A stretch of DNA of 64,000 nt, from the NCBI GenBank assembly GCA_023150295.1, contig JAKLLE010000005.1:18560-82559 (forward strand), read 5' to 3'. This stretch comes from Giesbergeria sp. GTDB lineage: Bacteria > Pseudomonadota > Gammaproteobacteria > Burkholderiales > Burkholderiaceae_C. The translations under genes and the position numbers were made by a program. Shown here one piece after another: positions 1 to 64,000 of the stretch. The number at the start of each line of letters is the position of its first letter. Position 1 is the first letter of the stretch. Below the pieces are notes generated by a model, which had not been told where the DNA came from, ran no database searches, and saw only the letters and a list, made by a program, of their open reading frames with translations.

Positions 1-1593
1 TCGATGCACACTCCCCGGCTCGCGCTCGAACGCCTCCATCAAGAAGCGGTCCTGCGGCTTCTCTGACGCCGTCTTGGGGATTTGTGCCAGTACCTGGATG
101 AAGCCAGGCACCATGCCCGCCTCCAGTTGCTGGCGGCACACGGCAAAGAGTTGCCGTGGGTCGAACGCGGCAACGTCCTTGGGTACCACTGCGGCAACGA
201 CCTCCTTTTCCCCCGGAGCAAGCTGCGCACTTGCAACACCATAGACATACACGTCATCGACCAGACCTGACTCGGCGATGGCCTTTTCGATGAAGGCCGT
301 GGCGATGAACTCACCGTTGCGCCGGATACCGCTACCCTTGCGGTAATCGAAGTAAAGCCAGCCCTCCGCATCCTCGTGCACCACGTCGCCCATGTGCAGC
401 CAACCGCCAGCGCACTTGTGATGCGACGCCTCGGGGTTTCCAAAGTACTCCACGGCGAAGGGCTCGCCACTGGCATGGCGAAACAGCAACTCGCCCTGCT
501 GGCCACGCGGCACATCGTTGCCTGCCTCGTCCACGATGCGATGGCGCAGTGTTGGCGGCGGCTTGCCGATGCTGCCCACAGGCCCCTGGCCGGGGTGGTT
601 GAAGGTGAGTCCACCTTCGGCCGCGCCGTAGAACTCCAGGATCTGTACGCCGAAACGCTGCTGGAACTGCCGCCAGATGGCGGCAGGCATGCCCGCCGAG
701 ATAACGAAGCGCACCGGATTGTCGGCATCGTCCGCGCGCGGTGGCTCGGCATAGACTGCCGTGGTCATTCCACCCAGCAGCGTGAAGCTCGTGGCGCCGT
801 ATTTGCGCGTGATGTCCCACAGGCGGGACTTGGTAAAGCGCCGCGAGAGCACGCAACGCAGGCGGCAGGCCAGCGCCGCGCCCAGGGTGATGAGCTGGGC
901 GTTGGCGTGCGTGAGCGACAGGCCCGAGTACAGCACGTCTCCTTCGCGATAGCCGAACAGACGCAGAGCGAGCAAAGCGGTTTCACAATAGCGCCGATGC
1001 GTCAGCACGATGCCTTTGGGGTCACCCGTCGTGCCAGAAGTAAAGATCAGCTCCAAAGCACTGTCCGGGCTGGTGGTGCCGATGGTCAGCTCTGGTACCG
1101 CCAGTGGCGCGGCGGCTTCCCAGTCCACCACTCCACTGTAAGCCGCGAGCGGCTGCTCGCCCTCATCAGTGGCGAAGGCCAGCACCCAGCGCACGCCGCT
1201 CAAGCGGGGTCGCAGAGGCTGCAAGTGGGGTAGCGCGTAGTCGGCAGCGAAGACGGCGCAGCACTGACTGCTGGTGAGCAGAAACTGCAGCTTGTCGCCC
1301 TTGGTGCGTGCGTCGATGGGTACCACGGCCACACCCAAGATGCTCGCGGCCACCATGGCCTCAACGAACTCTACATGGTTGGCCATAAGCAAGGCCACAC
1401 GTTCCCCAGAAGCAATGCCCAGGTCCTGCATGACCCGCGCCATGCGCTGGCCGTTGTCCCAGAGCTGGCGGTAGCTGCGCACCTCGTCCGGGCGCGTTCC
1501 TCCGCCCTCGACGGTGAGCACTTGGAAGTCCGGCAGTTCGGCCGCGCGGTTCGCGACCATGCCGGCGAAGATGTTGTCGGGGTAAAGACTCAT
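1..1593 (-). CDS. Acyl-CoA synthetase (AMP-forming), 3' end beyond window
   Basis: ANL-superfamily adenylate-forming enzyme that would activate a carboxylic acid to its CoA thioester with ATP. The frame is open from the ATG at 1593 to the window edge (531 codons seen), so the C-terminus is missing; this is why the ORF track does not list it. The AMP-binding P-loop FTSGTTGDPKG is at about residues 184-194, EFYGAAEG near 320 and the GWLHMGDV hinge motif near 400. It follows the thiolase gene by 15 bp and is the last visible gene of a four-gene acyl-CoA operon. The overall look is like CaiC-type or medium/long-chain ligases; the substrate cannot be read from the sequence. Confidence 0.9.
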   Translation of the reverse strand, partial: MSLYPDNIFAGMVANRAAELPDFQVLTVEGGGTRPDEVRSYRQLWDNGQRMARVMQDLGIASGERVALLMANHVEFVEAMVAASILGVAVVPIDARTKGDKLQFLLTSSQCCAVFAADYALPHLQPLRPRLSGVRWVLAFATDEGEQPLAAYSGVVDWEAAAPLAVPELTIGTTSPDSALELIFTSGTTGDPKGIVLTHRRYCETALLALRLFGYREGDVLYSGLSLTHANAQLITLGAALACRLRCVLSRRFTKSRLWDITRKYGATSFTLLGGMTTAVYAEPPRADDADNPVRFVISAGMPAAIWRQFQQRFGVQILEFYGAAEGGLTFNHPGQGPVGSIGKPPPTLRHRIVDEAGNDVPRGQQGELLFRHASGEPFAVEYFGNPEASHHKCAGGWLHMGDVVHEDAEGWLYFDYRKGSGIRRNGEFIATAFIEKAIAESGLVDDVYVYGVASAQLAPGEKEVVAAVVPKDVAAFDPRQLFAVCRQQLEAGMVPGFIQVLAQIPKTASEKPQDRFLMEAFEREPGSVHR

Positions 1594-1608
1594 CCTGTGT
1601 ACTCCTGT

Positions 1609-2847
1609 TCAGCGCCCCAGCAGCGTGAGGCAGGCCACGGCCTCTTCCACGCCAGCGAGCCCACCGCCGTTTTCCGCCAGCGCGATGCGAGCACCCGGCA
1701 CCTGGCGCGCTCCGGCTTCGCCACGCAACTGCGCGACCAGTTCGAACACCTGCCCCAGCCCCGTCGCACCGATAGGGTGGCCCTTGCTCTCCAGCCCCCC
1801 CGAGGGGTTGATGGGGATGGACCCGCCCAGGCTCGTATCGCCACGCTCGGCCGCCGGACCGCCCTGCCCAGGGGGCACCAGGCCCAGCAGCTCCGACTGC
1901 AGGATCTCGCCTATCGCCGTCGCGTCGTGCACCTCGGCCACGCCCACGTCCTGCGGTGCCACGCCCGCCTGTTCGTAGAGCCGGTGCGATGCCTTGCGCA
2001 CCAGGTGGTTCTCCAGATCCATCGCCTCGCGCTCACTGCCGGTTTGCAACACGCAGGCCAGTACCCGCACCGCTCGGCGTGCATCGCCTTGCAGTCGCTT
2101 GAGGCCTGCAGCGCTGCAGACAATGGCGGCAGCGGCGCCATCACTCACCGGCGAGCACATGGGCAGCGTGAGCGGGTAGCTGATAGGCGGCGCGGCCAGC
2201 ACCTGCTGCACGCTCAGTGCTTCCCGGTACTGCGCCAAAGGGTTGTGTACCGAATGCGCATGGTTCTTCGCCGCCACCGCCGCGAACTGCTGCTGCGTGG
2301 TGCCAAAGATGTCCATGTGCAGGCGCCCCATGGCGGCGTAAATGTCCATGAACACGCTGTAGGGTCGCGGCGACTGGCTGCCCGGCGGTGGCATGACGCC
2401 TTCACCCATGGCCAGCAGGCGCGCCCGGCCGGCCTCGGTGTCATGCACGTCCCAGGCGCCGTCGAAGGCGGCAAACATGCGTGCCTTGTCTTCACTCCAC
2501 ATCTTCTCGGCACCCACGGCGAGCACAATGTCGGCCGCGCCGCTGCGCACATGCTGCACGGCCAGATGCAGCGCCGTGCTGGCACTGGCACAGGCGTTCT
2601 CCACATTGACAACGGGAATGCCTTCCACACCCATGGCGCGCAGCGCGAGTTGCCCGCGCACCATGTGCTGGCCTTCCATGTGGCCCTGCGTGGCATTGGA
2701 GAAATAAGCCGCCTGCAGTTGCCGGGCGCTACAGCCCGCATCCTGCAGCGCGGTGGTGACGGCCTGGCGCGTGAGGTCTTTCACGCTCCATTGCGGGTGC
2801 CGGCCAAACGGCGTCATGCCAACGCCGGCGATATAGATCGGTTCCAC
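1609..2847 (-). CDS. Thiolase family protein (SCP-x/acetyl-CoA acetyltransferase-like)
   Basis: A 412-residue thiolase-fold protein, probably cleaving a beta-ketoacyl-CoA in the degradation pathway encoded by this operon. The nucleophile motif NACASAS places the active Cys at residue 86, and SKGHPIGATG gives the His at about 357. The usual C-terminal CxG motif is absent (NGGGLAG there instead), which is common in SCP-x/lipid-transfer-type thiolases and leaves open whether it degrades or synthesises. It lies between the reductase-like gene upstream and the acyl-CoA ligase downstream on the same strand. A copy of the dispersed repeat lies in the 78-bp gap before its start. Confidence 0.9.
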   Translation of the reverse strand: MEPIYIAGVGMTPFGRHPQWSVKDLTRQAVTTALQDAGCSARQLQAAYFSNATQGHMEGQHMVRGQLALRAMGVEGIPVVNVENACASASTALHLAVQHVRSGAADIVLAVGAEKMWSEDKARMFAAFDGAWDVHDTEAGRARLLAMGEGVMPPPGSQSPRPYSVFMDIYAAMGRLHMDIFGTTQQQFAAVAAKNHAHSVHNPLAQYREALSVQQVLAAPPISYPLTLPMCSPVSDGAAAAIVCSAAGLKRLQGDARRAVRVLACVLQTGSEREAMDLENHLVRKASHRLYEQAGVAPQDVGVAEVHDATAIGEILQSELLGLVPPGQGGPAAERGDTSLGGSIPINPSGGLESKGHPIGATGLGQVFELVAQLRGEAGARQVPGARIALAENGGGLAGVEEAVACLTLLGR

Positions 2848-2865
2848 GGGATGCTCCCCGAATAT

Positions 2866-2920
2866 TTATGAAATATGCATCAAGCGCTTATCCATAAAGC
2901 GCTAGATGCTATTAATACAG
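2866..2920 (+). repeat. Dispersed intergenic repeat, copy R1 (diverged)
   Basis: An AT-richer segment with the core AGCGCTTATCCAT..AGCGCT shared with the copies at 9052, 17180, 18511, 38247, 44636, 48568 and 51602. It lies between two genes of the acyl-CoA operon. This is the most diverged copy: the ATAGC hairpin half is only partly kept. Confidence 0.6.
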
Positions 2921-2925
2921 GAGCA

Positions 2926-4041
2926 TTACTGGTGTTTGACTTCCCAGGAAAGGTAGCCCTCGTCCGCCTGCGCCGCAAGCAACTGGCGCGCGCCCAGAAT
3001 GCGCGCGCCCGAGCCGAAGCCCACAGCCTTGAGCTGCTTGCCCAGCACGCGCTGTGCCGCCTCGGCCGCGAACACGCCCGTTTGTGAGTAGGCGCAACTG
3101 CCACGCAGGATGACGCTGACAGACTGCGTGTTGCCACGCGCCTGGCACGACACCATCCCACGATGCAGCTCTGGTGTCTCGCGCGGGGGTTCAACCTGCG
3201 TCACCTGCTGACCGATGGTGTTGGTTACCTGCTCCTGCGCTGCGGCATCCAGGTGGCGATAGTCCTTTTCAAACTGCTGCAAGATGCCTAGCACGGACAT
3301 CATCATTTCCTGGTTGCCGAGGGCAAACAGCACCTGGCAGTTCTTGACCCGCGCATCGCCGTGGTACCACACAGGCTCACCCGCACCGCCCCAGGGCATG
3401 CCTTTCAAGACGCGATGCACGCCGGGCACAGACACGTCGTACGCCTGCGCCCAGGGCCACTGCACTAGTTCGCCGTTCTGCAGGTAGTACATGGGCTTGG
3501 TGCACATGCGCAGGAACGACATGGTCGAGGCCACGCTGATTTGGGCATCGCCGTAGTACATCAGATCCAGCGAGTCGATACCTGGGGTTTCCAGTGCGAT
3601 TTCTGCGGCAATCGCACCTTCGGTCCACATATAGGAATTGGCCGGGCACAACGCCAGTTCCTTGCGTTCAAAGGCAGCGCCATACTCTTTCTGCAGGAAC
3701 AGCATCCAGTCGGTTTCACCCGTGGTGTCAAAGTAGTGGCAGCCTGCGTCCAGGGCGGCCTGTACCACCGGCTCACCCAGTTGCATGAAGGGCCCGACAA
3801 TGTTCAGGACCAGTTTTTTGCCACGCAGCAATTCCGTCAGGCTGGCTCGGTCATGCGCCACGCCCACGCACTGGTAGTCATGGCCTTCGAGTTCGGGAAT
3901 CTTGGCCATCTCGGCCTGCAGGCGCGCGGCGTTGCGTCCAGCGGCAATGAAGGGAATGCCGCGCTGCGCGAGCTTCCACGCGGCAAGCTTTCCGGTGTAG
4001 CCACTGGCGCCGTACAGAACGACTTGGTATTGCGATGCCAT
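2926..4041 (-). CDS. Saccharopine dehydrogenase-like NAD(P)-binding reductase
   Basis: A 371-residue protein with an N-terminal Rossmann fold; the dinucleotide motif GASGYTG is at residues 11-17. Members of this family (saccharopine dehydrogenase NADP-binding domain, including trans-acting enoyl reductases) carry out redox steps on diverse substrates. Here it sits between an acyl-CoA dehydrogenase and a thiolase, so an acyl-chain substrate is more likely than lysine metabolism; that is inference from context. The start at 4041 follows an AAGGAGAC ribosome site (reverse complement of 4045-4055). The gap to the upstream acyl-CoA dehydrogenase gene is 30 bp. Confidence 0.85.
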   Translation of the reverse strand: MASQYQVVLYGASGYTGKLAAWKLAQRGIPFIAAGRNAARLQAEMAKIPELEGHDYQCVGVAHDRASLTELLRGKKLVLNIVGPFMQLGEPVVQAALDAGCHYFDTTGETDWMLFLQKEYGAAFERKELALCPANSYMWTEGAIAAEIALETPGIDSLDLMYYGDAQISVASTMSFLRMCTKPMYYLQNGELVQWPWAQAYDVSVPGVHRVLKGMPWGGAGEPVWYHGDARVKNCQVLFALGNQEMMMSVLGILQQFEKDYRHLDAAAQEQVTNTIGQQVTQVEPPRETPELHRGMVSCQARGNTQSVSVILRGSCAYSQTGVFAAEAAQRVLGKQLKAVGFGSGARILGARQLLAAQADEGYLSWEVKHQ

Positions 4042-4071
4042 GGTGATGTCTCCTTGTGGGTTGGATGGGGG

Positions 4072-5307
4072 TCAGAACAGTTCGGGGTTCATCAAGTGGT
4101 AGCCGCCCTTGATAGCGAGGATTTCGTTGCAGCCGTCCTCGATGAGCGAGGCACGCGCATCGCGCAGGATTTTTTCCACTGGGTAATCGCGTGCCAGGCC
4201 GTTGCCACCGTGCATCTGCACTGATTCACTGGCTACCTCGAACGCCGTCTGCGTCGCAGTCACCTTGGCAGCCATGGCAGCCTGCAAAGCCATGGCCGGA
4301 GCCTGGAAGTTGTAATGCAGCACCCGGCGCGAAAGCGCGCATGCCGCCTCCACCTTGCGGAACATGTGGAACAGCCGGTGCGCCACCACTTGATGACGGA
4401 TGATGGGCACGCCACCCGCCTTGCGCTCATGCGCATAGGTCACTGCCAAGTCATAGGCCGCACGCGCGCAGCCGGTGAAGATGGCCGACATCAAACCGTT
4501 GGCCAGCGTGTGCACCAGATAGGTGGCTTGCTGGTACTGTTCTGGGCCGGCCAGCAGGTGCTCACGCGACAGGCGCACGTTGTCGAAATAGATCTCGCCC
4601 TGGTTGAGCGCACGCTGACCCATTTTGTCAAGCGGCTTGCCGCGTGTAATGCCGGGCGTGTCCATGGGCACGATGACCACGGCCCCATTGCGCGTGTCCG
4701 GCCCGCTGCCGGCATCGCACGCGGCGTAGAGAATGCCCACTTGGCCGATGGTGCCGTTGGACACCCAGGCCGACTTCTGTCCGGTGATGACGAGCTCGTC
4801 GCCCTTCAACGTCACCACGCAATTGGGCCGCCCGTACTCACCCTGGGGGTGGAAGATCATGCGCGCCGGATCCAGCGCGTCGCTGCCATGGTCGGGCTCC
4901 GTGATCATCCAGCAGCCCAGCTTGGCATCCGTGGCGATGTTGCGGCAGAACGCATTGCCCAGAATGGCGCTGATCATGGCCGGAATCAGCCCCGCGCCGA
5001 TGGAGATCGCCAGGCCCGCGTCGCCCCAGCCCAGTTCCTCGAACAATATCGCCATGGTGCGGGAGCGGTCGAAGGGATCCATGGCAAGCAAGTCATCCAC
5101 GCCGAAGCCAAGCGCGGCGAACTGACCGTACACGCCCCACAGTGGCGAACCAGGTGCAATCACCTCCTCAGGAACCATGCGATCGAGTTCCCGCCCCACG
5201 GGGCGCAGGACCTCGCGGGCAAAGCGCCGCACGGTAGCCTGGATGGCTGCTGCAGTGTCGGAAAAATCGGGCTCGGCGCCCAGGGGCGTCAACGGAACAT
5301 AGGCCAT
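4072..5307 (-). CDS. Acyl-CoA dehydrogenase family protein
   Basis: A 411-residue FAD flavoprotein expected to introduce an alpha-beta double bond into an acyl-CoA. The fold is recognisable from ITEPDHGSD near residue 150, the WVSNG segment and the C-terminal MHGGNGLARDYPVEK region with a helical tail. The track ORF (start 5445) is too long: the ATG at 5307 has a strong AAAGGAGAC site just upstream and gives the usual family length. It is the first gene of the acyl-CoA operon and is divergent from the LuxR-family regulator at 5488, which probably controls it. Confidence 0.92.
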   Translation of the reverse strand: MAYVPLTPLGAEPDFSDTAAAIQATVRRFAREVLRPVGRELDRMVPEEVIAPGSPLWGVYGQFAALGFGVDDLLAMDPFDRSRTMAILFEELGWGDAGLAISIGAGLIPAMISAILGNAFCRNIATDAKLGCWMITEPDHGSDALDPARMIFHPQGEYGRPNCVVTLKGDELVITGQKSAWVSNGTIGQVGILYAACDAGSGPDTRNGAVVIVPMDTPGITRGKPLDKMGQRALNQGEIYFDNVRLSREHLLAGPEQYQQATYLVHTLANGLMSAIFTGCARAAYDLAVTYAHERKAGGVPIIRHQVVAHRLFHMFRKVEAACALSRRVLHYNFQAPAMALQAAMAAKVTATQTAFEVASESVQMHGGNGLARDYPVEKILRDARASLIEDGCNEILAIKGGYHLMNPELF

Positions 5308-5376
5308 GTGAGTCTCCTTTGGTCTGTGGAAAAATCTTGTGTCGCCACTGTAGAAATCGCGTACCGCCAAGGCCAT

Positions 5377-5412
5377 CCCCCAGTCGGTGTGGCGTTGGAA
5401 CGCCAATGGGGG
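5377..5412. promoter_or_regulatory. Candidate operator in the divergent acyl-CoA operon/LuxR intergenic region
   Basis: The 180-bp region between the divergent starts (5307 and 5488) holds a perfect 7-bp inverted repeat, TGGCGTT-GG-AACGCCA (5390-5405), loosely flanked by CCCCCA (5377-5382) and TGGGGG (5407-5412). A dyad at this place is a natural binding-site candidate for the adjacent MalT-type LuxR protein, but no binding motif for that protein is known to me. Confidence 0.45.
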
Positions 5413-5487
5413 ATGGCATGGGGGATGTGGCGGGTGATGGGGCAAGCCCTCTCACGGCCATCGCTGGGCGCTGGCTAGACTCGCGGC

Positions 5488-8187
5488 ATGCCCAGCAGCA
5501 CATCGGACACGTTTCTCCGTACCAAGATCAGGGTGATGCGGCCACCTCCCGGCACCATTGCACGCCTGCGCCTGGACGAAGCGCGCGCCGAAGCGCTCCA
5601 AATGCGGCTGGTCACGCTCACGGCCCCTGGCGGCTTTGGCAAGAGCACCCTGGCGGCCACCTGGGTAGCGCATTGGCAGACACAGGGACACCACTGCACG
5701 TGGCTGAGCCTGTCGCAGGACGACGACGAACCCGCACGCTTCCTGCACAGCCTGACGCAGGCCCTGCAGCGCCTGGGTCAGGGCGTGGGAGATGCCGCCC
5801 TCGCCCTGTTGCAGGGACGAGCGCTGGCGGCACCGCGTGCCGTGGTGTCGTTACTGCTCAACGACCTGGAGTCCTTCGACGGTGAGGCCGTTCTGGTACT
5901 GGACGACTACCATTGGCTGCACGAGCCCGCCATCCACGAAGCGATGGCGTTCCTCATCAATCACGCGCCACCCCAGTTCCACCTCGTGATCACCTCGCGT
6001 GTGGCGCCCCCGCTTGCCCTGGCCCGACTGCGCGCCCACGGGCAGTGGCTCGACGTGGATGCAGCTGCGCTGCGCTTCGACGAGGAGGAAACCACACGCT
6101 TCCTGGCCTCGGCCTGCGCACTGGCGCCCACGCCGGAGCAATCCGCGCGGCTCCATGCCGGCACCGAGGGCTGGGCGGCGGCCCTGCGTCTGGCCGCGCT
6201 CGGCCAAAGCCTCACCGGTGCCTACGATACCGACGGCACGCGGAGCAGCTCATCGGTCTTCGCGACCCTGTTCGAGGATTTGCTGGAGAGCCTGCCGCCG
6301 CCCACCGTGCGCTTCATGGCGCAGACTGCGGTGCTCGAACGCATCCACCCCGACTTGTGCGATGCAGTATGTGACAGCAACGATAGCGCCGCCCAGATCT
6401 CCGTGCTGTTGCAATACCACCTGCTGACCGAGCCTATGGACGGCGAAGGCCGATGGCTGCGCTACCATCTGCTGCTGCGTGAACACCTGCTCGCCAACGT
6501 AGCCCAGCGTCTGGGCGTGGACCCGCGAATGATGCACCAACGGGCGGCACACTGGTTCGCCAACCAAGGGGCGTGGACCGATGCAGTACGCCACGCCCTG
6601 CAGGCAGGCGACAGCCGCCAGGCCATTGCGTGGCTGGCGCACTGCTGCATGTCGCTGGTGAAGTCAGGTGACCTGTTGACACTGCTCGGCTGGCGCCGGC
6701 AACTGCCGCCGGAACTTTTACATACACAACCTCAAGTGCAACTCGCCGTTGCCTGGGGACTGGCACTCGCCATGCGCTTCGCGGAAGCGGCACCCTTGTT
6801 GGACGAAATTGAGCACGCCGCGCAGCAGACGCTTGAAGGCCAGGCCCTGCACGACACACTGGGCGAATGCTTGGCAATCCGTGCCGTCAATGTCGCGCTG
6901 CAGGACGATTCCCTACAGGCCCACGCCATCGCACAGCAGTGGCACGCACACGGCCACGCTGGTGACGCCTTCACACGCAACGTCATGTCCAACGTCATGC
7001 GCTACGTGTATTGGAAAAGCGGCGATCTGGTGCGGGTGTACGAGCAACCCTGGGTGGCTACCCCGCCCGACGACGAACAGCAGATTGCATTCTCAACGGT
7101 ATACCGACAGGCACTGCTGGGCTGCATAGAACTGCAGAAAGGGCGCCTGGGCCTGGCCGAACGCCATGCCCGCGAAGCACTGCGCTGCGCCCACAGCCAT
7201 GGCGGCGCGCACTCGGTGTCCATGGCATTGGCCGCACCGCTGATGGCGATGCTGCACTACCAGCAGGGCCGATCCGCGGAAGCCGAAAGACTCCTCACCC
7301 CGCTCTTGCCACTGATTGACAACACCGCTATGCATGAGGCACTTGCCCAGGCCTACCAAGTGCTGGTGAATACGGCGTACCTGCAAGAGCAGCACGGCCG
7401 AGCCTTTGAGTTGTTGGAACGAGCCGAGGCCATGGGCTACAACCGAGGCTGGGATCGGCTGGTAGGCACGATGTTGCTCGACCGCATCCGCCTCCTGGTC
7501 TTTGAAAGGCGACTCGACGAGGCCAATGCCACCGCCATACGGATCCAGCGCCTGGCAAGCCAAGCACAAACCGATCCACCCTGTGCCCGCGCGGATCTGC
7601 TGGTGCTACGCGATATTGCGTCGGCCCGAATTGCCTTGGCCAACCAGCGGATCAACGAGGCTCGGTCCATATTTTCCAGCCTGTTGCAGGCAGCGCAGGC
7701 GTCATCGCAGGATTTGCGTGCCCTGCAGATTGGGACCTGCCTGGCCATTGCCCACATGGCTGGGGGAGAACAAGAGGCATGCTTCGCACAACTGCGCACC
7801 ACCCTACAGGGAGCACAGCGTAGCGGCGCCCTGCGCAGCGTACTCGATGAAGGCGACGAACTGTACAGCCTGCTACCACGCTTCCTGGTCTCCCGGGAGT
7901 GCGATGGCGAATTGGCCGACTACGTGCGCGGCCTCATAGCGACCACCCACACAGGCCATGGTGCCGCCGCCGAAACGCGCAGCATGTTAACCAGGCGCGA
8001 AATTCGGGTTATCGAACTCGTCGAACAGGGCCGCTCCAACAAGGACATCGCGCGCTCCATGAACATCTCTGCAGAGACGGTGAAGACCCACCTGAAAAAT
8101 ATCTTCGAAAAGCTGGGCGTGCAACACAGATCACAGGCCGTCTTGATGGCGCGCTCGCTAGGATTGATGGCAGACCACCCCTTGTAG
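5488..8187 (+). CDS. MalT-like LuxR-family transcriptional activator (LAL type)
   Basis: An 899-residue large ATP-binding LuxR regulator. Walker A APGGFGKST is at residues 46-54 and a Walker B-like LVLDDYHW at about 135. A long helical (TPR-like) middle part follows, then a C-terminal LuxR helix-turn-helix (LTRREIRVIELVEQG...NISAETVKTHLKNIFEKLGV, about 835-885). Proteins of this build (MalT, AlkS) bind ATP and an inducer and then activate nearby catabolic operons. It is divergent from the acyl-CoA dehydrogenase operon, so that operon is the likely target and an acid or its CoA ester the likely inducer (inference). Confidence 0.92.
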   Translation: MPSSTSDTFLRTKIRVMRPPPGTIARLRLDEARAEALQMRLVTLTAPGGFGKSTLAATWVAHWQTQGHHCTWLSLSQDDDEPARFLHSLTQALQRLGQGVGDAALALLQGRALAAPRAVVSLLLNDLESFDGEAVLVLDDYHWLHEPAIHEAMAFLINHAPPQFHLVITSRVAPPLALARLRAHGQWLDVDAAALRFDEEETTRFLASACALAPTPEQSARLHAGTEGWAAALRLAALGQSLTGAYDTDGTRSSSSVFATLFEDLLESLPPPTVRFMAQTAVLERIHPDLCDAVCDSNDSAAQISVLLQYHLLTEPMDGEGRWLRYHLLLREHLLANVAQRLGVDPRMMHQRAAHWFANQGAWTDAVRHALQAGDSRQAIAWLAHCCMSLVKSGDLLTLLGWRRQLPPELLHTQPQVQLAVAWGLALAMRFAEAAPLLDEIEHAAQQTLEGQALHDTLGECLAIRAVNVALQDDSLQAHAIAQQWHAHGHAGDAFTRNVMSNVMRYVYWKSGDLVRVYEQPWVATPPDDEQQIAFSTVYRQALLGCIELQKGRLGLAERHAREALRCAHSHGGAHSVSMALAAPLMAMLHYQQGRSAEAERLLTPLLPLIDNTAMHEALAQAYQVLVNTAYLQEQHGRAFELLERAEAMGYNRGWDRLVGTMLLDRIRLLVFERRLDEANATAIRIQRLASQAQTDPPCARADLLVLRDIASARIALANQRINEARSIFSSLLQAAQASSQDLRALQIGTCLAIAHMAGGEQEACFAQLRTTLQGAQRSGALRSVLDEGDELYSLLPRFLVSRECDGELADYVRGLIATTHTGHGAAAETRSMLTRREIRVIELVEQGRSNKDIARSMNISAETVKTHLKNIFEKLGVQHRSQAVLMARSLGLMADHPL

Positions 8188-8249
8188 GCACCGCGAACCA
8201 CCCCTACGCGCCATCGCAAGGCCTGGTTCACGAATGGGGGCGCTGCCCC

Positions 8250-8477
8250 TCAGCGCCGCCGCAGAACGTGGATGTATTCCTCCCCCACCGTCTGCTGCTC
8301 CACCAGCTCGTTGCCCGTCTGTTTGGCAAAGGCCTGGAAGTCGCGCACCGAGCCTGCGTCGGTGGCCAGCACCTTGAGCAGTTCGCCGCTCTCCATGTCG
8401 GCCAGGGCCTTCTTGGCCTTGAGGATGGGCAGGGGGCAGTTCAGGCCCCGGGTGTCGATTTCTTTGTGGGTTTGCAT
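8250..8477 (-). CDS. TusA/SirA-family sulfur-carrier protein
   Basis: A 75-residue protein with the CPxP motif (RGLNCPLPILKAKKAL, Cys14) of TusA/YeeD/YedF small sulfurtransferases, which relay persulfide sulfur. The track ORF is much longer; the start at 8477 (MQTHKEIDTRG) fits the family. It begins 4 bp after the stop of the NUDIX gene, so the two are probably cotranscribed. With cysM just upstream, a role in sulfur or cysteine handling is plausible but not shown. It is convergent with the LuxR gene. Confidence 0.88.
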   Translation of the reverse strand: MQTHKEIDTRGLNCPLPILKAKKALADMESGELLKVLATDAGSVRDFQAFAKQTGNELVEQQTVGEEYIHVLRRR

Positions 8478-8481
8478 GGTG

Positions 8482-9051
8482 TCAGTCCTTTGCCGCAGGT
8501 TGGTCCAGGCCGCGGCGGCGTTCGGCATTTTCCTCTGCCGTGAAGAATACTGGCTCGTGGCCACGGGTGCGCAACCAATCGGCCAGCGCGTAGCCTGTGC
8601 CCGCAGGCCAGCATTTGAGCTCGTGCAGGTCGAACAGGCGGTAGTCCACCAGCTCGGGGGATAGCCGCACCTCGCCTTGGGCCACCACATGGTAGGCAAT
8701 GATGACCTGGTTCATGCGCAGGAATTCATAGGCGCCCACCAGGGTGCAGGACTGCACGTCGAGGTTGGTTTCTTCCTTGACCTCGCGCGCAATGCCGTCC
8801 TGGGGCGACTCGCCCGCCTCCATGAAGCCGGTGATGAGCGCAAACATCTTGACCGGCCAGGCTGCGTTGCGCGCCAGCAGCACCTTGCCGCCCACCTCGA
8901 CGATGGCGGCCAGCACCGGGGTGGGATTGTTCCAGTGCGTCCAGCCGCAGGCGGGGCAGCGCAGGCGCTCTTTGTCGCCACCGTCCTCGGCCTGGGTGAG
9001 CAGCGCCAGCGGCGTGGCGCAGTGGGTGCAAAAGCGGGTTTCGTACTGCAT
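8482..9051 (-). CDS. NUDIX hydrolase with N-terminal zinc ribbon (NudC-like)
   Basis: A 189-residue protein. A four-Cys zinc ribbon (C8, C11, C32, C35) is followed by a canonical Nudix box, GFMEAGESPQDGIAREVKEE, in the middle of the protein. The combination resembles the C-terminal half of NADH pyrophosphatase NudC, but the protein is shorter and lacks NudC's N-terminal domain, so the substrate is uncertain. It lies between cysM and the TusA-like gene on the same strand; a dispersed repeat copy fills the 59-bp gap to cysM. Confidence 0.88.
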   Translation of the reverse strand: MQYETRFCTHCATPLALLTQAEDGGDKERLRCPACGWTHWNNPTPVLAAIVEVGGKVLLARNAAWPVKMFALITGFMEAGESPQDGIAREVKEETNLDVQSCTLVGAYEFLRMNQVIIAYHVVAQGEVRLSPELVDYRLFDLHELKCWPAGTGYALADWLRTRGHEPVFFTAEENAERRRGLDQPAAKD

Positions 9052-9110
9052 TGCTATGATTTTTATAGCTACCAGCGCTTATATTCAGGGCGCTGGAGGC
9101 CAATTTTGCT
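9052..9110 (+). repeat. Dispersed intergenic repeat, copy R2
   Basis: One of the best-preserved copies: a GCTATGATTTTTATAGC hairpin, then CAGCGCTTATATTCAGGGCGCTGG as a second hairpin, then AGGCCAATTTTG. It occupies the whole gap between the cysM stop (9111) and the NUDIX start (9051). Confidence 0.85.
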
Positions 9111-10013
9111 TCAAACCGGAAAGACGCCGGTGGACAGGTAGCGGTCGCCCCGGTCGCACACCACGAAGGCGATGCAGGCGTTGCGCTCGCGCGCCGCGAT
9201 CTGCTGCGCCACCCAGCAGGCACCGGCGGCCGAAATGCCCGCAAAGATGCCCTCCTCACGCGCCAGGCGGCGGCACATGTCTTCGGCGTCGCTCTGGCTG
9301 ACCAGCACCAGCTCGTCCACGGCCTTGGCGTCGTAGATGGCGGGCATGTATTCCTGCGGCCATTTGCGGATGCCGGGGATACGCGAGCCCTCTTGCGGCT
9401 GCGCGCCCACCACCAGCACCTGGGGATTCTTTTCCTTGAGGTAGCGCGAAACGCCGGTGATGGTGCCCGTGGTGCCCATGGCGCTGACGAAATGGGTGAT
9501 GCGCCCGCCCGTCTGTTCCCACAGCTCGGGGCCGGTGGTTTCGTAATGGATGCGCGGGTTGTCGGGGTTGGCAAACTGGTCCAGCACCTTGCCTTCGCCC
9601 CGCTTTTGCATGGCCAGGGCCAGGTCGCGGGCATGCTCCATGCCGCCGCTCTTGGGCGTAAGCACCAGCTCGGCGCCAAAGGCCTTCATGGTCTGGGCGC
9701 GCTCGATGGACAGGTCTTCGGGCATCACCAGCACCATGCGGTAACCCTTGATGGCCGCGGCCATGGCCAGCGCAATGCCGGTGTTGCCCGAGGTGGCTTC
9801 GATCAGCGTGTCGCCGGGCTGGATGTCGCCGCGCTCCTCGGCGCGCCGGATCATGGACAGTGCGGGCCGGTCCTTCACCGAACCGGCGGGGTTGTTGCCT
9901 TCGAGCTTGCCCAGGATGACGTTGCCGCGCTCGGCGTTCTCGCGTGCACCGATGCGCTGCAGCGCCACCAGCGGCGTGCGGCCGATCGCGTCTTCAATGG
10001 TTGGGTAATTCAT
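9111..10013 (-). CDS. cysM: Cysteine synthase B
   Basis: A 300-residue PLP enzyme making cysteine from O-acetylserine and sulfide or thiosulfate. The PLP lysine is K47 in NNPAGSVKDRP, followed by the phosphate-binding ATSGNTG loop and the glycine-rich SAMGTTGTITGV segment; the arginine-containing EGSRIPGIRKWP stretch is typical of CysM as opposed to CysK. The track ORF begins much further upstream across the tRNA; the true start is 10013, preceded by AGGGAGC. The gene is divergent from the adjacent tRNA-Leu. Confidence 0.95.
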   Translation of the reverse strand: MNYPTIEDAIGRTPLVALQRIGARENAERGNVILGKLEGNNPAGSVKDRPALSMIRRAEERGDIQPGDTLIEATSGNTGIALAMAAAIKGYRMVLVMPEDLSIERAQTMKAFGAELVLTPKSGGMEHARDLALAMQKRGEGKVLDQFANPDNPRIHYETTGPELWEQTGGRITHFVSAMGTTGTITGVSRYLKEKNPQVLVVGAQPQEGSRIPGIRKWPQEYMPAIYDAKAVDELVLVSQSDAEDMCRRLAREEGIFAGISAAGACWVAQQIAARERNACIAFVVCDRGDRYLSTGVFPV

Positions 10014-10053
10014 GCTCCCTACTGTGCCATAATTTAGGACTTCACTGATTCCC

Positions 10054-10138
10054 GCCCGGGTGGTGAAATTGGTAGACGCAGGGGACTCAAAATCCCCCGC
10101 CGCAAGGCGTGCCGGTTCGAGTCCGGCCCCGGGCACCA
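10054..10138 (+). tRNA. tRNA-Leu (anticodon CAA)
   Basis: An 85-nt gene including the encoded CCA. The acceptor stem GCCCGGG pairs with CCCGGGC before ACCA. The anticodon stem-loop GGGGA-CTCAAAA-TCCCC gives anticodon CAA, and GGTTCGAGTCC is the T arm. The long variable arm (CGCCGCAAGGCG) is of the leucine type. It sits 40 bp from the divergent cysM start and is followed by a terminator. The region beyond carries integrase remains, so this tRNA may have served as an attachment site. Confidence 0.97.
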
Positions 10139-10143
10139 CAGAC

Positions 10144-10184
10144 AAGGCCGGTAGCTTCCGCAAGCTTCCGGCCTTTTTCTTTTC
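10144..10184 (+). terminator. Rho-independent terminator of tRNA-Leu
   Basis: A 14-bp stem, AAGGCCGGTAGCTT pairing with AAGCTTCCGGCCTT (one mismatch) around a CCGC loop, followed by TTTCTTTT, starting 6 nt after the tRNA. Confidence 0.9.
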
Positions 10185-10250
10185 CCCTATGGGAAGTGGC
10201 TTCGACCAGTGCACAGACGTGCGCTGGAGTGTGCCGGAATCCAGGGGCAT

Positions 10251-10315
10251 GTGGGGGCACATTTGGGGGTGCATTTTCGGAATGTGGGGGTACATGGCCC
10301 CCATTCGGGGGTACA
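10251..10315. repeat. Four direct GGGGGYRCA repeats (arm-site-like)
   Basis: Four same-orientation copies of a short motif: GTGGGGGCACA (10251), TTGGGGGTGCA (10263), GTGGGGGTACA (10284) and TCGGGGGTACA (10305). They lie between the tRNA-Leu terminator and the toxin-antitoxin pair. Clustered short direct repeats next to a tRNA resemble the arm-type integrase sites of tRNA-targeting islands; the integrase fragment at 11669-11848 supports that reading. No protein-coding function is visible. Confidence 0.55.
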
Positions 10316-10396
10316 CAACGGGCCGTGACGCCTGGAGGGGCTTGATACTCAAACCTCAATCATGCCGCCCCAGCAGCAGAGATACCCGGAGCCACA

Positions 10397-10425
10397 TTGC
10401 AAAAAATACGCAATCTGCGTACACT
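10397..10425 (+). promoter_or_regulatory. Promoter and operator of the higBA-like operon
   Basis: A -35 TTGCAA (10397-10402) and -10 TACACT (10420-10425) are separated by exactly 17 bp. The spacer contains the perfect dyad TACGCA-ATC-TGCGTA (10407-10421), which overlaps the -10. This is the expected layout for autorepression by the XRE antitoxin. The start codon of the toxin is only 8 bp after the -10, so the transcript would be almost leaderless. Confidence 0.75.
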
Positions 10426-10432
10426 TTCGGCA

Positions 10433-10771
10433 ATGAAAGCTGTCTTTGTCGAGTTGCCCGCCTTCTCTCGTCATCGAGCCACCTGCTTGAACGATGAAGG
10501 TTTCCGTGGCCTTCAGGACACGCTCTTGAAGAACCCCGAGGCAGGTGATGTGATCGAAGGAACAGGCGGCCTGCGGAAGCTTCGGCATGGTGATCCGCGC
10601 CGTGGGAAAGGCAAGCGTGGCGGCCTTCGGGTGATCTATTACTGGTGGGATGGCGGCCCGCAATTCTGGCTGTTCACCCTGTACGACAAGGACGAAATGT
10701 CCGATTTGACGCCGGATGAAAAGAAGGCACTGAAGAACCTATTGAAAGCAGAACTGGAGGCACGCCGATGA
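10433..10771 (+). CDS. higB: RelE/HigB-family toxin of a type II toxin-antitoxin pair
   Basis: A 112-residue protein of the HigB/RelE superfamily, whose members act as ribosome-dependent mRNA endonucleases. The GTGGLRKLRHGDPRRGKGKRGG stretch followed by RVIYYW is characteristic of the group. The start was set at the ATG 10433 because the upstream alternative (TTG at 10397) is the -35 element. There is no good Shine-Dalgarno, which fits a near-leaderless message. Its stop overlaps the antitoxin start by ATGA. Toxin-first order is the HigBA arrangement. It belongs to the presumed island remnant beside tRNA-Leu. Confidence 0.85.
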   Translation: MKAVFVELPAFSRHRATCLNDEGFRGLQDTLLKNPEAGDVIEGTGGLRKLRHGDPRRGKGKRGGLRVIYYWWDGGPQFWLFTLYDKDEMSDLTPDEKKALKNLLKAELEARR

Positions 10772-11082
10772 GCAAGCGCAATCTGTTCGCAGAACTATCC
10801 GAAGGCTTTGAGGCCCTGGCCGATGAGCGCAAAGGCAAGAAGACTCTGCGCACGCATGAGGTGGAATCCAGGATTGCACCCGAGGTGACTGCAGCTGAGC
10901 TGCTCGCCCTGCGCGAGCGCCTGCATCTGTCGCGCCCAGTGTTTGCGGGGTATCTTCGCACCAATCCACGCACGCTGGAAAACTGGGAGCAAGGCCGTGC
11001 CAAGCCCAATGCCCAGGCGGCAGTGCTTATTCGCTTGGTCGAAAAGTTTCCAGATACGGTGCAGCGGCTGGCAACAGTCTGA
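10768..11082 (+). CDS. higA: XRE-family antitoxin (HigA-like)
   Basis: A 104-residue DNA-binding antitoxin partner of the preceding toxin. The C-terminal half is a Cro/CI helix-turn-helix (LRERLHLSRPVFAGYL..NPRTLENWEQGRAKPN, about 50-85). The ATG overlaps the toxin stop codon (ATGA), implying translational coupling. It probably represses the operon through the TACGCA-N3-TGCGTA dyad upstream of the toxin gene. Confidence 0.87.
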   Translation: MSKRNLFAELSEGFEALADERKGKKTLRTHEVESRIAPEVTAAELLALRERLHLSRPVFAGYLRTNPRTLENWEQGRAKPNAQAAVLIRLVEKFPDTVQRLATV

Positions 11083-11114
11083 AGTTTTCGCTGTCGAGCG
11101 GGATCAATGAGCTG

Positions 11115-11306
11115 ACCCTCCTCCACGTCGGTTCGAACAACCCACATGAAAGACGCGTCGGTCAGGTTTGGCGCCAGCACTTTGCCCGGCTCTGCTTCCT
11201 GCAGCGGGCAACGATCAAAACCCGATCAAGAGATCGCTACGGGCGCACCGTTGCGGATGCCCAGCCACCATAGCAGGATCAGGCCGCAGATGCGTGCGAG
11301 CAATAT
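11115..11306 (+). pseudogene. Decayed thermonuclease-like (SNase) gene fragment
   Basis: In one frame the DNA reads GQVWRQHFARLCFLQRATI and then RDRYGRTVADAQ, which aligns well with [12 protein letters not shown]...DRDHYGRTVARVQ in the intact SNase-family gene at 52776. An in-frame TAG interrupts at 11271-11273; after it QDQAADA matches GQDAAS-type sequence of the family, then the similarity dissolves. There is no start, the N-terminal third is not recognisable, and the fragment cannot encode a functional nuclease. I found this by eye; a translated search would confirm it. Confidence 0.62.
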
Positions 11307-11367
11307 GCAAGTTCTTGCAAGATGTCACAGCGCATGTAGGGTGCATCAACCCACCGAAGGAACCCCC

Positions 11368-11535
11368 ATGGCCTACCAACTTGCCGCAGGCCTGATGCAG
11401 TTGGGCGCCGCCCTGTTCCTGATGCCTTGGGCACTGGTGCTGCTGGGCACGGGCGCCCTGTTGCCACTGGCTCCATGGGGTGCAGGCATTGCCGTGCTGG
11501 GCTTCATCATCGGCCTGGCCAGCAGGGGCGCATAG
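11368..11535 (+). CDS. Small hydrophobic membrane protein of unknown function
   Basis: A 55-residue protein, almost entirely hydrophobic with two potential membrane segments (about 5-27 and 31-52) and a Gly/Ala/Leu-rich composition. The ATG at 11368 is preceded by GAAGGA at 7 bp, which is why it was preferred over the longer track ORF starting at 11146. I do not recognise the family; similar small membrane proteins are frequent next to mobile DNA. It sits between the nuclease fragment and the integrase fragment. Confidence 0.6.
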   Translation: MAYQLAAGLMQLGAALFLMPWALVLLGTGALLPLAPWGAGIAVLGFIIGLASRGA

Positions 11536-11560
11536 GCTGCTGGCGCAGTTGCGCACGGGG

Positions 11561-11848
11561 CTACCGCTCGCCCAGCAGTAGCGCCACCACCAGACGCAGC
11601 CACCACAGCGCCACACCCACCAACCCCAGCGGGAACAGCCCCACAAAGAAGCGCGGGGCCAGCGGCCCAAGGGTCGGGAAAATGTCGGCATCCAGTGAGG
11701 CCAGGATGCGCCGGGCCGTTTCTGCATCCCATCGGGCGGCCTGGTACTGGTGCCAGTCACGCGCCACGGCTTCAAAGGTGTTCACCGCTTCATGGGCCGC
11801 CTGTGCCTTGCTGGCCTTGCGCTGCTATCCCGGGTCGCCGTCATCCTG
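11561..11848 (-). pseudogene. P4-type tyrosine integrase remnant
   Basis: Read on the minus strand, 11848-11669 gives QDDGDPG, a stop, then QRKASKAQAAHEAV, NTFEAVARDWHQYQAARW and ARRILASLDADIFPTLG. This is the region around the core-binding domain of P4-family integrases (NTFEAVAREWH, LEADIFPALG). An in-frame stop lies near 11825. Homology ends at the PTLG, where the frame runs into an unrelated hydrophobic tail down to 11561 (the 74-aa track ORF). No catalytic domain (R-H-R-Y) is present. It is direct evidence that an integrative element once sat by tRNA-Leu. Confidence 0.75.
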
Positions 11849-11942
11849 CGGCCTTTTTCTTGTGCGATGGCACCAGATGCTGTCATGGGCACTACACTTG
11901 CCCTTGTTACAACCGGGTCACAACAATGCCAGGGAGGCCTGT

Positions 11943-12560
11943 GTGACCGATTTTGACCTCGCGTGGTTTCAGCGCATCAATGCCTCGGCCGATTCGGCGC
12001 AATGGATCGTCCACAGTGCGCTGTTCATCTCGAAAGGGCTTCCCCTGGTCGTGGCAGCAGCCCTGGCCGTGGGCTTTTGCCGGCGATCCACACGATCCAC
12101 CGCCGCCTCGGTGCTGGTTGCGATGGCGGTCACATGGTGCATCGTGCACTTGTTCCATGCCTTGGTGCCCCTGCCCCGTCCTGCCGCGCTGAACCTGGGC
12201 ACGCAGTGGATCGACCAGGGCAACCGCCCAGGCTTTCCCAGCATGCATGTGTCTGTGGCGTTTGCCATGGCTTCGGCGCTGTGGTTTCGGCACAGCCGCT
12301 GGGCGGTGGTGGCCTTGCTCCTGGGGGTGGCGATGGCCTGGTCCAGGGTCTGCATTGGCGTGCATTTCCCCAGGGATGTGCTGGCAGCGGCCCTGGTGGG
12401 CGCGCTGGCTGCGGGGTTCTCGGTACCGTTGCTGCAGCAGCTCAAGGCGCTGGCCGTGGGAGCCACAGCGCTGGCCCGCAGAGCCCGGGCAGTCCAAGGC
12501 GATTGCGGAACCACCCTGGTACCCGGCGCAGCGGTGACAGATGCGGTCGCCCGCCCTTGA
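11943..12560 (+). CDS. PAP2-family phosphatase (undecaprenyl-diphosphatase-like)
   Basis: A 205-residue integral membrane phosphatase. The three-part PAP2 signature is present: LPRP (about 81), GFPSMH (about 100) and SRVCIGVHFPRD (about 137-148, SRx5HxxxD). Several hydrophobic segments surround them. Related proteins dephosphorylate undecaprenyl pyrophosphate or other lipid phosphates at the periplasmic face. The track ORF is over-extended; the GTG at 11943 has AGGGAGG 5 bp upstream and gives a normal family length. The gene lies just outside the presumed island scar. Confidence 0.85.
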   Translation: MTDFDLAWFQRINASADSAQWIVHSALFISKGLPLVVAAALAVGFCRRSTRSTAASVLVAMAVTWCIVHLFHALVPLPRPAALNLGTQWIDQGNRPGFPSMHVSVAFAMASALWFRHSRWAVVALLLGVAMAWSRVCIGVHFPRDVLAAALVGALAAGFSVPLLQQLKALAVGATALARRARAVQGDCGTTLVPGAAVTDAVARP

Positions 12561-12595
12561 GGCGGGGTTTGCATCCTGCGCACGGGTAGAGCCAC

Positions 12596-12628
12596 GCCCA
12601 CGTGCGCCCAACGGTTGGGCCCGTGGGC
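12596..12628. terminator. Long hairpin between convergent genes
   Basis: Nested inverted repeats GCCCACG..GCCCAAC-G-GTTGGGC-C-CGTGGGC form a strong stem between the convergent PAP2 and Cache genes. There is no T-tract on either strand, so it is only a terminator-like structure. Confidence 0.5.
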
Positions 12629-12641
12629 ATGGGTTGGCCGC

Positions 12642-13091
12642 TTACTGGTAGTAGCCCACCGCGCAGACCTGGTCGCCAATCTTGGTGACCAGGCTGACCT
12701 TCTTGGCCGGTTCGCTGGAGCCGGGCTTGGGCCACAGGTAGCCGACCTCGGCCACGGCACCCTCCTTGGCTTGCGCGTAGAGCTTGGAGCCGATCGGGTC
12801 GCCGTCCTTGGTCTTGAGGTCTTTCATGCTCTGGCCGGTGAGCGTGGGGTGCGCGGTGAACTTGCCATCTGCCCCGCCGCAGAAGGGGTACAAGTCACGG
12901 TCCTTGAAGCCGTTTTCGCCCTTGGCGATTTGCGACAGGGCGGCTGCCTTGTCGGCCTTCATGGCGGCGATGGTTTTGTCCAGCATGGCGCGTGCCTCGG
13001 CGGCCGAGCCAGATTCTGCTGCGGCCAGGCTGAGTGTGCTCAAACCCGACAAAGACGCTGCCACGCAGGCCAGAGCGATCCATTTTTTCAT
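12642..13091 (-). CDS. Secreted single-Cache-domain protein
   Basis: A 149-residue protein with a clear signal peptide (MKKWIALACVAASLSGLSTLSLAAA). The rest resembles stand-alone Cache (sCache_2) domains, as in ENGFKDRDLYPFCGGADGKF and DGDPIGSKLY, which bind small ligands in the periplasm. A Cache domain is usually part of a chemoreceptor or kinase; here it is alone, as in many Burkholderiales. The start has AGGGAAA upstream. Its function is unknown. It is convergent with the PAP2 gene. Confidence 0.8.
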   Translation of the reverse strand: MKKWIALACVAASLSGLSTLSLAAAESGSAAEARAMLDKTIAAMKADKAAALSQIAKGENGFKDRDLYPFCGGADGKFTAHPTLTGQSMKDLKTKDGDPIGSKLYAQAKEGAVAEVGYLWPKPGSSEPAKKVSLVTKIGDQVCAVGYYQ

Positions 13092-13516
13092 GGTGATTTC
13101 CCTTTTTGAGATTGGATATGGAAGGATTGATTCGATTGCAGGAATGAATCGACCCAGAGCCTAAGCGCCCCGGCGGGCGTTGGCGATCCCCAAAGGGTTA
13201 ATGAACTGCAACAGAGCTCTGCAAATGAGAACATCGCAGCATTTGGCGACAAATGAGTGATTTTTCAGCAAGTTTCCGGTCAGTTTCGTAAGCAATTGCG
13301 CGATTCCGTCCGCTGCCCAGCACGCATTGGCGCGGGACAAGGGGGCGCTACGGCCTGCAGGCACCGCCCGGGCGGTTGTCCCCGTTGGCCTTGGACAAAC
13401 CTGTGGACAACCCGTGGCCTGCATGGGCACGGCGTGCGCAAGTGCCTGGCACGCAAAGGTTTGTGTTGCGCTGCCGCAATTTCAGGCACCGGCCCCATGG
13501 CAGCGCCATAGTCACC
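13092..13516. other. 425-bp intergenic region, nothing coding seen
   Basis: No ORF here looks coding in any frame. The stretch holds the upstream region of the Cache gene, a lower-GC segment (about 13200-13290) that may carry its promoter, and two similar motifs, CTTGGACAA and CTGTGGACAA, near 13390-13410. The second resembles a DnaA box but stands alone. Confidence 0.5.
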
Positions 13517-14395
13517 CTATTGGGCCGCCAGCACCCAGAAATCGCGCTCATACCCCTTCAGCGATTGCACCGCCTGCAGGCGCTGCGCGGGCGCCATGGC
13601 GTTGTGCATGCGGGCGAAGGCTTCGCAGCCCTCCTCCACCAGGCGCTGCGCGTAGCGCTGGTAGGTGGGGTCGGGTGATGCGTTGTAGCGGGTGCGATAG
13701 CCGCGCAGCAGGCCCAGGGTGCGCTGGTGGTCGCTGCCGTTTTGCGCAATACCCTGGAGCACTTCGACCAGGTCCTTCTGGCGGCGCAGGCGCTCCGCAT
13801 AACTGCGCTGGGGGTCGAAGGACGAGCGGGCAACATAGCTGCGCAGCGCCTCGCGGGCTGGTTCGTCCAGGGTGCCATAGAAGGTTTCGGCGCGCGACAG
13901 GAGTTGCTTGTAGCGCTGCTCGCGCATTTGTTCGGGGGATGCGTCCAGCCATTGCTTCTTCCAGTCGACATTGCTTTGGGCCTGTTGCATTTCCAGCGTG
14001 CGGATCTGGGCCGGGCTGAGCTGCGGCGCCAGCCACAGGAGCTGCTGCTCGGCCTGCGCCCACACCGCATCCAACTGGATGCGCGCATCGTCATAGATAC
14101 GGCAGGCCTGCTCGGGGGTGACCGTGCCCGGCAGGTGCTGCTGCACCTGCTGCAGCAACCGGGCGTGCTGGGGCAGCATGGTGCTGCGGTGCCACTGGTG
14201 CAGCAGGCCCAGTTCGCTGCGCACCCGGTCGGTCTGCGCGTCCGACAGGTCGAGGTAGCGGTTCAACTGCCAGTACGCCAGCTGCGGAACCTGGTTGTAG
14301 GCCAGCTTGACGGCGCTGCAGCCTTGCAGCAGCAGCCCTCCCAGCACCAGGATGGCAAGGCACAGCGTTCGATGCAGACCGACCGGCAAGGACAC
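13517..14395 (-). CDS. DUF6279-type lipoprotein
   Basis: A 292-residue predicted lipoprotein: short basic N-terminus, hydrophobic core and lipobox LLLQGC ending at about residue 26, followed by SAVKLAYNQVPQL, a hallmark of the DUF6279 lipoprotein family. The mature part is almost all helical and rich in Gln, Arg and Leu. The GTG at 14395 was chosen because it gives a compact signal peptide; the track ORF extends 138 residues further upstream through the preceding gene. It begins 20 bp after the small gene at 14416 and is probably cotranscribed. Function unknown. Confidence 0.8.
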   Translation of the reverse strand: MSLPVGLHRTLCLAILVLGGLLLQGCSAVKLAYNQVPQLAYWQLNRYLDLSDAQTDRVRSELGLLHQWHRSTMLPQHARLLQQVQQHLPGTVTPEQACRIYDDARIQLDAVWAQAEQQLLWLAPQLSPAQIRTLEMQQAQSNVDWKKQWLDASPEQMREQRYKQLLSRAETFYGTLDEPAREALRSYVARSSFDPQRSYAERLRRQKDLVEVLQGIAQNGSDHQRTLGLLRGYRTRYNASPDPTYQRYAQRLVEEGCEAFARMHNAMAPAQRLQAVQSLKGYERDFWVLAAQ

Positions 14396-14415
14396 GGAAG
14401 GAACCCGGCGCAGAC

Positions 14416-14631
14416 TCAGTTGTCCTGGCGCCGGATCAGCGCGCGGCCGGTGTCGGTGATGATCAGTTGGCCCGACGCGTTCTTGGCGATGCAGCCGCGC
14501 TCGAACAGGCGCCCGGACAGGTGCTCCTTGATCGCCTGCGGCGTGCTGACCAGCTTGCCCATCTCCAGTTGTTTGAGCGTGTCCAGCTCGTCCACGGTGG
14601 GGTCGAAATGCGGTGCATGGTAGGTCGTCAT
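14416..14631 (-). CDS. Small hypothetical protein, winged-helix-like
   Basis: A 71-residue soluble protein (MTTYHAPHFDPTVDELDTLKQ...). The pattern of a helix, the VSTPQAIKEHLSGRLFERGCI segment and a ITDTGRALI end resembles a compact winged helix, but I do not recognise a named family. It has a GAAAGG site before the ATG. It precedes the lipoprotein gene on the same strand. Confidence 0.72.
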   Translation of the reverse strand: MTTYHAPHFDPTVDELDTLKQLEMGKLVSTPQAIKEHLSGRLFERGCIAKNASGQLIITDTGRALIRRQDN

Positions 14632-14690
14632 GGCAAGCCTTTCGCTGATGTGTCAGGACGGCTTCATTGTTGCGCAGGCCATGGGTGGCG

Positions 14691-15644
14691 TCAAAAACCC
14701 TGCGCCGCGGATGGGTCGGTAGCGCCCACCACCGTCTGCAACCATGCGCTAAAGGCCACCAATGCCGGGGACGGGGCTTGCTGCGCTGGCTGGACGAGGT
14801 AGTACGCACGCTCGCCGCGCAACGCGCGCGGGCAGGCCACCACCAGTTGGCCGCTGGCCAGCTCGGCCTCGATGAGCAGCGGCGGAATCAGCGCCACGCC
14901 CATGCCCAGCGTGGCCGCCTGGGCCAGCATGGAGAACAGCTCGTAGCGCGGCCCGTCCAGCGCACGCGGGGCGTCCACGCCCATGGCGTCAAACCACTGG
15001 CGCCAGGCCAGCGGGCGCGTGCTTTGCTGCAGCAGCGGCAGTGCCGCCAGGGCCGCGGGCTCCACCGGCTGGTGCGCACGCCCCCGGCCCCTGGGGGCGG
15101 CCGATTCGAGCAACTGCGGGCTGCACACGGGCAACACGTCTTCGTGCAGCAGCAGTTGCGCCTGCGTGCCGGGCCACTGCGCGACCTGCTCGGGCGTACC
15201 GGCGTACAGCGCGGCGTCGTAGGTGGTGTCGGCAAACAAAAAAGGGCGGGTCTGCGTGTCGATGTGCACCACGATGTCGGGGTGCTGCTGCGCCAGCAGG
15301 GGCAGGCGCGGAATGAGCCAGCGCGTGGCAAAGGTGGGCACCGCCGCCAGTGCCAGTGCGCCACCCACGCCCTGGCGGGCCATCACGTCGAGCGTGCCCT
15401 GCTCCAGCACCTGCAGCCAGCGCGCCACCTGGCGGCCGTAGCGCTGGCCCGCCGGGGTAAGTACCACCCCATGGCGCGTGCGCCGGAACAGCGCCACACC
15501 CAGTTGCTCTTCCAGGGCCTGGATCTGGCGCGAGACCGCGCTCTGCGTGAGCGCCAGCTCCTGCGCGGCGCGGGTGTAGCTCTCGTGCCGCGCAGCCGCC
15601 TCAAAGCAGGCCAGGGCCTGGGTGGAAGGGAGGTGTCGGCGCAT
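14691..15644 (-). CDS. LysR-family regulator, probably of gcdH
   Basis: A 317-residue LysR-type regulator. The N-terminal winged helix is clear (ALACFEAAARHESYTRAAQELALTQSAVSRQI, residues about 9-40), followed by the substrate-binding domain. It is most like the GcvA-type subgroup. The gene is divergent from gcdH with 151 bp between starts, and that gap has two inverted copies of a CATATCTG-type motif, so it likely controls glutaryl-CoA metabolism. The start is ambiguous: ATGs at 15656, 15653 and 15644 are in frame and none has a good ribosome site; 15644 fits the family best. Confidence 0.88.
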   Translation of the reverse strand: MRRHLPSTQALACFEAAARHESYTRAAQELALTQSAVSRQIQALEEQLGVALFRRTRHGVVLTPAGQRYGRQVARWLQVLEQGTLDVMARQGVGGALALAAVPTFATRWLIPRLPLLAQQHPDIVVHIDTQTRPFLFADTTYDAALYAGTPEQVAQWPGTQAQLLLHEDVLPVCSPQLLESAAPRGRGRAHQPVEPAALAALPLLQQSTRPLAWRQWFDAMGVDAPRALDGPRYELFSMLAQAATLGMGVALIPPLLIEAELASGQLVVACPRALRGERAYYLVQPAQQAPSPALVAFSAWLQTVVGATDPSAAQGF

Positions 15645-15669
15645 GGCGCGCATCATACATTCGCAAACC

Positions 15670-15746
15670 GCATATCTGGATGCGAACAACTCGCTTGCTT
15701 GCTTTGATTCACCCCCATAACATGCCCTCAACGCATGCAGATATGG
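15670..15746. promoter_or_regulatory. Paired LysR operator candidates, gcdH intergenic region
   Basis: GCATATCTGGATGC (15670-15683) and GCATGCAGATATGG (15733-15746) are inverted copies of one another (12 of 14 match after reverse complement). Each contains a T-N11-A dyad as expected for LysR sites. They lie between the divergent LysR gene and gcdH. Confidence 0.6.
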
Positions 15747-15795
15747 CATGTGAAATCCATCCCTCCCCTGCAACCCACACCTTTTCGGAGACACC

Positions 15796-16992
15796 ATGGC
15801 CCACGCCGCTTTTCAATGGGACGATCCTTTCCTCCTGAGCCAGCAACTGACGGACGACGAGCGCGCCATCCGCGATGCGGCTGCGGCCTACTGCCAGGAC
15901 AAGCTGGCGCCGCGCGTGCTCGACGCCTTCCGCCACGAAAAGATGGACGTGAGCATCTTCCGCGAGATGGGCGAAGTAGGCCTGCTGGGCCCCACCATTC
16001 CCGAGCAGTACGGCGGCCCCGGCCTGAGCTACGTGGCCTACGGCCTGATCGCCCGCGAAGTGGAGCGCGTGGACTCGGGCTACCGCTCGATGGCCAGCGT
16101 GCAGTCGTCGCTGGTGATGGTGCCCATTTACGAATTCGGCAGCGAAGCCCAGCGCCAGAAGTACCTGCCCAAGCTCGCCAGCGGCGAGTGGATTGGCTGC
16201 TTTGGCCTGACCGAACCCGACCACGGCTCCGACCCTGGCAGCATGGCCACGCGCGCCTACAAGGTCGATGGTGGCTACAAGCTCAAGGGCAGCAAGATGT
16301 GGATCACCAACAGCCCCGTGGCCGATGTGTTCGTGGTGTGGGCCAAGGAAGTGAGCGAAGGCGGCGCCGTGGGCCCCATCCGTGGCTTTGTGCTGGAAAA
16401 GGGCATGAAGGGATTGAGCGCCCCCGCCATCCACGGCAAGGTAGGCCTGCGCGCCAGCATCACCGGCGAGATCGTGATGGACGACGTGTTCGTGCCCGAG
16501 GACAACGCCTTCCCCGAGGTGCGCGGCCTCAAGGGCCCGTTCACCTGCCTGAACAGCGCCCGCTACGGCATCGCCTGGGGCGCGCTGGGCGCAGCCGAGT
16601 TCTGCTGGCACACCGCCCGCCAGTACACGCTGGACCGCCAGCAATTTGGCCGCCCCCTGGCCGCCAACCAGCTCATCCAGAAGAAGCTGGCCGACATGCA
16701 GACCGAGATCGCCATTGGCCTGCAGGCCTGCCTGCAGTTCGGCCGCATGAAGGACGCAGGCACGGCCAGCGTGGAAGGCACCTCCCTCATCAAGCGCAAC
16801 AGCTGCGGCAAGGCGCTGGACATCGCCCGCCTGGCGCGCGACATGATGGGCGGCAACGGCATCAGCGACGAGTTTGGCGTGGCAAGGCACCTGGTCAACC
16901 TGGAAGTGGTGAACACCTACGAAGGCACGCACGATGTGCATGCGTTGATCCTGGGGCGGGCGCAGACGGGCATCGCCGCGTTCTCCAACTGA
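15796..16992 (+). CDS. gcdH: Glutaryl-CoA dehydrogenase
   Basis: A 398-residue FAD enzyme oxidising and decarboxylating glutaryl-CoA to crotonyl-CoA, in the degradation of lysine, tryptophan and benzoate-type aromatics. Typical features: ITNSP in the middle, [15 protein letters not shown] near 137-150 and the catalytic glutamate in [16 protein letters not shown] near 375. Its length matches the family. An AT-poor CGGAGACACC leader gives the ribosome site. The next gene is a class III CoA-transferase that could make glutaryl-CoA from glutarate, and the divergent LysR gene is the likely regulator. Confidence 0.96.
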
Positions 16993-17036
16993 GACAGCAG
17001 GCCCCCTCTCCCCGTTGCTCGCTGCGGCAATCAGAA

Positions 17037-17148
17037 CTCCCCTCTCCCCTCGCGGGAGAGGGGCCGGGGGAGAGGGGGTGGCGGCGCATGCGGTGTGCCT
17101 CATCTCCCCCTCTCCCCCACCCTCTCCCGCGAGGGGAGAGGGAGTCTC
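17037..17148. repeat. Two inverted copies of a CTCTCCCCTCGCGGGAGAG repeat
   Basis: Unit A (17037-17081) and unit B (17104-17148) are near-identical in opposite orientation. Each contains the palindrome CTCTCCCCTCGCGGGAGAGG-type core followed by GGGGGAGAGGGGG. Together they could fold into one long hairpin after gcdH. Such CCCTCTCCC/GGGAGAGGG units are common extragenic repeats in proteobacteria. Confidence 0.8.
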
Positions 17149-17179
17149 CAGGGCGCATCGCCGCGCATTTCAAGTGTTT

Positions 17180-17233
17180 TTGGCCTCTAGCGCTTGATGG
17201 ACAAGCGCTACCAGCTATCAAATTTATAGTATT
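17180..17233 (-). repeat. Dispersed intergenic repeat, copy R3 (reverse orientation)
   Basis: Reverse-oriented copy: GGCCTCTAGCGCTTGATGG..AGCGCTACCAGCTATCAAATTTATAG. It abuts the start codon of the CoA-transferase (17236) and occupies the place where a ribosome site would be. Confidence 0.8.
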
Positions 17234-17235
17234 TC

Positions 17236-18507
17236 ATGACCACCCCCTCTCCCTCCCCAGGCGCCCTCGCAGGCATCAAGGTACTCGACCTCTCCCGCGT
17301 GCTGGCCGGGCCGTGGTGCACGCAACTCCTGGCCGACCTGGGGGCCGATGTGGTCAAGGTCGAGCGCCCCGGCGCGGGCGACGACACGCGCCACTGGGGC
17401 CCGCCCTTTTTGCAGGATGCCGAAGGCAAGGCCACTGACCAGGCCGCCTACTACACCGCCTGCAACCGCAACAAGCGCTCGGTCACCATCGACTTGGGCC
17501 AACCCGAGGGCCAGGCGCTCATCCGCCAGATGGCACAGCAGGCCGATGTGGTGGTGGAGAACTTCAAGGTCGGCGGCCTGAAGCAATACGGGCTGGACCA
17601 CGAGAGCCTGCGCACGCTCAACCCGCGCCTCATCTACTGCTCCATCACCGGCTTCGGGCAGGACGGGCCGTATGCCGAGCGCGCGGGCTACGACCTCATG
17701 GTGCAGGCCATGACCGGGCTCATGGACATCACCGGCCGCGCCGATGGCGAGCCCGGCGGCGGCCCGCAGCGCGTGGGCGTGGCGGTGATCGACCTGTTCA
17801 CCGGCCTGTATGCCAGCAACGCCATCCTGGCCGCACTGCACGTGCGCGACAACGCCGCCACCGGCACCGGCCAGGGACAGCACATCGACATGGCCCTGCT
17901 CGACGTGGGCATGGCCGTGCTCGCCAACCAGGCCGCAGGCTACCTGGCCACCGGCGTGGCACCCGCGCGCCAGGGCAACAGCCACCCCAGCCTGGCGCCG
18001 TACCAGGACTTCCCCACCCAGGACGGCAGCATGCTGCTGGCCATTGGCAACGACGGGCAGTTCCAGCGCTTTTGCGCCGCTGCGGGCCAGGGCGCCTGGG
18101 CGCAAGACCCGCGCTTTGCCACCAACACGCTGCGCGTGCAGCACCGCACAGACCTCATCCCGGCCCTGCAGGCGGTCACGCGCACACGAACCACCGCCGA
18201 TTGGATTGCGCTGCTCGAAGACAAGGCCGTGCCCTGCGGCCCCATCAACACCATTGCCCAGGCCTTTGACGACGCCCAGGTCAAGGCGCGCGGCCTGGCC
18301 GTCACCCTGCCGCGCTGGCAGCAGCGCGAAGCCGCCGACGGCGTGCAGCACATCACCGGCGTGGCCAGCCCGCTGCGCCTGTCCGCCACGCCGCCCGTGC
18401 TGCGCAACGCCCCGCCCGCGCTGGGCCAGCACACCCACGAGGTGCTGCGCGAACTGGGGCTGGACGCGCAGCGCATCGCCCAGTTGCAGGCGCAAGGGGT
18501 GGTGTGA
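17236..18507 (+). CDS. CaiB/BaiF-type CoA-transferase (probably glutarate/dicarboxylate)
   Basis: A 423-residue class III CoA-transferase. LDLSRVLAGPWCTQLLADLGADVVKVE opens the family fold, and the catalytic aspartate is D153 in GYDLMVQAMTG. Placed directly after gcdH it most likely transfers CoA to glutarate (succinyl-CoA:glutarate transferase activity, as in SUGCT); the assignment rests on context. The start at 17236 has no Shine-Dalgarno because the dispersed repeat R3 runs up to it; no better start exists, since family homology begins at about residue 12. Confidence 0.9.
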   Translation: MTTPSPSPGALAGIKVLDLSRVLAGPWCTQLLADLGADVVKVERPGAGDDTRHWGPPFLQDAEGKATDQAAYYTACNRNKRSVTIDLGQPEGQALIRQMAQQADVVVENFKVGGLKQYGLDHESLRTLNPRLIYCSITGFGQDGPYAERAGYDLMVQAMTGLMDITGRADGEPGGGPQRVGVAVIDLFTGLYASNAILAALHVRDNAATGTGQGQHIDMALLDVGMAVLANQAAGYLATGVAPARQGNSHPSLAPYQDFPTQDGSMLLAIGNDGQFQRFCAAAGQGAWAQDPRFATNTLRVQHRTDLIPALQAVTRTRTTADWIALLEDKAVPCGPINTIAQAFDDAQVKARGLAVTLPRWQQREAADGVQHITGVASPLRLSATPPVLRNAPPALGQHTHEVLRELGLDAQRIAQLQAQGVV

Positions 18508-18510
18508 TAC

Positions 18511-18566
18511 AAAACAGGCTCCAGCGCTCATATTCATTGCGCCAACAGCTATTATTTTTATAGCAA
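18511..18566 (-). repeat. Dispersed intergenic repeat, copy R4 (reverse orientation)
   Basis: Reverse-oriented copy containing CTCCAGCGCTCATATTCATTGCGCC and CTATTATTTTTATAGC. The AAAGGAG ribosome site of the downstream OsmC gene starts at its very edge. Confidence 0.8.
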
Positions 18567-18577
18567 AGGAGCCTTTC

Positions 18578-19054
18578 ATGGCCAACTACGAAGCCCAGGT
18601 GGTGTGGGAACGCGGCGACCAAGCCTTTGTGGACCAGCGCTACAGCCGCCGCCACTGGCTGCGCTTCGATGGGGGTCTGGAGGTGCCCGCATCGTCCTCG
18701 CCCCACGTGGTGCCCCTGCCCTGGTCCGACCCGGCGGCGGTGGACCCGGAAGAGGCTTTCATCGCCTCGATCTCCAGCTGCCACATGCTGTGGTTCCTGT
18801 CGCTGGCGGCCCGCGAAGGCTACTGCGTGGACCGCTACGAGGACAGCGCCAGCGGCACCCTGGCGCAGAACATCGCAGGCCAGTTCGCCTTTGCCGAGGT
18901 CACCCTGCACCCGCAGGTGCACTTCAGCGGCCACCTGCGCCCCACCACCGAGGCCATCCACACCCTGCACCACCGCGCGCACGAAGAGTGCTTCATCGCC
19001 AACTCCGTGCGCTGCGAAGTGCGCTGCGAGCCGGTGATCGAAGAAGCGGGTTGA
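18578..19054 (+). CDS. OsmC-family protein
   Basis: A 158-residue OsmC/Ohr-like protein, a family that reduces organic hydroperoxides with a reactive cysteine pair. The two Cys motifs are visible: SSCHMLWFLSLA (about residue 68) and EECFIANSVRCEV (about 140). The first part (YEAQVVWERG...FVDQRYSRRHWLRFDGG) matches the subfamily that precedes SVPxxxPLPWSDPAAVDPEEA. The start has AAAGGAG 6 bp upstream. The long track ORF (17810) is a shadow reading of the upstream gene. Confidence 0.9.
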   Translation: MANYEAQVVWERGDQAFVDQRYSRRHWLRFDGGLEVPASSSPHVVPLPWSDPAAVDPEEAFIASISSCHMLWFLSLAAREGYCVDRYEDSASGTLAQNIAGQFAFAEVTLHPQVHFSGHLRPTTEAIHTLHHRAHEECFIANSVRCEVRCEPVIEEAG

Positions 19055-19091
19055 CGCATCTCTGCGGCACAGGCACTGCCCACGCCCACAC

Positions 19092-19733
19092 TCAATACGC
19101 CACGGTGAAGCGCTGGCGCACATGGCGCGGCGTTTCCAGTTCATCCACGATGGCCACGGCCAGGTCGGCCACGCTGATGGTGCCGGGCTGGTCGCCGTTC
19201 ATCAGGGGCGACTCGGTGCCCAGCCGGTACTGCCCCGTGCGCTCACCCGGCTGCAGCAGGATGGCGGGTGACAGAAAGGTCCAGTCCAGCGCGTCTTCGG
19301 TCCGGATCCAGTTCAGCGCCTCGCGCGCGGCCAGTGCGCCTTGCTTCCATTCGGCCGGGAACTGGGGCGTGTCCACCAACTGCACGCCGGGCGCCACGAA
19401 CAGGCTGCCTGCACCACCCACCACCAGAATGCGGCGCAGGCCTGCCTGCTTGGTGCCGTCGATGATGGCGCGGGTGCCGCGCAAGAACTCGTCGTGGATG
19501 CGCGGGTTGTCCCAGCCTGGGTTGTAGGCGCTGACCACGGCATCGTGCCCGGCCACGGCGCGCGCCACCTGGGCGGCATCCTGCGCATCGGCCTCGCGCA
19601 CCGCCAGGCCCTCACGCGGCGCCAGCTTGGCAGGGTTGCGGGCCAGCGCCGTCACGCGGTGGCCGCGCTGCAGCAGTTCTTGGAGCACGGCCGAGCCGAC
19701 AAAGCCGGTGGCGCCGATCAGAGCGATGTGCAT
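19092..19733 (-). CDS. NAD(P)-dependent epimerase/reductase-like protein (NmrA/YwnB type)
   Basis: A 213-residue protein with an N-terminal dinucleotide-binding motif GATGFVGSAV (7-16) and the atypical short-chain dehydrogenase layout of NmrA-like or NAD(P)H-binding proteins (VVGGAGSLFV near 108). Substrate unknown. The ATG at 19733 has AGGAGA upstream. It is divergent from the LysR gene at 19856 and a LysR-type dyad lies in between, so it is a likely target of that regulator, possibly a redox or electrophile response. Confidence 0.88.
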   Translation of the reverse strand: MHIALIGATGFVGSAVLQELLQRGHRVTALARNPAKLAPREGLAVREADAQDAAQVARAVAGHDAVVSAYNPGWDNPRIHDEFLRGTRAIIDGTKQAGLRRILVVGGAGSLFVAPGVQLVDTPQFPAEWKQGALAAREALNWIRTEDALDWTFLSPAILLQPGERTGQYRLGTESPLMNGDQPGTISVADLAVAIVDELETPRHVRQRFTVAY

Positions 19734-19820
19734 AGGGGTTCTCCTGGTTCCAAAGTTGCGATGCTGCAAGCATAAAAACTGCACGATCATTGCGGTAGAT
19801 GGCTAAACACGCCTTCACAA

Positions 19821-19835
19821 TGAAGTGCAACTTCA
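19821..19835. promoter_or_regulatory. LysR-type T-N11-A dyad between divergent genes
   Basis: TGAAGT-GCA-ACTTCA is a perfect 15-bp interrupted dyad of the T-N11-A class. It lies 20 bp upstream of the LysR start (19856), facing the oxidoreductase gene at 19733. Direct repeats TTCACAA overlap it on both sides. Confidence 0.65.
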
Positions 19836-19855
19836 CAATCAACCGAAAAACCCCC

Positions 19856-20758
19856 ATGGATGACCTGCGGCGCATGGCCGTGTTCGCCAGCGTGGTGCAG
19901 CACGGGTCGATGAGCGGCGCGGCGCGCGCCCTGGGCATGAGCACCTCGGCCGTGAGCCAACAGGTGCGGCGGCTGGAGCGCTCAGGCGGCGTCACGCTGC
20001 TGCACCGCTCCACGCGCAAGCTCACGCTGACCGAGGCGGGTGAGCGCTACCACGCGCACTGCGCGGCCTTGTGCGCAGCCGCCGAGCAGGCGCGCGCCGA
20101 GCTGGCCGCTGCGCACGCCGCGCCCAGCGGGGAACTGCGCCTGTCGGCCACCGTGGGCTTTGCCCGGCACATCGCACCGGCCCTGGGTGGCATGCTGGCG
20201 CAATACCCCGCGCTGCGCCTGCGGCTGCTGGTGGACGATGCGCCCATCGACCTGATCCAGTCGCGCATCGACCTGGCGCTGCGCTTTGGCCGCCTGAGCG
20301 ATTCGAGCTGGGCCGCACGGCGCCTGTGCGCCATGCAGTGGTGGCTGTGCGCCAGCCCCGGCTGGCTGGCGCGCCACGCCGCGCCGCTCGACCCCGACGC
20401 GCTGCACGCTCAGGATTGGCTGGGCTTTTCCCGCGAAGGCACGGGCCTGCGGCTAGAGCTGCAGGGCCCGGCCGGCGAAACGCGCAGCCTGGTGGTGCAG
20501 CCGCGCATCGCCAGCAACAACCAGCTCTCGATCCAGCAGATGTGCGAGGCCGGCCTGGGCCTGGCGCTGATGGGCAGCATGGACGTGCAGGACGCCCTGC
20601 AGGCGGGGCGTCTGGTGCGGCTGCTGCCGCAGTGGTCGTTCGGCACGCTGGACATCTGGGCTGTCACCCCGCAGCGCGATGCCCAGCCCGCCAAGGTGCG
20701 CCAGGCCATAGCGGTGCTGCAAGCCTACCTGCGCAGCCTGCCGGGCACCACCGCATGA
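19856..20758 (+). CDS. LysR-family regulator
   Basis: A 300-residue LysR-type regulator of the CrgA/AaeR-like subgroup: MDDLRRMAVFASVVQHGSMSGAARALGMSTSAVSQQVRRLE is the winged helix, followed by RLSATVGFARH..LAQYPALRLRLLVDD, typical of the effector domain. The ATG at 19856 was preferred over 19799 because the latter would put coding sequence over the operator dyad. It probably controls the divergent NAD(P)-binding protein gene and itself. Confidence 0.92.
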   Translation: MDDLRRMAVFASVVQHGSMSGAARALGMSTSAVSQQVRRLERSGGVTLLHRSTRKLTLTEAGERYHAHCAALCAAAEQARAELAAAHAAPSGELRLSATVGFARHIAPALGGMLAQYPALRLRLLVDDAPIDLIQSRIDLALRFGRLSDSSWAARRLCAMQWWLCASPGWLARHAAPLDPDALHAQDWLGFSREGTGLRLELQGPAGETRSLVVQPRIASNNQLSIQQMCEAGLGLALMGSMDVQDALQAGRLVRLLPQWSFGTLDIWAVTPQRDAQPAKVRQAIAVLQAYLRSLPGTTA

Positions 20759-20803
20759 CACCCGCGACAGCAGGTTTTGCCACGCTTGCCCATAATGGCC
20801 CGC

Positions 20804-21514
20804 ATGATCGACCTCTACACCGCCGCCACACCCAATGGGCACAAGATCTCCATCGCGCTGGAGGAACTGGGCCTGCCCTACACCATGCATGTGCTGGATC
20901 TTGCGCGCGGGGACCAGAAGGAACCCTGGTTCCTGGCCATCAACCCCAACGGGCGCATTCCGGCCATCGTGGACCGCGATGCGGGCGACTTCGCGGTGTT
21001 CGAGTCCGGCGCAATCCTGCTGTACCTGGCCGAGAAGACCGGGCGCCTCCTGCCCCAGGACGCCAAGGGCCGCTCGCGCGTGGTGCAGTGGCTCATGTTC
21101 CAGATGGGCGGCATCGGCCCCATGATGGGCCAGGCCAATGTGTTCTTCCGCTACTTCCCCGAGAAGATCCAGCCCGCCATCGACCGCTACCAGGGCGAAT
21201 CCAAGCGCCTGTTCCGCGTGCTCGACACCCATTTGCAGCAGCACGAATACCTGGCGGGCGACTACTCGATTGCCGACATTGCCAACTGGGCCTGGGTGCG
21301 CACGCACCGCTGGTCGGGCGTGCCGATCGACGAACTGCCCCACCTGCAGCGCTGGGTGGAGGCCATCCGCGCACGCCCTGCAGTGCAAAAAGGCATCCTC
21401 ATGCCGCCCTCGGCACGCGACACCAGCCCCAACCGGGAAGAAAGCGAGCGGCAGTTTGTGCAAGAGGCGCGCAAGATGGTGGAGATGGGCCAGCCGCGCC
21501 CATCGGGCGCCTGA
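20804..21514 (+). CDS. Glutathione S-transferase, YfcG/YghU-like
   Basis: A 236-residue glutathione transferase of the Nu class: [26 protein letters not shown] is the characteristic start, [12 protein letters not shown] and [12 protein letters not shown] the glutathione site, and [14 protein letters not shown] the C-terminal N-capping region. E. coli YfcG and YghU have disulfide-bond reductase activity. An in-frame ATG at 20795 is an alternative start; neither has a clear ribosome site. A second GST gene follows 16 bp downstream and the two are probably cotranscribed. Confidence 0.92.
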
Positions 21515-21530
21515 CCGACGGAGCCCCGCA

Positions 21531-22154
21531 ATGAAGCTGTACACCGCCCCCCGCGCCCCCAACCCGCGCCGCGTGACCATGTTCATGGCCGAAAAGGGCA
21601 TCACCGGCATCGCGCTGGTGCCCGTGGACCTGAACGCGCAAGAGCACAAGGCACAGGCCTTTCGCACCAAGAGCCCGCTGGCCACCGTGCCTGCGCTGGA
21701 GCTGGACGACGGCCGCATCCTGACCGAGACCCGCGCCATCTGCACCTGGCTGGAGGGGCGCTACCCCGAGCCCAACCTCATGGGCCAGGACTTCGAGGAG
21801 CGCGCCTTCATCGAAATGGCCGACCGGCGCGTGGAGTGGTACCTGTTTGCGCGCATTGGCCACTGCATTCGCCACACGCACCCCGGCCTGGCGGTGCTGG
21901 AGCAGCCCCAGTTCCCCGACTACGGCCACAGCGAAGGCCTCAAGATGCGCGAGGCTGCGCGCTGGCTGGACGACACGCTGGCGCAGCAACCCTATGTGGC
22001 GGGCGAGCGCTTCACCATTGCCGACATCACCGCCTTCTGCGCGCTGGAGTTCGCCCGCGGACTGATGAAGTTTGTCCCTGGCGCCGAGGACATGCCCCAC
22101 CTGCAGGCCTGGCGCGACCGCGTTGCCGAACGCCCCTGCGCCCGGGCGGTTTGA
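21531..22154 (+). CDS. Glutathione S-transferase family protein
   Basis: A 207-residue canonical GST: MKLYTAPRAPNPRRVTMFMAEKGI (thioredoxin fold, N-terminal), SPLATVPALELDDG (cis-proline), TETRAICTWLE (glutathione-binding) and ERFTIADITAFCALEFAR (C-terminal helical domain). It follows the YfcG-like gene by 16 bp. Its stop lies 1 bp from the stop of the convergent sensor kinase. Substrate unknown; detoxification or a stress role is likely. Confidence 0.9.
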   Translation: MKLYTAPRAPNPRRVTMFMAEKGITGIALVPVDLNAQEHKAQAFRTKSPLATVPALELDDGRILTETRAICTWLEGRYPEPNLMGQDFEERAFIEMADRRVEWYLFARIGHCIRHTHPGLAVLEQPQFPDYGHSEGLKMREAARWLDDTLAQQPYVAGERFTIADITAFCALEFARGLMKFVPGAEDMPHLQAWRDRVAERPCARAV

Positions 22155-22155
22155 A

Positions 22156-23535
22156 TCAGTAGGGAAAGCGCAGGGTGAATACGGTCCGTCCACCGGCCGA
22201 CGCGGCGGACACCTCGCCCTGGTGTGCGCGCAGGATGGCCTGTGTGATGGCAAGACCCAGCCCTGTGCCTTCGCCTGCGGCATGCTGGCGCGCAGGATCC
22301 ACACGGTAGAAGCGCTCAAACAAGCGGTCCAGATGCTGCGCGGGAATCGTCTCGCCCGTGTTTTCCACCTGCAGCAACAACGGGCCTTCCTGGCGCACGA
22401 TGGTCACCGTCACCCGGCCTCCCGGCGAAGTGTGGCGCAGGGCATTGGACAACAGGTTGTTCAGCGCCCTGCGCAGCATGAGCCGGTCACCCTGCACCAT
22501 GCCGTCACCCGTGAGCACCAAAGCGATGCGCCGCTCGTCGGCCAGCGCCTCGTAAAAGTCAAACAGGTCGCGCACCTCGCGCGCCAGATCCACCGGCTCG
22601 CCATGCACGATGGCCAGACCGTTCTCGGCCTTGGCCAGGAACAGCATGTCGGCAATCATGCGCGCCAGGCGTTCAAACTCTTCAGCGTTCGATTCAAGGA
22701 TGGCGCGATAGCTGTCGGCGTCGCGCGGGCGGCTCAGCGCCACCTGCGTCTGCATCATCAGGTTGCTGATGGGGGTGCGCAGCTCATGGGCCAGGTCGGA
22801 GGAAAAATCGGACAGGCGCCGGAAGGCCTCTTCCAGACGCTCGAGCATTTCGTTCAGGGTGGCGGCGAGGTCGGCCAGCTCGGCAGGCACGGCCTGCGCG
22901 GGCAGGCGCCGGTCCAGGCTGTGTGCCGTCACCCCGGCCGCCTGTTCACGCATGGAGCGCAGCGGCGCAAGACCCCGGCGCGCGGCAAACCAACCCAGCA
23001 GCCCCATGAGCAAAGCCGCGCAAGCCACAAACAGCCACAGGCTGCGCTGCAAGGCGCGCAGGAAGGCATCGTGGTGTTCGCTGTCGATGGCCATGGCCAC
23101 CTGCACCTGCGTACCCATGGCCGTTGGGAACGTTGCCGCCAGACCCCGGTAGTTCTTTCCGTCTTGCGCCCATGTCCACAGCGGCGCCAAGGCCAGCTCT
23201 GCGGCCAGCACCGGCAACTGCGGTGGCCACTGCGCGTCGGGCGTCGCCAGCAAGACCTGCTGGTCTGGCCCGAGAACTCGCACTACCAAGTCATGGTGCG
23301 CCAGGAATGCATCCCCCAGCGGCGCGGACAGGCGTTCGAGTTGTGCCAGGGAGTCCACCTGCGCAATGAGGTGTTGGGCATGCTGCAGCTTGCCCGTGAG
23401 TTCAGCACGGTCCAGATCCTCGAAGTGGCGTTCGATCGCCCCCCCGACCAGCCCGCCCAAAGCCAGCAGCACGGCGACCGAACCCAGGGTGAACAGCAGC
23501 GTGAGCCGCGCCGTCAGCGAAAGGCGTGCGATCAC
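22156..23535 (-). CDS. Heavy-metal sensor histidine kinase (CusS/CzcS-like)
   Basis: A 459-residue membrane histidine kinase. Two membrane helices (about 10-32 and 163-184) frame a periplasmic sensor domain; a HAMP domain follows, then the H-box DLAHELRTP (His250), the N-box [10 protein letters not shown] and the G-box [10 protein letters not shown]. The [20 protein letters not shown] segment is typical of the CusS/IrlS heavy-metal group. Its ATG overlaps the response-regulator stop (ATGA). With the divergent czcCBA-like operon it should sense periplasmic metal (Cu/Ag or Zn/Cd/Co not distinguished). Confidence 0.94.
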
Positions 23536-24206
23536 GGAGTCTCCAGCACATAGCCCATGCCACGCACGGTGCGAATGAGCTTGGGTTCGAAGGCATCGTC
23601 CACCTTGGCGCGCAGGCGGCGCATGGCCACCTCGATGACGTTGGTGTCGCTGTCGAAATTCATGTCCCAGACCTGCGAGGCGATCAGCGAGCGCGGCAGC
23701 ACCTCGCCCTGACGGCGCATCAGCAGCTCCAGCAGCGCAAACTCCTTGGCAGTCAGGTCGATGCGCTGCCCACCGCGTACCACGCGGCGGCGCAGCAGGT
23801 CCAGTTCCAGGTCGGCGGCGCGCAGCACGGTGGACTCCATGCCGCTTCGGCCCCGGCGCAGCAGGGTGCGCACACGCGCCAGAAACTCCGAGAACGCGAA
23901 CGGCTTGACTAGGTAGTCGTCAGCCCCCAGCTCCAGGCCCCTGACACGATCCTCTACTTGGTCGCGCGCGGTCAAAAAAAGTACCGGTATCTCCTTGCCG
24001 CTGCGGCGCAAAGTCTCCAGCACCTGCCAGCCGTTGAGGCCGGGCAGCATCACGTCGAGCACCAGCAGGTCGTGGTCACCGGTGACCGCCAGGTGCAAAC
24101 CGTCCACACCATTGCGTGCCAGATCGACCACAAAGCCCGACTCCGCCAGACCCTGCTGGAGGTAGTCGCCCGTCTTGGGCTCGTCTTCAACGATGAGGAT
24201 TTTCAT
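23532..24206 (-). CDS. OmpR-family response regulator (CusR/CzcR-like)
   Basis: A 224-residue response regulator: receiver domain with phosphoacceptor D51 ([10 protein letters not shown]) and K101-type VKPF, then a winged-helix DNA-binding domain ([40 protein letters not shown]). The track ORF starts too far upstream; the ATG at 24206 gives the exact family length. It is the first gene of the regulator-kinase pair and divergent from the czcC-like gene. A palindromic site between them (24270-24289) is probably its target. Confidence 0.95.
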
Positions 24207-24269
24207 GGGCGCGGTGCTGCGACAGGGCTCTGCGCCGGATTGTGCCTGCCCCAGCGCTGACTGGACGCT

Positions 24270-24289
24270 AGATGACAGATTTGTAATCT
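24270..24289. promoter_or_regulatory. CusR/CzcR-type binding site
   Basis: A 20-bp near-perfect palindrome, AGATGACAGATTTGTAATCT (one mismatched pair), in the divergent regulator/efflux promoter region. It resembles the ATTACAAAnnTGTCAT class of sites bound by CusR/CopR/CzcR-type regulators. Confidence 0.7.
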
Positions 24290-24351
24290 TCCGGAAAGCT
24301 TCCCGTCGGGGGGCGCACAGCACCATGCAGGCCATGTCCTCACACCTCCTC

Positions 24352-25563
24352 ATGAACCGAGCACCGCGAAGATGCACCGGGTTGCTGCTGGCCCTTGTGC
24401 TGGTCACCGCACCTGCCGCCGCGCAAACGCTGGCACAGGCCCTGGATAAGGCCTGGCTGCTGCACCCCCAGGCCCAGGCGGGCAGCGCACGCAACGCCCA
24501 GGCCGCAGCCCGCGTCGAAGCGGCCAGCGGCTTGACGCCGGGACCGGCCACGCTGTCACTGGGATCCGCGAGCGACCGCTTTCACGCCAACCAGGGCCAG
24601 CGCGAATGGGAGGTCGAAATGGCCGTTCCGCTGTGGCTGCCTGGCCAGAAAGCTGCGCAAGGCGCCGAGGCTGCCAGCGGCCAGGCCCAGGTCGTGGCAC
24701 AACAACATGCGCTGCGCCTGCAACTGGCGGGCGAGCTGCGCACCGCCTGGTGGACCGTGGCGGCTGCGCGCCAAACCCGTACCCAGGCCCAGCAGCGCGT
24801 GGACACGGCCCAGGCCCTCCTGGCGAATGTGCAGCGCCGCTACCGCGCGGGTGAGCTGGCACGCATCGACGCCAATCTGGCCCAGCGCGAAGCGCTCGCC
24901 GCGCAGGGCGCCCTCTCCGACAGCGACGCCGCCCTGCTGCAGGCCGAGCAGGGCTTTCGCACGCTGACTGGCACCGCCGCGCCCGCACAACTGTCCCCCG
25001 AGCCACCCGAGATGCCGGAATCGGACGGACAGGACCATCCCCTGCGTGCCGCTGCGTCGGCCACCCTCGCCCAGGCGCAGGCACGGGTGCGGTCGGCAGA
25101 CACCACACGCCGTGCGTCACCCGAGCTGGCCTTGCGCATGGTGCGCGACCGCGGCGCGGCGGGACAGCCGTATGCAAACACCCTGGGGGTCAAGCTGACC
25201 ATTCCGCTGTCGTCCGAGCCGCTGGTGCGCCAGGCCCAGTCGGCCGCATTGGCCGATCTGGCGCAGGCCCAGGCAGAAATAGACCAGGTGGAACGCACGC
25301 TGGCGCTTGATGCTGCCCTGGCCCGCCGCCACCTGGAAACCACGGAACGCCAGTGGAAGCAGGCGCAGGAGCGCCTGGCCCTGGACACCGACACGCTCCA
25401 ACTGGCAGAAAAAGCCTTTGCCCTCGGCGAGACCGACCTCACCGCCCTGCTGCGCGCACGCGCCGACGCACTGGAAGCCCAGGCCCTGGTGGGCCAGCAG
25501 CAGGTGGCCCTGATGGCCGCCCGGTCCCGCATGCACCAAGCCCTGGGAGTTCTTCCGAAATGA
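24352..25563 (+). CDS. czcC: CzcC/CusC-like outer-membrane efflux protein (TolC family)
   Basis: A 403-residue TolC-type outer membrane factor of a heavy-metal RND pump. Signal peptide [25 protein letters not shown], then long alpha-helical repeats ([38 protein letters not shown]) typical of the periplasmic tunnel. Starts at 24325 and 24334 are also in frame; 24352 gives the most compact signal peptide, but no start has a strong ribosome site. The stop overlaps the next gene by ATGA, opening a tightly coupled four-gene operon. Confidence 0.88.
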
Positions 25564-26111
25564 ATCCCGTACGAGTCCTTTTGCTGGGCACCGCCCTGGC
25601 TGCTGCGGCCCTGCCCGCCCTGGCCCATGGCGATGAAGACCACAGCGAGCCCCACGTCGTTGCCACCGCTCCCATGGCCGCGCAAAGCCCGCGCACCGAG
25701 GCCCAGACCGATGCCTTCGAACTGGTGGCCTCGCTGGAGCAGGACCGGCTGGTGCTGCACATCGACCGCTTCGACACCAATGAACCTGTCGAGGGCGCAC
25801 AGGTGGAAGTGGACACCGGCACCATGCAGGCCAAGGCCACGCAATCGTCTCCCGGCGTGTACTGGGTGGCCCAGGGCGCGCTTGGCCAGCCAGGCAAGCA
25901 CCCGCTGACCATCACCATCGAAACCGAAGACACCGCTGATCTTCTGACCGCCACGCTGGAAGTGCCCGCCGCTCCCGCCCCCACCACCAGCGGCCCGATA
26001 TCCGAACCCTGGATGGCCTGGGGCCTGGGCGGCACCCTGCTGCTCTCGGGTGCGGGCCTGCTGGCCCTGCGCCGTCGCCCCCGTGCCACCGCCCCAGGAT
26101 CGCCCGTATGA
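25560..26111 (+). CDS. Periplasmic metal-binding protein with C-terminal membrane anchor
   Basis: A 183-residue protein with a signal peptide (ending ALAHGDEDH), a His/Asp-rich N-terminus (HGDEDHSEPH), a beta-rich domain reading like a YtkA/FixH fold (LEQDRLVLHIDRFDTNEPVEGAQVEV), and a C-terminal membrane helix with an Arg-rich end. It overlaps both neighbours by ATGA. Similar genes sit between czcC and czcB in other Comamonadaceae; a role in presenting metal to the pump is plausible but unproven. I do not know a gene name for it. Confidence 0.8.
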   Translation: MNPVRVLLLGTALAAAALPALAHGDEDHSEPHVVATAPMAAQSPRTEAQTDAFELVASLEQDRLVLHIDRFDTNEPVEGAQVEVDTGTMQAKATQSSPGVYWVAQGALGQPGKHPLTITIETEDTADLLTATLEVPAAPAPTTSGPISEPWMAWGLGGTLLLSGAGLLALRRRPRATAPGSPV

Positions 26112-27229
26112 CATCCGCACAGTTTTCCCGCATGGCCGCCGCATGGCTGCTGGTCTTGCATGGTGCAGCCTTCGCCCACGGCGGCGAAGACCACGACCAC
26201 GGCCCCGCCGCAGCACCCCTGCCAGCCACAGGCACCACGGCCCCCCAGCGCCAGGCCGACGGCAGCCTGTTCATTCCCAAGGCCATCCAGAGGCAATGGA
26301 GCTTGCGCACCGTGCGGGCAGACATCCGTGAGCTGCCCACCTCGGTCGAGTTGCAGGGCAAGGTGGTGGCCGATGCCAATGCCGGAGGGCGTGTGCAGTC
26401 CACCCAGCCGGGGCGCATCGAAGCGCCGGACCAGGGTTTGCCCACCCTGGGCCAGCAGGTTCGCAAAGGACAGGTGCTGGCGCATGTGCGGCCCACCGTG
26501 TCGAACACCGAACGCGGCGGCCTGCAGGCCCAGCTGGCCGACCTGGATGCACAGCAGGCCATCGCCCAGCGCAAGGCCGATCGATACGCCCAGCTCAAGG
26601 GCGCCGTACCGCAGTCGGCCATTGATGCCGCGCGGCTTGAATCAGAGGCACTGCGCCAGCGCAGGCAGGCCTTGCAGGCCAGTCTGCAGGCGCCGGAGCC
26701 GCTGCGTGCACCGGTGTCGGGCGTGGTCAGCGCGGTGCACGCCATGGCAGGCCAGGTGGTCGATGCGCGAGAAACGCTGTTCGAGGTGGTCAACCCCGCA
26801 CAGCTGACCGTGGAGGCACTGGCCTACGAACCCACCCTGGCCCAGGGCGTGACGGCGGCCAGCACCAGCGTGGCAGGCGCCAGTACCGAACTGCAGTTTG
26901 TCGGCAGCGGAAGGCAGTTGCGCGAGCAGGCCTGGGTGCTGCAGTTCCGCATTCCGTCGGACCAGCATGCACTGGCGGTGGGCCAGTCGGTCAAAGTGAT
27001 CGCCACCACACGGCAGACGCACAAGGGCGCCGCTGTTCCGCAGGCGGCCGTGGTGCGCGCTGGCGGGGGCGATCAGGCTGTCTGGGTGCATACGACGGCA
27101 GAGAAATTTGAACGCCGCACAGTGCGCGCGCAGACGCTGAGCGCGGAAAGCACCGCTGTCACCTCCGGCATTGCCGCCGGGGAGCGCGTGGTCACCCAGG
27201 GCGCGAGCCTGCTGGCACAGGTGCGCTGA
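26108..27229 (+). CDS. czcB: HME-RND periplasmic adaptor (CzcB/CusB-like)
   Basis: A 373-residue membrane-fusion protein joining the RND pump to the outer-membrane channel. A signal peptide is followed by a His-rich segment (HGGEDHDHG), then the barrel-sandwich lipoyl-like halves (QSTQPGRIEAPDQGLPTLGQQVRKGQVLA; APVSGVVSAVHAMAGQVV), a coiled-coil hairpin and a beta-barrel domain. The start overlaps the previous stop (ATGA) and the next gene starts 2 bp after its stop. Confidence 0.92.
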   Translation: MTSAQFSRMAAAWLLVLHGAAFAHGGEDHDHGPAAAPLPATGTTAPQRQADGSLFIPKAIQRQWSLRTVRADIRELPTSVELQGKVVADANAGGRVQSTQPGRIEAPDQGLPTLGQQVRKGQVLAHVRPTVSNTERGGLQAQLADLDAQQAIAQRKADRYAQLKGAVPQSAIDAARLESEALRQRRQALQASLQAPEPLRAPVSGVVSAVHAMAGQVVDARETLFEVVNPAQLTVEALAYEPTLAQGVTAASTSVAGASTELQFVGSGRQLREQAWVLQFRIPSDQHALAVGQSVKVIATTRQTHKGAAVPQAAVVRAGGGDQAVWVHTTAEKFERRTVRAQTLSAESTAVTSGIAAGERVVTQGASLLAQVR

Positions 27230-27231
27230 AC

Positions 27232-30200
27232 ATGTTTGACTTCATCATTCATACCAGCCTGCGCCAGCGCCTGATGGTGCTGGGCTTGTCGCTGTTTCTG
27301 GTGGTTTACGGCGCCTTGAGCCTGCGGCAGATGCCAGTCGATGTGTTTCCCGACCTGAACAAGCCCACCGTCACGCTGATGACCGAAGCCGGCGGCATGG
27401 CGCCGGAAGAAGTCGAGCAGCTGGTCAGCTTTCCCATCGAGTCGGGCATGAACGGCATGCCCGGGGTGACCCGCGTGCGCTCGGTCTCCGGCGTGGGGCT
27501 GTCGATCGTGTATGTCGAGTTCGAGTGGGGCTCGGACATCTACCGCAACCGCCAGCAGATTGCCGAGCGCCTGAACCTGGTGCGCGAACAGCTGCCCGAG
27601 GGCATCGTGCCGCAAATGGGGCCGATTTCTTCCATCATGGGCGAGATTCTGCTGATCGCCCTGCCCGCCGACCCCGCCAAGGTCAGCCCGATGCAGGTGC
27701 GCGAGTATGCCGACTGGGTGGTGCGCCCCCGGCTGCTCACCATCCCGGGCATCGCCCAGGTCACACCCATTGGCGGAGAGGTGCGCCAGTACCGGGTCGA
27801 GATTCACCCGGCGAAGCTGCAGGCCCTGGGCATTGAACGGGAAAAGGTGGACGCAGCGCTGCGCGACTTCGGCGCCAACACCAGCGGTGGCTTCTTGCAG
27901 GCGCAGGGCCGTGAATATCTGATCCGGCAGGTGGGCCGCACCAGCCGCATCGAAGACCTGCGCAGCGTGGTGGTGGGTGTTAAAAACACCCAGCCCATCC
28001 TGTTACACCAGGTGGCAGACGTTCGGCTGGCCCCGGCGGTCAAGCGCGGCGATGCCAGCTACAAGGGCCAGCCAGCGGTGATTTTGTCGGTGCAAAAGCA
28101 GCCTGGCGCCGACAGCGTGGCGCTCACCCAGGCGGTCGAGCAGGCCATGGCCACGCTGAACAAGGCGCTGCCCCAGGGCATTGAAACGCCGCAGTTCTTG
28201 TTCAAGCAGGCCGATTTCATCGAACGCTCGGTGGGCAACGTCCAGGAAGCCCTGCGCGATGGCGCCATTCTGGTGGCGGTCGTGCTGTTCTTGTTCCTGC
28301 TGAATGTGCGTACCACAGTCATCTCGCTGGTGGCCATTCCGCTGTCGCTGATGGTGACCGCGCTGGTGTTCCGCTATTTCGGCCTGTCGATCAACACGAT
28401 GACGCTGGGGGGGCTGGCCATCGCCATTGGCGAGCTGGTGGACGACGCGGTGGTGGACGTCGAAAACGTGCTGCGCCGCCTGAAGGAAAACCGCCTGAAA
28501 CCGCAGCCGCTCCCGGCCCTGACGGTGATTGCCGCCGCCTCCCGCGAGGTGCGTACGGGCGTCGTCTATGCCACCCTGGTCGTGGTGCTGGTGTTTGTGC
28601 CTTTGTTTGCCCTGCCGGGCATCGAAGGCCGGTTGTTCACTCCGCTGGGCATTGCGTATGTGGTGTCTATCCTGGCCAGCATGGTGGTGGCCGTCACCAT
28701 CACGCCCGTGCTGTGCTACTACCTGCTGCCGCGCATGAAGCAACTGCATGCGGGCGACAGCCCGCTGGCGGCCTGGCTCAAGCGCTGGGATGCCCGCTTG
28801 CTGAACGGGTCGTTCGATCATTCCCGCACCCTGCTGGCGGGTGCGCTGGTCGTGGTTCTGGCGGTTGCCGCCAGCGTGCCCTTCTTTCCGCGCTCGTTCC
28901 TGCCGCCCTTCAACGAAGGCACGCTCACGGTGAACGTGTTGCTCAACCCCGGCACCTCGCTGGAAGAGTCCAACCGCATCGCAACACTGGCCGAGCAACT
29001 GGCCATGCAAGTTCCTGAGGTTACCCAGGTGGGCCGCAGAACCGGCCGAGCCGAACTGGACGAACATGCGGAAGGGGTGCACTACACCGAGATGGACATC
29101 GACCTCAAGATGTCCGAGCGCAGCCGCGATGTTGTGGTGCAGGACATTCGCGCCCGACTGGCCACCCTGCCCGCAGCCACCAGCGTGGGGCAACCCATTT
29201 CGCACCGCCTGGACCACCTGCTCTCGGGCGTGCGGGCGCAGATCGCGCTGAAGGTGTACGGGGACGACCTGGACACGCTGCGGGGCCTGGCAGGCGACCT
29301 GCGCGACCGCCTGTCGCGCATTCCGGGCATCACCGACCTGCAGATCGAGAAGCAGGTGCTGATTCCGCAGATCAAGATCCACCTGGACTACGAGCAGGCC
29401 GCACGCTACGGCGTCGCACCCGGTGCGGTCTTGCGATCCTTGCAACAGATGATCGAAGGCGAACGCATCACCCAGATCGTTGAAGGCAACCGCCGCTTTG
29501 ACCTGGTGGTGCGCCTGCCCGAGGACGACCGCGGGTTGCACGCCCTGAAGGGCTTGCTGATCGAAACCCCCACGGGGGCGGTTCCGCTGTCCCTGCTGGC
29601 AACCATCGAAGACGGCGAAGGCCCCAACCAGGTCAGCCGCGAGAACGCGCGCCGACGCATCGTGGTGTCGGCCAACACCGACGGCAGCGACATGGCGCGC
29701 ATCATTGGCGACATCCGCACCACGTTGGCCGCCGCGCCCATGCCGGAAGGCTATTTCACGGCGCTTGAAGGCCAGTTCCAGGCCCAGGAGCAGGCGGCCC
29801 GGTTGATTGCCCTGCTGGCCCTGGTGTCGCTGGCCATGATCTTCCTGGTGCTCTACAGCCGCTACCGATCCACCGTGCTGACCCTCATCATCATGGGCAA
29901 CATTCCGCTGGCCCTGGTGGGCAGTGTGCTGGCACTGTGGATCTCGGGCCAGCCGCTGTCGGTGGCCGCGCTGGTGGGCTTCATCACGCTGACGGGCATC
30001 TCGACGCGCAACGGCATCCTCAAGATCAGCCACTACATCAACCTGTGCGCGTTCGAGGGTGAAAAATTTGGCAAGCAACTCATCGTGCGCGGCTCGCTCG
30101 AGCGCCTCACCCCGGTGCTGATGACGGCGCTGGTCGCTGCCTTCGCGCTGGTGCCGCTGCTGGTGTCGGCAGATGCCCCCGGCAAGGAAGTGCTGCACCC

Positions 30201-30348
30201 CGTGGCCGTGGTGATTTTCGGCGGCCTGGTCAGCTCCACGCTGCTCGACACCTTGCTGACGCCGCTGATGTTCTGGCGCTGGGGCGAAAAGCCATTGGAG
30301 CACCTGCTGGCGCTGCGCAGCCAGGAAAAATCGCAAGACAGTTTCTAA
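27232..30348 (+). CDS. czcA: HME-family RND heavy-metal efflux pump (CzcA/CusA-like)
   Basis: A 1038-residue proton-driven inner-membrane pump with the two 6-helix bundles and two large periplasmic loops of RND proteins. LRQMPVDVFPDLNKPTVT is the typical N-terminal loop start. The TM4 proton-relay motif reads LAIAIGELVDDAVVDVEN (about 393-410); this differs from the DFGLIVDGAVVIVEN form of CzcA and the AVGAMVDAAIVMIEN form of CusA, so metal specificity is not clear. Its C-terminus is shorter than that of most RND pumps. It is the last of the tightly packed czcCxBA genes. Confidence 0.95.
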   Translation: MFDFIIHTSLRQRLMVLGLSLFLVVYGALSLRQMPVDVFPDLNKPTVTLMTEAGGMAPEEVEQLVSFPIESGMNGMPGVTRVRSVSGVGLSIVYVEFEWGSDIYRNRQQIAERLNLVREQLPEGIVPQMGPISSIMGEILLIALPADPAKVSPMQVREYADWVVRPRLLTIPGIAQVTPIGGEVRQYRVEIHPAKLQALGIEREKVDAALRDFGANTSGGFLQAQGREYLIRQVGRTSRIEDLRSVVVGVKNTQPILLHQVADVRLAPAVKRGDASYKGQPAVILSVQKQPGADSVALTQAVEQAMATLNKALPQGIETPQFLFKQADFIERSVGNVQEALRDGAILVAVVLFLFLLNVRTTVISLVAIPLSLMVTALVFRYFGLSINTMTLGGLAIAIGELVDDAVVDVENVLRRLKENRLKPQPLPALTVIAAASREVRTGVVYATLVVVLVFVPLFALPGIEGRLFTPLGIAYVVSILASMVVAVTITPVLCYYLLPRMKQLHAGDSPLAAWLKRWDARLLNGSFDHSRTLLAGALVVVLAVAASVPFFPRSFLPPFNEGTLTVNVLLNPGTSLEESNRIATLAEQLAMQVPEVTQVGRRTGRAELDEHAEGVHYTEMDIDLKMSERSRDVVVQDIRARLATLPAATSVGQPISHRLDHLLSGVRAQIALKVYGDDLDTLRGLAGDLRDRLSRIPGITDLQIEKQVLIPQIKIHLDYEQAARYGVAPGAVLRSLQQMIEGERITQIVEGNRRFDLVVRLPEDDRGLHALKGLLIETPTGAVPLSLLATIEDGEGPNQVSRENARRRIVVSANTDGSDMARIIGDIRTTLAAAPMPEGYFTALEGQFQAQEQAARLIALLALVSLAMIFLVLYSRYRSTVLTLIIMGNIPLALVGSVLALWISGQPLSVAALVGFITLTGISTRNGILKISHYINLCAFEGEKFGKQLIVRGSLERLTPVLMTALVAAFALVPLLVSADAPGKEVLHPVAVVIFGGLVSSTLLDTLLTPLMFWRWGEKPLEHLLALRSQEKSQDSF

Positions 30349-30395
30349 CAACCCACTTCCCAGCGACAGGCTGGGCTCAAGACGAAGGAGCCTCC

Positions 30396-30854
30396 ATGAA
30401 TAACGCCCGATTTTTGACTTCTGTTGCTTTTGTGCTTGCCGCCGGTGCCACGAGCGTGCACGCACACGACGACGCCTACCTGGATACACAGCAGGCACCG
30501 AATGGCGGCCAGTTGCGCATGGCGGGTGTTTATCACCTGGAACTGGTGGTGGACAAATCAACCCCGCAGGCGGCTGACAAGCCCGTGGTGGTCTACGTCA
30601 CCGACCACGCGGGGCAAAAAGTGCCCACCCAAGGCGCCACCGGCAACGCCACCATCCTTGCCGCCAAGGGCAAGGCCAGCGTGGCACTGGTGCCCGACGG
30701 CGACAACCGCCTCAAGGGCACCGGGAACTATGCATCCACCCCCGACATGAAGGCCATCATCAGCTTCACGGCCAAGGGTCAGCCCCCGGAAACCGCGCGC
30801 TTTACCCCGCTGCTCAAAACCAAGGATGCGCATTCAGATCACAAAATGCACTGA
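30396..30854 (+). CDS. Secreted protein of the metal-resistance cluster, unknown family
   Basis: A 152-residue protein with a signal peptide (MNNARFLTSVAFVLAAGATSVHA), an acidic and His start (HDDAYLDTQQAPNGGQLRMAG), a beta-rich middle (YHLELVV...VVVYVTDHAGQKVPTQGATGNATI) and a His-containing tail (DAHSDHKMH). It resembles periplasmic accessory proteins found next to copper and czc genes, but I know no firm family name. AAGGAG precedes the ATG. It lies 47 bp after czcA and is likely part of the same transcription unit. Confidence 0.78.
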   Translation: MNNARFLTSVAFVLAAGATSVHAHDDAYLDTQQAPNGGQLRMAGVYHLELVVDKSTPQAADKPVVVYVTDHAGQKVPTQGATGNATILAAKGKASVALVPDGDNRLKGTGNYASTPDMKAIISFTAKGQPPETARFTPLLKTKDAHSDHKMH

Positions 30855-30907
30855 CACCTATGACACAACGAACGTCTTCATCCATTTGCCATTCGAGGAA
30901 AAGTACC

Positions 30908-31405
30908 ATGACCAAATCCACGGCAGTCTCCAACAAGACCTTCACAACGCTCGCTTTGACGGCAGCACTCGCCTTTGCCAGCACTTCGGCCTGGGCCACC
31001 AACCATGAGCCGGATCACTCGGCCCACCACCCCGGAGTTCCCTCCGCAACCCCTGCGCCCGACAGCGGCGCCACGGTGCCTCCCCAGGTCATGCAAAAAC
31101 AGATGCAGGCCATGAAGGCCATGCACGAAAAGATGATGAATGCCAAAACGCCCGAGGAACGCAGCGCGCTGATGGCCGAACACATGCAGACCATGCGGGA
31201 AGGCATGGGGATGATGCAGAAAATGGGGCAGTCCGGCGGCATGGGCGGCATGGGCGGTATGGGTGCATCCAAAGGCGGCAAAGCCATGGCGTGTGACATG
31301 CATGAATCGCACCGCATGATGGGCATGCGCATGGAAATGATGGAGTCCATGATGCAGATGATGATGGATCGCATGCAGTCACCCATGGCACCTGCGGCCG
31401 AGTAA
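30908..31405 (+). CDS. Met/His-rich periplasmic metal-binding protein
   Basis: A 165-residue secreted protein. After the signal peptide (ending TSAWA) comes a His cluster (NHEPDHSAHHPG) and a strikingly methionine-rich body, with MQKQMQAMKAMHEKMM, a GGMGGMGGMG run and MMGMRMEMMESMMQMMMDRM. Such Met and His clusters typically bind Cu(I)/Ag(I) in the periplasm; that function is inferred from composition. The start was set at 30908 because GAGGAAAAG precedes it; the track ORF begins 48 bp earlier. Confidence 0.82.
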   Translation: MTKSTAVSNKTFTTLALTAALAFASTSAWATNHEPDHSAHHPGVPSATPAPDSGATVPPQVMQKQMQAMKAMHEKMMNAKTPEERSALMAEHMQTMREGMGMMQKMGQSGGMGGMGGMGASKGGKAMACDMHESHRMMGMRMEMMESMMQMMMDRMQSPMAPAAE

Positions 31406-31414
31406 GGGGTCAAC

Positions 31415-31687
31415 ATGAGCCACAACCACTCCCCTCATCAGATACCGGGACAGCACACCCAGAAAGATGGGAGCTTTTGGCGTTCCCGGTATTCCATCGG
31501 GCTCCTGGTGATCGGGGCTGTTGCTGGCTACTTTCTATGGACCGAACATCGCGCCCACCTGTCGCAATGGTGGCCCTACGCGATTTTGTTGCTTTGTCCG
31601 TTGATGCACGTTTTCATGCATGGCGGGCATGGCGGGAACGCGAATGGTGGGACATCGCAGCAGGACGACGACCAGCGCAGGAGCTAA
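31415..31687 (+). CDS. Small membrane protein, DUF2933-like
   Basis: A 90-residue protein with one to two membrane helices (about 26-43 and 52-66) and metal-ligand-rich ends: MSHNHSPHQIPGQH at the start and HVFMHGGHGGNANGG near the end. The LLLCPLMHVFMHGGHGG segment is the signature of DUF2933 proteins found in copper clusters. Function not known. It starts 9 bp after the Met-rich protein gene, and its final codons carry the ribosome site of the next gene. Confidence 0.85.
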   Translation: MSHNHSPHQIPGQHTQKDGSFWRSRYSIGLLVIGAVAGYFLWTEHRAHLSQWWPYAILLLCPLMHVFMHGGHGGNANGGTSQQDDDQRRS

Positions 31688-31692
31688 AAACC

Positions 31693-32325
31693 ATGGATCA
31701 CTCAGCACCCTCCTACGGCCTGTGGCTGCTGGTGGCCATCAACGTCGCGGTCTTCGCCATGTTCGCCTTCAGCTTCTTCAAGCCGACCACCGCACGCGAC
31801 TGGCGCAGTTTTGGCGCGTTCACGGCATTTATCGTCGCGCTGTTTGTCGAGATGTACGGCTTTCCGCTGACCATCTACTTCATGGCAGGTTGGTTGGGAC
31901 AAAATTACCCGGAGGTTGACTTTTTGAGTCATGACGCCGGGCATCTTTTGGAGCTTTTGTTTGGCTGGGGTGGTGATCCCCATTGGGGCCCGTTCCACAT
32001 ACTGAGCTACCTGTTCATCGGCGGCGGATTCTGGATCCTGGCCGAAGCCTGGCCGACGCTATATGCGGCCCAGCGCCAAGGCCAGCTGGCGCAGTCAGGC
32101 CTTTACGCCAAGGTGCGCCACCCGCAGTACATCGGGTTCGTGCTGATCATGTTCGGTTTCCTGTTGCAATGGCCGACCATCCTCACCTTGTTGATGTTTC
32201 CTGTCCTCTTGTTCATGTACGGCCGCCTGGCATTGACCGAAGAGCGTGAGAGCGCTGCGCGTTTCGGTCTGGTCTGGCAAGAGTATGCGAGCCGCGTACC
32301 GCGTTTCGTTCCCCGGCTGGGCTGA
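31693..32325 (+). CDS. Membrane methyltransferase of the isoprenylcysteine carboxylmethyltransferase family
   Basis: A 210-residue integral membrane protein. At least five hydrophobic segments precede the family signature GLYAKVRHPQYIGFVLIMFGFLLQWP and the C-terminal EERESAARFGLVWQEYASRVPRFVP, which bind S-adenosylmethionine and acceptor. Bacterial members are frequent in metal-resistance loci but their substrates are unknown. The AGGAG site overlaps the end of the DUF2933 gene. The track ORF (31477) is over-extended. Confidence 0.88.
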   Translation: MDHSAPSYGLWLLVAINVAVFAMFAFSFFKPTTARDWRSFGAFTAFIVALFVEMYGFPLTIYFMAGWLGQNYPEVDFLSHDAGHLLELLFGWGGDPHWGPFHILSYLFIGGGFWILAEAWPTLYAAQRQGQLAQSGLYAKVRHPQYIGFVLIMFGFLLQWPTILTLLMFPVLLFMYGRLALTEERESAARFGLVWQEYASRVPRFVPRLG

Positions 32326-32366
32326 CAAGTGACCGCAGCGGACTATTTCAACTGTCGAGGTAAACC

Positions 32367-32645
32367 ATGACTTCCACCGATCTGGTCATTTCGGGCATGA
32401 CTTGCCCCATGTGCACGGCGCGTGTCACGCAAGCCTTGTGTACCGTCGCCGGAGTGCAAACTGTCGACGTCGATTGGAAGACGGGCATTGCACACGTCAA
32501 GGGCGACGCAACCATGGAGCCGCTTTCAGACGATCTTTTGGTTCTTGCACTGGAAGAAGCGGGATACCCAGCCCGCATCTTGCGTCCGGGCGCGCCCCAA
32601 CCGCCCACCGCCGCAGTCAAGTCTGGATGCTGTTGCAAGCGCTGA
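32367..32645 (+). CDS. Heavy-metal-associated (HMA) domain protein
   Basis: A 92-residue cytoplasmic HMA-fold protein with the metal-binding GMTCPMCTARV motif (Cys at about 12 and 15) and a Cys-rich tail (SGCCCKR). The MxCPxC form with Pro-Met and the CCC tail recall MerP-like or mercury/copper-chaperone variants. It may deliver metal to the ATPase encoded at 33768, which lacks its own HMA domain (inference). It follows the methyltransferase gene by 41 bp and has GAGGT before the ATG. Confidence 0.88.
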   Translation: MTSTDLVISGMTCPMCTARVTQALCTVAGVQTVDVDWKTGIAHVKGDATMEPLSDDLLVLALEEAGYPARILRPGAPQPPTAAVKSGCCCKR

Positions 32646-32646
32646 C

Positions 32647-33153
32647 ATGACCGGCACCCTCATGAAAAAAATCGGTTGGAAACTGGGCCTGGGCGGACTC
32701 CTGGCGGTATTCCTGATGGCCGCAGGCACGTCTCTGCTGGGTTCACGGAGTCAATCGATGCCGGATCAATTGCGCGCCAATGATCCGCATGTCGTGAATG
32801 TGGGTGCCGGCCTGTACACCCAGCATTGCGCCGCGTGCCACGGAGCCCGTGGTGAAGGGCAGCCAAACTGGCGCGAGCATGGCCCCGATGGCCGCCTACC
32901 TGCCCCGCCGCATGACGAAAGCGGTCACACCTGGCACCACCCGGACGCACAACTCTTCGCCATCACCAAATATGGGCTGGCGAAATTGATTCAGCAGCCT
33001 GACTACCAGACCAACATGCCTGTTTACGACGGTGTGTTGAGTGACTCCGAAATCAATGCCGTGCTTTCATGGATCAAGGCACAGTGGCCCAAGGAGATTC
33101 AAGCACGGCACGACCAGGTCAACGCGCAGTACCAAAAGTCGCTTGAGCACTGA
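32647..33153 (+). CDS. Membrane-anchored class I cytochrome c
   Basis: A 168-residue c-type cytochrome. An N-terminal hydrophobic segment (about 13-32) acts as anchor or signal. The heme motif CAACHG (about residue 62) is followed by ARGEGQPNW and the distal methionine region TNMPVYDG..LSDSEINAVLSWIKAQWP. It starts 1 bp after the HMA gene; a second ATG at 32662 is possible. A cytochrome in a copper cluster suggests periplasmic redox, for example electron transfer to or from Cu-oxidising proteins, but no partner oxidase is in the window. Confidence 0.9.
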   Translation: MTGTLMKKIGWKLGLGGLLAVFLMAAGTSLLGSRSQSMPDQLRANDPHVVNVGAGLYTQHCAACHGARGEGQPNWREHGPDGRLPAPPHDESGHTWHHPDAQLFAITKYGLAKLIQQPDYQTNMPVYDGVLSDSEINAVLSWIKAQWPKEIQARHDQVNAQYQKSLEH

Positions 33154-33194
33154 GCCAGCGCCTCTGGCCCATTCGCAGCACTTTTCTGTCGACA

Positions 33195-33227
33195 GAAAAA
33201 GATAGGCCCGATGCACAAGCATCGGGC
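33195..33227 (-). terminator. Rho-independent terminator for the gene at 33248
   Basis: On the minus strand a perfect 9-bp stem, GCCCGATGC-TTGT-GCATCGGGC, is followed by CTATCTTTTTC. It lies 20 bp after the stop of the small minus-strand gene. Next to it is an 18-bp perfect palindrome, TTTTCTGTCGACAGAAAA (33182-33199), toward the cytochrome gene. Confidence 0.85.
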
Positions 33228-33247
33228 TGAAAGGGGAAATGAAGCGA

Positions 33248-33550
33248 TTAGTTGATGTAAAGGTTCTTCAGCTGTCCGTTCTTGTCATCCAGCACCTGCT
33301 GGCGAGATTGGCTGGTTTGAGCACCCGTATTGGTCTTATCCACGATTTCTGGCGTCATCGAATCACCATGCAGCATCTTGGCATGGACGTTCGGATCGAC
33401 TCGACTCTTGGCCGTGTTTTGGCCAATGTGCTCAGGCGTGAAATGAACAATATCGCCGTTCCCTTGGTGCCAGGCGGAAGTGGCCTGAGACAAGCCAGAC
33501 AAAGTGACAAGGGCAATGGCGAGAGAGAGCTTTACAGTTTTGGTGGTCAT
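33248..33550 (-). CDS. Small secreted protein of unknown function
   Basis: A 100-residue protein with a signal peptide (MTTKTVKLSLAIALVTLSGLSQATSA). The mature part (WHQGNGDIVHFTPEHIGQ..SRQQVLDDKNGQLKNLYIN) is hydrophilic and probably binds nothing obvious; I recognise no family. AAGGAC precedes the ATG at 33550, and a good terminator follows its stop. It is the only minus-strand gene in the metal block and is divergent from the copper ATPase, sharing its upstream region. Confidence 0.7.
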   Translation of the reverse strand: MTTKTVKLSLAIALVTLSGLSQATSAWHQGNGDIVHFTPEHIGQNTAKSRVDPNVHAKMLHGDSMTPEIVDKTNTGAQTSQSRQQVLDDKNGQLKNLYIN

Positions 33551-33711
33551 TTTGAAGTCCTTGCAATGAAAAGTGAGGCTGGATTTCCTGCCTGTGCGAA
33601 GAGCACGAGTGAACTGTAAGAAGCCGCCACCCACAGGACGCTGACCACCACATTACGTTTTGTTCATTTCGAACCCTGTGCATTCCACTTGGTGGATGCG
33701 CACCGTCCGCC

Positions 33712-33742
33712 TTGACTTTGCCACCGTGACAGGGTTCATCAT
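33712..33742 (+). promoter_or_regulatory. CueR/MerR-type promoter of the copper ATPase
   Basis: A -35 TTGACT (33712-33717) is followed by exactly 19 bp, TTGCCACCGTGACAGGGTT, and a -10-like CATCAT (33737-33742). The 19-bp spacer with an imperfect dyad (CTTTGCCAC/GTGACAGGG) is the hallmark of MerR-family, especially CueR, promoters. The -10 overlaps the ATG at 33741, so that ATG should not be the start. No cueR gene is in the window. Confidence 0.7.
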
Positions 33743-33767
33743 GAAATCGAGTCAGGAGCCATCCACC

Positions 33768-36269
33768 ATGCAAGCGAACACATCCATTGTTTACACCTGC
33801 CCCATGCACCCTGAGGTTCGTCAGGATCACCCGGGGCGCTGTCCAAAGTGCAACATGCATTTGGTGCCCGAGGGCGAGGTGTCCCATGGGCACCCGCATG
33901 CCCATCGCAGCCATTCCATGCACCCTTCGGTGCCTGTGCCTGCAAACCCACCAGGCACCACACAGCCGGGGCCGGGCGGCACGATCTACACCTGCCCCAT
34001 GCACCCCGAGGTTCGTCAGGATCACCCGGGGCGCTGTCCAAAGTGCGGCATGCATTTGGTGCCTGAGAGCGAGGTGTCCCATGGGCACTCCCATGAACAC
34101 GTCAGCCACTCCGCGCAACCAGCGGCGCCTGCGCCTGCAAACGCACCAGGCACCACGCCGCCAGAGCCGGGCAGCACGATCTACACCTGCCCCATGCACC
34201 CCGAGGTGCGCCAGGACCACCCCGGCACTTGTCCCAAGTGCGGCATGACGCTGGAGCCCATCATTCCCCTCGACGAGGAAGACAACCACGAACTGCTGGA
34301 CTTCCAGCGTCGCTTCTGGTGGACGCTGCCGCTCACGGTCATCGTGACCATTCTTGCGATGTTCGGCCACCGCCTCGGATGGTTTGACATGCAGGTGCAG
34401 ACATGGGTTGAACTGGCATTGTCGTTACCCGTCGTGTTGTGGACGGGCTGGCCTTTCTTCGCGCGGGGCTGGCAGTCTCTCCTCCATCGCAGTCCCAACA
34501 TGTGGACCTTGATCGGTCTGGGCACAGGCGCGGCTTTCCTCTACAGCCTGGTAGCTACCCTGGCGCCGGACGTATTCCCGGACTCGTTCGTCTCCATGGG
34601 GCGGGTGGCGGTCTACTATGAGGCGGCGGTGGTCATCATTTCGCTGACCATGCTGGGCCAGATCATCGAACTGAAGGCGCGTTCGCAAACCTCTGCGGCG
34701 ATCAAGGCGCTCCTGGGCCTGGCACCCAAGACCGCCCGCCGCATCAACGTGGATGGCAGCGAAGAGGATGTGCCGCTGAACCATGTTCATGTGGGAGATC
34801 TGCTGCGGGTCCGCCCCGGCGAGAAAGTGCCTGTCGACGGTGTGGTTGTCGAGGGCAGCAGCGCTGTCGATGAATCGATGCTGACCGGAGAACCTGTGCC
34901 AGTGACCAAACGCATAGGCGACAAGGTGATCGGCGCCACGCTGAACACTGGTGGCGCCTTGGTGATGCGCTCCGAGAAGGTCGGCGCGGCCACCATGCTG
35001 TCGCAGATCGTTCAGATGGTCGCCAATGCGCAGCGCTCGAAGGCGCCCATGCAGCGTATGGCCGATGTGGTGGCCGGAAAGTTTGTGGTCGTGGTGGTTC
35101 TCATCGCAGTTGCCACGTTCCTGGTTTGGGGGCTGTTCGGCCCGGAGCCCAGCTGGGTTTTTGGGCTGATCAACGCAGTGGCCGTGCTGATCATTGCCTG
35201 CCCCTGTGCGCTGGGCCTGGCTACGCCCATGTCGGTGATGGTGGCTACGGGTCGGGCAGCAACACAGGGCGTGCTGTTCCGAGATGCGGGGGCCATCGAG
35301 AAAATGCGCGAAGTCGATACCTTGATTGTGGACAAGACCGGCACCCTGACCGAAGGCAAACCCGCTTTTGAAAAAGCGGTTGCTGCTCCCGGCCACACCC
35401 CCGACGAAGTGTTGCAGCTGGCTGCCAGCCTGGACCAGGGCAGCGAACATCCGCTGGCCGATGCCATCGTCAATGCCGCTCGCGCACAAGGGCTGGTGCT
35501 GACCAAACCCGATGCGTTTGAATCAGGCAGCGGCATCGGCGTACGCGGCACGATCGATGGCAAGCGCCTGGTTTTGGGCAACTCCGCGTTGATGGAACAG
35601 GAGGGAGTCGCCATCGATGCACTCAGGAGCGACGGCGAGCGCTTGCGCAGCGAAGGCGCCAGTGTGATGCACCTGGCCGTGGATGGCCAACTGGCAGGCA
35701 TCCTGGCCGTGACCGACCCGATCAAGGCGACAACGCTGGAGGCCATCCGAACTTTGCACGCCAGCGGTTTGCGCATTGTCATGGCGACGGGTGATGGCCT
35801 GACCACGGCGAAGGCTGTGGGCGCAAGGCTGGGCATCGACGAAGTGCATGGCGAAGTCAAGCCAGCCGACAAGCTAGCGCTGGTGGAAAAACTCCAGAAG
35901 GAAGGCCACATTGTTGCCATGGCCGGTGATGGCATCAATGACGCGCCAGCGCTGGCCAAAGCCGATGTCGGTGTGGCCATGGGCACCGGTACCGATGTGG
36001 CCATGAACAGCGGCCAGGTCACACTGGTGAAAGGCGATTTGCGCGGCATCACTGCGGCGCGCGACATCTCCATCGACACCGTCCGAAACATGCGCCAGAA
36101 CCTGATGTTCGCCTTTATCTACAACGGCCTGGGTGTGCCTATCGCGGCCGGCGTTCTGTATCCGTTCACCGGGTGGCTGCTGTCCCCCATGATCGCGGCG
36201 CTGGCAATGAGCCTTAGTTCGGCGTCGGTGATATTCAACGCGCTGCGCCTGCGCCAAGGTCACCAATAA
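33768..36269 (+). CDS. copA: Copper-translocating P1B-type ATPase with three heavy-metal-binding modules
   Basis: An 833-residue copper exporter. Instead of HMA domains, the N-terminus carries three YTCPMHPEV..CPKCxM modules at residues 9, 74 and 139, exactly 65 residues apart. The P-type core follows: CPC in TM6 (478-480), phosphorylated D522 in DKTGTLT, SEHPLA and [10 protein letters not shown], and a C-terminal [15 protein letters not shown] typical of Cu(I) ATPases. The start at 33768 has CAGGAG upstream and lies after the -10 element; the track start (33660) would precede the promoter. Cu(I) export to the periplasm is the family role. Confidence 0.94.
33792..34250 (+). repeat. 195-bp tandem repeat inside copA
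   Basis: The TACACCTGCCCCATGCACC sequence recurs at 33792, 33987 and 34182, a period of exactly 195 bp (65 codons). Copies 1 and 2 are nearly identical over the binding module; copy 3 is more diverged (GTGCGCCAGGACCACCCCGG). The linkers are His- and Pro-rich. It looks like an internal duplication that added binding modules. Confidence 0.9.
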
Positions 36270-36381
36270 CGGGGACTACCCTATCAAGCCTTGGATAACA
36301 CCCAAAAAATATACTGCTGTAACAGAACGATTCTGCTTCTAGAATTTGGAGGCGCAAGTTTCTGCGCGAAAGAGGCCTCCT

Positions 36382-37344
36382 ATGAAATCCGTTCAAAAAG
36401 AAATCGACGAGCGCACCAACCTCACCAGTTCCAACAAGTTTGAACTGCTGCTGTTTCGCCTGGGCACCGACGACGCGCTGGGCCAGTCCGAGCTTTTCGG
36501 CATCAACGTGTTCAAGATCCGCGAGATCGTGGCCATGCCGACCATCACCCCCATCGTGGGCGCCATGGCCCATTCGCTGGGCGTGGTCAACCTGCGCGGC
36601 CAGGTCATCCCGGTGCTGGATCTGCCCGCCATCGTGGGCTGCAAGCCCACCACGGGCCTGAACATCATGCTGGTGACCGAGTACGCACGCACCACCCAGG
36701 CGTTTGCCGTGGAGTCGGTGGAAGACATCGCGCGCCTGGACTGGAACCAGGTGATCTCGGCCGAATCGAGCGGTGCGGGCCACAACCTCGTCACCAGCAT
36801 TGCACGGCTGGACGGCAACACCGACGGCACGCGCCTGGCGCAGGTGCTGGACGTGGAGGCTATTTTGCAAATGGTCTCGCCCGATGAAGACAAACACCAG
36901 GTCGACCCGCAGAAGGTTGGCCCCAAGCTCAAGCTCAAGCCCGGCACCATCATCCTGGCCGCCGACGATTCCTTTGTGGCGCGCTCGCTCATCGAGCAGG
37001 AGCTCAAAGCCCTGCAGGCGCCCTATGAAATGGTCAAGTCCGGCAAGGAGGCCTGGGAGCGTCTCAACGCCCTGGCCCGCACGGCCGAGGCCGAGGGCCT
37101 GAACATCACGGACAAGGTCTGCATGGTGCTGACCGACCTGGAAATGCCCGAGATGGACGGCTTCACCCTTACGCGCAACATCAAGCAGGACGCCCGCCTG
37201 AGCGACCTGCCGGTGGTGATCCACTCGTCCCTGTCAGGCTCGGCCAACGAAGACCATGTGCGCAGCGTGGGCGCCAATGGCTACGTGGCCAAGTTTGTGG
37301 CCGAAGACCTGGCCAACACGATTCGCAGCGTGTTGCCGAAGTAA
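36382..37344 (+). CDS. cheV: Chemotaxis protein CheV (CheW-REC fusion)
   Basis: A 320-residue coupling protein. A CheW domain (about 20-170; FGINVFKIREIVAMPTITPI, GVVNLRGQVIPVLDLP) is followed by a receiver domain (about 185-318) with acceptor Asp near 251 (MVLTDLEMPEMDGF) and the signature HSSLSGSANEDHV. CheV links chemoreceptors to CheA and adapts the signal by phosphorylation. No other chemotaxis genes are near, so it may serve a receptor set encoded elsewhere. The 5' leader can fold so that the AGAGG ribosome site pairs with an upstream GGAGGC. Confidence 0.95.
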   Translation: MKSVQKEIDERTNLTSSNKFELLLFRLGTDDALGQSELFGINVFKIREIVAMPTITPIVGAMAHSLGVVNLRGQVIPVLDLPAIVGCKPTTGLNIMLVTEYARTTQAFAVESVEDIARLDWNQVISAESSGAGHNLVTSIARLDGNTDGTRLAQVLDVEAILQMVSPDEDKHQVDPQKVGPKLKLKPGTIILAADDSFVARSLIEQELKALQAPYEMVKSGKEAWERLNALARTAEAEGLNITDKVCMVLTDLEMPEMDGFTLTRNIKQDARLSDLPVVIHSSLSGSANEDHVRSVGANGYVAKFVAEDLANTIRSVLPK

Positions 37345-37533
37345 GGAACACCCCCCTGTGGCGCCTGCGGCGCCTTCCCCCCTCTCTGCTTCGCTTCGCT
37401 TGCGGAGGGGAGACGCTCCCGGCGCCCGAACTTCACGATACTGGCGGCCCTTGCGCGGGATCCCTGGTGTTGTGCAGCGCCTCTTTCTTCAGACATGCCA
37501 ATGAGCAGGCATGTCAGGTTCGTTCACACCTTC
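37345..37533. other. 189-bp intergenic region with extragenic repeat-like DNA
   Basis: Downstream of cheV: GGCGCCTGCGGCGCC, a CCCCTC..GAGGGG inverted pair around CTTCGCTTCGCTTGC, and a short TGCC..GGCA dyad near the end. This resembles GC-rich extragenic repeats of Comamonadaceae. No gene is seen. Confidence 0.5.
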
Positions 37534-37842
37534 TCACGCGAAGGCGTCAACCAGGCGGCCTACGGTGGCGGGGGTGGGGTTGAAGCGGCTTTGTTGTTGC
37601 AGGCCGGTTTCCAGGCCTGCCAGGGTGCGCTGGGCGGTGTCGGAGCGGCGGTTGGCGGTGTCGGCCTGGCGCGTCAGGCCGTCGGCGCGGGTCTGTTCCT
37701 GGTCTGCGCTGCGCTGCGCCTGCTCGGCGCTTTGTTCCAGGGTGCGTGCCGTGCGCTGGGCCTGGTCGGCCTCGCGGCGGGCGGCCTGCACCTTGAACTG
37801 TGCCTGCGCGGGTACCGCTGCGTTGCTGCCGATGGAGAGCAT
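37534..37842 (-). CDS. Small Ala/Gln-rich coiled-coil protein, unknown
   Basis: A 102-residue protein. The central part (AARREADQAQRTARTLEQSAEQAQRSADQEQTRAD) has the heptad-like Ala/Gln/Arg pattern of a coiled coil; the ends are not (MLSIGSNAAVPAQ at the start, NPTPATVGRLVDAFA at the end). The ATG at 37842 has GGGGGAG upstream; the track ORF is a fused shadow. It follows the equally unknown gene at 37860 by 17 bp, so the two form a small operon. No family recognised. Confidence 0.68.
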   Translation of the reverse strand: MLSIGSNAAVPAQAQFKVQAARREADQAQRTARTLEQSAEQAQRSADQEQTRADGLTRQADTANRRSDTAQRTLAGLETGLQQQSRFNPTPATVGRLVDAFA

Positions 37843-37859
37843 GACGGTCTCCCCCTGCC

Positions 37860-38159
37860 TCACTCGGACAGGTAGGCGCGGCGCACCTGGGCGTTGAGCT
37901 GGGAGCGCTGCTCGCTGCTGGCGCGTTCCGCCTCTGCGACCGTGTCCGGTGCGTTGGACGCAGGCGCTTGTTGTGCCTGCTGTGCCAGCGCCTGGGCGCG
38001 GGGGCTCAGGGTGACGGTGGTTTCGTTGTCGGGCTCGGCAGCGGGCTCGTTCTGCGCAGTGGCGTTGCGGTTGTAGGCCGCGCTGGCGCCGGTGGCCGCC
38101 ACGGCCTGGGGTGCGGCAAAGCGGTTGTCGGCTTGCGGGTTGCGTGCGATGGCGTCCAT
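37860..38159 (-). CDS. Small hypothetical protein, first gene of a two-gene unit
   Basis: A 99-residue low-complexity protein (MDAIARNPQADNRFAAPQAVAATGASAAYNRN...), Ala/Gln rich, with a TVTLSPRAQALAQQAQQ stretch and an Arg/Glu-rich end. The SPxAQAL-type phrase occurs in several flagellar or anti-sigma-like small proteins, but I cannot assign it. The ATG at 38159 has TGGAGG 7 bp upstream; 38192 is an alternative. It is upstream of the coiled-coil gene on the same strand. Confidence 0.62.
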   Translation of the reverse strand: MDAIARNPQADNRFAAPQAVAATGASAAYNRNATAQNEPAAEPDNETTVTLSPRAQALAQQAQQAPASNAPDTVAEAERASSEQRSQLNAQVRRAYLSE

Positions 38160-38246
38160 GGTGGGCCTCCAGAGGGCTGCAATAGCGTCCATCGTCCTGC
38201 AATTGCCGCCAAATGTAAAGGGCGCAGCACGACATCAACCCCCTGC

Positions 38247-38305
38247 ATTTGCTATTATTTTTATAGCTGCCAGCGTTTATCTGTAGTGCGCAAAGTGCCA
38301 AAAAC
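38247..38305 (+). repeat. Dispersed intergenic repeat, copy R5
   Basis: GCTATTATTTTTATAGCTGCCAGCGTTTATC is well preserved; the second hairpin half is diverged. It lies just beyond the 3' end of the patatin-like gene. Confidence 0.75.
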
Positions 38306-38307
38306 AC

Positions 38308-39264
38308 TCATAAAAAAGCACGAATGCGCTGGTCATCAAGCTGGGCCACTGTCTCGCGCCCCAGGGCCGTGAGGGTGAGCGCCGCCGAGCGCGTGGCAAT
38401 GTCGATGCCCAGGCCTGCACGGGCGGGCCAGGGGGCGTCGACGCGCATGTAGCGGTCTTCCAGGCGGTCTTCCATCACGGCGACCACGTGCTGTTGCTGC
38501 ACGGAGATCATGGTCAGAATAAGGCGCCCGTCGTTGAGCCAGCCCACGGCGCCTGCGTCGGCCTCGATCTGGTCGGCAGGCCGGTAGCCCATGGCCGCGG
38601 TGCCCACCGACAACATGCGCACGCGCGAGGGTTTGGCGCCCATGAACAGCTCGGCCTCGTGCAGCGCCACCTGGTCGGGCGCCATGGCAAACAGGCCGCC
38701 GTCGGCGTACAGGGTGTGGCCGATCTGCACGCTGGGGAAGTAGGCCGGCGCCGCGCTGGTGGCCATGGCCACATCGACAGCGCGCACGTCCTCGTCGCCC
38801 AGCGAGGTGTCGGCGTGCGGGGTTTTGAAGACCTTGGTGGCGCAGCGCGACACATCCACCGCCGGGATGACCACCGCGTGCAGCGCGTCGCCCAGCGTGC
38901 GCTCGCCCAGGTGGCGCATGAGTTCCTGGCGCAAGGTGTCGCCCGTGTACTTGGGGCCCAGCACCGAGCGCGTCAGGTCCAGCAGGCGGGTGACGGCGCC
39001 GCTGGGCAGCTTACGCGCCGAGAAGATATCTTCGCCCTTTTCCACAAACAGCTTGACGATCTGGGCCATGGGCACTTCATAGGCCAGCGCCAGCGCCAAC
39101 AGGCCGCCCACCGAGGTGCCTGCGATCAGGTCAAAGCGCCGCCCCAGGGGTTCGCGCACGCGTTCTTCCAGGTCGGCCAGTACCACGGCGGTGTACAGCC
39201 CCAGGTAGCCACCGCCGCTGAGCGAGAGGATGCGAAATTCAGACGTTGCGTTCTTGGTGGCCAT
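38308..39264 (-). CDS. Patatin-like phospholipase
   Basis: A 318-residue lipid acyl hydrolase. The oxyanion-hole motif is SLSGGGYLGLYTAVVL (14-29), the nucleophile is S51 in AGTSVGG and the catalytic aspartate D188 in YADGG, forming the Ser-Asp dyad. The FRILSLSGGGYLGLYTA start resembles the CBASS effector CapV and other patatins. No CD-NTase is present here. It follows the large CheR-GGDEF-EAL gene by 33 bp on the same strand and is probably cotranscribed. The link of a nucleotide-signalling protein with a phospholipase is suggestive but unproven. Confidence 0.9.
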   Translation of the reverse strand: MATKNATSEFRILSLSGGGYLGLYTAVVLADLEERVREPLGRRFDLIAGTSVGGLLALALAYEVPMAQIVKLFVEKGEDIFSARKLPSGAVTRLLDLTRSVLGPKYTGDTLRQELMRHLGERTLGDALHAVVIPAVDVSRCATKVFKTPHADTSLGDEDVRAVDVAMATSAAPAYFPSVQIGHTLYADGGLFAMAPDQVALHEAELFMGAKPSRVRMLSVGTAAMGYRPADQIEADAGAVGWLNDGRLILTMISVQQQHVVAVMEDRLEDRYMRVDAPWPARAGLGIDIATRSAALTLTALGRETVAQLDDQRIRAFL

Positions 39265-39297
39265 GGAACAATCAAAGAAAGAAAACAGCGCGCGCCT

Positions 39298-42200
39298 TCA
39301 CGCCGCTGCCTGGTAGTCGAGCAACCACTGCGCAAAGGCATCCGCCGGCATGGGTTTGGCGTATTGAAAGCCCTGCGCCTCGTGGCAGTGGTACAGGCGA
39401 AGAAAGCGGGCCAGCTCGGCGGTTTCCACGCCCTCGGCAATGACCTTGAGCTTGAGGCTGCGCGCCATGCTGATGATGGCGCGCACGATGGCGGCGTCGT
39501 CCGGGTCGCTGGCAATATCGCGCACAAAGGACTGGTCGATCTTGAGCTTGTCCACCGCAAAGCGCTTGAGGTAGGCCAGGCTGGAGTAGCCCGTGCCAAA
39601 GTCGTCGATCGACAGGCACACGCCCAGGGCCTTGAAGCGGCGCACCTTCTCCAGCACTTCTTCAGCGTCGTCGATCAGCAGCGATTCGGTCAGCTCCAGC
39701 TCCAGGCGCGAGGGCTCCAGGCCCGCATCGGCCAGCGCCTGGGTCACGCTGTGCAACAGGTCGCCGCGCCGGAACTGCACCGCCGAGAGGTTGACCGCCA
39801 TGGTCAGCTCGGGCAACCCGGCCTGCTGCCAGCGCACGGCCTGGGCGCAGGCCTCGCGCAGCACCCATTCGCCCATGGGCACGATGAGGCCGCTTTCTTC
39901 GGCCGTGGCGATGAAACGCCCTGGCGGCAGCAGCTCCTCGGGGCTGCGCTGCCAGCGCACCAGGGCTTCCACACCCACCACCTGGCCGCTGGCCAGGTCG
40001 ATTTGCGGCTGGTAGTGCAGCACGAACTGGCGCTGGTCCAGCGCCCAGTGCAGGGCCGTGCGCAGCTTGAGCTGCTCCAGCGCCTGCGTGTTCATGGCTG
40101 CGGTGTAGAAACGGTAGGTGTTGCGCCCGGCAGCCTTGGCCTGGTACATGGCGGTGTCGGCACGCTGCAGCAGGGCATCGAAGGTGTTGCCGTCGTCCGG
40201 CCACACGGCCACACCCACCGACAGGCTGGCCGCCAGTTCGTGGCCCTCGATCTGGAAGGGCCGCTGCAGCGCCTGCACCACCTGGGTGGCCATGCGGTTG
40301 ACGGCGTCCATGTCTTGCACCCCCGTCAGGGCAATCAGGAACTCGTCCCCGCCCTGGCGGCTGATGGTGTCGGTGTCGCGCACACAGGCGCGCAGGCGCA
40401 GGGCCACCTGTTGCAGCATCTGGTCGCCCACGGGGTGGCCCAGGGTGTCGTTGATGGTCTTGAAGTGGTCCAGGTCCAGGTACAGCAGCGCCACCTTGGT
40501 GCCCGAGTGCTCGGACCAGGCCATCGCCAGCTCAAAGCGGTCGCGGAACAGCACGCGGTTGGGCATGCCGGTGAGCGGGTCGTGGTGCGCCAGAAAGTCG
40601 ATGCGTGCCTGGGCCTCCTTGCGCTCGGTGATGTCCTGGATGAAGGCCAGCACCAGGGGCTCGTTCTCCACATCCACCAGCCCGGCCGAAATGCTCACAT
40701 GGCGGGCATCGCCCGCCTTGCTGCGCCACTGGCATTCGTAGCCGAGCACCGAGCCATGCAGGCGCAGGTCTTCCAGCCAGGCCTCGCGAGCGGCCAAATC
40801 GACCCACAGGCCGATCTCCAGCGTGGTGTGGCCCACCAGATCGTCGCGGGTCCAGCCAAAGAAGGCTTCGTACTTGTCGTTGACTTCAAGGAACAGGCCG
40901 TCGGATGCGCGAGCAATCGACGCCGCCAGCGGGCTGGCCGAGAACGCCACCGTGAAGCGCTTTTCGGTCTCGCGCAGCGCCGTGATGTCCTGCATGGCCC
41001 CGGCCATGGTGACGGGCTGGCCCGACGGGTCGCAGGTGAGCTCCCCCAGGGCCAGACCTGCGCACACATGGCCGTCAGCCCGGCGGAAGCGGAACTCCAC
41101 CTCGTAGGGTTTGCGGTCGTCCAGCGACTTTTGCACCGCCGCCTGCACCTTGGGCTGGTCCTGCGGATCGACATGCTGCATGAACAGCTCGAACGAGGGC
41201 ACCACTTCCCCCGGCGCGTAGCCAAAGCAGGCAAAGGTCTCATCGCTCCAGCGCAGATCGCCGCTTTGCAGGTTCCACTCCCAGTGCCCCACATGCGCCA
41301 GCCGTGCCACCTGCTCCATGCGGCGGCGCTGTTGCACGGGCTCGGTGACGTTGTGGATGAGTTCCAGCTTGCTGATGCTGCCGTCGGCGTTGTGCAGCGG
41401 CATGTCGAACAGCTCGTAGGACTGGCCCTGCGCGTTGGTCCAGTTCCAGTGCACGGTCTTGCCCGCGTACACGTCGGCGTTCTTGCACCAATCGCAGGGG
41501 GACTGGCGGCCATGGAAATACTCGTAGCACTTGCGCCCCTGCACCGGGCCAAACTCCTTCTGCATGGCCGGGTTGATGTACTCGATGGCGTAGCTGGGGT
41601 TGGTGATGTACACCCCGTCGGGCAGCGCGTCCATGATGGCCATCAGGCGCGAGCGGTCGCTGGCAAGCTGGTCGGCCAGATTCTGGATGCGTTTGACCTC
41701 GCTGATGTCGGTCCAGGTCAGCACCACGCCGTCGTCGCTCTTGCCCTCTTCCTTGAAGGGCAGCATGCGCTGGAACACCCAGCGCCCATCGGGCAGGTGC
41801 ACCTCGGCCTCGATGCGTGCGCCCGTGCGCGCGCAGCGGTTCAGGTCGGCCAGAAAGGCCTCTTGCGGCCCCAGGCGGTAGTGGATATCGGCCACGGGCC
41901 GCCCGATGTCGCTGGGCCGCAGGGCCAGGTAGTCCTCCACGCCGGGGCTGATGCGGCGCAGGCACAGCTGGGCATCCAGAAACACGGTGCCGATGTCGGT
42001 GCTGTCGAGCAGGTGGTCGTAATCGCGCGTGAGCGCGGCCAGCTCCTCGTTCTTGGCCTGGAGTTCGCGGTTGAGGGCGTACAGGTCTTCATTGACGGAC
42101 TTGAGCTCCTCGTTGGCGCTTTGCAGTTCCTCGTTGGACGCGGTAAGTTCTTCGTTGCTCAGGTCGATGCGCTCATGGCTGGATTGCAGCTCCACCACCA

Positions 42201-43218
42201 TCTCCTGCAGGCGCTCGCGCGTGGCCTGCAACTCGGCCTGCAGCAGGTGCGCGGGCGGCTCGTCCTTGTCGGCCGCAGCCTCGCCGGGCACACCGGGCAC
42301 GGCCTGGGCGCCCAGGGTGTGAGCGTCGATCACCCGCGCCAGGGCCACGCCCTGCTTGCGGAACAGCTTGGCGCTGCGGTCCAGCGGCGCGAAGGCCGGG
42401 GCGGCCAGCGCATCGATGGTTTCGCTGGCCCCCAGCATCAGAATGCCGTGCGGCCTGAGCGCGAAATGCAGTTGCGACAAGGCCTTGACCTGGGCTTCGG
42501 GCTGCAGGTAGATCAGCAGGTTGCGGCACACGGCCAGGTCGATGCGCGTGAATGGCGGGTCGCTCAGCAGGTTGTGCCGGGCAAACACCACATGGCGGCG
42601 CAGCGAGCCGTCCACGCGCATGGCCCCCTGGCCTTCGCGCACGAAGTAGCGGCCCTGCAGCGCCTCGGGCACAGCGGCCAGCACCTCCTGGTCGTACTGC
42701 CCGCGCGAGGCCACCTCCAGCGCCTGGGCGCCCAGATCGGTGGCAAACACCTTGACGTTGCCGTGGAATCCCATGCGCCCGGCCACGTCCAGCGCCAGCA
42801 TGGCCAGGGTGTAGGCCTCCTGCCCCGTGGCACAGCCTGCGGACCAGATGCGCAGATCCTCGCTGGCCGGGCGCCCGCGCAGCAGGTCGGGCAGCACCAC
42901 CTCGGCCAGGTGGGCAAAGGCTGCCGCGTCGCGGAAGAACTCGGTCACATGGATCAACAGGTCGGCGCACAGGGCCTGGCGTTCGCCCTCGTCGGCCTCC
43001 AGGCGCTGCAGGTACTGCGCGCCCACTTCCACTTGCTCCTGCGCCATGCGGTGGCGCACCCTGCGGGTGAGGGTGGTCGTCTTATAGCCAGAAAAATCGA
43101 CCCCGCAGCGGCGCCGCAGCACATCCACCACGGCGGGCAGCTCCGCCAGGGGCTCCCCGGCGGCAGCCTCTTCATTCCACAGGCTGGGATCGTCCGGGTC
43201 TTTGGCGGTGGGCTCCAT
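39298..43218 (-). CDS. CheR-PAS-GGDEF-EAL multidomain signalling protein
   Basis: A 1306-residue protein. Order: CheR N- and C-domains (about 25-285; WSAGCATGQEAYTLAM is the SAM site), a coiled coil (about 310-395, NEELTASNEELQSANEELKSV), about four PAS domains (400-885), one with a CDWC pair, then GGDEF (about 890-1045) and EAL (about 1050-1300). The GGDEF motif is intact and an I-site RDTD lies five residues before it; the EAL motif (VEALVRW) and DDFGTGYSS are also intact. It may both make and degrade c-di-GMP and methylate receptors. Cytoplasmic: no membrane segment. It precedes the patatin-like gene. Confidence 0.95.
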   Translation of the reverse strand: MEPTAKDPDDPSLWNEEAAAGEPLAELPAVVDVLRRRCGVDFSGYKTTTLTRRVRHRMAQEQVEVGAQYLQRLEADEGERQALCADLLIHVTEFFRDAAAFAHLAEVVLPDLLRGRPASEDLRIWSAGCATGQEAYTLAMLALDVAGRMGFHGNVKVFATDLGAQALEVASRGQYDQEVLAAVPEALQGRYFVREGQGAMRVDGSLRRHVVFARHNLLSDPPFTRIDLAVCRNLLIYLQPEAQVKALSQLHFALRPHGILMLGASETIDALAAPAFAPLDRSAKLFRKQGVALARVIDAHTLGAQAVPGVPGEAAADKDEPPAHLLQAELQATRERLQEMVVELQSSHERIDLSNEELTASNEELQSANEELKSVNEDLYALNRELQAKNEELAALTRDYDHLLDSTDIGTVFLDAQLCLRRISPGVEDYLALRPSDIGRPVADIHYRLGPQEAFLADLNRCARTGARIEAEVHLPDGRWVFQRMLPFKEEGKSDDGVVLTWTDISEVKRIQNLADQLASDRSRLMAIMDALPDGVYITNPSYAIEYINPAMQKEFGPVQGRKCYEYFHGRQSPCDWCKNADVYAGKTVHWNWTNAQGQSYELFDMPLHNADGSISKLELIHNVTEPVQQRRRMEQVARLAHVGHWEWNLQSGDLRWSDETFACFGYAPGEVVPSFELFMQHVDPQDQPKVQAAVQKSLDDRKPYEVEFRFRRADGHVCAGLALGELTCDPSGQPVTMAGAMQDITALRETEKRFTVAFSASPLAASIARASDGLFLEVNDKYEAFFGWTRDDLVGHTTLEIGLWVDLAAREAWLEDLRLHGSVLGYECQWRSKAGDARHVSISAGLVDVENEPLVLAFIQDITERKEAQARIDFLAHHDPLTGMPNRVLFRDRFELAMAWSEHSGTKVALLYLDLDHFKTINDTLGHPVGDQMLQQVALRLRACVRDTDTISRQGGDEFLIALTGVQDMDAVNRMATQVVQALQRPFQIEGHELAASLSVGVAVWPDDGNTFDALLQRADTAMYQAKAAGRNTYRFYTAAMNTQALEQLKLRTALHWALDQRQFVLHYQPQIDLASGQVVGVEALVRWQRSPEELLPPGRFIATAEESGLIVPMGEWVLREACAQAVRWQQAGLPELTMAVNLSAVQFRRGDLLHSVTQALADAGLEPSRLELELTESLLIDDAEEVLEKVRRFKALGVCLSIDDFGTGYSSLAYLKRFAVDKLKIDQSFVRDIASDPDDAAIVRAIISMARSLKLKVIAEGVETAELARFLRLYHCHEAQGFQYAKPMPADAFAQWLLDYQAAA

Positions 43219-43349
43219 GGGCGTGAATTATCGCGGCGCAGGCAGAGCGAACCCGCCCCCAGCCCTCAGGGTTTACTCGGACTTGCACCGCCATGCTCCC
43301 CCACCCCGCCAGTACACTGCGCGCCACAGATTGCGATGAAAGGCCAAGC

Positions 43350-44264
43350 ATGAAAGTCGCCGTGATGGGTGCCGGTGCCGTGGGCTGCTACTACGGCGGC
43401 ATGCTGGCGCGCGCCGGACATGAAGTGGAGCTGGTGGCACGCCCGGCCCACGTCGAGGCCGTGCGCCAAAACGGGCTGCTGCTGGAAACACTGTCCTTCA
43501 CCGAACATGTGCGCCTGCAGGCCGACACCGAGCCCAGCGCGGTGCAGGGCGCGCAGTGCGTGCTCTTTTGCGTCAAATCCACCGACACCGAAAGCGCCGG
43601 GCAGGCCATGAAGCCCCACCTGGCACCCGGCGCCGTGGTGCTGAGCCTGCAGAACGGTGTGGACAACGCCGAGCGCCTGCAGGCCGTGCTGGCGCACACC
43701 GTGCTGCCCGCCGTGGTGTACGTGGCCGCAGGCATGGCCGGGCCGGGCCATGTGCGCCACCATGGCCGGGGCGAACTGGTGATTGCACCCGCACCGCAGA
43801 GCGAAGCCATTGCACAGACCTTTGCGGCAGCGGGAATTCCGGTGCAGGTGTCGGACAACGTGACCGGCGCCCTGTGGGCCAAGCTGGTGCTCAACTGTGT
43901 GTACAACCCGCTGTCGGCCCTCACGGGCCTGGCCTACGGCGCCATCGTGGACAGCCCGGGGCTGAACGTGCCGCGCATGATGGACGACATCGTGCAGGAA
44001 TGCCTGGCCGTGGCCCGTGCCAAAGGCATCGAGCTGCCCGCGGGCACGACCGATGCAGTGCTGCCGCTGGCCGCGAGCATGCCCACGCAGATTTCCTCCA
44101 CCGCGCAGGACTTGGCACGCGGGCGGCCCACCGAGATCGACCACCTCAACGGCTACATCGTGCGCCAGGGCGAGGCCCTGGGCATTGCCACCCCGGCCAA
44201 CCGCATGCTGCTGACGCTGGTGCACCTGCGCGAAAAGCACATGGCCGGCCAGGTCGCTGCATGA
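43350..44264 (+). CDS. panE: 2-dehydropantoate 2-reductase family protein
   Basis: A 304-residue NADPH-dependent reductase of the ApbA/PanE family, which makes pantoate for coenzyme A synthesis. Rossmann motif GAGAVGCYYGG (8-18), CVKSTDTE, SLQNGVDN and the C-terminal KLVLNCVYNPLSALTG with its catalytic Lys are present. Many genomes have several paralogues, so the pantothenate role is likely but not certain. The ATG at 43350 has AAAGG upstream. Its stop overlaps the VanZ gene start by ATGA. Confidence 0.85.
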   Translation: MKVAVMGAGAVGCYYGGMLARAGHEVELVARPAHVEAVRQNGLLLETLSFTEHVRLQADTEPSAVQGAQCVLFCVKSTDTESAGQAMKPHLAPGAVVLSLQNGVDNAERLQAVLAHTVLPAVVYVAAGMAGPGHVRHHGRGELVIAPAPQSEAIAQTFAAAGIPVQVSDNVTGALWAKLVLNCVYNPLSALTGLAYGAIVDSPGLNVPRMMDDIVQECLAVARAKGIELPAGTTDAVLPLAASMPTQISSTAQDLARGRPTEIDHLNGYIVRQGEALGIATPANRMLLTLVHLREKHMAGQVAA

Positions 44265-44623
44265 CGGCGGTTCTGACGGCCACCGGCACGCACCGCGCAC
44301 GTCTGGGCTTCTGGGCCCTGGCGGCCTGCGTGGTCGTCCTCTCGCTGCTGCCCGGGCACGCGCTGCCGCAGGTGGCCTTCAGCCTGTGGGACAAGGCGCA
44401 GCACGCGCTGGCCTTCACGGCACTGGCCACGGTGGGCCTGCACGCCTACCCCCGGTACGCACCGCGGGTGCTGGTGGGCCTGCTGGTACTGGGCGGCGGC
44501 ATAGAGTTGGCGCAGGCCGCCACAGGCTGGCGCCATGGCGAATGGGCGGACGGGCTGGCCGATGCCGTGGGGCTGGCGCTGGGCACGCTGCTGGCCATGG
44601 CAACGCGCCGCCTGTTTGGGTGA
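44261..44623 (+). CDS. VanZ-like membrane protein
   Basis: A 120-residue protein with four predicted hydrophobic segments. WDKAQHALAFTALATVGL and the closing DGLADAVGLALGTLLA are the core of the VanZ-like family; members are small membrane proteins of unclear function. It starts in the ATGA overlap with the panE-like gene and is cotranscribed. Its function cannot be inferred from context. Confidence 0.85.
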   Translation: MTAVLTATGTHRARLGFWALAACVVVLSLLPGHALPQVAFSLWDKAQHALAFTALATVGLHAYPRYAPRVLVGLLVLGGGIELAQAATGWRHGEWADGLADAVGLALGTLLAMATRRLFG

Positions 44624-44635
44624 ACCCGTCCCTTG

Positions 44636-44695
44636 ATTTGCTATCGTTTTGATAGCTACTGGCGCTTATTCTGCTTGCGCTTAAGCTGTTTTTTG
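44636..44695 (+). repeat. Dispersed intergenic repeat, copy R6 (overlaps a gene end)
   Basis: GCTATCGTTTTGATAGC and CTGGCGCTTATTCTGCTTGCGC are the two hairpin halves. The stop codon and last residues (KRKQNKRQ) of the gene at 44656 are encoded by this repeat on the opposite strand. Confidence 0.8.
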
Positions 44696-46671
44696 TCTGT
44701 TTTTTTGGCGCCTGTCTTGCCCCCCACTGCCGGGTTGCCGCCGCCCTTCTTGGCGGTGGCCGAGGGCGATGACAGGCGATAGAAAATCTGGCCCTGCAGG
44801 CTGCGTGCAATCGGCTGCGCCTGGGCCGTCCAATCGCTCATGTAGCCGGTCTCGCACAGGCCCTGGGGCGTGTGGTCGTGCAGGCTGCGCAGCACCTGCA
44901 CGCCCTGGGCCGTGCGCTGGTAGCTGCCACGGTAGTCCAGCGTGGCGTGGCGCGAGTCGAACGCCTCGGGCAGGCGCGTGAACTGCACGCCGGGCGCCAG
45001 GGTGATGTCGTAGCGTTCCTCGCTGTGATAGCCGTAGCAGCGCACGCGGCGCTGGGGCGGCGTGAAGTCGCCCACCGCCAGGCGCACCACCGAAAGGGGC
45101 AAATCCACCACCGGCGCCAGCACAAAGGCCCCTTGCGTGCCCGACTGCAGGAAGTTGTCGATGTCAAAGCGCAGCTCCACGGCATAGCGGTCGGACAGCA
45201 GCAAGGCGTCCGACAGGTCACCCCGGTCCAGCTCGCCCTTGCCCTTGTAGCCTGAGCGCGCCAGCAGCCTGCGCACAAAGTCGCGCTGTGCGTCGGCGTG
45301 CAGCTCGCGCATGTAGGCACGCATGCGCGCCGCCTGGGTGCCTTCGAACTCCACGCGCAGGTGCCCGCTGGCGCTGCCATCGGCGGCCACGCGCAGCGTG
45401 GTGTGCACGCGCTGCGCCGCCTGTGCGGCGGGGCCTGCGGGGATGCGGCGCAACGGGTCTTGCGAGCCCACATGCACCACCGGCTTGGCATAGGCATTGG
45501 CAGGCAGGTGCCCAAAGGGAATCTGCTTGGCCGTGGCATCGACGTACATCTGCCAGTCGGGCAGGTAGTTGATCACGTGGTTGGCGCTGGCCACCACTGG
45601 CAGGCCCGGCAGGTCGTAGGTGTCGCCTGCGTTGACGAGCACCTGCTCGCTGCGCACGCCTGCGGCCGCCAGCAAGGCCTGCAGCAAGGTGGCGTGGTCC
45701 TTGCAATCGCCCATGCGGTTGTCGAGCACGGTGTCGGTATCGCGCGGCACCACGGCGCCCACGCCAATGCAGTTGCCGCCGTAGGTGATGTGGGTGGACA
45801 CCCATTCGTAAAGCAGGCGCGCGCGTTCGCGCGGCTCCTGCACCGTACCCACGATGCCTTGCGCCAGCGTGCGCACGCGCTCGGTGGGCTCGGCCTTGGG
45901 CAACGCACGCTCGCCGTAGGCGCGGGCGATGGCGGCGTAGTCGGCAAAGGTGCTGGCCAGCAGCACCGGGGTTTCTTCCAGGCGCCAGACGCCTTCATCG
46001 GCCTCGCTCCAGGTGCGCGCGGTGGGGTTGCGGTAGTGCCATTCGCGCACGCTGAACTCGCCCTCCTCTGCGCTGGGCTGTTCGTCCAGACCATGGGCCT
46101 CAAAGCGCAGGGACAGGCCCTTAGGGGCGCGCACGGTGATGCGGCTGTCGGCATGCACCATGAAGGGGGAGAGGCTGTGCGCCATCGAGAACGCGCCGGG
46201 GAAGATGGCTTCCTTGTCCTCGATGCGGTATTTGACGGCCACCGTGTCGCCCACGGCCAGGTCCGGAAACACCACCGTGATGCGCGTGCGGTCCGAGAAA
46301 AACGGCTTGCCGCCCTGGTGGCCGTCGCTGGTCTGGGTCTGGAAGTTGTTGGCGGGCACGTCGATGCGCCGCCCGTCCTGCTTGAGGGTGTAGGCCTCCA
46401 ACACCTGGCCTTGCTGGATGCCGTTGCTGAAGCCGACGCTGTAGGTCTTGAGCTCCTCCAGCGCCCCGGCCTGCAATACCTGGTGGTGCAGCTCCTGCGT
46501 CATGGTGGCGCGCCCGTCCGGCCCCAGCTCGTAGCGCACATGCCAGCGTTGCAGCGCCGAGGGAGCCTGCGCAGGGGCAGGCGTTTGCGCCCCAGCGGGC
46601 AGCGCCATGGCAAGTGCCAGTCCTCCAGCCCACGCGGCGCGCGGCAAGGCGTAGCCCAACAAACGAAGCAT
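44656..46671 (-). CDS. DUF3857/transglutaminase-domain secreted protein
   Basis: A 671-residue exported protein. The signal peptide is MLRLLGYALPRAAWAGGLALAMALPAGAQ, followed by a DUF3857 beta-rich domain (about 45-250) and a transglutaminase-like domain with Cys in NRMGDCKDHATLLQALL, His in SANHVINYL and Asp in YVDATA. The fold suggests a cysteine protease or transglutaminase-like activity on envelope substrates; the real reaction is unknown. The start at 46671 has GGGAGA upstream. The basic tail (AKKTDKKQLKRKQNKRQ) comes partly from a dispersed repeat. Confidence 0.88.
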   Translation of the reverse strand: MLRLLGYALPRAAWAGGLALAMALPAGAQTPAPAQAPSALQRWHVRYELGPDGRATMTQELHHQVLQAGALEELKTYSVGFSNGIQQGQVLEAYTLKQDGRRIDVPANNFQTQTSDGHQGGKPFFSDRTRITVVFPDLAVGDTVAVKYRIEDKEAIFPGAFSMAHSLSPFMVHADSRITVRAPKGLSLRFEAHGLDEQPSAEEGEFSVREWHYRNPTARTWSEADEGVWRLEETPVLLASTFADYAAIARAYGERALPKAEPTERVRTLAQGIVGTVQEPRERARLLYEWVSTHITYGGNCIGVGAVVPRDTDTVLDNRMGDCKDHATLLQALLAAAGVRSEQVLVNAGDTYDLPGLPVVASANHVINYLPDWQMYVDATAKQIPFGHLPANAYAKPVVHVGSQDPLRRIPAGPAAQAAQRVHTTLRVAADGSASGHLRVEFEGTQAARMRAYMRELHADAQRDFVRRLLARSGYKGKGELDRGDLSDALLLSDRYAVELRFDIDNFLQSGTQGAFVLAPVVDLPLSVVRLAVGDFTPPQRRVRCYGYHSEERYDITLAPGVQFTRLPEAFDSRHATLDYRGSYQRTAQGVQVLRSLHDHTPQGLCETGYMSDWTAQAQPIARSLQGQIFYRLSSPSATAKKGGGNPAVGGKTGAKKTDKKQLKRKQNKRQ

Positions 46672-46784
46672 CAAAGTGTCTCCCATCCCATGTGGCCGCC
46701 GATGGTAGTGGAGCTGCGGCACAATCCACGTGGCGCTGCAAACCGTTACACCTGGTTCCATGGCGCCTTCCCTCCATCCACACC

Positions 46785-47819
46785 ATGAACAGCAGCACCT
46801 CTTCCCTGAGCCTGGAACCCCTGGAACCCCTGGACTCCCCCCAGACGCCCCCACAACGCGGCTGCCCGCGCTGCGAGTATGTGCGCCAGGCCAGCGACAC
46901 CGCACCGGCATGGCAATGTCCGCGCTGTGGCATTGCCTATGACAAGGTGCAGCCGGGTGCAGCAACGCCCCAGCCCTCCGCACGCAAGACCGCGCCTGGC
47001 AAGGCGCAAGCCCGCAGCGCCCAGGCGCAGGCGTCGCAGCAGACGGAACGTCCATCGCGCTCCCCAGCCCCCCAGCGGCCCTGGGCGCTGATTGTGTTCA
47101 CCGTGGGCATGGTCGTGCTGCTGGGCCTGGTGGGCTGGAAATGGCAGGCCCGCCAGCAGCAGGCAGCAGAGCGCGCCACCCGCGCCACCGCCGACGCACA
47201 GGCCCAGACCGTGGCCCAGGCCAAGGCGCGCCAGGACGAAGACGCCCAACTCCAGGCGGCGGAAAGCCTGTGGCGCAACCACAAGAGCGAGCAAGCGCTG
47301 CCCACGGTAGAGGCCATGGCCCAACAAGGCCACCCCAGGGCCATGGTGCTGCTGGGGCTGATGCACTGGGAGGGGCGTGGCGGCATGGCCAAGAACCCCA
47401 CCCAGGCGCTGCAATGGCTGCAAAAGGCGGCCCAGCAGGGTTCGGCCCTGGCCGCCGTGTGGCTGGGCTTCATCCACGAGAAAGGCCCGCAGGACCTGCG
47501 CCAGCCCAGCCTGGCCGAAAACTGGTACCGCAAGGCCGCCCGCGCGGGAGACTCCACCGGCCTGTACAGCCTGGGCAAGCTCTACGCGCAGGACCTGCCC
47601 GGCGTGGGCTACCGCCCGGTGCAGGCGCTGATGCTGCTGGAACTGGCCGCGCGCGACTTCAACGCCAACCCAGCGCAGGAGTCGCTAACGCCCAACAACC
47701 AAAGCGCCTTTTGGGCCCAGGGCGCCATGCGGTCGCTGGAGCCGCGCATGTCCATCACGGATGCGGCCCAGGCGCGCCGCCTGGCCGACGCCTGGAAGCC
47801 GGGAATGCCGCTCGAATAA
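46785..47819 (+). CDS. Sel1-like repeat membrane protein with N-terminal zinc-ribbon motif
   Basis: A 344-residue protein. Two CxxC pairs, CPRCEYVR and CPRCGIAYD, form a possible N-terminal zinc ribbon; after a Pro/Ala/Gln-rich linker comes one membrane helix (about 105-122). The C-terminal half has Sel1-like repeats (AMVLLGLMHWEGRGG..NPTQALQWLQKAAQQGS; AAVWLGFIHEKGPQDLRQPSLAENWYRKAARAGD), which are helical protein-interaction modules. The ATG at 46785 is divergent from the transglutaminase gene. Function unknown. Confidence 0.82.
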   Translation: MNSSTSSLSLEPLEPLDSPQTPPQRGCPRCEYVRQASDTAPAWQCPRCGIAYDKVQPGAATPQPSARKTAPGKAQARSAQAQASQQTERPSRSPAPQRPWALIVFTVGMVVLLGLVGWKWQARQQQAAERATRATADAQAQTVAQAKARQDEDAQLQAAESLWRNHKSEQALPTVEAMAQQGHPRAMVLLGLMHWEGRGGMAKNPTQALQWLQKAAQQGSALAAVWLGFIHEKGPQDLRQPSLAENWYRKAARAGDSTGLYSLGKLYAQDLPGVGYRPVQALMLLELAARDFNANPAQESLTPNNQSAFWAQGAMRSLEPRMSITDAAQARRLADAWKPGMPLE

Positions 47820-47840
47820 CGCCACCGGCGGGTGCTGCGC

Positions 47841-48518
47841 CTATTGGCGCCGCGCCCACCAGACAAAGCCCAGAAACACCACGCCCAGCACCAGCGGCAC
47901 CCAGGACATGAACAGCTCCAGCGGCGAGGAGGTGCGGATGCCCGACCACACCTCGATGCGCACGCTGTCCATGCGCAGGTTGCGCATGCCCGAGAACTCC
48001 ACCGCCGGGGCGATCTTGCGGTCTTCCTTCAGCGTCACCGGCAGCGCCGCGCCCACCAACTCCAGCACCTGGCCCGCCGTGGCCTTGGACTGTGCCAACT
48101 CGGGCATCAGGCCCGTGCGCGTGGCACCGTCGAGCACCCAGCCGCCCACCAGGCGCGCGCCCACCTCACCATCGGCCAGCGCCACGCCCTGGACCTTGAT
48201 AACCAGGGTGTACGGGCTTTGCTTGGTGGTGAAGTCCAGCTCCTTGCCCGTCCAGGCCACGGTGTCGGCCAGCACCGGGGGCGTCTTGCGCGCGCTCTCT
48301 GCGGGGGTCTGGACGTTCTTTTCATGAAAGCGCACAAAGCGCGCCACCGCCTCGGCGGGCAGTTCCTCGCTGTGCACCATGCGCTGGCCCCACAGGCCCG
48401 CCTCGTCCTTGGCCTGCGCGGGCAGCGCCGTCCACACCATCGCGGCGAACGCCAGGGCCGCCCCCAGCCAGCGCGCGGTACGGCCCAGTCCCTGCGCTTG
48501 GGTCATTGTTGTCTGCAT
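47841..48518 (-). CDS. Secreted or membrane-anchored hypothetical protein
   Basis: A 225-residue protein with a signal peptide (about 14-36, cleavage near AQAKDEA), a soluble periplasmic domain and a C-terminal membrane helix (LELFMSWVPLVLGVVFLGFVWW) with an Arg tail. The domain includes TVAWTGKELDFTTKQSPYTLVIKVQGVALADGEVG. I recognise no family. An in-frame Met at 48506 is a possible start. It is convergent with the Sel1-like gene (21 bp between stops). Confidence 0.7.
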   Translation of the reverse strand: MQTTMTQAQGLGRTARWLGAALAFAAMVWTALPAQAKDEAGLWGQRMVHSEELPAEAVARFVRFHEKNVQTPAESARKTPPVLADTVAWTGKELDFTTKQSPYTLVIKVQGVALADGEVGARLVGGWVLDGATRTGLMPELAQSKATAGQVLELVGAALPVTLKEDRKIAPAVEFSGMRNLRMDSVRIEVWSGIRTSSPLELFMSWVPLVLGVVFLGFVWWARRQ

Positions 48519-48567
48519 GTTGTCGCGTCCCTTTCAATATGCGTTGAGCGCGCAGTGTACCCAAGGC

Positions 48568-48632
48568 AGGCGCTCATATTTTGATAGCTGCTTGCGCTTG
48601 CCCAACAAGCGCCAGAGGCACATTTGACTCAG
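48568..48632 (+). repeat. Dispersed intergenic repeat, copy R7
   Basis: CTCATATTTTGATAGCTGCTTGCGCTTGCCCAACAAGCGCC with AGAGGCACATTTG after it. It lies between the divergent unknown gene and the rhomboid gene. Confidence 0.75.
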
Positions 48633-48696
48633 AATCGTCGCTGAAACGGACAAAGCATGACAGGGCCGCATGCAGCCACCCGGCACAATGGCCGCC

Positions 48697-50181
48697 ATGT
48701 TTTATGCCATCCCCCTGGACAGTCGGCCCACCTGGCGCAATCCACCCTGGATGACGGTGCTGCTGATCTTGATCAACATGGCCGTGTTCTGGGGCCCGCA
48801 GCGCACCGAGGAGGCCGCGCAGGAACGTGCCGCCGCCTACTACCTGCAAAGCCCGCTGCCCGCGCTGGAGATCCCCGCGTTCGTTGCCTGGCTCGACGAC
48901 ACCGGGCACAAGGACGCCGCCAAGGCCCACAAGCTGCAGAAGGCAGGCGCCAGGCAGTATTTGCTGCGCTGGATGGAATCCGAGACCGTGTTCCAGAAGC
49001 GCCTGCACGCCGGGCTGGTGGTGCCGGAAAGCGCGCCCCAGCATGCCCAGTGGCAGGAGGCGCGCGCGCACTACGAAGCCCTGCAACCCCCTCCCTTCAC
49101 CGAGCGCTGGGCGCAAGACTACAACGCGGACGCGCCCTCGCGCCCCATCACCTGGCTGACGGCCACCTTCCTGCATGGCAGCACCGGGCACCTGCTGGGC
49201 AACATGGTGTTCTTGTTCCTGTTTGGCTTTTCGGTGGAGCTGGCACTGGGCCGGGGGCTGTACCTGGCGTACTACCTGCTGGGCGGCATCGGCGCCTCCC
49301 TGCTGTCGGGTTGGGCCTACGCGGGCATGGGCGGCTATGGGCTGGGCGCTTCGGGGGCGGTGTCGGCCCTGATGGGCATGTACGCCGTGCTCTACCGGCT
49401 GCGGCGCGTGCGCTTTTTCTACCAGTTGTTCTTCTACTTCAACTACGTGACGGCCCCCGCACTGCTGCTGCTGCCCGCCTGGATGCTGAACGAGTTGCTG
49501 CAGCACTGGCTGGGCGGTCGCGGCGTGGCCTACATGGCCCACCTGGGCGGGCTGGTCGCGGGCGCGGGCCTAATGGCGCTGACCATGGCCGTGCGGCGCA
49601 AGCCGCTGGAGGTGCCCGTCACGCCACCCAGCGCCGACCACCAGGAAGGCCAGGACTTCCAGGCCCATGTGGCGCGGGCACGCCAGTTGGCCCAGGGGCT
49701 GAAGTTCGAGCAGGCACTGGCCCAGTGGCGCGCCGCCGCCCAATTGCGCCCGCAGGACCGGCCCACGCTGGAAGCCTGGTTCAGCACCGCGCAGCTCTGG
49801 CCCGAGGGCGAGGACTTTCACCGCGCAGCGCGCCGCATCTTCCAGTTGCAGGCCCACGATGCCGACACCCTGGCCTTTCAGCACACCGCCTTTCGCACCT
49901 ACCTGGACAAGGCCCGACCCGGTGCCCGCCTGCAGCCCGACGTGATGGCCCATCTGGCCCGCCGCTTTGCGCGCGCCCAGCAATGGGGCGACGCCGAGCG
50001 CCTGTTCAAGGCCCTGCAGCAAACCGCCCCCACCCACCCGCTGCTGGGCGAGACCCTGAGCCTGCTGGTGGCGGCGCAGTGGCACGCCGGCCAGCACGAA
50101 CGCGCCGCCACCTGGCTGCCGCAACTGCGCACGCTGGCGCCGGACAGCCCGGTGCTGCGCACCCCTGGCCTGGCACGCTAG
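48697..50181 (+). CDS. Rhomboid-family intramembrane serine protease with C-terminal TPR-like region
   Basis: A 494-residue protein. The rhomboid core has the nucleophile motif GASGAVSALMG (about residue 220), the HGSTGHLLGNMVFLFLFG segment (HxxxN) at about 160 and the catalytic His in AYMAHLGGLVAG at about 285. The C-terminal 200 residues are soluble, helical and TPR-like. A start at 48697 (MFYAIPLD) is preferred over 48670 and 48688. Such proteases cut membrane proteins within the bilayer. Its TAG stop is shared in a CTAG with the convergent gene. Confidence 0.9.
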   Translation: MFYAIPLDSRPTWRNPPWMTVLLILINMAVFWGPQRTEEAAQERAAAYYLQSPLPALEIPAFVAWLDDTGHKDAAKAHKLQKAGARQYLLRWMESETVFQKRLHAGLVVPESAPQHAQWQEARAHYEALQPPPFTERWAQDYNADAPSRPITWLTATFLHGSTGHLLGNMVFLFLFGFSVELALGRGLYLAYYLLGGIGASLLSGWAYAGMGGYGLGASGAVSALMGMYAVLYRLRRVRFFYQLFFYFNYVTAPALLLLPAWMLNELLQHWLGGRGVAYMAHLGGLVAGAGLMALTMAVRRKPLEVPVTPPSADHQEGQDFQAHVARARQLAQGLKFEQALAQWRAAAQLRPQDRPTLEAWFSTAQLWPEGEDFHRAARRIFQLQAHDADTLAFQHTAFRTYLDKARPGARLQPDVMAHLARRFARAQQWGDAERLFKALQQTAPTHPLLGETLSLLVAAQWHAGQHERAATWLPQLRTLAPDSPVLRTPGLAR

Positions 50182-51497
50182 GCGGTGCTGGGCGCAGGCG
50201 GCAGGTGCTGGCGCAGCAGCCAGCGCGCCTCTTGCGTGGCGGCGTCGTTGGGGTGGCGCGCTTCCAGCGTAGCCAGCACCTTGAGGGCCATGTCGGCGCG
50301 GCCCATGCCCTGCAGCAGGGCCCGCGCCGCCAGCTCGTAGGCCTGGGGCACGCTGGCGTGGCCCTTGAAGCGGCGGTCAAAGCCGCCCAGCAAGGCCAGC
50401 GTCAATGCGGCGTCACCCACGCCCCAGGCTGTGCGGGCCAGGGCCAGGGTGGGGTCGGCATCGGCCAGCACAAACTTGGCGTCCTGGGCGCGGCAGGTCT
50501 GGCAGACGCGCAGCGCCTCGGCGTTTTGCCCCAGGCGCAGCAACTGTGGGATGAAGCGCTGCGCATGGTCCAGCAGGGTGGGCGTCTTGTTCGCCAGGGC
50601 CAGAATGCGGTGGTAGCGCCGCTGGGCGGGCAGTTCGTCATGGCGGGTGCGCTGGTGTTCGTAGGCAATGCCCAGGGCGCCTTCCAGGTCGCCTTCGGTC
50701 ACCTTCTGCGCCACCAGGGCATCGGTGGCGTCGTGTTCTATCTGCTGCGGCGTGCGCCGGTCTGGCGGTTGGGTGTCGATACCGGCACCGGGCAGCAGGT
50801 CGATGCCAAAGGCCTCATGGTTTTGGTACATCACATAGCCCAGCAGGCTGCACATCACCCAGCCAAAGTAAATGAGCACCCAGTTGATCAGCGGCAGCAG
50901 CAACCACTCGGGGAAGATCGGCGCCAGCATCGCCATGGCCAGCACCGAGCCCTCGCTGAGCAGGAACAGGAAGAAGCACAGCAGCACGTACGGCCAGCCG
51001 ACCACCTGCACCGCCGCCCAGGCATTGGCTGGGTTCAGGGTGGCACGCAGGCTGCCCGTTTGCACGAGCACCATGAGGCTGGCGGGCAGCAAAAAGCTGA
51101 TGGCCAGCACGGCCAGTTGCCCCAGCACAGGCCGCACGCTGCCCAGCCACCCCGCCGCCATGGATTGCAGCACCAGCAAGGCAAACAGCTTCCAGGGCAG
51201 GTTCTTCCAGTCTTCGTCGTAATGAACGGTGAAGTCCGAAGCGCGGTAAATGCCCCGCGAACCCAGTGCCGTGACCTTGAAGCCGTAGCGCGATGCCGCG
51301 AGCAGGATGCCCAGCTCGGTGACGATCGCCACCAACGGGGTAGGCAACAGCAAGATCAACAAACTGCACAGGGCCAGCATCCCGCCATACGTCAGGGGCT
51401 GGGACTGGAGCGGAAACAGAAAAAACGTGTTGAGCCGATGCCAGAAGCGGGGCAACTGGGGGGCGGGCTCTGCGGGCCTTGGGGTGCGCTGGTTCAT
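50178..51497 (-). CDS. Polytopic membrane protein with C-terminal TPR-like domain
   Basis: A 439-residue protein: about six hydrophobic segments in the first 230 residues (LTYGGMLALCSLLILLLPTPLVAIVTELGILL and onward) followed by a soluble helical region with tetratricopeptide-like periodicity. The first half looks like a DUF4013-type membrane domain; the family is not certain. It is convergent with the rhomboid protease gene, sharing the CTAG stop tetranucleotide. Function unknown; the start at 51497 was taken as the first sensible Met. Confidence 0.72.
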   Translation of the reverse strand: MNQRTPRPAEPAPQLPRFWHRLNTFFLFPLQSQPLTYGGMLALCSLLILLLPTPLVAIVTELGILLAASRYGFKVTALGSRGIYRASDFTVHYDEDWKNLPWKLFALLVLQSMAAGWLGSVRPVLGQLAVLAISFLLPASLMVLVQTGSLRATLNPANAWAAVQVVGWPYVLLCFFLFLLSEGSVLAMAMLAPIFPEWLLLPLINWVLIYFGWVMCSLLGYVMYQNHEAFGIDLLPGAGIDTQPPDRRTPQQIEHDATDALVAQKVTEGDLEGALGIAYEHQRTRHDELPAQRRYHRILALANKTPTLLDHAQRFIPQLLRLGQNAEALRVCQTCRAQDAKFVLADADPTLALARTAWGVGDAALTLALLGGFDRRFKGHASVPQAYELAARALLQGMGRADMALKVLATLEARHPNDAATQEARWLLRQHLPPAPSTA

Positions 51498-51601
51498 GGT
51501 GGTGCCCGCCTCCCTCAACGGGCCGAGGGCATTATAGGAACCGGGCTGCACGGGCCTGCTGCGGCGCACAAATTTTGCACGGACCCTGCCATCAGGACAT
51601 G

Positions 51602-51660
51602 AAACGCTATCATTTTTATAGCTGCTAGCGCTTATCCATCAGGCGCTGGAGGCCATTTTC
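51602..51660 (+). repeat. Dispersed intergenic repeat, copy R8 (overlaps a gene end)
   Basis: A very well-preserved copy: GCTATCATTTTTATAGC, then GCTAGCGCTTATCCATCAGGCGCTGG and AGGCCATTTTC. On the opposite strand it encodes the last residues (KMASSA) and the stop of the permease at 51639. Confidence 0.88.
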
Positions 51661-52571
51661 TTATGTAATATTTCGCGCCGCAGGCGCAAGGCGCCATCGA
51701 GCACCAGCAAGCCCACCGCGGCAAACACCAGCCCGTACAGCGGGCGCTGGCCCTGCGCCATCGCCTCGCCCAGCAGCAGAGCCACCAGCACCAGCAGCAC
51801 CGGCTCCACATACGACAACAGGCCAAACAACCCCATGGGCAGCAGCCGGCTGGCGGCCATGTACAGCGCCAGCGCCACGGCACTGACCACGCCCAGCAAG
51901 GGCACCAGCACCCACAGCCTGGGCATCGCCCCCACCACGGGCACCGTGGAAGGCTCGCGCAGCACAAACCACAGGGCAGCGGGCACCAGCAGGGCCATGT
52001 CCAGCCAGTGCCCGGCCAGCTGTTCGGTGCCCAGCCTGCGGCGCAGCGCAAAGTACACCGGGTAGCCCAGTGCCACCAGCGCGGTCTCCCACGACATGCC
52101 GCCCACGCGCAGCAACTCGTAGCCCACCCCCAGCGCGGCCAACAGCGTGGCCGCACGGTGCGCGGGCGAGAGCTGCTCGCGGTACAGCACCCGCCCAGCC
52201 AGCACCATCACCAGCGGCAGCAGGAAGTAGCCCAGCGACACCGGCAGCGCACGCCCATGCAGCGGCGCCCACATGAACAGCCACAACTGCACGCCAAGCA
52301 AGGCACTGCTGAGCACCAGGGCCACCGCCAGCGCAGGCCGCTGGCGCACACGCTGGGCCAGGGCACGCAGTTGCGCCGCTTCGCCCCGCCCCCACAGCAG
52401 CAAGGTGGTGAAAGGCAAGGTGCAAAGCACGCGCCAGCCAAAGATTTCCTCCCCCGCCAGGGGCGCCAGCCAGGGCGACAGGTAGTAGATGGCGCCAAAC
52501 AAAAAGGAGGCCACCACCGAGGCCACAATGCCTTTGAACACAAGAGATACCGCTTGGGGAAAACCGGGCAT
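51639..52571 (-). CDS. EamA/RarD-like permease
   Basis: A 310-residue drug/metabolite-superfamily permease with about ten membrane helices. KGIVASVVASFLFGAIYYLSPWLAPLAGEEIFGWRVLCTLPFT is typical of RarD-like proteins; two EamA halves are seen. Substrate unknown. The start at 52571 (MPGFPQAVSLVFKG) was chosen over the track start (52691). The C-terminal KKMASSA and the stop are contributed by the dispersed repeat R8. Confidence 0.88.
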   Translation of the reverse strand: MPGFPQAVSLVFKGIVASVVASFLFGAIYYLSPWLAPLAGEEIFGWRVLCTLPFTTLLLWGRGEAAQLRALAQRVRQRPALAVALVLSSALLGVQLWLFMWAPLHGRALPVSLGYFLLPLVMVLAGRVLYREQLSPAHRAATLLAALGVGYELLRVGGMSWETALVALGYPVYFALRRRLGTEQLAGHWLDMALLVPAALWFVLREPSTVPVVGAMPRLWVLVPLLGVVSAVALALYMAASRLLPMGLFGLLSYVEPVLLVLVALLLGEAMAQGQRPLYGLVFAAVGLLVLDGALRLRREILHKKMASSA

Positions 52572-52775
52572 TGTCCACGACCGGGCCTCCGGCGTGCCCA
52601 GGCGCCAAGGGTTTGTACCCAGTCTCTGTGGGCCACCCTGTGGATAAGAACCTGCACAAGCCCCGAAAGCCGCGCCCGCATTGGCCCACAACGCGCTGCC
52701 TGCTCTTTGGGCAGCCTGTCAGCGTGCTTTTGCCTCTATAGTGGCGGGCCTTTGTGCCCTACAGCTTCTCCGTTC

Positions 52776-53207
52776 ATGCCTGCCGCCGCCCTGCTCTGCC
52801 TGGTTGTCGCCATCAGCGACGGCGATTCCTTCACCGCGCGCTGCGGCAGCCCGGGCGCCTACGAGACGGTGCGTGTGCGTGTGGCAGCCATCGATGCACC
52901 GGAGCACAGCCAGCCCTACGGCCAACGCGCGCGCCAGCACCTGGCCCAACTGTGCTGGCGCCAGCAAGCGCGCATTACCCCCGTGGACCGCGACCACTAC
53001 GGCCGCACCGTGGCACGGGTGCAATGCCAGGGGCAGGACGCCGCCAGCACCCAGGTGCGCGCGGGCATGGCCTGGGTCTATGCGCCGCGCGCGCAGGCCT
53101 ACCCGCACCTGGCCCGCCTGGAGCGCCAGGCCCGCGCACAACGCTCAGGCTTGTGGGCCGATACAAACCCAACGCCGCCCTGGAAGTACCGCCATCGGCA
53201 ACAGTGA
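52776..53207 (+). CDS. Thermonuclease (SNase-like) family protein
   Basis: A 143-residue secreted or periplasmic nuclease-fold protein. VAISDGDSFTARC opens the OB fold; RVRVAAIDAPE carries catalytic Arg and Asp, PYGQRARQHL and DRDHYGRTVARV follow, and the C-terminal RAGMAWVY..LERQARAQRSGLW completes the staphylococcal-nuclease pattern. The N-terminus is hydrophobic (MPAAALLCLVV) and may be a short signal. A decayed relative lies at 11115. The track ORF from 52008 is too long. Confidence 0.88.
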   Translation: MPAAALLCLVVAISDGDSFTARCGSPGAYETVRVRVAAIDAPEHSQPYGQRARQHLAQLCWRQQARITPVDRDHYGRTVARVQCQGQDAASTQVRAGMAWVYAPRAQAYPHLARLERQARAQRSGLWADTNPTPPWKYRHRQQ

Positions 53208-53219
53208 GTGCAAGGAGGC

Positions 53220-54155
53220 CTATGCCTCGAACCGCCCGCTCAGCAGTTCCGGCAAACGGCTGACAGGCATGCGGAACCCGCAGGCCTGCGCATGGCCTCC
53301 GCCGCCCATGCTGTGCGCCAACGGAATGCAGTCGTAGCCGCGCTGCGAGCGCAGACCTACCTTGACCACGCCGCCCTTCCCGGCCGACCACAGCAGGGCA
53401 AAGCTGCCGCTCTTTTGCGAGAGCATTTCGCCCAGCAGGCTGTGAAAGGCGCTGGGCGCGTTGAGCATGAGCCCGTCCTGGCCGTTGAAGCACAGGGGCA
53501 AGGCGCCCTCGGCCATGTCGCTGGCGAGCTTGCGGAACTTCTCGTCCATGGCCTCGCCGCGCGCCATGAAGGTGGCGTTCTGTGCTGCATCGAAAGCCGC
53601 CAGCGCCTGCCAGCGCGCAAAGTCCTGGGGCTCCATGTCCAGCGCTGCCAGGTAGGCCGCGCTTTCAGGGAACTGCCAGTTCCACAGGTCGCGGTCCTCC
53701 ACGTAGCGCACCAGGTCGGGCAGCGGCGTCTGCGGGTGGAAGAACTCCCACGCCAGCCGCGCGCCGGACTTGTGCATGTCGAAATACACCACGCCGCAGC
53801 GGCAGGCAAAGCCGTCCAACTGGTCGGCAGCGCTCTTGTGGTGGTCCAGCAGCACCAGCTTGGCGGCCTGCGCCTCGATGGCGCGCAGCAGTTCGGGCGC
53901 AAAGGCAAAGTCCAGCACGTACACGGTGCGCCCTTGCAGGGGCGGCAGGTCGGCCACGGTCTGAATCTGGCCGTGGTCCAGGCCCAGGCACTGCACACGG
54001 CCTTCGTAAAACGTCCAGGCCGCCAGGGCGGCAGCAAAGCCATCGGGGCAACCCTTGCCGTGGTACAGCACCAGGGGATCGGGGTCGTTGCGGTCTGGGG
54101 CGACCAGCAGTTGCAATGGAAGAAGGGTTCTCATGCCCGAATTGTCGCTTGCCAT
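53220..54155 (-). CDS. DHH-family phosphoesterase
   Basis: A 311-residue protein of the DHH/DHHA1 superfamily. The metal-binding motifs are visible: YHGKGCPDGFAAALA (about 33-47), VLDFAF, the DHHKS motif (about 97) and the C-terminal GGGGHAQACGF. Members hydrolyse short oligonucleotides or cyclic dinucleotide products, or pAp. The start is uncertain (54155 or 54134); no ribosome site is clear. The stop is 12 bp from the thermonuclease stop (convergent). Confidence 0.85.
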   Translation of the reverse strand: MASDNSGMRTLLPLQLLVAPDRNDPDPLVLYHGKGCPDGFAAALAAWTFYEGRVQCLGLDHGQIQTVADLPPLQGRTVYVLDFAFAPELLRAIEAQAAKLVLLDHHKSAADQLDGFACRCGVVYFDMHKSGARLAWEFFHPQTPLPDLVRYVEDRDLWNWQFPESAAYLAALDMEPQDFARWQALAAFDAAQNATFMARGEAMDEKFRKLASDMAEGALPLCFNGQDGLMLNAPSAFHSLLGEMLSQKSGSFALLWSAGKGGVVKVGLRSQRGYDCIPLAHSMGGGGHAQACGFRMPVSRLPELLSGRFEA

Positions 54156-54198
54156 CGCCGATCCAACGGCCCTGCGGCGACGCTGATTGCGTGTCGCC

Positions 54199-54534
54199 CT
54201 AAATCCCCAGCCAACGCCGCCACAGCGAGGGGGCAGCGTCCTGCGCGCCCAATTGCTGGAGTCTTTGCACCAGCACGTCCCGGCCATGCTTGCGCGCCGC
54301 TTCCAAAGGGGTGAGCCCATCAAAATCCGAGCGCAGGTGTGGGCTGGCGCCATGTTCCAGCAAAAAATCTGCCACGGCATCGTGGCCCTGCACCAGGCTC
54401 GCGACCAGTGGCGTGCACATCACTTCCGGGTGCTGGTAGTTCGGATCGACGCCCGAGGCGATGTGGTGCCGCACCCGCGCCAGATCGCCCGCCACGGCGG
54501 CCGCATACATGTCCTTCCAGTCCCCTGCCGACAT
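54199..54534 (-). CDS. Ankyrin-repeat protein
   Basis: A 111-residue protein with about three ankyrin repeats (DMYAAAVAGDLARVRHHIASGVDPNY; TPLVASLVQGHDAVADFLLEHGASPHLRS; GLTPLEAARKHGRDVLVQRLQQLGA). Ankyrin repeats mediate protein binding; the target is unknown. GAGGAGG precedes the ATG at 54534. It is upstream of the DHH gene on the same strand (43 bp gap). Confidence 0.88.
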   Translation of the reverse strand: MSAGDWKDMYAAAVAGDLARVRHHIASGVDPNYQHPEVMCTPLVASLVQGHDAVADFLLEHGASPHLRSDFDGLTPLEAARKHGRDVLVQRLQQLGAQDAAPSLWRRWLGI

Positions 54535-54628
54535 CGGATACCTCCTCAGGATTGCACTGGGGAGGCATGCTAGCAGCGCAGCGCCCGGTCTGCATGGAGC
54601 ACAATGCGCGCCTCTCCTTCCACTCCCC

Positions 54629-55378
54629 ATGACCGCCCTGCACCTTCTCTGGCACGACGCGCACCTGGTCGCGGTGTACAAACCGCCGGGCTGGCTGGTG
54701 CACCGCACAGGGCTGGACGCAGGGGAAACCCGTTTCGTGGTGCAGACGCTGCGCGACCAGTTGGGCCAGCATGTGTACCCAGTGCACCGGCTGGACAAGG
54801 GCACCTGTGGCGTGCTGGTGATGGCCTTGCACCCCGAGGCGGCGCACGCACTGGCACAGGCTTTCGAGCACCACAAGGTGCGCAAGCGCTACCTGGCCCT
54901 GGTGCGCGGCTGGGCACCCGCGCTGGCCGAGGTGGACCACGCCCTGCGCCCGGACGATGCGCCCCCCGACGCCGCTGCGCAGCCTGCCCACACCTGCCTG
55001 CAACGGCTGGCGCGCCTGGAACTGCCGATGGTCAGCGATGCGCGCTTTGCCAGCACCCGCGCCAGCCTGGTGCTGGCCGAGCCCACCACCGGCCGCAGGC
55101 ACCAGATCCGGCGCCACCTCAAGCACCTTGCGCACCCCATTCTGGGCGATGCCACGCACGGCAAGGGGCCGCTGAACCGCTGGTGGGCGGCACACCTGGG
55201 CCGCCAGCGGCTGTGGCTGCACGCCTGGAGCCTGGAGCTGCCCCACCCGGTGAGCGGCGAGCCCCTGCAGTTGCACAGCGGGCTGGATCTTGGTGCCCCT
55301 GCACCGGCAATGCCCGAACCCGAAGGGCTGGACGACTGGCACATGCTGCTGGGCAGCCAGCCATGGATGCCTACGTGA
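54629..55378 (+). CDS. RluA-family pseudouridine synthase (TruC-like)
   Basis: A 249-residue RNA pseudouridine synthase without an S4 domain. The catalytic Asp is in VYPVHRLDKGTCGV (about 51-64), and PTTGRRHQIRRHLKHLAHPILGD is the second family motif. Its size and the absence of an S4 domain are like TruC, which modifies U65 of tRNAs. The ATG at 54629 was chosen for family fit; the track start is too early. Its 3' end overlaps the convergent GGDEF/EAL gene by 8 bp. Confidence 0.88.
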   Translation: MTALHLLWHDAHLVAVYKPPGWLVHRTGLDAGETRFVVQTLRDQLGQHVYPVHRLDKGTCGVLVMALHPEAAHALAQAFEHHKVRKRYLALVRGWAPALAEVDHALRPDDAPPDAAAQPAHTCLQRLARLELPMVSDARFASTRASLVLAEPTTGRRHQIRRHLKHLAHPILGDATHGKGPLNRWWAAHLGRQRLWLHAWSLELPHPVSGEPLQLHSGLDLGAPAPAMPEPEGLDDWHMLLGSQPWMPT

Positions 55379-57641
55379 GACGCTGCAACCAGTCCTCCTG
55401 GGGCTGCGGACGACAGTACAGGAAGCCCTGGCAGATGATGGCGGACGAGCGCTCCCTCAGGTAGCTGGCCTGTTCCTGGGTTTCCACCCCTTCGGCCACC
55501 ACGCGCAGGCCAAAATGGCGTGCGACAGACAAAATGGCCTCGACCAGGGCGCCGTCGTCGGCGTTGGTGCAGGCATCGCGCACAAAGCTGCGGTCGATCT
55601 TGATTTCCTGGATCGGCAGGCGCTTGAGGTAGGCCAGCGACGAGTACCCGGTACCAAAGTCGTCGAGCGAGAACTCCACCCCCAAGGCGGCAAGCTCGCG
55701 CATCTTGGCGACCACATCGTCAAAGTCCTCGATCACCAGGCCCTCGGTCACCTCCAGCGTCAGCAAGGCCGGATCGGCGCCCGTGCGCTCCAGCAGGGCC
55801 CGCAACTCCTGCACAAAGCCCGGCTGGCGAAACTGGCGCGCACTCAGGTTGACCGACAGGCGCACCCGCTGCTGCGCCAACGCAGGGTTGGCCAGCAAGG
55901 CGCAGGCCTGCTCCAGCACCCAGCGCCCCAGCAGGACGATGAGATCGGACGACTCCGCCACCGCAATGAACACGCCCGGCATCACCAGGCCGTCGCGCGG
56001 ATGCTGCCAACGCACCAGCACCTCGGCGCCGGTGGTGCGCCCCTGCATGTCCACCTGGGACTGCAGGTACAGGCGCAGTTCCCCGGCACCGATGGCCTGG
56101 CGCAATTCCCGCTCCAACTGGAAGCGCTGCTCTGCGGCCTGCCCCATCTCCTGCTCGAAAAAGGCCAGTTGCCCACCGCCCACGGCCTTGGCCCGGTGCA
56201 ATGCCATGCTCGCGCGGCGCAGTGCGTCGTGTGCCTGGTCTTCCGGCCCCTGGGGGTAGAGCGTGATGCCCACACTGGCCGTCCATTGGATGGGGCCGGC
56301 GTCGCCCTGCAAGCGCAGGGGCTGACCCAGCGCGGTCTGCACCTGGTTCGCAAAAGCCAGCGCCCGGCGGCCCGCCTGGGCCGCATCGTCCCCCAGGCCA
56401 TGCAGCACCAGGGCGAATTCGTCCCCCGCCACGCGCACAAGCATGCCCTCCGCCGGGAGCTGGTGCGACAGGCGCAGCGCCATGGCACACAGCAGGCGGT
56501 CGCCCATCTCGCTGCCACGTGCGTCGTTGAACACGGTGAATCGGTCCAGATCCAGCAGCAACAAGGCGTGCAAGGTGGCTGGGGAGCCATCGGCGCGCTC
56601 CTGCAGCCCGTGGAGGTGCTCCACCAGCATGGCGCGGTTGGGCAGGCCGGTCAGCGCGTCATGGCGGGCCAGGCGGTGGATTTCCTGCGCGGCACGCTTG
56701 CGCTCGGTGATGTCCTGCCGGTACTCCACATAGTGACTGATGCTGCCGTCGGTCTGGCGTATGGGCGCCACCACCACGGACTCGGCCAAGGGCGCCCCAT
56801 CCTTGCGCTGGTTGGTCTGCTCCCCCGCCCAGACCTTGCCGCTGGCCAGTGTCTCGCGCAGCCCCTGGCGCTGGGCCGCCTCCATGCCCTTGCTGGAAAA
56901 CAGGGCCGCCGCATGGCCCAACACCTCTTGACGCGCATAGCCGGTGCGCTGCACAAAGGCCTCGTTCACATACTCGATGCGCTCTTGCAGGTCGGTAATG
57001 ACAATGCTCTCGGGGCTTTGCTCCACGGCACGCAGCAGCTTGCGCAACTGCGACTCGCTGGCTGCCAGCTCGTGGGCCGTACGCTGCGCCTCCTGCACCC
57101 GTTGCATGTAGTTGCGCCGCGACAGCAAGGTGGCTGCCGCCGTGAGCACCAGAATGCCCGCCAGGTACACCCCATGGGCCCATCGACTGCCCCGGAGCAC
57201 CTGGGGCATCCAGCCCTGGGCTTCCGCCCAGAAGAAAAGGCCGAACAGCATGCCGGTGATCGCCACCAGCACCACGGTGGCCCGCCCACCCAGCATCCAG
57301 CCCGAAAGCACAATGAGCACGGGGTAATTGAGCAGGTTGGGCCCGTGCAGCCCGCCATTGCGCACGGTCACCAGCGTCACAAAGCACCATACGCCCCAGA
57401 CCAGCAGGTGCGCCGCCAGCCGCCAATGCCGCAAGCGCGCCAGCACCAGGGCCAGGCCACCCACCAGGCCCGCGCCCAGGTTGAAAAGAATCCGGCTGGT
57501 CGATTGACCAATAGGGTCCAGGGCCAGCAACAGGGCAATGACACCACCAATCGCCAGCACAGCCCAGCCCGCCACGCGCACAAGAAGCCGGGTGGTGACA
57601 TCGGGCACATCAAGCTCGGGGGCGGGGGTGTACGGCTGCAT
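55371..57641 (-). CDS. Membrane GGDEF/EAL signalling protein with PAS domain
   Basis: A 756-residue protein. About six membrane helices (18-190), a coiled linker, a PAS domain (about 205-320) and GGDEF plus EAL. The GGDEF reads VAGDEFAL near residue 407 (A instead of the first G), and no I-site RxxD precedes it. The EAL motif is degenerate: EVL in GAEVLVRW near 540, although DDFGTGYSSLAYLKRL is kept. Both activities are therefore uncertain and one may be a sensor role. The start at 57641 is uncertain; 57677 is possible. Confidence 0.88.
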   Translation of the reverse strand: MQPYTPAPELDVPDVTTRLLVRVAGWAVLAIGGVIALLLALDPIGQSTSRILFNLGAGLVGGLALVLARLRHWRLAAHLLVWGVWCFVTLVTVRNGGLHGPNLLNYPVLIVLSGWMLGGRATVVLVAITGMLFGLFFWAEAQGWMPQVLRGSRWAHGVYLAGILVLTAAATLLSRRNYMQRVQEAQRTAHELAASESQLRKLLRAVEQSPESIVITDLQERIEYVNEAFVQRTGYARQEVLGHAAALFSSKGMEAAQRQGLRETLASGKVWAGEQTNQRKDGAPLAESVVVAPIRQTDGSISHYVEYRQDITERKRAAQEIHRLARHDALTGLPNRAMLVEHLHGLQERADGSPATLHALLLLDLDRFTVFNDARGSEMGDRLLCAMALRLSHQLPAEGMLVRVAGDEFALVLHGLGDDAAQAGRRALAFANQVQTALGQPLRLQGDAGPIQWTASVGITLYPQGPEDQAHDALRRASMALHRAKAVGGGQLAFFEQEMGQAAEQRFQLERELRQAIGAGELRLYLQSQVDMQGRTTGAEVLVRWQHPRDGLVMPGVFIAVAESSDLIVLLGRWVLEQACALLANPALAQQRVRLSVNLSARQFRQPGFVQELRALLERTGADPALLTLEVTEGLVIEDFDDVVAKMRELAALGVEFSLDDFGTGYSSLAYLKRLPIQEIKIDRSFVRDACTNADDGALVEAILSVARHFGLRVVAEGVETQEQASYLRERSSAIICQGFLYCRPQPQEDWLQRLT

Positions 57642-57727
57642 ACCGGTATCTACCCATGTGGGATGGAGACAACGCATCCTAGCGGTTTCCCCCCTGCGGC
57701 ACCAAGCGCCGCCAGGTCGAAGTGTGC

Positions 57728-58744
57728 TTATTGCAACACCAGCTCGACGCGGCGGTTCTTGGCGCGCCCCTCTTCGCTGGCGTTGCTGGCCACAGGGGCC
57801 AGCGAGGCCACGCCGTTGCCGACCAGGCGCCCGGCAGCCACACCGTAGTCCTTGACCAGGGCAGCGGCCACGGCCTCGGCACGGCGGCGCGACAGGGCGA
57901 GGTTGCTGTCAAACCCACCCACGCTGTCGGTGTGCCCCACCACATGCAGCTTGACGCCGGGCTCCGCCTTGAGGAAGGCGGCAATCTGGTCGAGCGAGGG
58001 CTTGGAGTCGGGCTTGATGTCGGCCTTGCCGGTGTCGAAGTAGATGCCGTAGATCGCCACCTTGCCCTGGGTGGTCAGCGACTTGCCGATTTCCGAGGCG
58101 CTCACGACCACCATGTTCTGCTGCATGGCCTTGGTCTCCAGCACGTCCACGGCGATGTAGGCGCCCTGCCGGGATTTGTAGGTGCGGTCCTCCTTGGGCC
58201 AATCAATGGCGACCAGGCGCACGGTGACGTTGTCCTTTTGGAACGTGCCGGTACGGATGGTGTTGGCCTCGGCTGCATACATCACGTACTCGGAGCGTAC
58301 GTTCTTGATGAAGTCCTTCTTGCTGCTGCTGAAGCTGGCCAGGAAGTTGGTCCACTTGCCCGCTGCCGGGTCCTTGGTGGAGTCGTACAACGCCTGAAAG
58401 CCCGCAGCCGTCAGTTCGTTGACGTAGTTGCGGTACAGCTCCAGCGCGCGCGTGTCGCCCGGGGCTTCGTACCAGAAGCGGGTGAGCTTGCCTTCGAGCT
58501 GCAGCGGCGGCTGCACGTAGCGCCGCACCCCCGCGCCCAGGTCAAATTCCTTGAAGGTGGAGGTCTGGAACTCCACGGCGTCGAAGTTGCGCACCTCGTA
58601 GCCCACAATGCTGCTGCCGCCAAAGCGCTTGACTGCCGCGTGGTCCTTGGCGCCTGCCATGTCCTGCGCCTGGGCAGCGCCCCACAGCCCTGCACAACCC
58701 ACCAGCACCAACGCCATGCGGCGCGCCCATTGCATGAATGCCAT
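57728..58744 (-). CDS. OmpA-family outer-membrane-associated protein (DUF4892-like N-terminus)
   Basis: A 338-residue exported protein. Signal peptide (MAFMQWARRMALVLVGCAGLWGAAQA), an N-terminal part resembling DUF4892 and a C-terminal OmpA peptidoglycan-binding domain (about 225-338; YGIYFDTGKADIKPDSKPSL, VVGHTDSVGGFDSNLALSRRRAEAV, NRRVELVLQ). The start at 58744 has GGAGGAA upstream. It probably links the outer membrane to peptidoglycan. Confidence 0.9.
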   Translation of the reverse strand: MAFMQWARRMALVLVGCAGLWGAAQAQDMAGAKDHAAVKRFGGSSIVGYEVRNFDAVEFQTSTFKEFDLGAGVRRYVQPPLQLEGKLTRFWYEAPGDTRALELYRNYVNELTAAGFQALYDSTKDPAAGKWTNFLASFSSSKKDFIKNVRSEYVMYAAEANTIRTGTFQKDNVTVRLVAIDWPKEDRTYKSRQGAYIAVDVLETKAMQQNMVVVSASEIGKSLTTQGKVAIYGIYFDTGKADIKPDSKPSLDQIAAFLKAEPGVKLHVVGHTDSVGGFDSNLALSRRRAEAVAAALVKDYGVAAGRLVGNGVASLAPVASNASEEGRAKNRRVELVLQ

Positions 58745-58860
58745 TGCCGTTCCTCCAGTGACAAACTGCTGCGCATGATAGGCGGCCCTTGTGGCACAAG
58801 CGCATCCGGCACCAAGCAAAGCTGTGCAATGCTGCACGGGGAGCCAGGGCAAGGGGCTGT

Positions 58861-59805
58861 TCAATCGTCCGTGTTACGGCGCTTGCGGCGGCGCTCTTGT
58901 TCTTCCTTGCGCGCCTTGCGCTCGGCCTCCTGCGCCTGGCCCACGGCCAGCCAGGCGTCAAACTCTTGCGGCGTCTCCAGGGTAATGCGGCCCAGCACGG
59001 CGCTGCGAAAGTCGGTCAGCACCAGCTCGGCCGCCTTTTGCAGGTTCACCCGCCCGCCGCTCATCACCGCGCCGCGCTTGCGGCCAATGGCTTCGAGCAG
59101 TTCGTGGTCGGGCAGCGCGGCAATGGCCGCTTCGCTCAGGCCCAGGCGGTAGCGCGTTTCCAGCAGCGGCGCATAGGCCGCTTGCAGACGGCGCAGCAAC
59201 TCCAGGGCCACCAGTTCCTCGTCGTAGGCGTTGCGGCCCACCGCGCCACTGGCGGCCAGGTTGTAGCCGCTTTCTGCCACGATGATCTTGGGCCAGAGCA
59301 TGCCGGGCGTGTCCCAGAGGTAGAAATCATCGGCCAGCACGATGCGCTGCTCCAGCTTGGTGATGCCCGCCTCGTCACCGGTCTTGGCCTGGCGCTTGGC
59401 CGACAGCGTATTGATGAGCGTGGACTTGCCCACGTTGGGCACGCCGCAGATCAGCACGCGCATGGGCTTGGCCATGCCGCCCCGGTTCGGCGCGAGCTGG
59501 TGGCAGCCTTCGATGAGCTTGCGCGCAGGCGCGGCATCCTGCGCGTCGAGCGCCACGGCGCGCGTGTCCGGCTGCGCGCTGTACCAAGCCAGCCAGAGAG
59601 CGGTGCGCTCGGGGTCGGCGATGTCCTGCTTGTTGAGCACCTTGAGCGTGGGCCGGTGCCCGGTGAGTTCGGCAAGCAGCGGGTTGGCGCTGGAGCCGGG
59701 CAGACGCGCGTCGAGCACCTCGATCACGACATCGATGCTCTTGACGCGCTCGGCAATGGCCTGACGTGTCAGGTGCATGTGCCCTGGGAACCATTGGATG
59801 GACAT
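58861..59805 (-). CDS. ylqF: Ribosome biogenesis GTPase YlqF (RbgA)
   Basis: A 314-residue circularly permuted GTPase needed for assembly of the 50S ribosomal subunit. The motif order is G4 NKQD (58-61), G1 GVPNVGKST (121-129) and G3 DTPG (about 165). The start SIQWFPGHMHLTRQAI is characteristic. The C-terminus is Arg/Lys-rich (KEEQERRRKRRNTDD). It is 36 bp downstream of gshA and may be cotranscribed with it. Confidence 0.95.
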   Translation of the reverse strand: MSIQWFPGHMHLTRQAIAERVKSIDVVIEVLDARLPGSSANPLLAELTGHRPTLKVLNKQDIADPERTALWLAWYSAQPDTRAVALDAQDAAPARKLIEGCHQLAPNRGGMAKPMRVLICGVPNVGKSTLINTLSAKRQAKTGDEAGITKLEQRIVLADDFYLWDTPGMLWPKIIVAESGYNLAASGAVGRNAYDEELVALELLRRLQAAYAPLLETRYRLGLSEAAIAALPDHELLEAIGRKRGAVMSGGRVNLQKAAELVLTDFRSAVLGRITLETPQEFDAWLAVGQAQEAERKARKEEQERRRKRRNTDD

Positions 59806-59841
59806 TGGAATTGTTCTGTGAAGGGTGTGGAGCTCAGCCGC

Positions 59842-61374
59842 TCACACCAGCAAACCTTCTGGCGACAGATAGCGCTGGCGCCATTCCTCGAAAGGCTGGC
59901 TGTCCGCCGCTTCGATGGCCTGCTGGTCGCTCAGCGACTTGCGGGCCATGGCCTCGTACTGCGCCTGCTGGTCGGCCTGCCAGGGCCGCTCCATCAGCGC
60001 ATCGCGCGCCGCCAGCGACTGCGACAGGCTGAAAGCCGAGAAGCTCTGTCCATGCGCGGCCTCCATGCGGTCGAGCACGCGGGCCGATGGGGTGTCCGCA
60101 GGGCGCCCCAGCAGCGCCTGGGCCTCGCGCAGCGCGGCGCTGTAGTCGCCGCTCTGGTGCGTGGCGTCCAGAGCTGCTGCCAGGGGTTCGCATTCGGCCA
60201 GGATCTGGCCGCCCCACTCCACCAGCGGCACATCGCGCCCCTGGCGCTGCAGGCACAGGCCGCTCTCGCGCCCGCGCTCCGCGGCCAGAAGCTGGTTGGC
60301 GCGCAGTTCGGCAATCTCGGCCGGGGTGTCGGGCGGGCTGTCGGAAAGCAGACAGTGCAGCAGAAAGACATCGAGCAGGCGCATGGTGGACGCCGTGATG
60401 CCCACGGGCACGAAGGGATCCAGATCCATGAGCCGCACTTCCACGTATTCCACCCCGCGCTCGCGCAGTGCGTGCAGGGGCCGCTCCCCGGTGTGCACGG
60501 TGCGCTTGGGGCGGATGGTGCCGTAGAACTCGTTTTCGATCTGCAGCAGGCTGGTGGCGAGCTGGTTGTAGTCACCGCCAGGGTTGCGAATGCCCACCGT
60601 TTCGTAGGCTGGGTAGGGCTGGGTCAGCGCTTCGTGCAGCGAATCGGCGTAGCCCTGCAGGCCGTTGTAACTGACGGCCAGCGAGGCCTGCGCATCGCTC
60701 TGGTAGCCCAGGCGCCCCATGCGCAGCGAGGTGGCATGAGGCAAATACATGGACTGCCCCGCTGCACCCAGCGGCTGCAGGCGGTGCGTGCGCCCTTCCA
60801 CAAAACAAGGGCACAGCGCGGGCGATGCGCCAAACAGGTACAGCAGCACGAAGGCATGGCGCCGGAAGTTGCGAATGAGCCCGAAGTAGTCTTCGTTGGT
60901 CACCCCCGGCAAGGACCAGTTGTAGTGGATGCCCGAGATGGTCTGCATGCGCCGCCCGTAGCGGTGACCCAGGCCCATGCGGTACACGCTCTTGGCGCGG
61001 CCCACATTGGAGTTGCCATAGCGCGCCAGCGGAATCGTCTCGTCCGTGGGCAGGTTGCAGGGCATGCTGGCCACCCACAGCATCTCGCCGCCCTGGGGCT
61101 GCAGCACGCGGTACACGTACTGGTGGATGGCGGTGAGCTCGTCCAGGCAGTCCTGCACACCCCTGTGCGCGCCGGTGATGAGCTCGATCTGCGATTCGCT
61201 GTAGTCGGTGGTGATGTGCGGGTGCGTGAGGGCCGAGCCCAGCGCCCCAGGGTGCGGCGTCAGGGCCAGCCCCCCGGTGGGCAGCACGCGCAGGCCTTCT
61301 TTCTCGATCCCCCGGCGGATGCCCGCCAGGCGGTCGGAAGAAAGCTGCTGGATGCGTTCCTGCAAGGTGTTCAT
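59842..61374 (-). CDS. gshA: Glutamate-cysteine ligase
   Basis: A 510-residue enzyme of the E. coli GshA type that joins glutamate and cysteine, the first step of glutathione synthesis. RRGIEKEGLRV opens the family pattern; DYSESQIELIT, WVASMPCNLP, SGIHYNWSLP and the EVRLMDLDPFVP stretch are conserved. Length fits the family (about 518). The ATG at 61374 has only a weak ribosome site. A MITE-like element ends 11 bp upstream of this start, so the native promoter may be displaced or supplied by the element. Confidence 0.95.
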   Translation of the reverse strand: MNTLQERIQQLSSDRLAGIRRGIEKEGLRVLPTGGLALTPHPGALGSALTHPHITTDYSESQIELITGAHRGVQDCLDELTAIHQYVYRVLQPQGGEMLWVASMPCNLPTDETIPLARYGNSNVGRAKSVYRMGLGHRYGRRMQTISGIHYNWSLPGVTNEDYFGLIRNFRRHAFVLLYLFGASPALCPCFVEGRTHRLQPLGAAGQSMYLPHATSLRMGRLGYQSDAQASLAVSYNGLQGYADSLHEALTQPYPAYETVGIRNPGGDYNQLATSLLQIENEFYGTIRPKRTVHTGERPLHALRERGVEYVEVRLMDLDPFVPVGITASTMRLLDVFLLHCLLSDSPPDTPAEIAELRANQLLAAERGRESGLCLQRQGRDVPLVEWGGQILAECEPLAAALDATHQSGDYSAALREAQALLGRPADTPSARVLDRMEAAHGQSFSAFSLSQSLAARDALMERPWQADQQAQYEAMARKSLSDQQAIEAADSQPFEEWRQRYLSPEGLLV

Positions 61375-61385
61375 GGTGCTCAGTT

Positions 61386-61649
61386 GTGTAGGGTTTCGCT
61401 CTGATTGGTGCTTTCAGAGCCCCGAAAAAGTTGCACGGCTAGGCGCAGTGCGCAGGCAATGGTGGTGCCCTTGCCAAGCGCTGCAACGACGCTGTGCGGC
61501 TTTTTCGGGGCTCCCTTCGGGCCAGCGGCCAAGGGGCCATCTGCGTTGTTGCAGCGGCTTGACGTAACCCGTTATGCCTGCGCCCCTGCGCCTAGCAGCT
61601 GACCCCTTGGCCGCTGGCTGAAAGTACCAATCAGAGCGAAACACTACAC
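61386..61649. mobile_element. MITE-like element, 264 bp, with 32-bp TIRs and 5-bp target duplication
   Basis: Left end 61386-61417 and right end 61618-61649 are inverted repeats (GTGTAGxGTTTCGCTCTGATT..., 30 of 32 match). Directly outside each end is CAGTT (61381-61385 and 61650-61654), a perfect 5-bp direct repeat. Inside, further inverted pairs occur: AGCCCCGAAAAAG/CTTTTTCGGGGCT, CCAGCGGCCAAGGGG/CCCCTTGGCCGCTGG, and GCTAGGCGCAG with its mirror. No ORF of note is inside. Confidence 0.85.
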
Positions 61650-61718
61650 CAGTTCAGGGGCCGGAACTTATCACGCCAAGAGCAGACCCGCGCTGCGGCA
61701 GGTCATGGCCCCACCTGC

Positions 61719-62627
61719 TCAGCCCCTCGCGGCCATCGCCTTTTGCACTTCCAGCGTGCCTTGCGCGGCGCCGCTGGCAGGCACCTGTTCGTCGGTACGC
61801 TCTGTCACCTGCGCCAGGCGCTGCGCCAGTTGTTCCGGCACCGTATCGCCCAGGCCCAGGTGGATGCCCTGGGTCAGCGTGATGTGCGCTGCCTCGAACG
61901 AACCACCGCCCGCACACAGAATCGTGCGCGTGGGCGCGCTCTCGTGCACCAGCACCAGCATGGCGGGCACCACGGCCTCGGGCTGCAGCGCGTCCAGGAT
62001 CTGGGGCGGGAACAGCGATTCGGTCATGCGCGTGGCCGCCGTGGGCGCCAAGGCGTTGACGTGGATGTGGTACTTGGCCCCTTCGATGGCCAGCGTCTGC
62101 ATCAGGCCCACCTGGGCCAGCTTGGCAGCGCCATAGTTGGCCTGGCCGAAATTGCCATACAGCCCGGTGGACGAGGTCGTCATCAAAATGCGCCCGTACT
62201 GCTGCGCCACCATGTGCGGCCACACGGCCTTGCAGCAGTGGGCCGCACCCATGAGGTGCACATCCACCACCAGGCGGAAGTCCGCCATGTCCATCTTCGA
62301 GAACGACTTGTCGCGCAGGATGCCGGCGTTGTTGACCAGAATATCTACACGGCCCCAGGCTTCGACGGCCTGCTGCACCATGGCCTGCACAGCGGCAAAG
62401 TCGGTCACCGACGCGCCGTTGGCCAGCGCCTCACCGCCTGCGGCGCGGATCTCGTCCACCACCGCCTGCGCTGCCGAGACCGAGCCACCGCTGCCGTCCA
62501 CCGCGCCACCCAGGTCGTTGACCAGCACCTTGGCACCGCGCTTGGCCAGCGCCAGCGCATGCTGGCGGCCCAGGCCACCGCCCGCACCCGTCACGATGGC
62601 CACGCGGCCCTTGAAATCCAGTTCCAT
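61719..62627 (-). CDS. SDR-family oxidoreductase (3-hydroxyacyl-CoA dehydrogenase-like)
   Basis: A 302-residue short-chain dehydrogenase. Cofactor motif TGAGGGLGRQHAL (14-26), NNAGIL near 98 and the catalytic Tyr-Lys in QANYGAAKLA near 165. The VLVNDLGGAVDGSGGS segment is typical of the multifunctional enzyme type-2 (HSD17B4-like) 3-hydroxyacyl-CoA dehydrogenase group. It probably acts on acyl chains; no pathway gene is adjacent. The track ORF (to 63530) is over-extended; ATG 62627 is preceded by AGGAG at 11 bp. Confidence 0.9.
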   Translation of the reverse strand: MELDFKGRVAIVTGAGGGLGRQHALALAKRGAKVLVNDLGGAVDGSGGSVSAAQAVVDEIRAAGGEALANGASVTDFAAVQAMVQQAVEAWGRVDILVNNAGILRDKSFSKMDMADFRLVVDVHLMGAAHCCKAVWPHMVAQQYGRILMTTSSTGLYGNFGQANYGAAKLAQVGLMQTLAIEGAKYHIHVNALAPTAATRMTESLFPPQILDALQPEAVVPAMLVLVHESAPTRTILCAGGGSFEAAHITLTQGIHLGLGDTVPEQLAQRLAQVTERTDEQVPASGAAQGTLEVQKAMAARG

Positions 62628-62772
62628 GCTGCTTTCACTCCTGAATCTTGAACGAAGTCGCACAAGGGACCATCCCTGTGCCTTGGCGCCGCACTTTACG
62701 CTACAAAGCGATACAAGCCTGTACAGTGGGTGACCCCACTGCCCTACACACCCCGCCCGCATTGCCTTGCCC

Positions 62773-63651
62773 ATGACCGCCCCTGCCGCCCCCGAAACTC
62801 CCCGCGATGCCGCCACGGTCGTGCTGCTGCGCGACGCCCCCGGTGGCCTGGAAGTGCTGCTGCAACGCCGCCATACCCAGATGACCGACATGGGCGGGCT
62901 GTACGTCTTTCCCGGCGGCAAGCTCGACCCACAGGACTCGGACGCACAGAGCTTGGCCGCGCTCGACCAAGCCCCCCAAGCACTGCACGCACACCTGGGC
63001 GAACCCGATCTGCCCCCATCCCTGGCCGCTGGCCTGTACGTGGCCGCGCTGCGCGAGGCGCTGGAGGAATGCGGCCTGCTGCTGGCCGAGCCCCTGCAAG
63101 CGGGTGCGCCCTTGGACGCCCCACGCGCCCGCGCCATGCTGCGCGAGGGGCAGCCCCTGGCGCAGGTGCTGTCCCACCTGGGCCTGCGCCTGGCCACACA
63201 GCGGCTGGCCGCCTGGTCGCGCTGGATCACGCCGCTGTCGCCCGCCATGGGCACCCGGCGCTTTGACACACGCTTTTTCGTGGCCCCGGCGCCGCTGGGC
63301 CAGACCGCCGCGCACGACAACGAGGAAGCCACCGAAAGCGTGTGGCTGGCGCCGCGCGCCGCGCTGGAGCAGTACCGCGACGGCCAGATCGAACTGGCGC
63401 CCCCGCAGATCATGAGCCTGGCGCACCTGGCCAGGTACGCCCGCATGCAGGACGTACTGGCCGCCGCCCAAAGCCAGCGCCCGCCCACCATCCTGCCGCT
63501 GGCGCACCTGGACGCAGGCCTGCGCACCATCGCCTACCCCGGCGATCCGCTGCACGCCGAGCGCGAGCGTGCCCTGCCCGGCCCCACGCGGCTGCGCCAG
63601 CAGGGGCGGCAGTTCCTGCCCGAAGCCGGTTTTGAAGCCCTTTTCCTTTGA
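62773..63651 (+). CDS. NUDIX hydrolase, NUDT19/RNU-like
   Basis: A 292-residue Nudix-fold protein. RDAATVVLLRD..VLLQRR is the fold start and GLYVFPGGKLDPQDSD opens the Nudix box, with the catalytic helix separated by an insertion: AALREALEECGLLL (about 97-110). This long-insert layout is seen in NUDT7/NUDT19-type CoA and acyl-CoA diphosphatases and their bacterial relatives. Substrate unknown. The track gives a TTG at 62767; the ATG at 62773 is preferred. It is divergent from the SDR gene. Confidence 0.85.
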   Translation: MTAPAAPETPRDAATVVLLRDAPGGLEVLLQRRHTQMTDMGGLYVFPGGKLDPQDSDAQSLAALDQAPQALHAHLGEPDLPPSLAAGLYVAALREALEECGLLLAEPLQAGAPLDAPRARAMLREGQPLAQVLSHLGLRLATQRLAAWSRWITPLSPAMGTRRFDTRFFVAPAPLGQTAAHDNEEATESVWLAPRAALEQYRDGQIELAPPQIMSLAHLARYARMQDVLAAAQSQRPPTILPLAHLDAGLRTIAYPGDPLHAERERALPGPTRLRQQGRQFLPEAGFEALFL

Positions 63652-63655
63652 ACAC

Positions 63656-63733
63656 GTGTACAGACCGGACACATGGTTAACAGGTGTGCGAGGACATGGT
63701 TAACACTTTCGGCGAACTTCGCCGGAGGTTCGT
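63656..63733. repeat. Left-end region of an IS481-like insertion sequence
   Basis: TGTACAGACCGGACACATGG and following sequence includes two direct GACAyATGGTTAACA-type copies (about 63671 and 63700), before the GGAGG ribosome site of the transposase. This is the kind of terminal region seen in IS481-family elements. The other end is beyond the window or lost. Confidence 0.5.
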
Positions 63734-64000
63734 GTGCCATGGAAGGCTTGCAACACCATGAGTCTGAGACAAGAGTTCGTTGAACTGGCACGGCAAGAAG
63801 GCGCCAACCGGCGTGAGCTGTGCAGGCGCTTTGGCATCAGCTCCCCGACCGCCTACAAGTGGGAGGGACTTGCAAAATTCAAAACCGCAACATGGCGGAA
63901 ACACTTCGGTGCTCAATATTTGAGCACTTTGCGGTTGTCAGGAAGAATGCGCAGCGCTATCGCATCGATTCCCCCGTGGGTGACCCGCAGTGCTCCCTCG
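63734..64000 (+). pseudogene. IS481-family transposase, 5' fragment
   Basis: From the GTG at 63734 (GGAGG 5 bp upstream) the frame reads VPWKACNTMSLRQEFVELA, then REGANRRELCRRFGISS and TAYKWEG. This is the N-terminal helix-turn-helix of IS481 transposases (MPWKxxxxMxxRxEFV...CRRFGISxxTxYKW). After about residue 45 (63868) the family pattern stops: LAKFKTATWRKHFGAQYLST is unlike the expected linker, and no DDE catalytic domain is seen before the window edge. The frame stays open. A perfect hairpin GTGCTCAA-TAT-TTGAGCAC (63909-63927) lies in the foreign part. Either a truncated copy or one interrupted by another insertion. Confidence 0.7.

Follow-up and report, generated by a model that had tools for sequence, protein, structure and literature searches.

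In P4-like elements, a hotspot for cargo genes adjoins the integrase (PMC8628076). With P4/CP4-57-like elements and P4-like satellites, the element family examined here shares a P4-type integrase, an AlpA-type regulator, insertion at the 3′ end of a tRNA gene, a length of ∼10 kb, a replication primase near the opposite end and variable toxin–antitoxin (TA) or defence cargo, whereas its primase is of the PriCT_2-Toprim-DUF927 type and the copy described below is a dead remnant. The TA pair on this remnant has its best solved relatives in HigB-2 and HigA-2 of Vibrio cholerae, a ribosome-dependent mRNase and an antitoxin that is also a repressor (PMC11006873). TA pairs stabilize the V. cholerae superintegron according to Iqbal et al. 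2015, as cited in PMC5906591, and PMC8978831 describes stabilization of a Shewanella tRNA-Trp island by HipAB. A natural plasmid was not stabilized by an Acinetobacter higBA2 module (PMC5906591).

Judged from sequence comparison, positions 10054–11848 of the window (the whole 64,000-nucleotide stretch analysed, on contig 76 of the 3.69-Mb Giesbergeria sp. genome G000) are the scar of a P4-type integrative element beside tRNA-Leu(CAA). The initial annotation was right on this main point, and its bounds are correct within a few bases. G+C is 0.56–0.60 from the start of the scar to ∼11.2 kb, against ∼0.64 in the surroundings. The scar is known in kind, an ordinary but well-preserved example of a common process. 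Its features and those of its right flank are as follows:

10054–10138, forward strand: intact tRNA-Leu(CAA), the attachment-site gene (ARAGORN, Rfam)
10139–10296, forward strand: the element's left end, conserved and including a terminator hairpin at 10144–10181 (alignment to Acidovorax defluvii L203)
10252–10316, forward strand: three evenly spaced TGGGGGYACAT-type arm repeats and a fourth copy
10397–10425, forward strand: higBA promoter TTGCAA-17-TACACT, overlapped by the palindrome TACGCAATCTGCGTA at 10407–10421 (sequence)
10433–10771, forward strand: intact gene for a HigB2-family toxin, 112 amino acids (PDB 5ja9, E 7e-28)
10768–11082, forward strand: intact gene for a HigA2-family antitoxin, 104 amino acids (PDB 5j9i, E 5e-24)
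11142–11261, forward strand: relic of a staphylococcal-nuclease-like (thermonuclease) gene (Pfam, phmmer)
11368–11535, forward strand: open reading frame for a 55-amino-acid hydrophobic protein (ORF call)
11567–11670, reverse strand: remaining 3′ portion of a small membrane-protein gene from the element, without its start and joined to the integrase piece (match to L203)
11656–11848, reverse strand: internal fragment of a P4-type integrase gene, about residues 69–133 of 401 (Pfam PF22022; DNA identity to intact integrase genes)
11847–11868, forward strand: right junction, with the chromosomal copy of the 3′ half of the tRNA terminator (G007 empty site, G012 right flank)
11943–12560, forward strand: PAP2 gene, outside the scar (missing at the site in G007 and G012)

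The docking end of the element is well preserved. ARAGORN and Rfam both confirmed the annotated tRNA gene, which is the integration site of full elements at loci L203, L115, L185, L201 and L202. L203 lies in Acidovorax defluvii DSM 12644 (QLTU01000003, a record flagged UNVERIFIED_CONTAM), the closest named record found with the element at tRNA-Leu(CAA), and its DNA is 89% identical to the window across the tRNA gene and left end. The left end is kept in 15 left ends adjoining tRNA-Leu, tRNA-Arg and tRNA-Thr; those of the family share a terminator as well as three copies of TGGGGGYACAT whose spacing is fixed, a layout to which the window is identical. The arm-like direct repeats of the initial annotation are also borne out: GGGGGYRCAY matches four times within 64 bp (at 10253, 10265, 10286 and 10307), and the spacing of the first three copies is constant in 14 other elements. 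As the whole 64-kb window holds only 7 matches vs 3.8 expected, four in so short a stretch are far above chance. In intact elements, a TGGGGGYACAT-type repeat is also present at the right, integrase end.

At the other end of the scar, the fragment annotated as a P4-type integrase proved to be one. The open reading frame at 11561–11785 (reverse strand) matched the integrase middle domain Phage_int_M (PF22022) with 34 bits (E 3.5e-8), above the curated Pfam cut-off of 27 bits, and the fragment was 91% identical in DNA over 197 bp to the integrase gene of the congener G012 and 84% identical to that of A. defluvii; the intact integrase genes of both relatives sit at tRNA-Leu(CAA). A complete catalytic domain is absent from the integrase in the window, of which only about residues 69–133 of 401 are left, with an in-frame TAG stop at 11825–11827. 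Directly joined to the fragment is the membrane-protein piece, 69% identical to L203 in amino acids and 79% in DNA. In L203, the membrane-protein gene lies ∼2 kb from the integrase part that adjoins it here; the join is a simple deletion. On its outer side, the fragment continues into TGCGGCCTTTTTCTTGTGCGAT, which is the chromosomal terminator half of the G007 empty site and the G012 right flank; the start of the integrase, the right arms and attR have therefore been lost. The attL side is intact in the window and attR is missing, which fits a decayed copy; attR is present in both G012 and L203. As neither an integrase nor attR is left, the scar should be immobile.

Empty and occupied forms of the same site occur in relatives. 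In our comparison of 27 genomes of the genus, the junction between cysM and tRNA-Leu was found in most, and the 1.8 kb of the window was missing in nearly all. The closest relative, G007 (92–94% identity), has 72 bp between the flanks vs 2.46 kb in the window and is an empty site; the island is also absent in G004, G022, G021, G013, G003 and G026. G012 has an occupied site, with an intact 401-amino-acid integrase at the far end of the element. Four genomes, each of another species (G009, G020, G010 and G019; loci L033, L035, L039 and L040, respectively), have left-end sequence of this element type beside tRNA-Leu(CAA) and then diverge; as they retain the left end alone, partial remnants recur at this tRNA. 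Because other P4-type integrases adjoin tRNA-Leu in G011, G005 and G001, this tRNA gene is a hotspot. The comparison of relatives proposed in the initial annotation thus found congeners with empty sites and full elements in G012 and A. defluvii; the contrary outcome, the same 1.8 kb in all relatives with no integrase homology, is excluded by the empty sites and by the homology seen in translated searches. In G012, two loci (L037 on C66 and L036 on C35) have different sequence after the same tRNA-Leu, from either tandem elements or mixed strains.

The right-hand anchor of the initial annotation did not hold. The PAP2 gene was rejected as a marker of the chromosomal backbone: neither G007 nor G012 has it here, and homology to the backbone restarts only beyond it, at 12641. 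It appears to be a separate lineage-specific insertion, unless it was lost in those two genomes. Its best match is ∼45% identical elsewhere in the genus and ∼50% in the family, with no close relative in 26 congeners, and the closest NCBIfam model, undecaprenyl-diphosphate phosphatase PRK11837, scored below its cut-off.

We are highly confident of an account in which a P4-type element of ∼10 kb entered tRNA-Leu(CAA) and decayed by deletions to a docking end, an integrase piece and higBA. The element would have inserted at the 3′ end of the tRNA gene by means of its own tyrosine integrase, encoded at the far (right) end, and successive deletions would then have removed nearly all of it. The window lacks primase and regulatory genes between its left end and higBA, and one deletion would have taken them, AlpA included; another would have fused the integrase gene after about residue 133 to the neighbouring small membrane-protein gene; and another would have removed the integrase N terminus, the right arms and attR, joining what remained to the chromosomal terminator at ∼11847. 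The product would be an intact, presumably self-regulated HigBA2-type operon, probably former cargo, together with the docking end on the left and an integrase fragment that is inert. The ends of the element, the deletions and their junctions, the empty and full sites and the intact TA genes with their operator can be read from the sequences, whereas the order of events, the cargo status of higBA, its toxin activity and the reason for its retention are inferred.

Between the TA pair and the integrase end lie further remnants. The decayed nuclease gene recognized in the initial annotation matched the Pfam SNase domain only at E 0.25, but phmmer searches of 150 genomes of the family returned SNase-like open reading frames up to 58% identical to the relic (E 8e-9), one of which holds recognizable SNase sequence. 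With ∼40 codons remaining, the relic has no intact SNase domain. Elsewhere in the window (∼52902–53024, forward strand) lies another SNase-like sequence, apparently intact and sharing ∼51% identity with the relic. As for the annotated tiny membrane protein, its open reading frame exists, but no homologue was convincing: the best match in 150 genomes had an E value of ∼0.006 or worse, and there was no match in Pfam, NCBIfam or PADLOC. Neither the relic nor this open reading frame was found in intact elements.

Both genes of the orphan higBA-like pair are intact and related to HigB-2 and HigA-2 of V. cholerae. The pair belongs to the HigBA2 type: both proteins are homologous to their V. cholerae counterparts over nearly their full length, the toxin gene comes first and the genes overlap. 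As in V. cholerae, a single inverted repeat overlaps the −10 element; this palindrome, the predicted operator, is kept upstream of eight homologous higBA loci. The predicted operator in the window is probably particular to its own branch, and the V. cholerae genes lie in a superintegron, whereas the window pair lies on an island scar. If expressed, HigB would, by analogy, be a ribosome-dependent mRNA-cleaving toxin held in check by HigA, which would also repress the operon. For higB, pN/pS against eight homologues was ∼0.13–0.27, and for higBA across homologues ∼0.13–0.43, values that describe the gene family and not the recent past of the window strain; they indicate purifying selection on the higBA family. 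In PADLOC, HigB and HigA matched no known defence gene, with just a weak helix-turn-helix match. Elsewhere, two HigBA2-type pairs lie ∼1 kb apart on one contig (L053, G015:C237, 6018–7981); they share 75% and 46% identity with the window HigB.

Was the pair cargo of the element or a latecomer? The A. defluvii element, which shares with the window the tRNA, the left end, the integrase and the membrane-protein gene, is complete with attR. In the place of higBA, and oriented alike, it has a TA pair of a different kind: a RelE-family toxin, 34% identical to the window HigB, and a BrnA-type antitoxin. For this reason higBA is probably element cargo. No close relative has higBA inside this type of element, however, so it could also have inserted independently, before or after the decay. 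That higBA, along with the SNase relic, arrived later or independently, as a mobile TA cassette inserting into a scar already in decay, is a genuine possibility, though not the reading that we favour. Its edges are sharp, with homology in the closest relatives running from 10401–10407 to ∼11082, and its relatives occupy unrelated contexts: copies elsewhere are 66–84% identical with no such integrase nearby, and none of ten related loci had this integrase close by, so that higBA homologues do not serve as markers of the element. The RelE/BrnA-type pair in the same slot of the intact A. defluvii element speaks against a late arrival, as do the PemK, Phd/YefM, AbiU2 and AriA-like genes in other elements of the family.

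Cargo status leaves aside why the pair persists. The initial annotation saw its retention as expected if the pair stabilizes the locus, and we keep such stabilization as a hypothesis. Both TA genes and the operator are intact amid broken element genes, and the V. cholerae superintegron and the Shewanella tRNA-Trp island are precedents for addiction. Nevertheless, the pair did not prevent the loss of the other element genes, the Acinetobacter higBA2 module is a precedent in the opposite direction, and the data fit retention by selection and recent arrival alike. We consider it rather unlikely that the pair was kept by actively stabilizing the locus, as opposed to having merely escaped deletion so far.

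Several integrase families use this site in the genus (G011, G005 and G001), which raises the question of whether the integrase fragment and the left end stem from different islands inserted in turn, making the scar a mosaic. This is improbable: left end, membrane-protein piece and integrase piece all match one A. defluvii element, at 79–89% DNA identity, and in the same order and orientation. Finally, nothing was found in favour of coincidental similarity, or of ordinary chromosome misread as an island; both can be dismissed given the Pfam E value of the integrase fragment, its close DNA match to a genuine integrase gene and the relatives with empty sites.

The decayed P4-type element thus belongs with a larger set of related ones. 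That of L203 spans 10.8 kb and is complete with right arms and attR; from tRNA-Leu(CAA) and the left end, it holds a 980-amino-acid PriCT_2/Toprim/DUF927 protein (primase), AlpA, the RelE-family toxin and BrnA-type antitoxin beside the integrase gene, the small membrane protein, a helix-turn-helix protein and the integrase. A further 11 full-length integrases were 70–82% identical to that of G012, itself 44% identical to phage P4 Int. Most lie at the far end of Comamonadaceae elements beside tRNA-Leu(CAA), tRNA-Arg(CCT) or tRNA-Thr(CGT), ∼5.5–12 kb (mostly 7–8.5 kb) from the tRNA gene. Integrase relatives in phage and plasmid records were all below 60% identity, and five IMG/VR contigs had integrases 60–80% identical. 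Cargo in related elements includes PemK, Phd/YefM, AbiU2 and AriA-like genes. Among the related elements (alignment A2, L115–L202), one open reading frame matched PADLOC AriA (E 9e-30) and one Pfam DUF4435; this suggests a PARIS-like defence system as the cargo of one related element.

Neither 78 open reading frames of related elements nor the main L203 genes had a Pfam match to psu, delta, epsilon or alpha (PF03288), four genes from the satellite list of PMC8628076, in which a further one, sid, is defined by a custom profile. As none of the four was found, we classify the element as a P4-type integrative element and do not assign it to the P4-like satellites. A non-exhaustive literature search found no description of this family. 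Tentatively, the scar may belong to a Comamonadaceae-wide clade of ∼10-kb elements, perhaps an undescribed satellite-like family in which loss of the TA module comes last. Such a clade might be marked, again tentatively, by the combination of a P4-type integrase, a PriCT_2/Toprim/DUF927 primase, AlpA in some members and three TGGGGGYACAT arm sites at fixed spacing next to tRNA-Leu, -Arg or -Thr; it would possibly also lack the P4 capsid-hijacking genes and carry exchangeable TA or defence cargo.

Overall, the locus offers a clean, dissectable case of an island decaying at a hotspot tRNA gene: within one genus the site occurs empty, full and as a scar, and the deletion junctions are legible to within a few bases. 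It is a setting for asking whether addiction or chance lets a TA pair outlast its element. A modest extra interest lies in the element family behind it: the scar is a lead to P4-type elements that are widespread in Comamonadaceae, share a conserved arm-site signature and have been little described.
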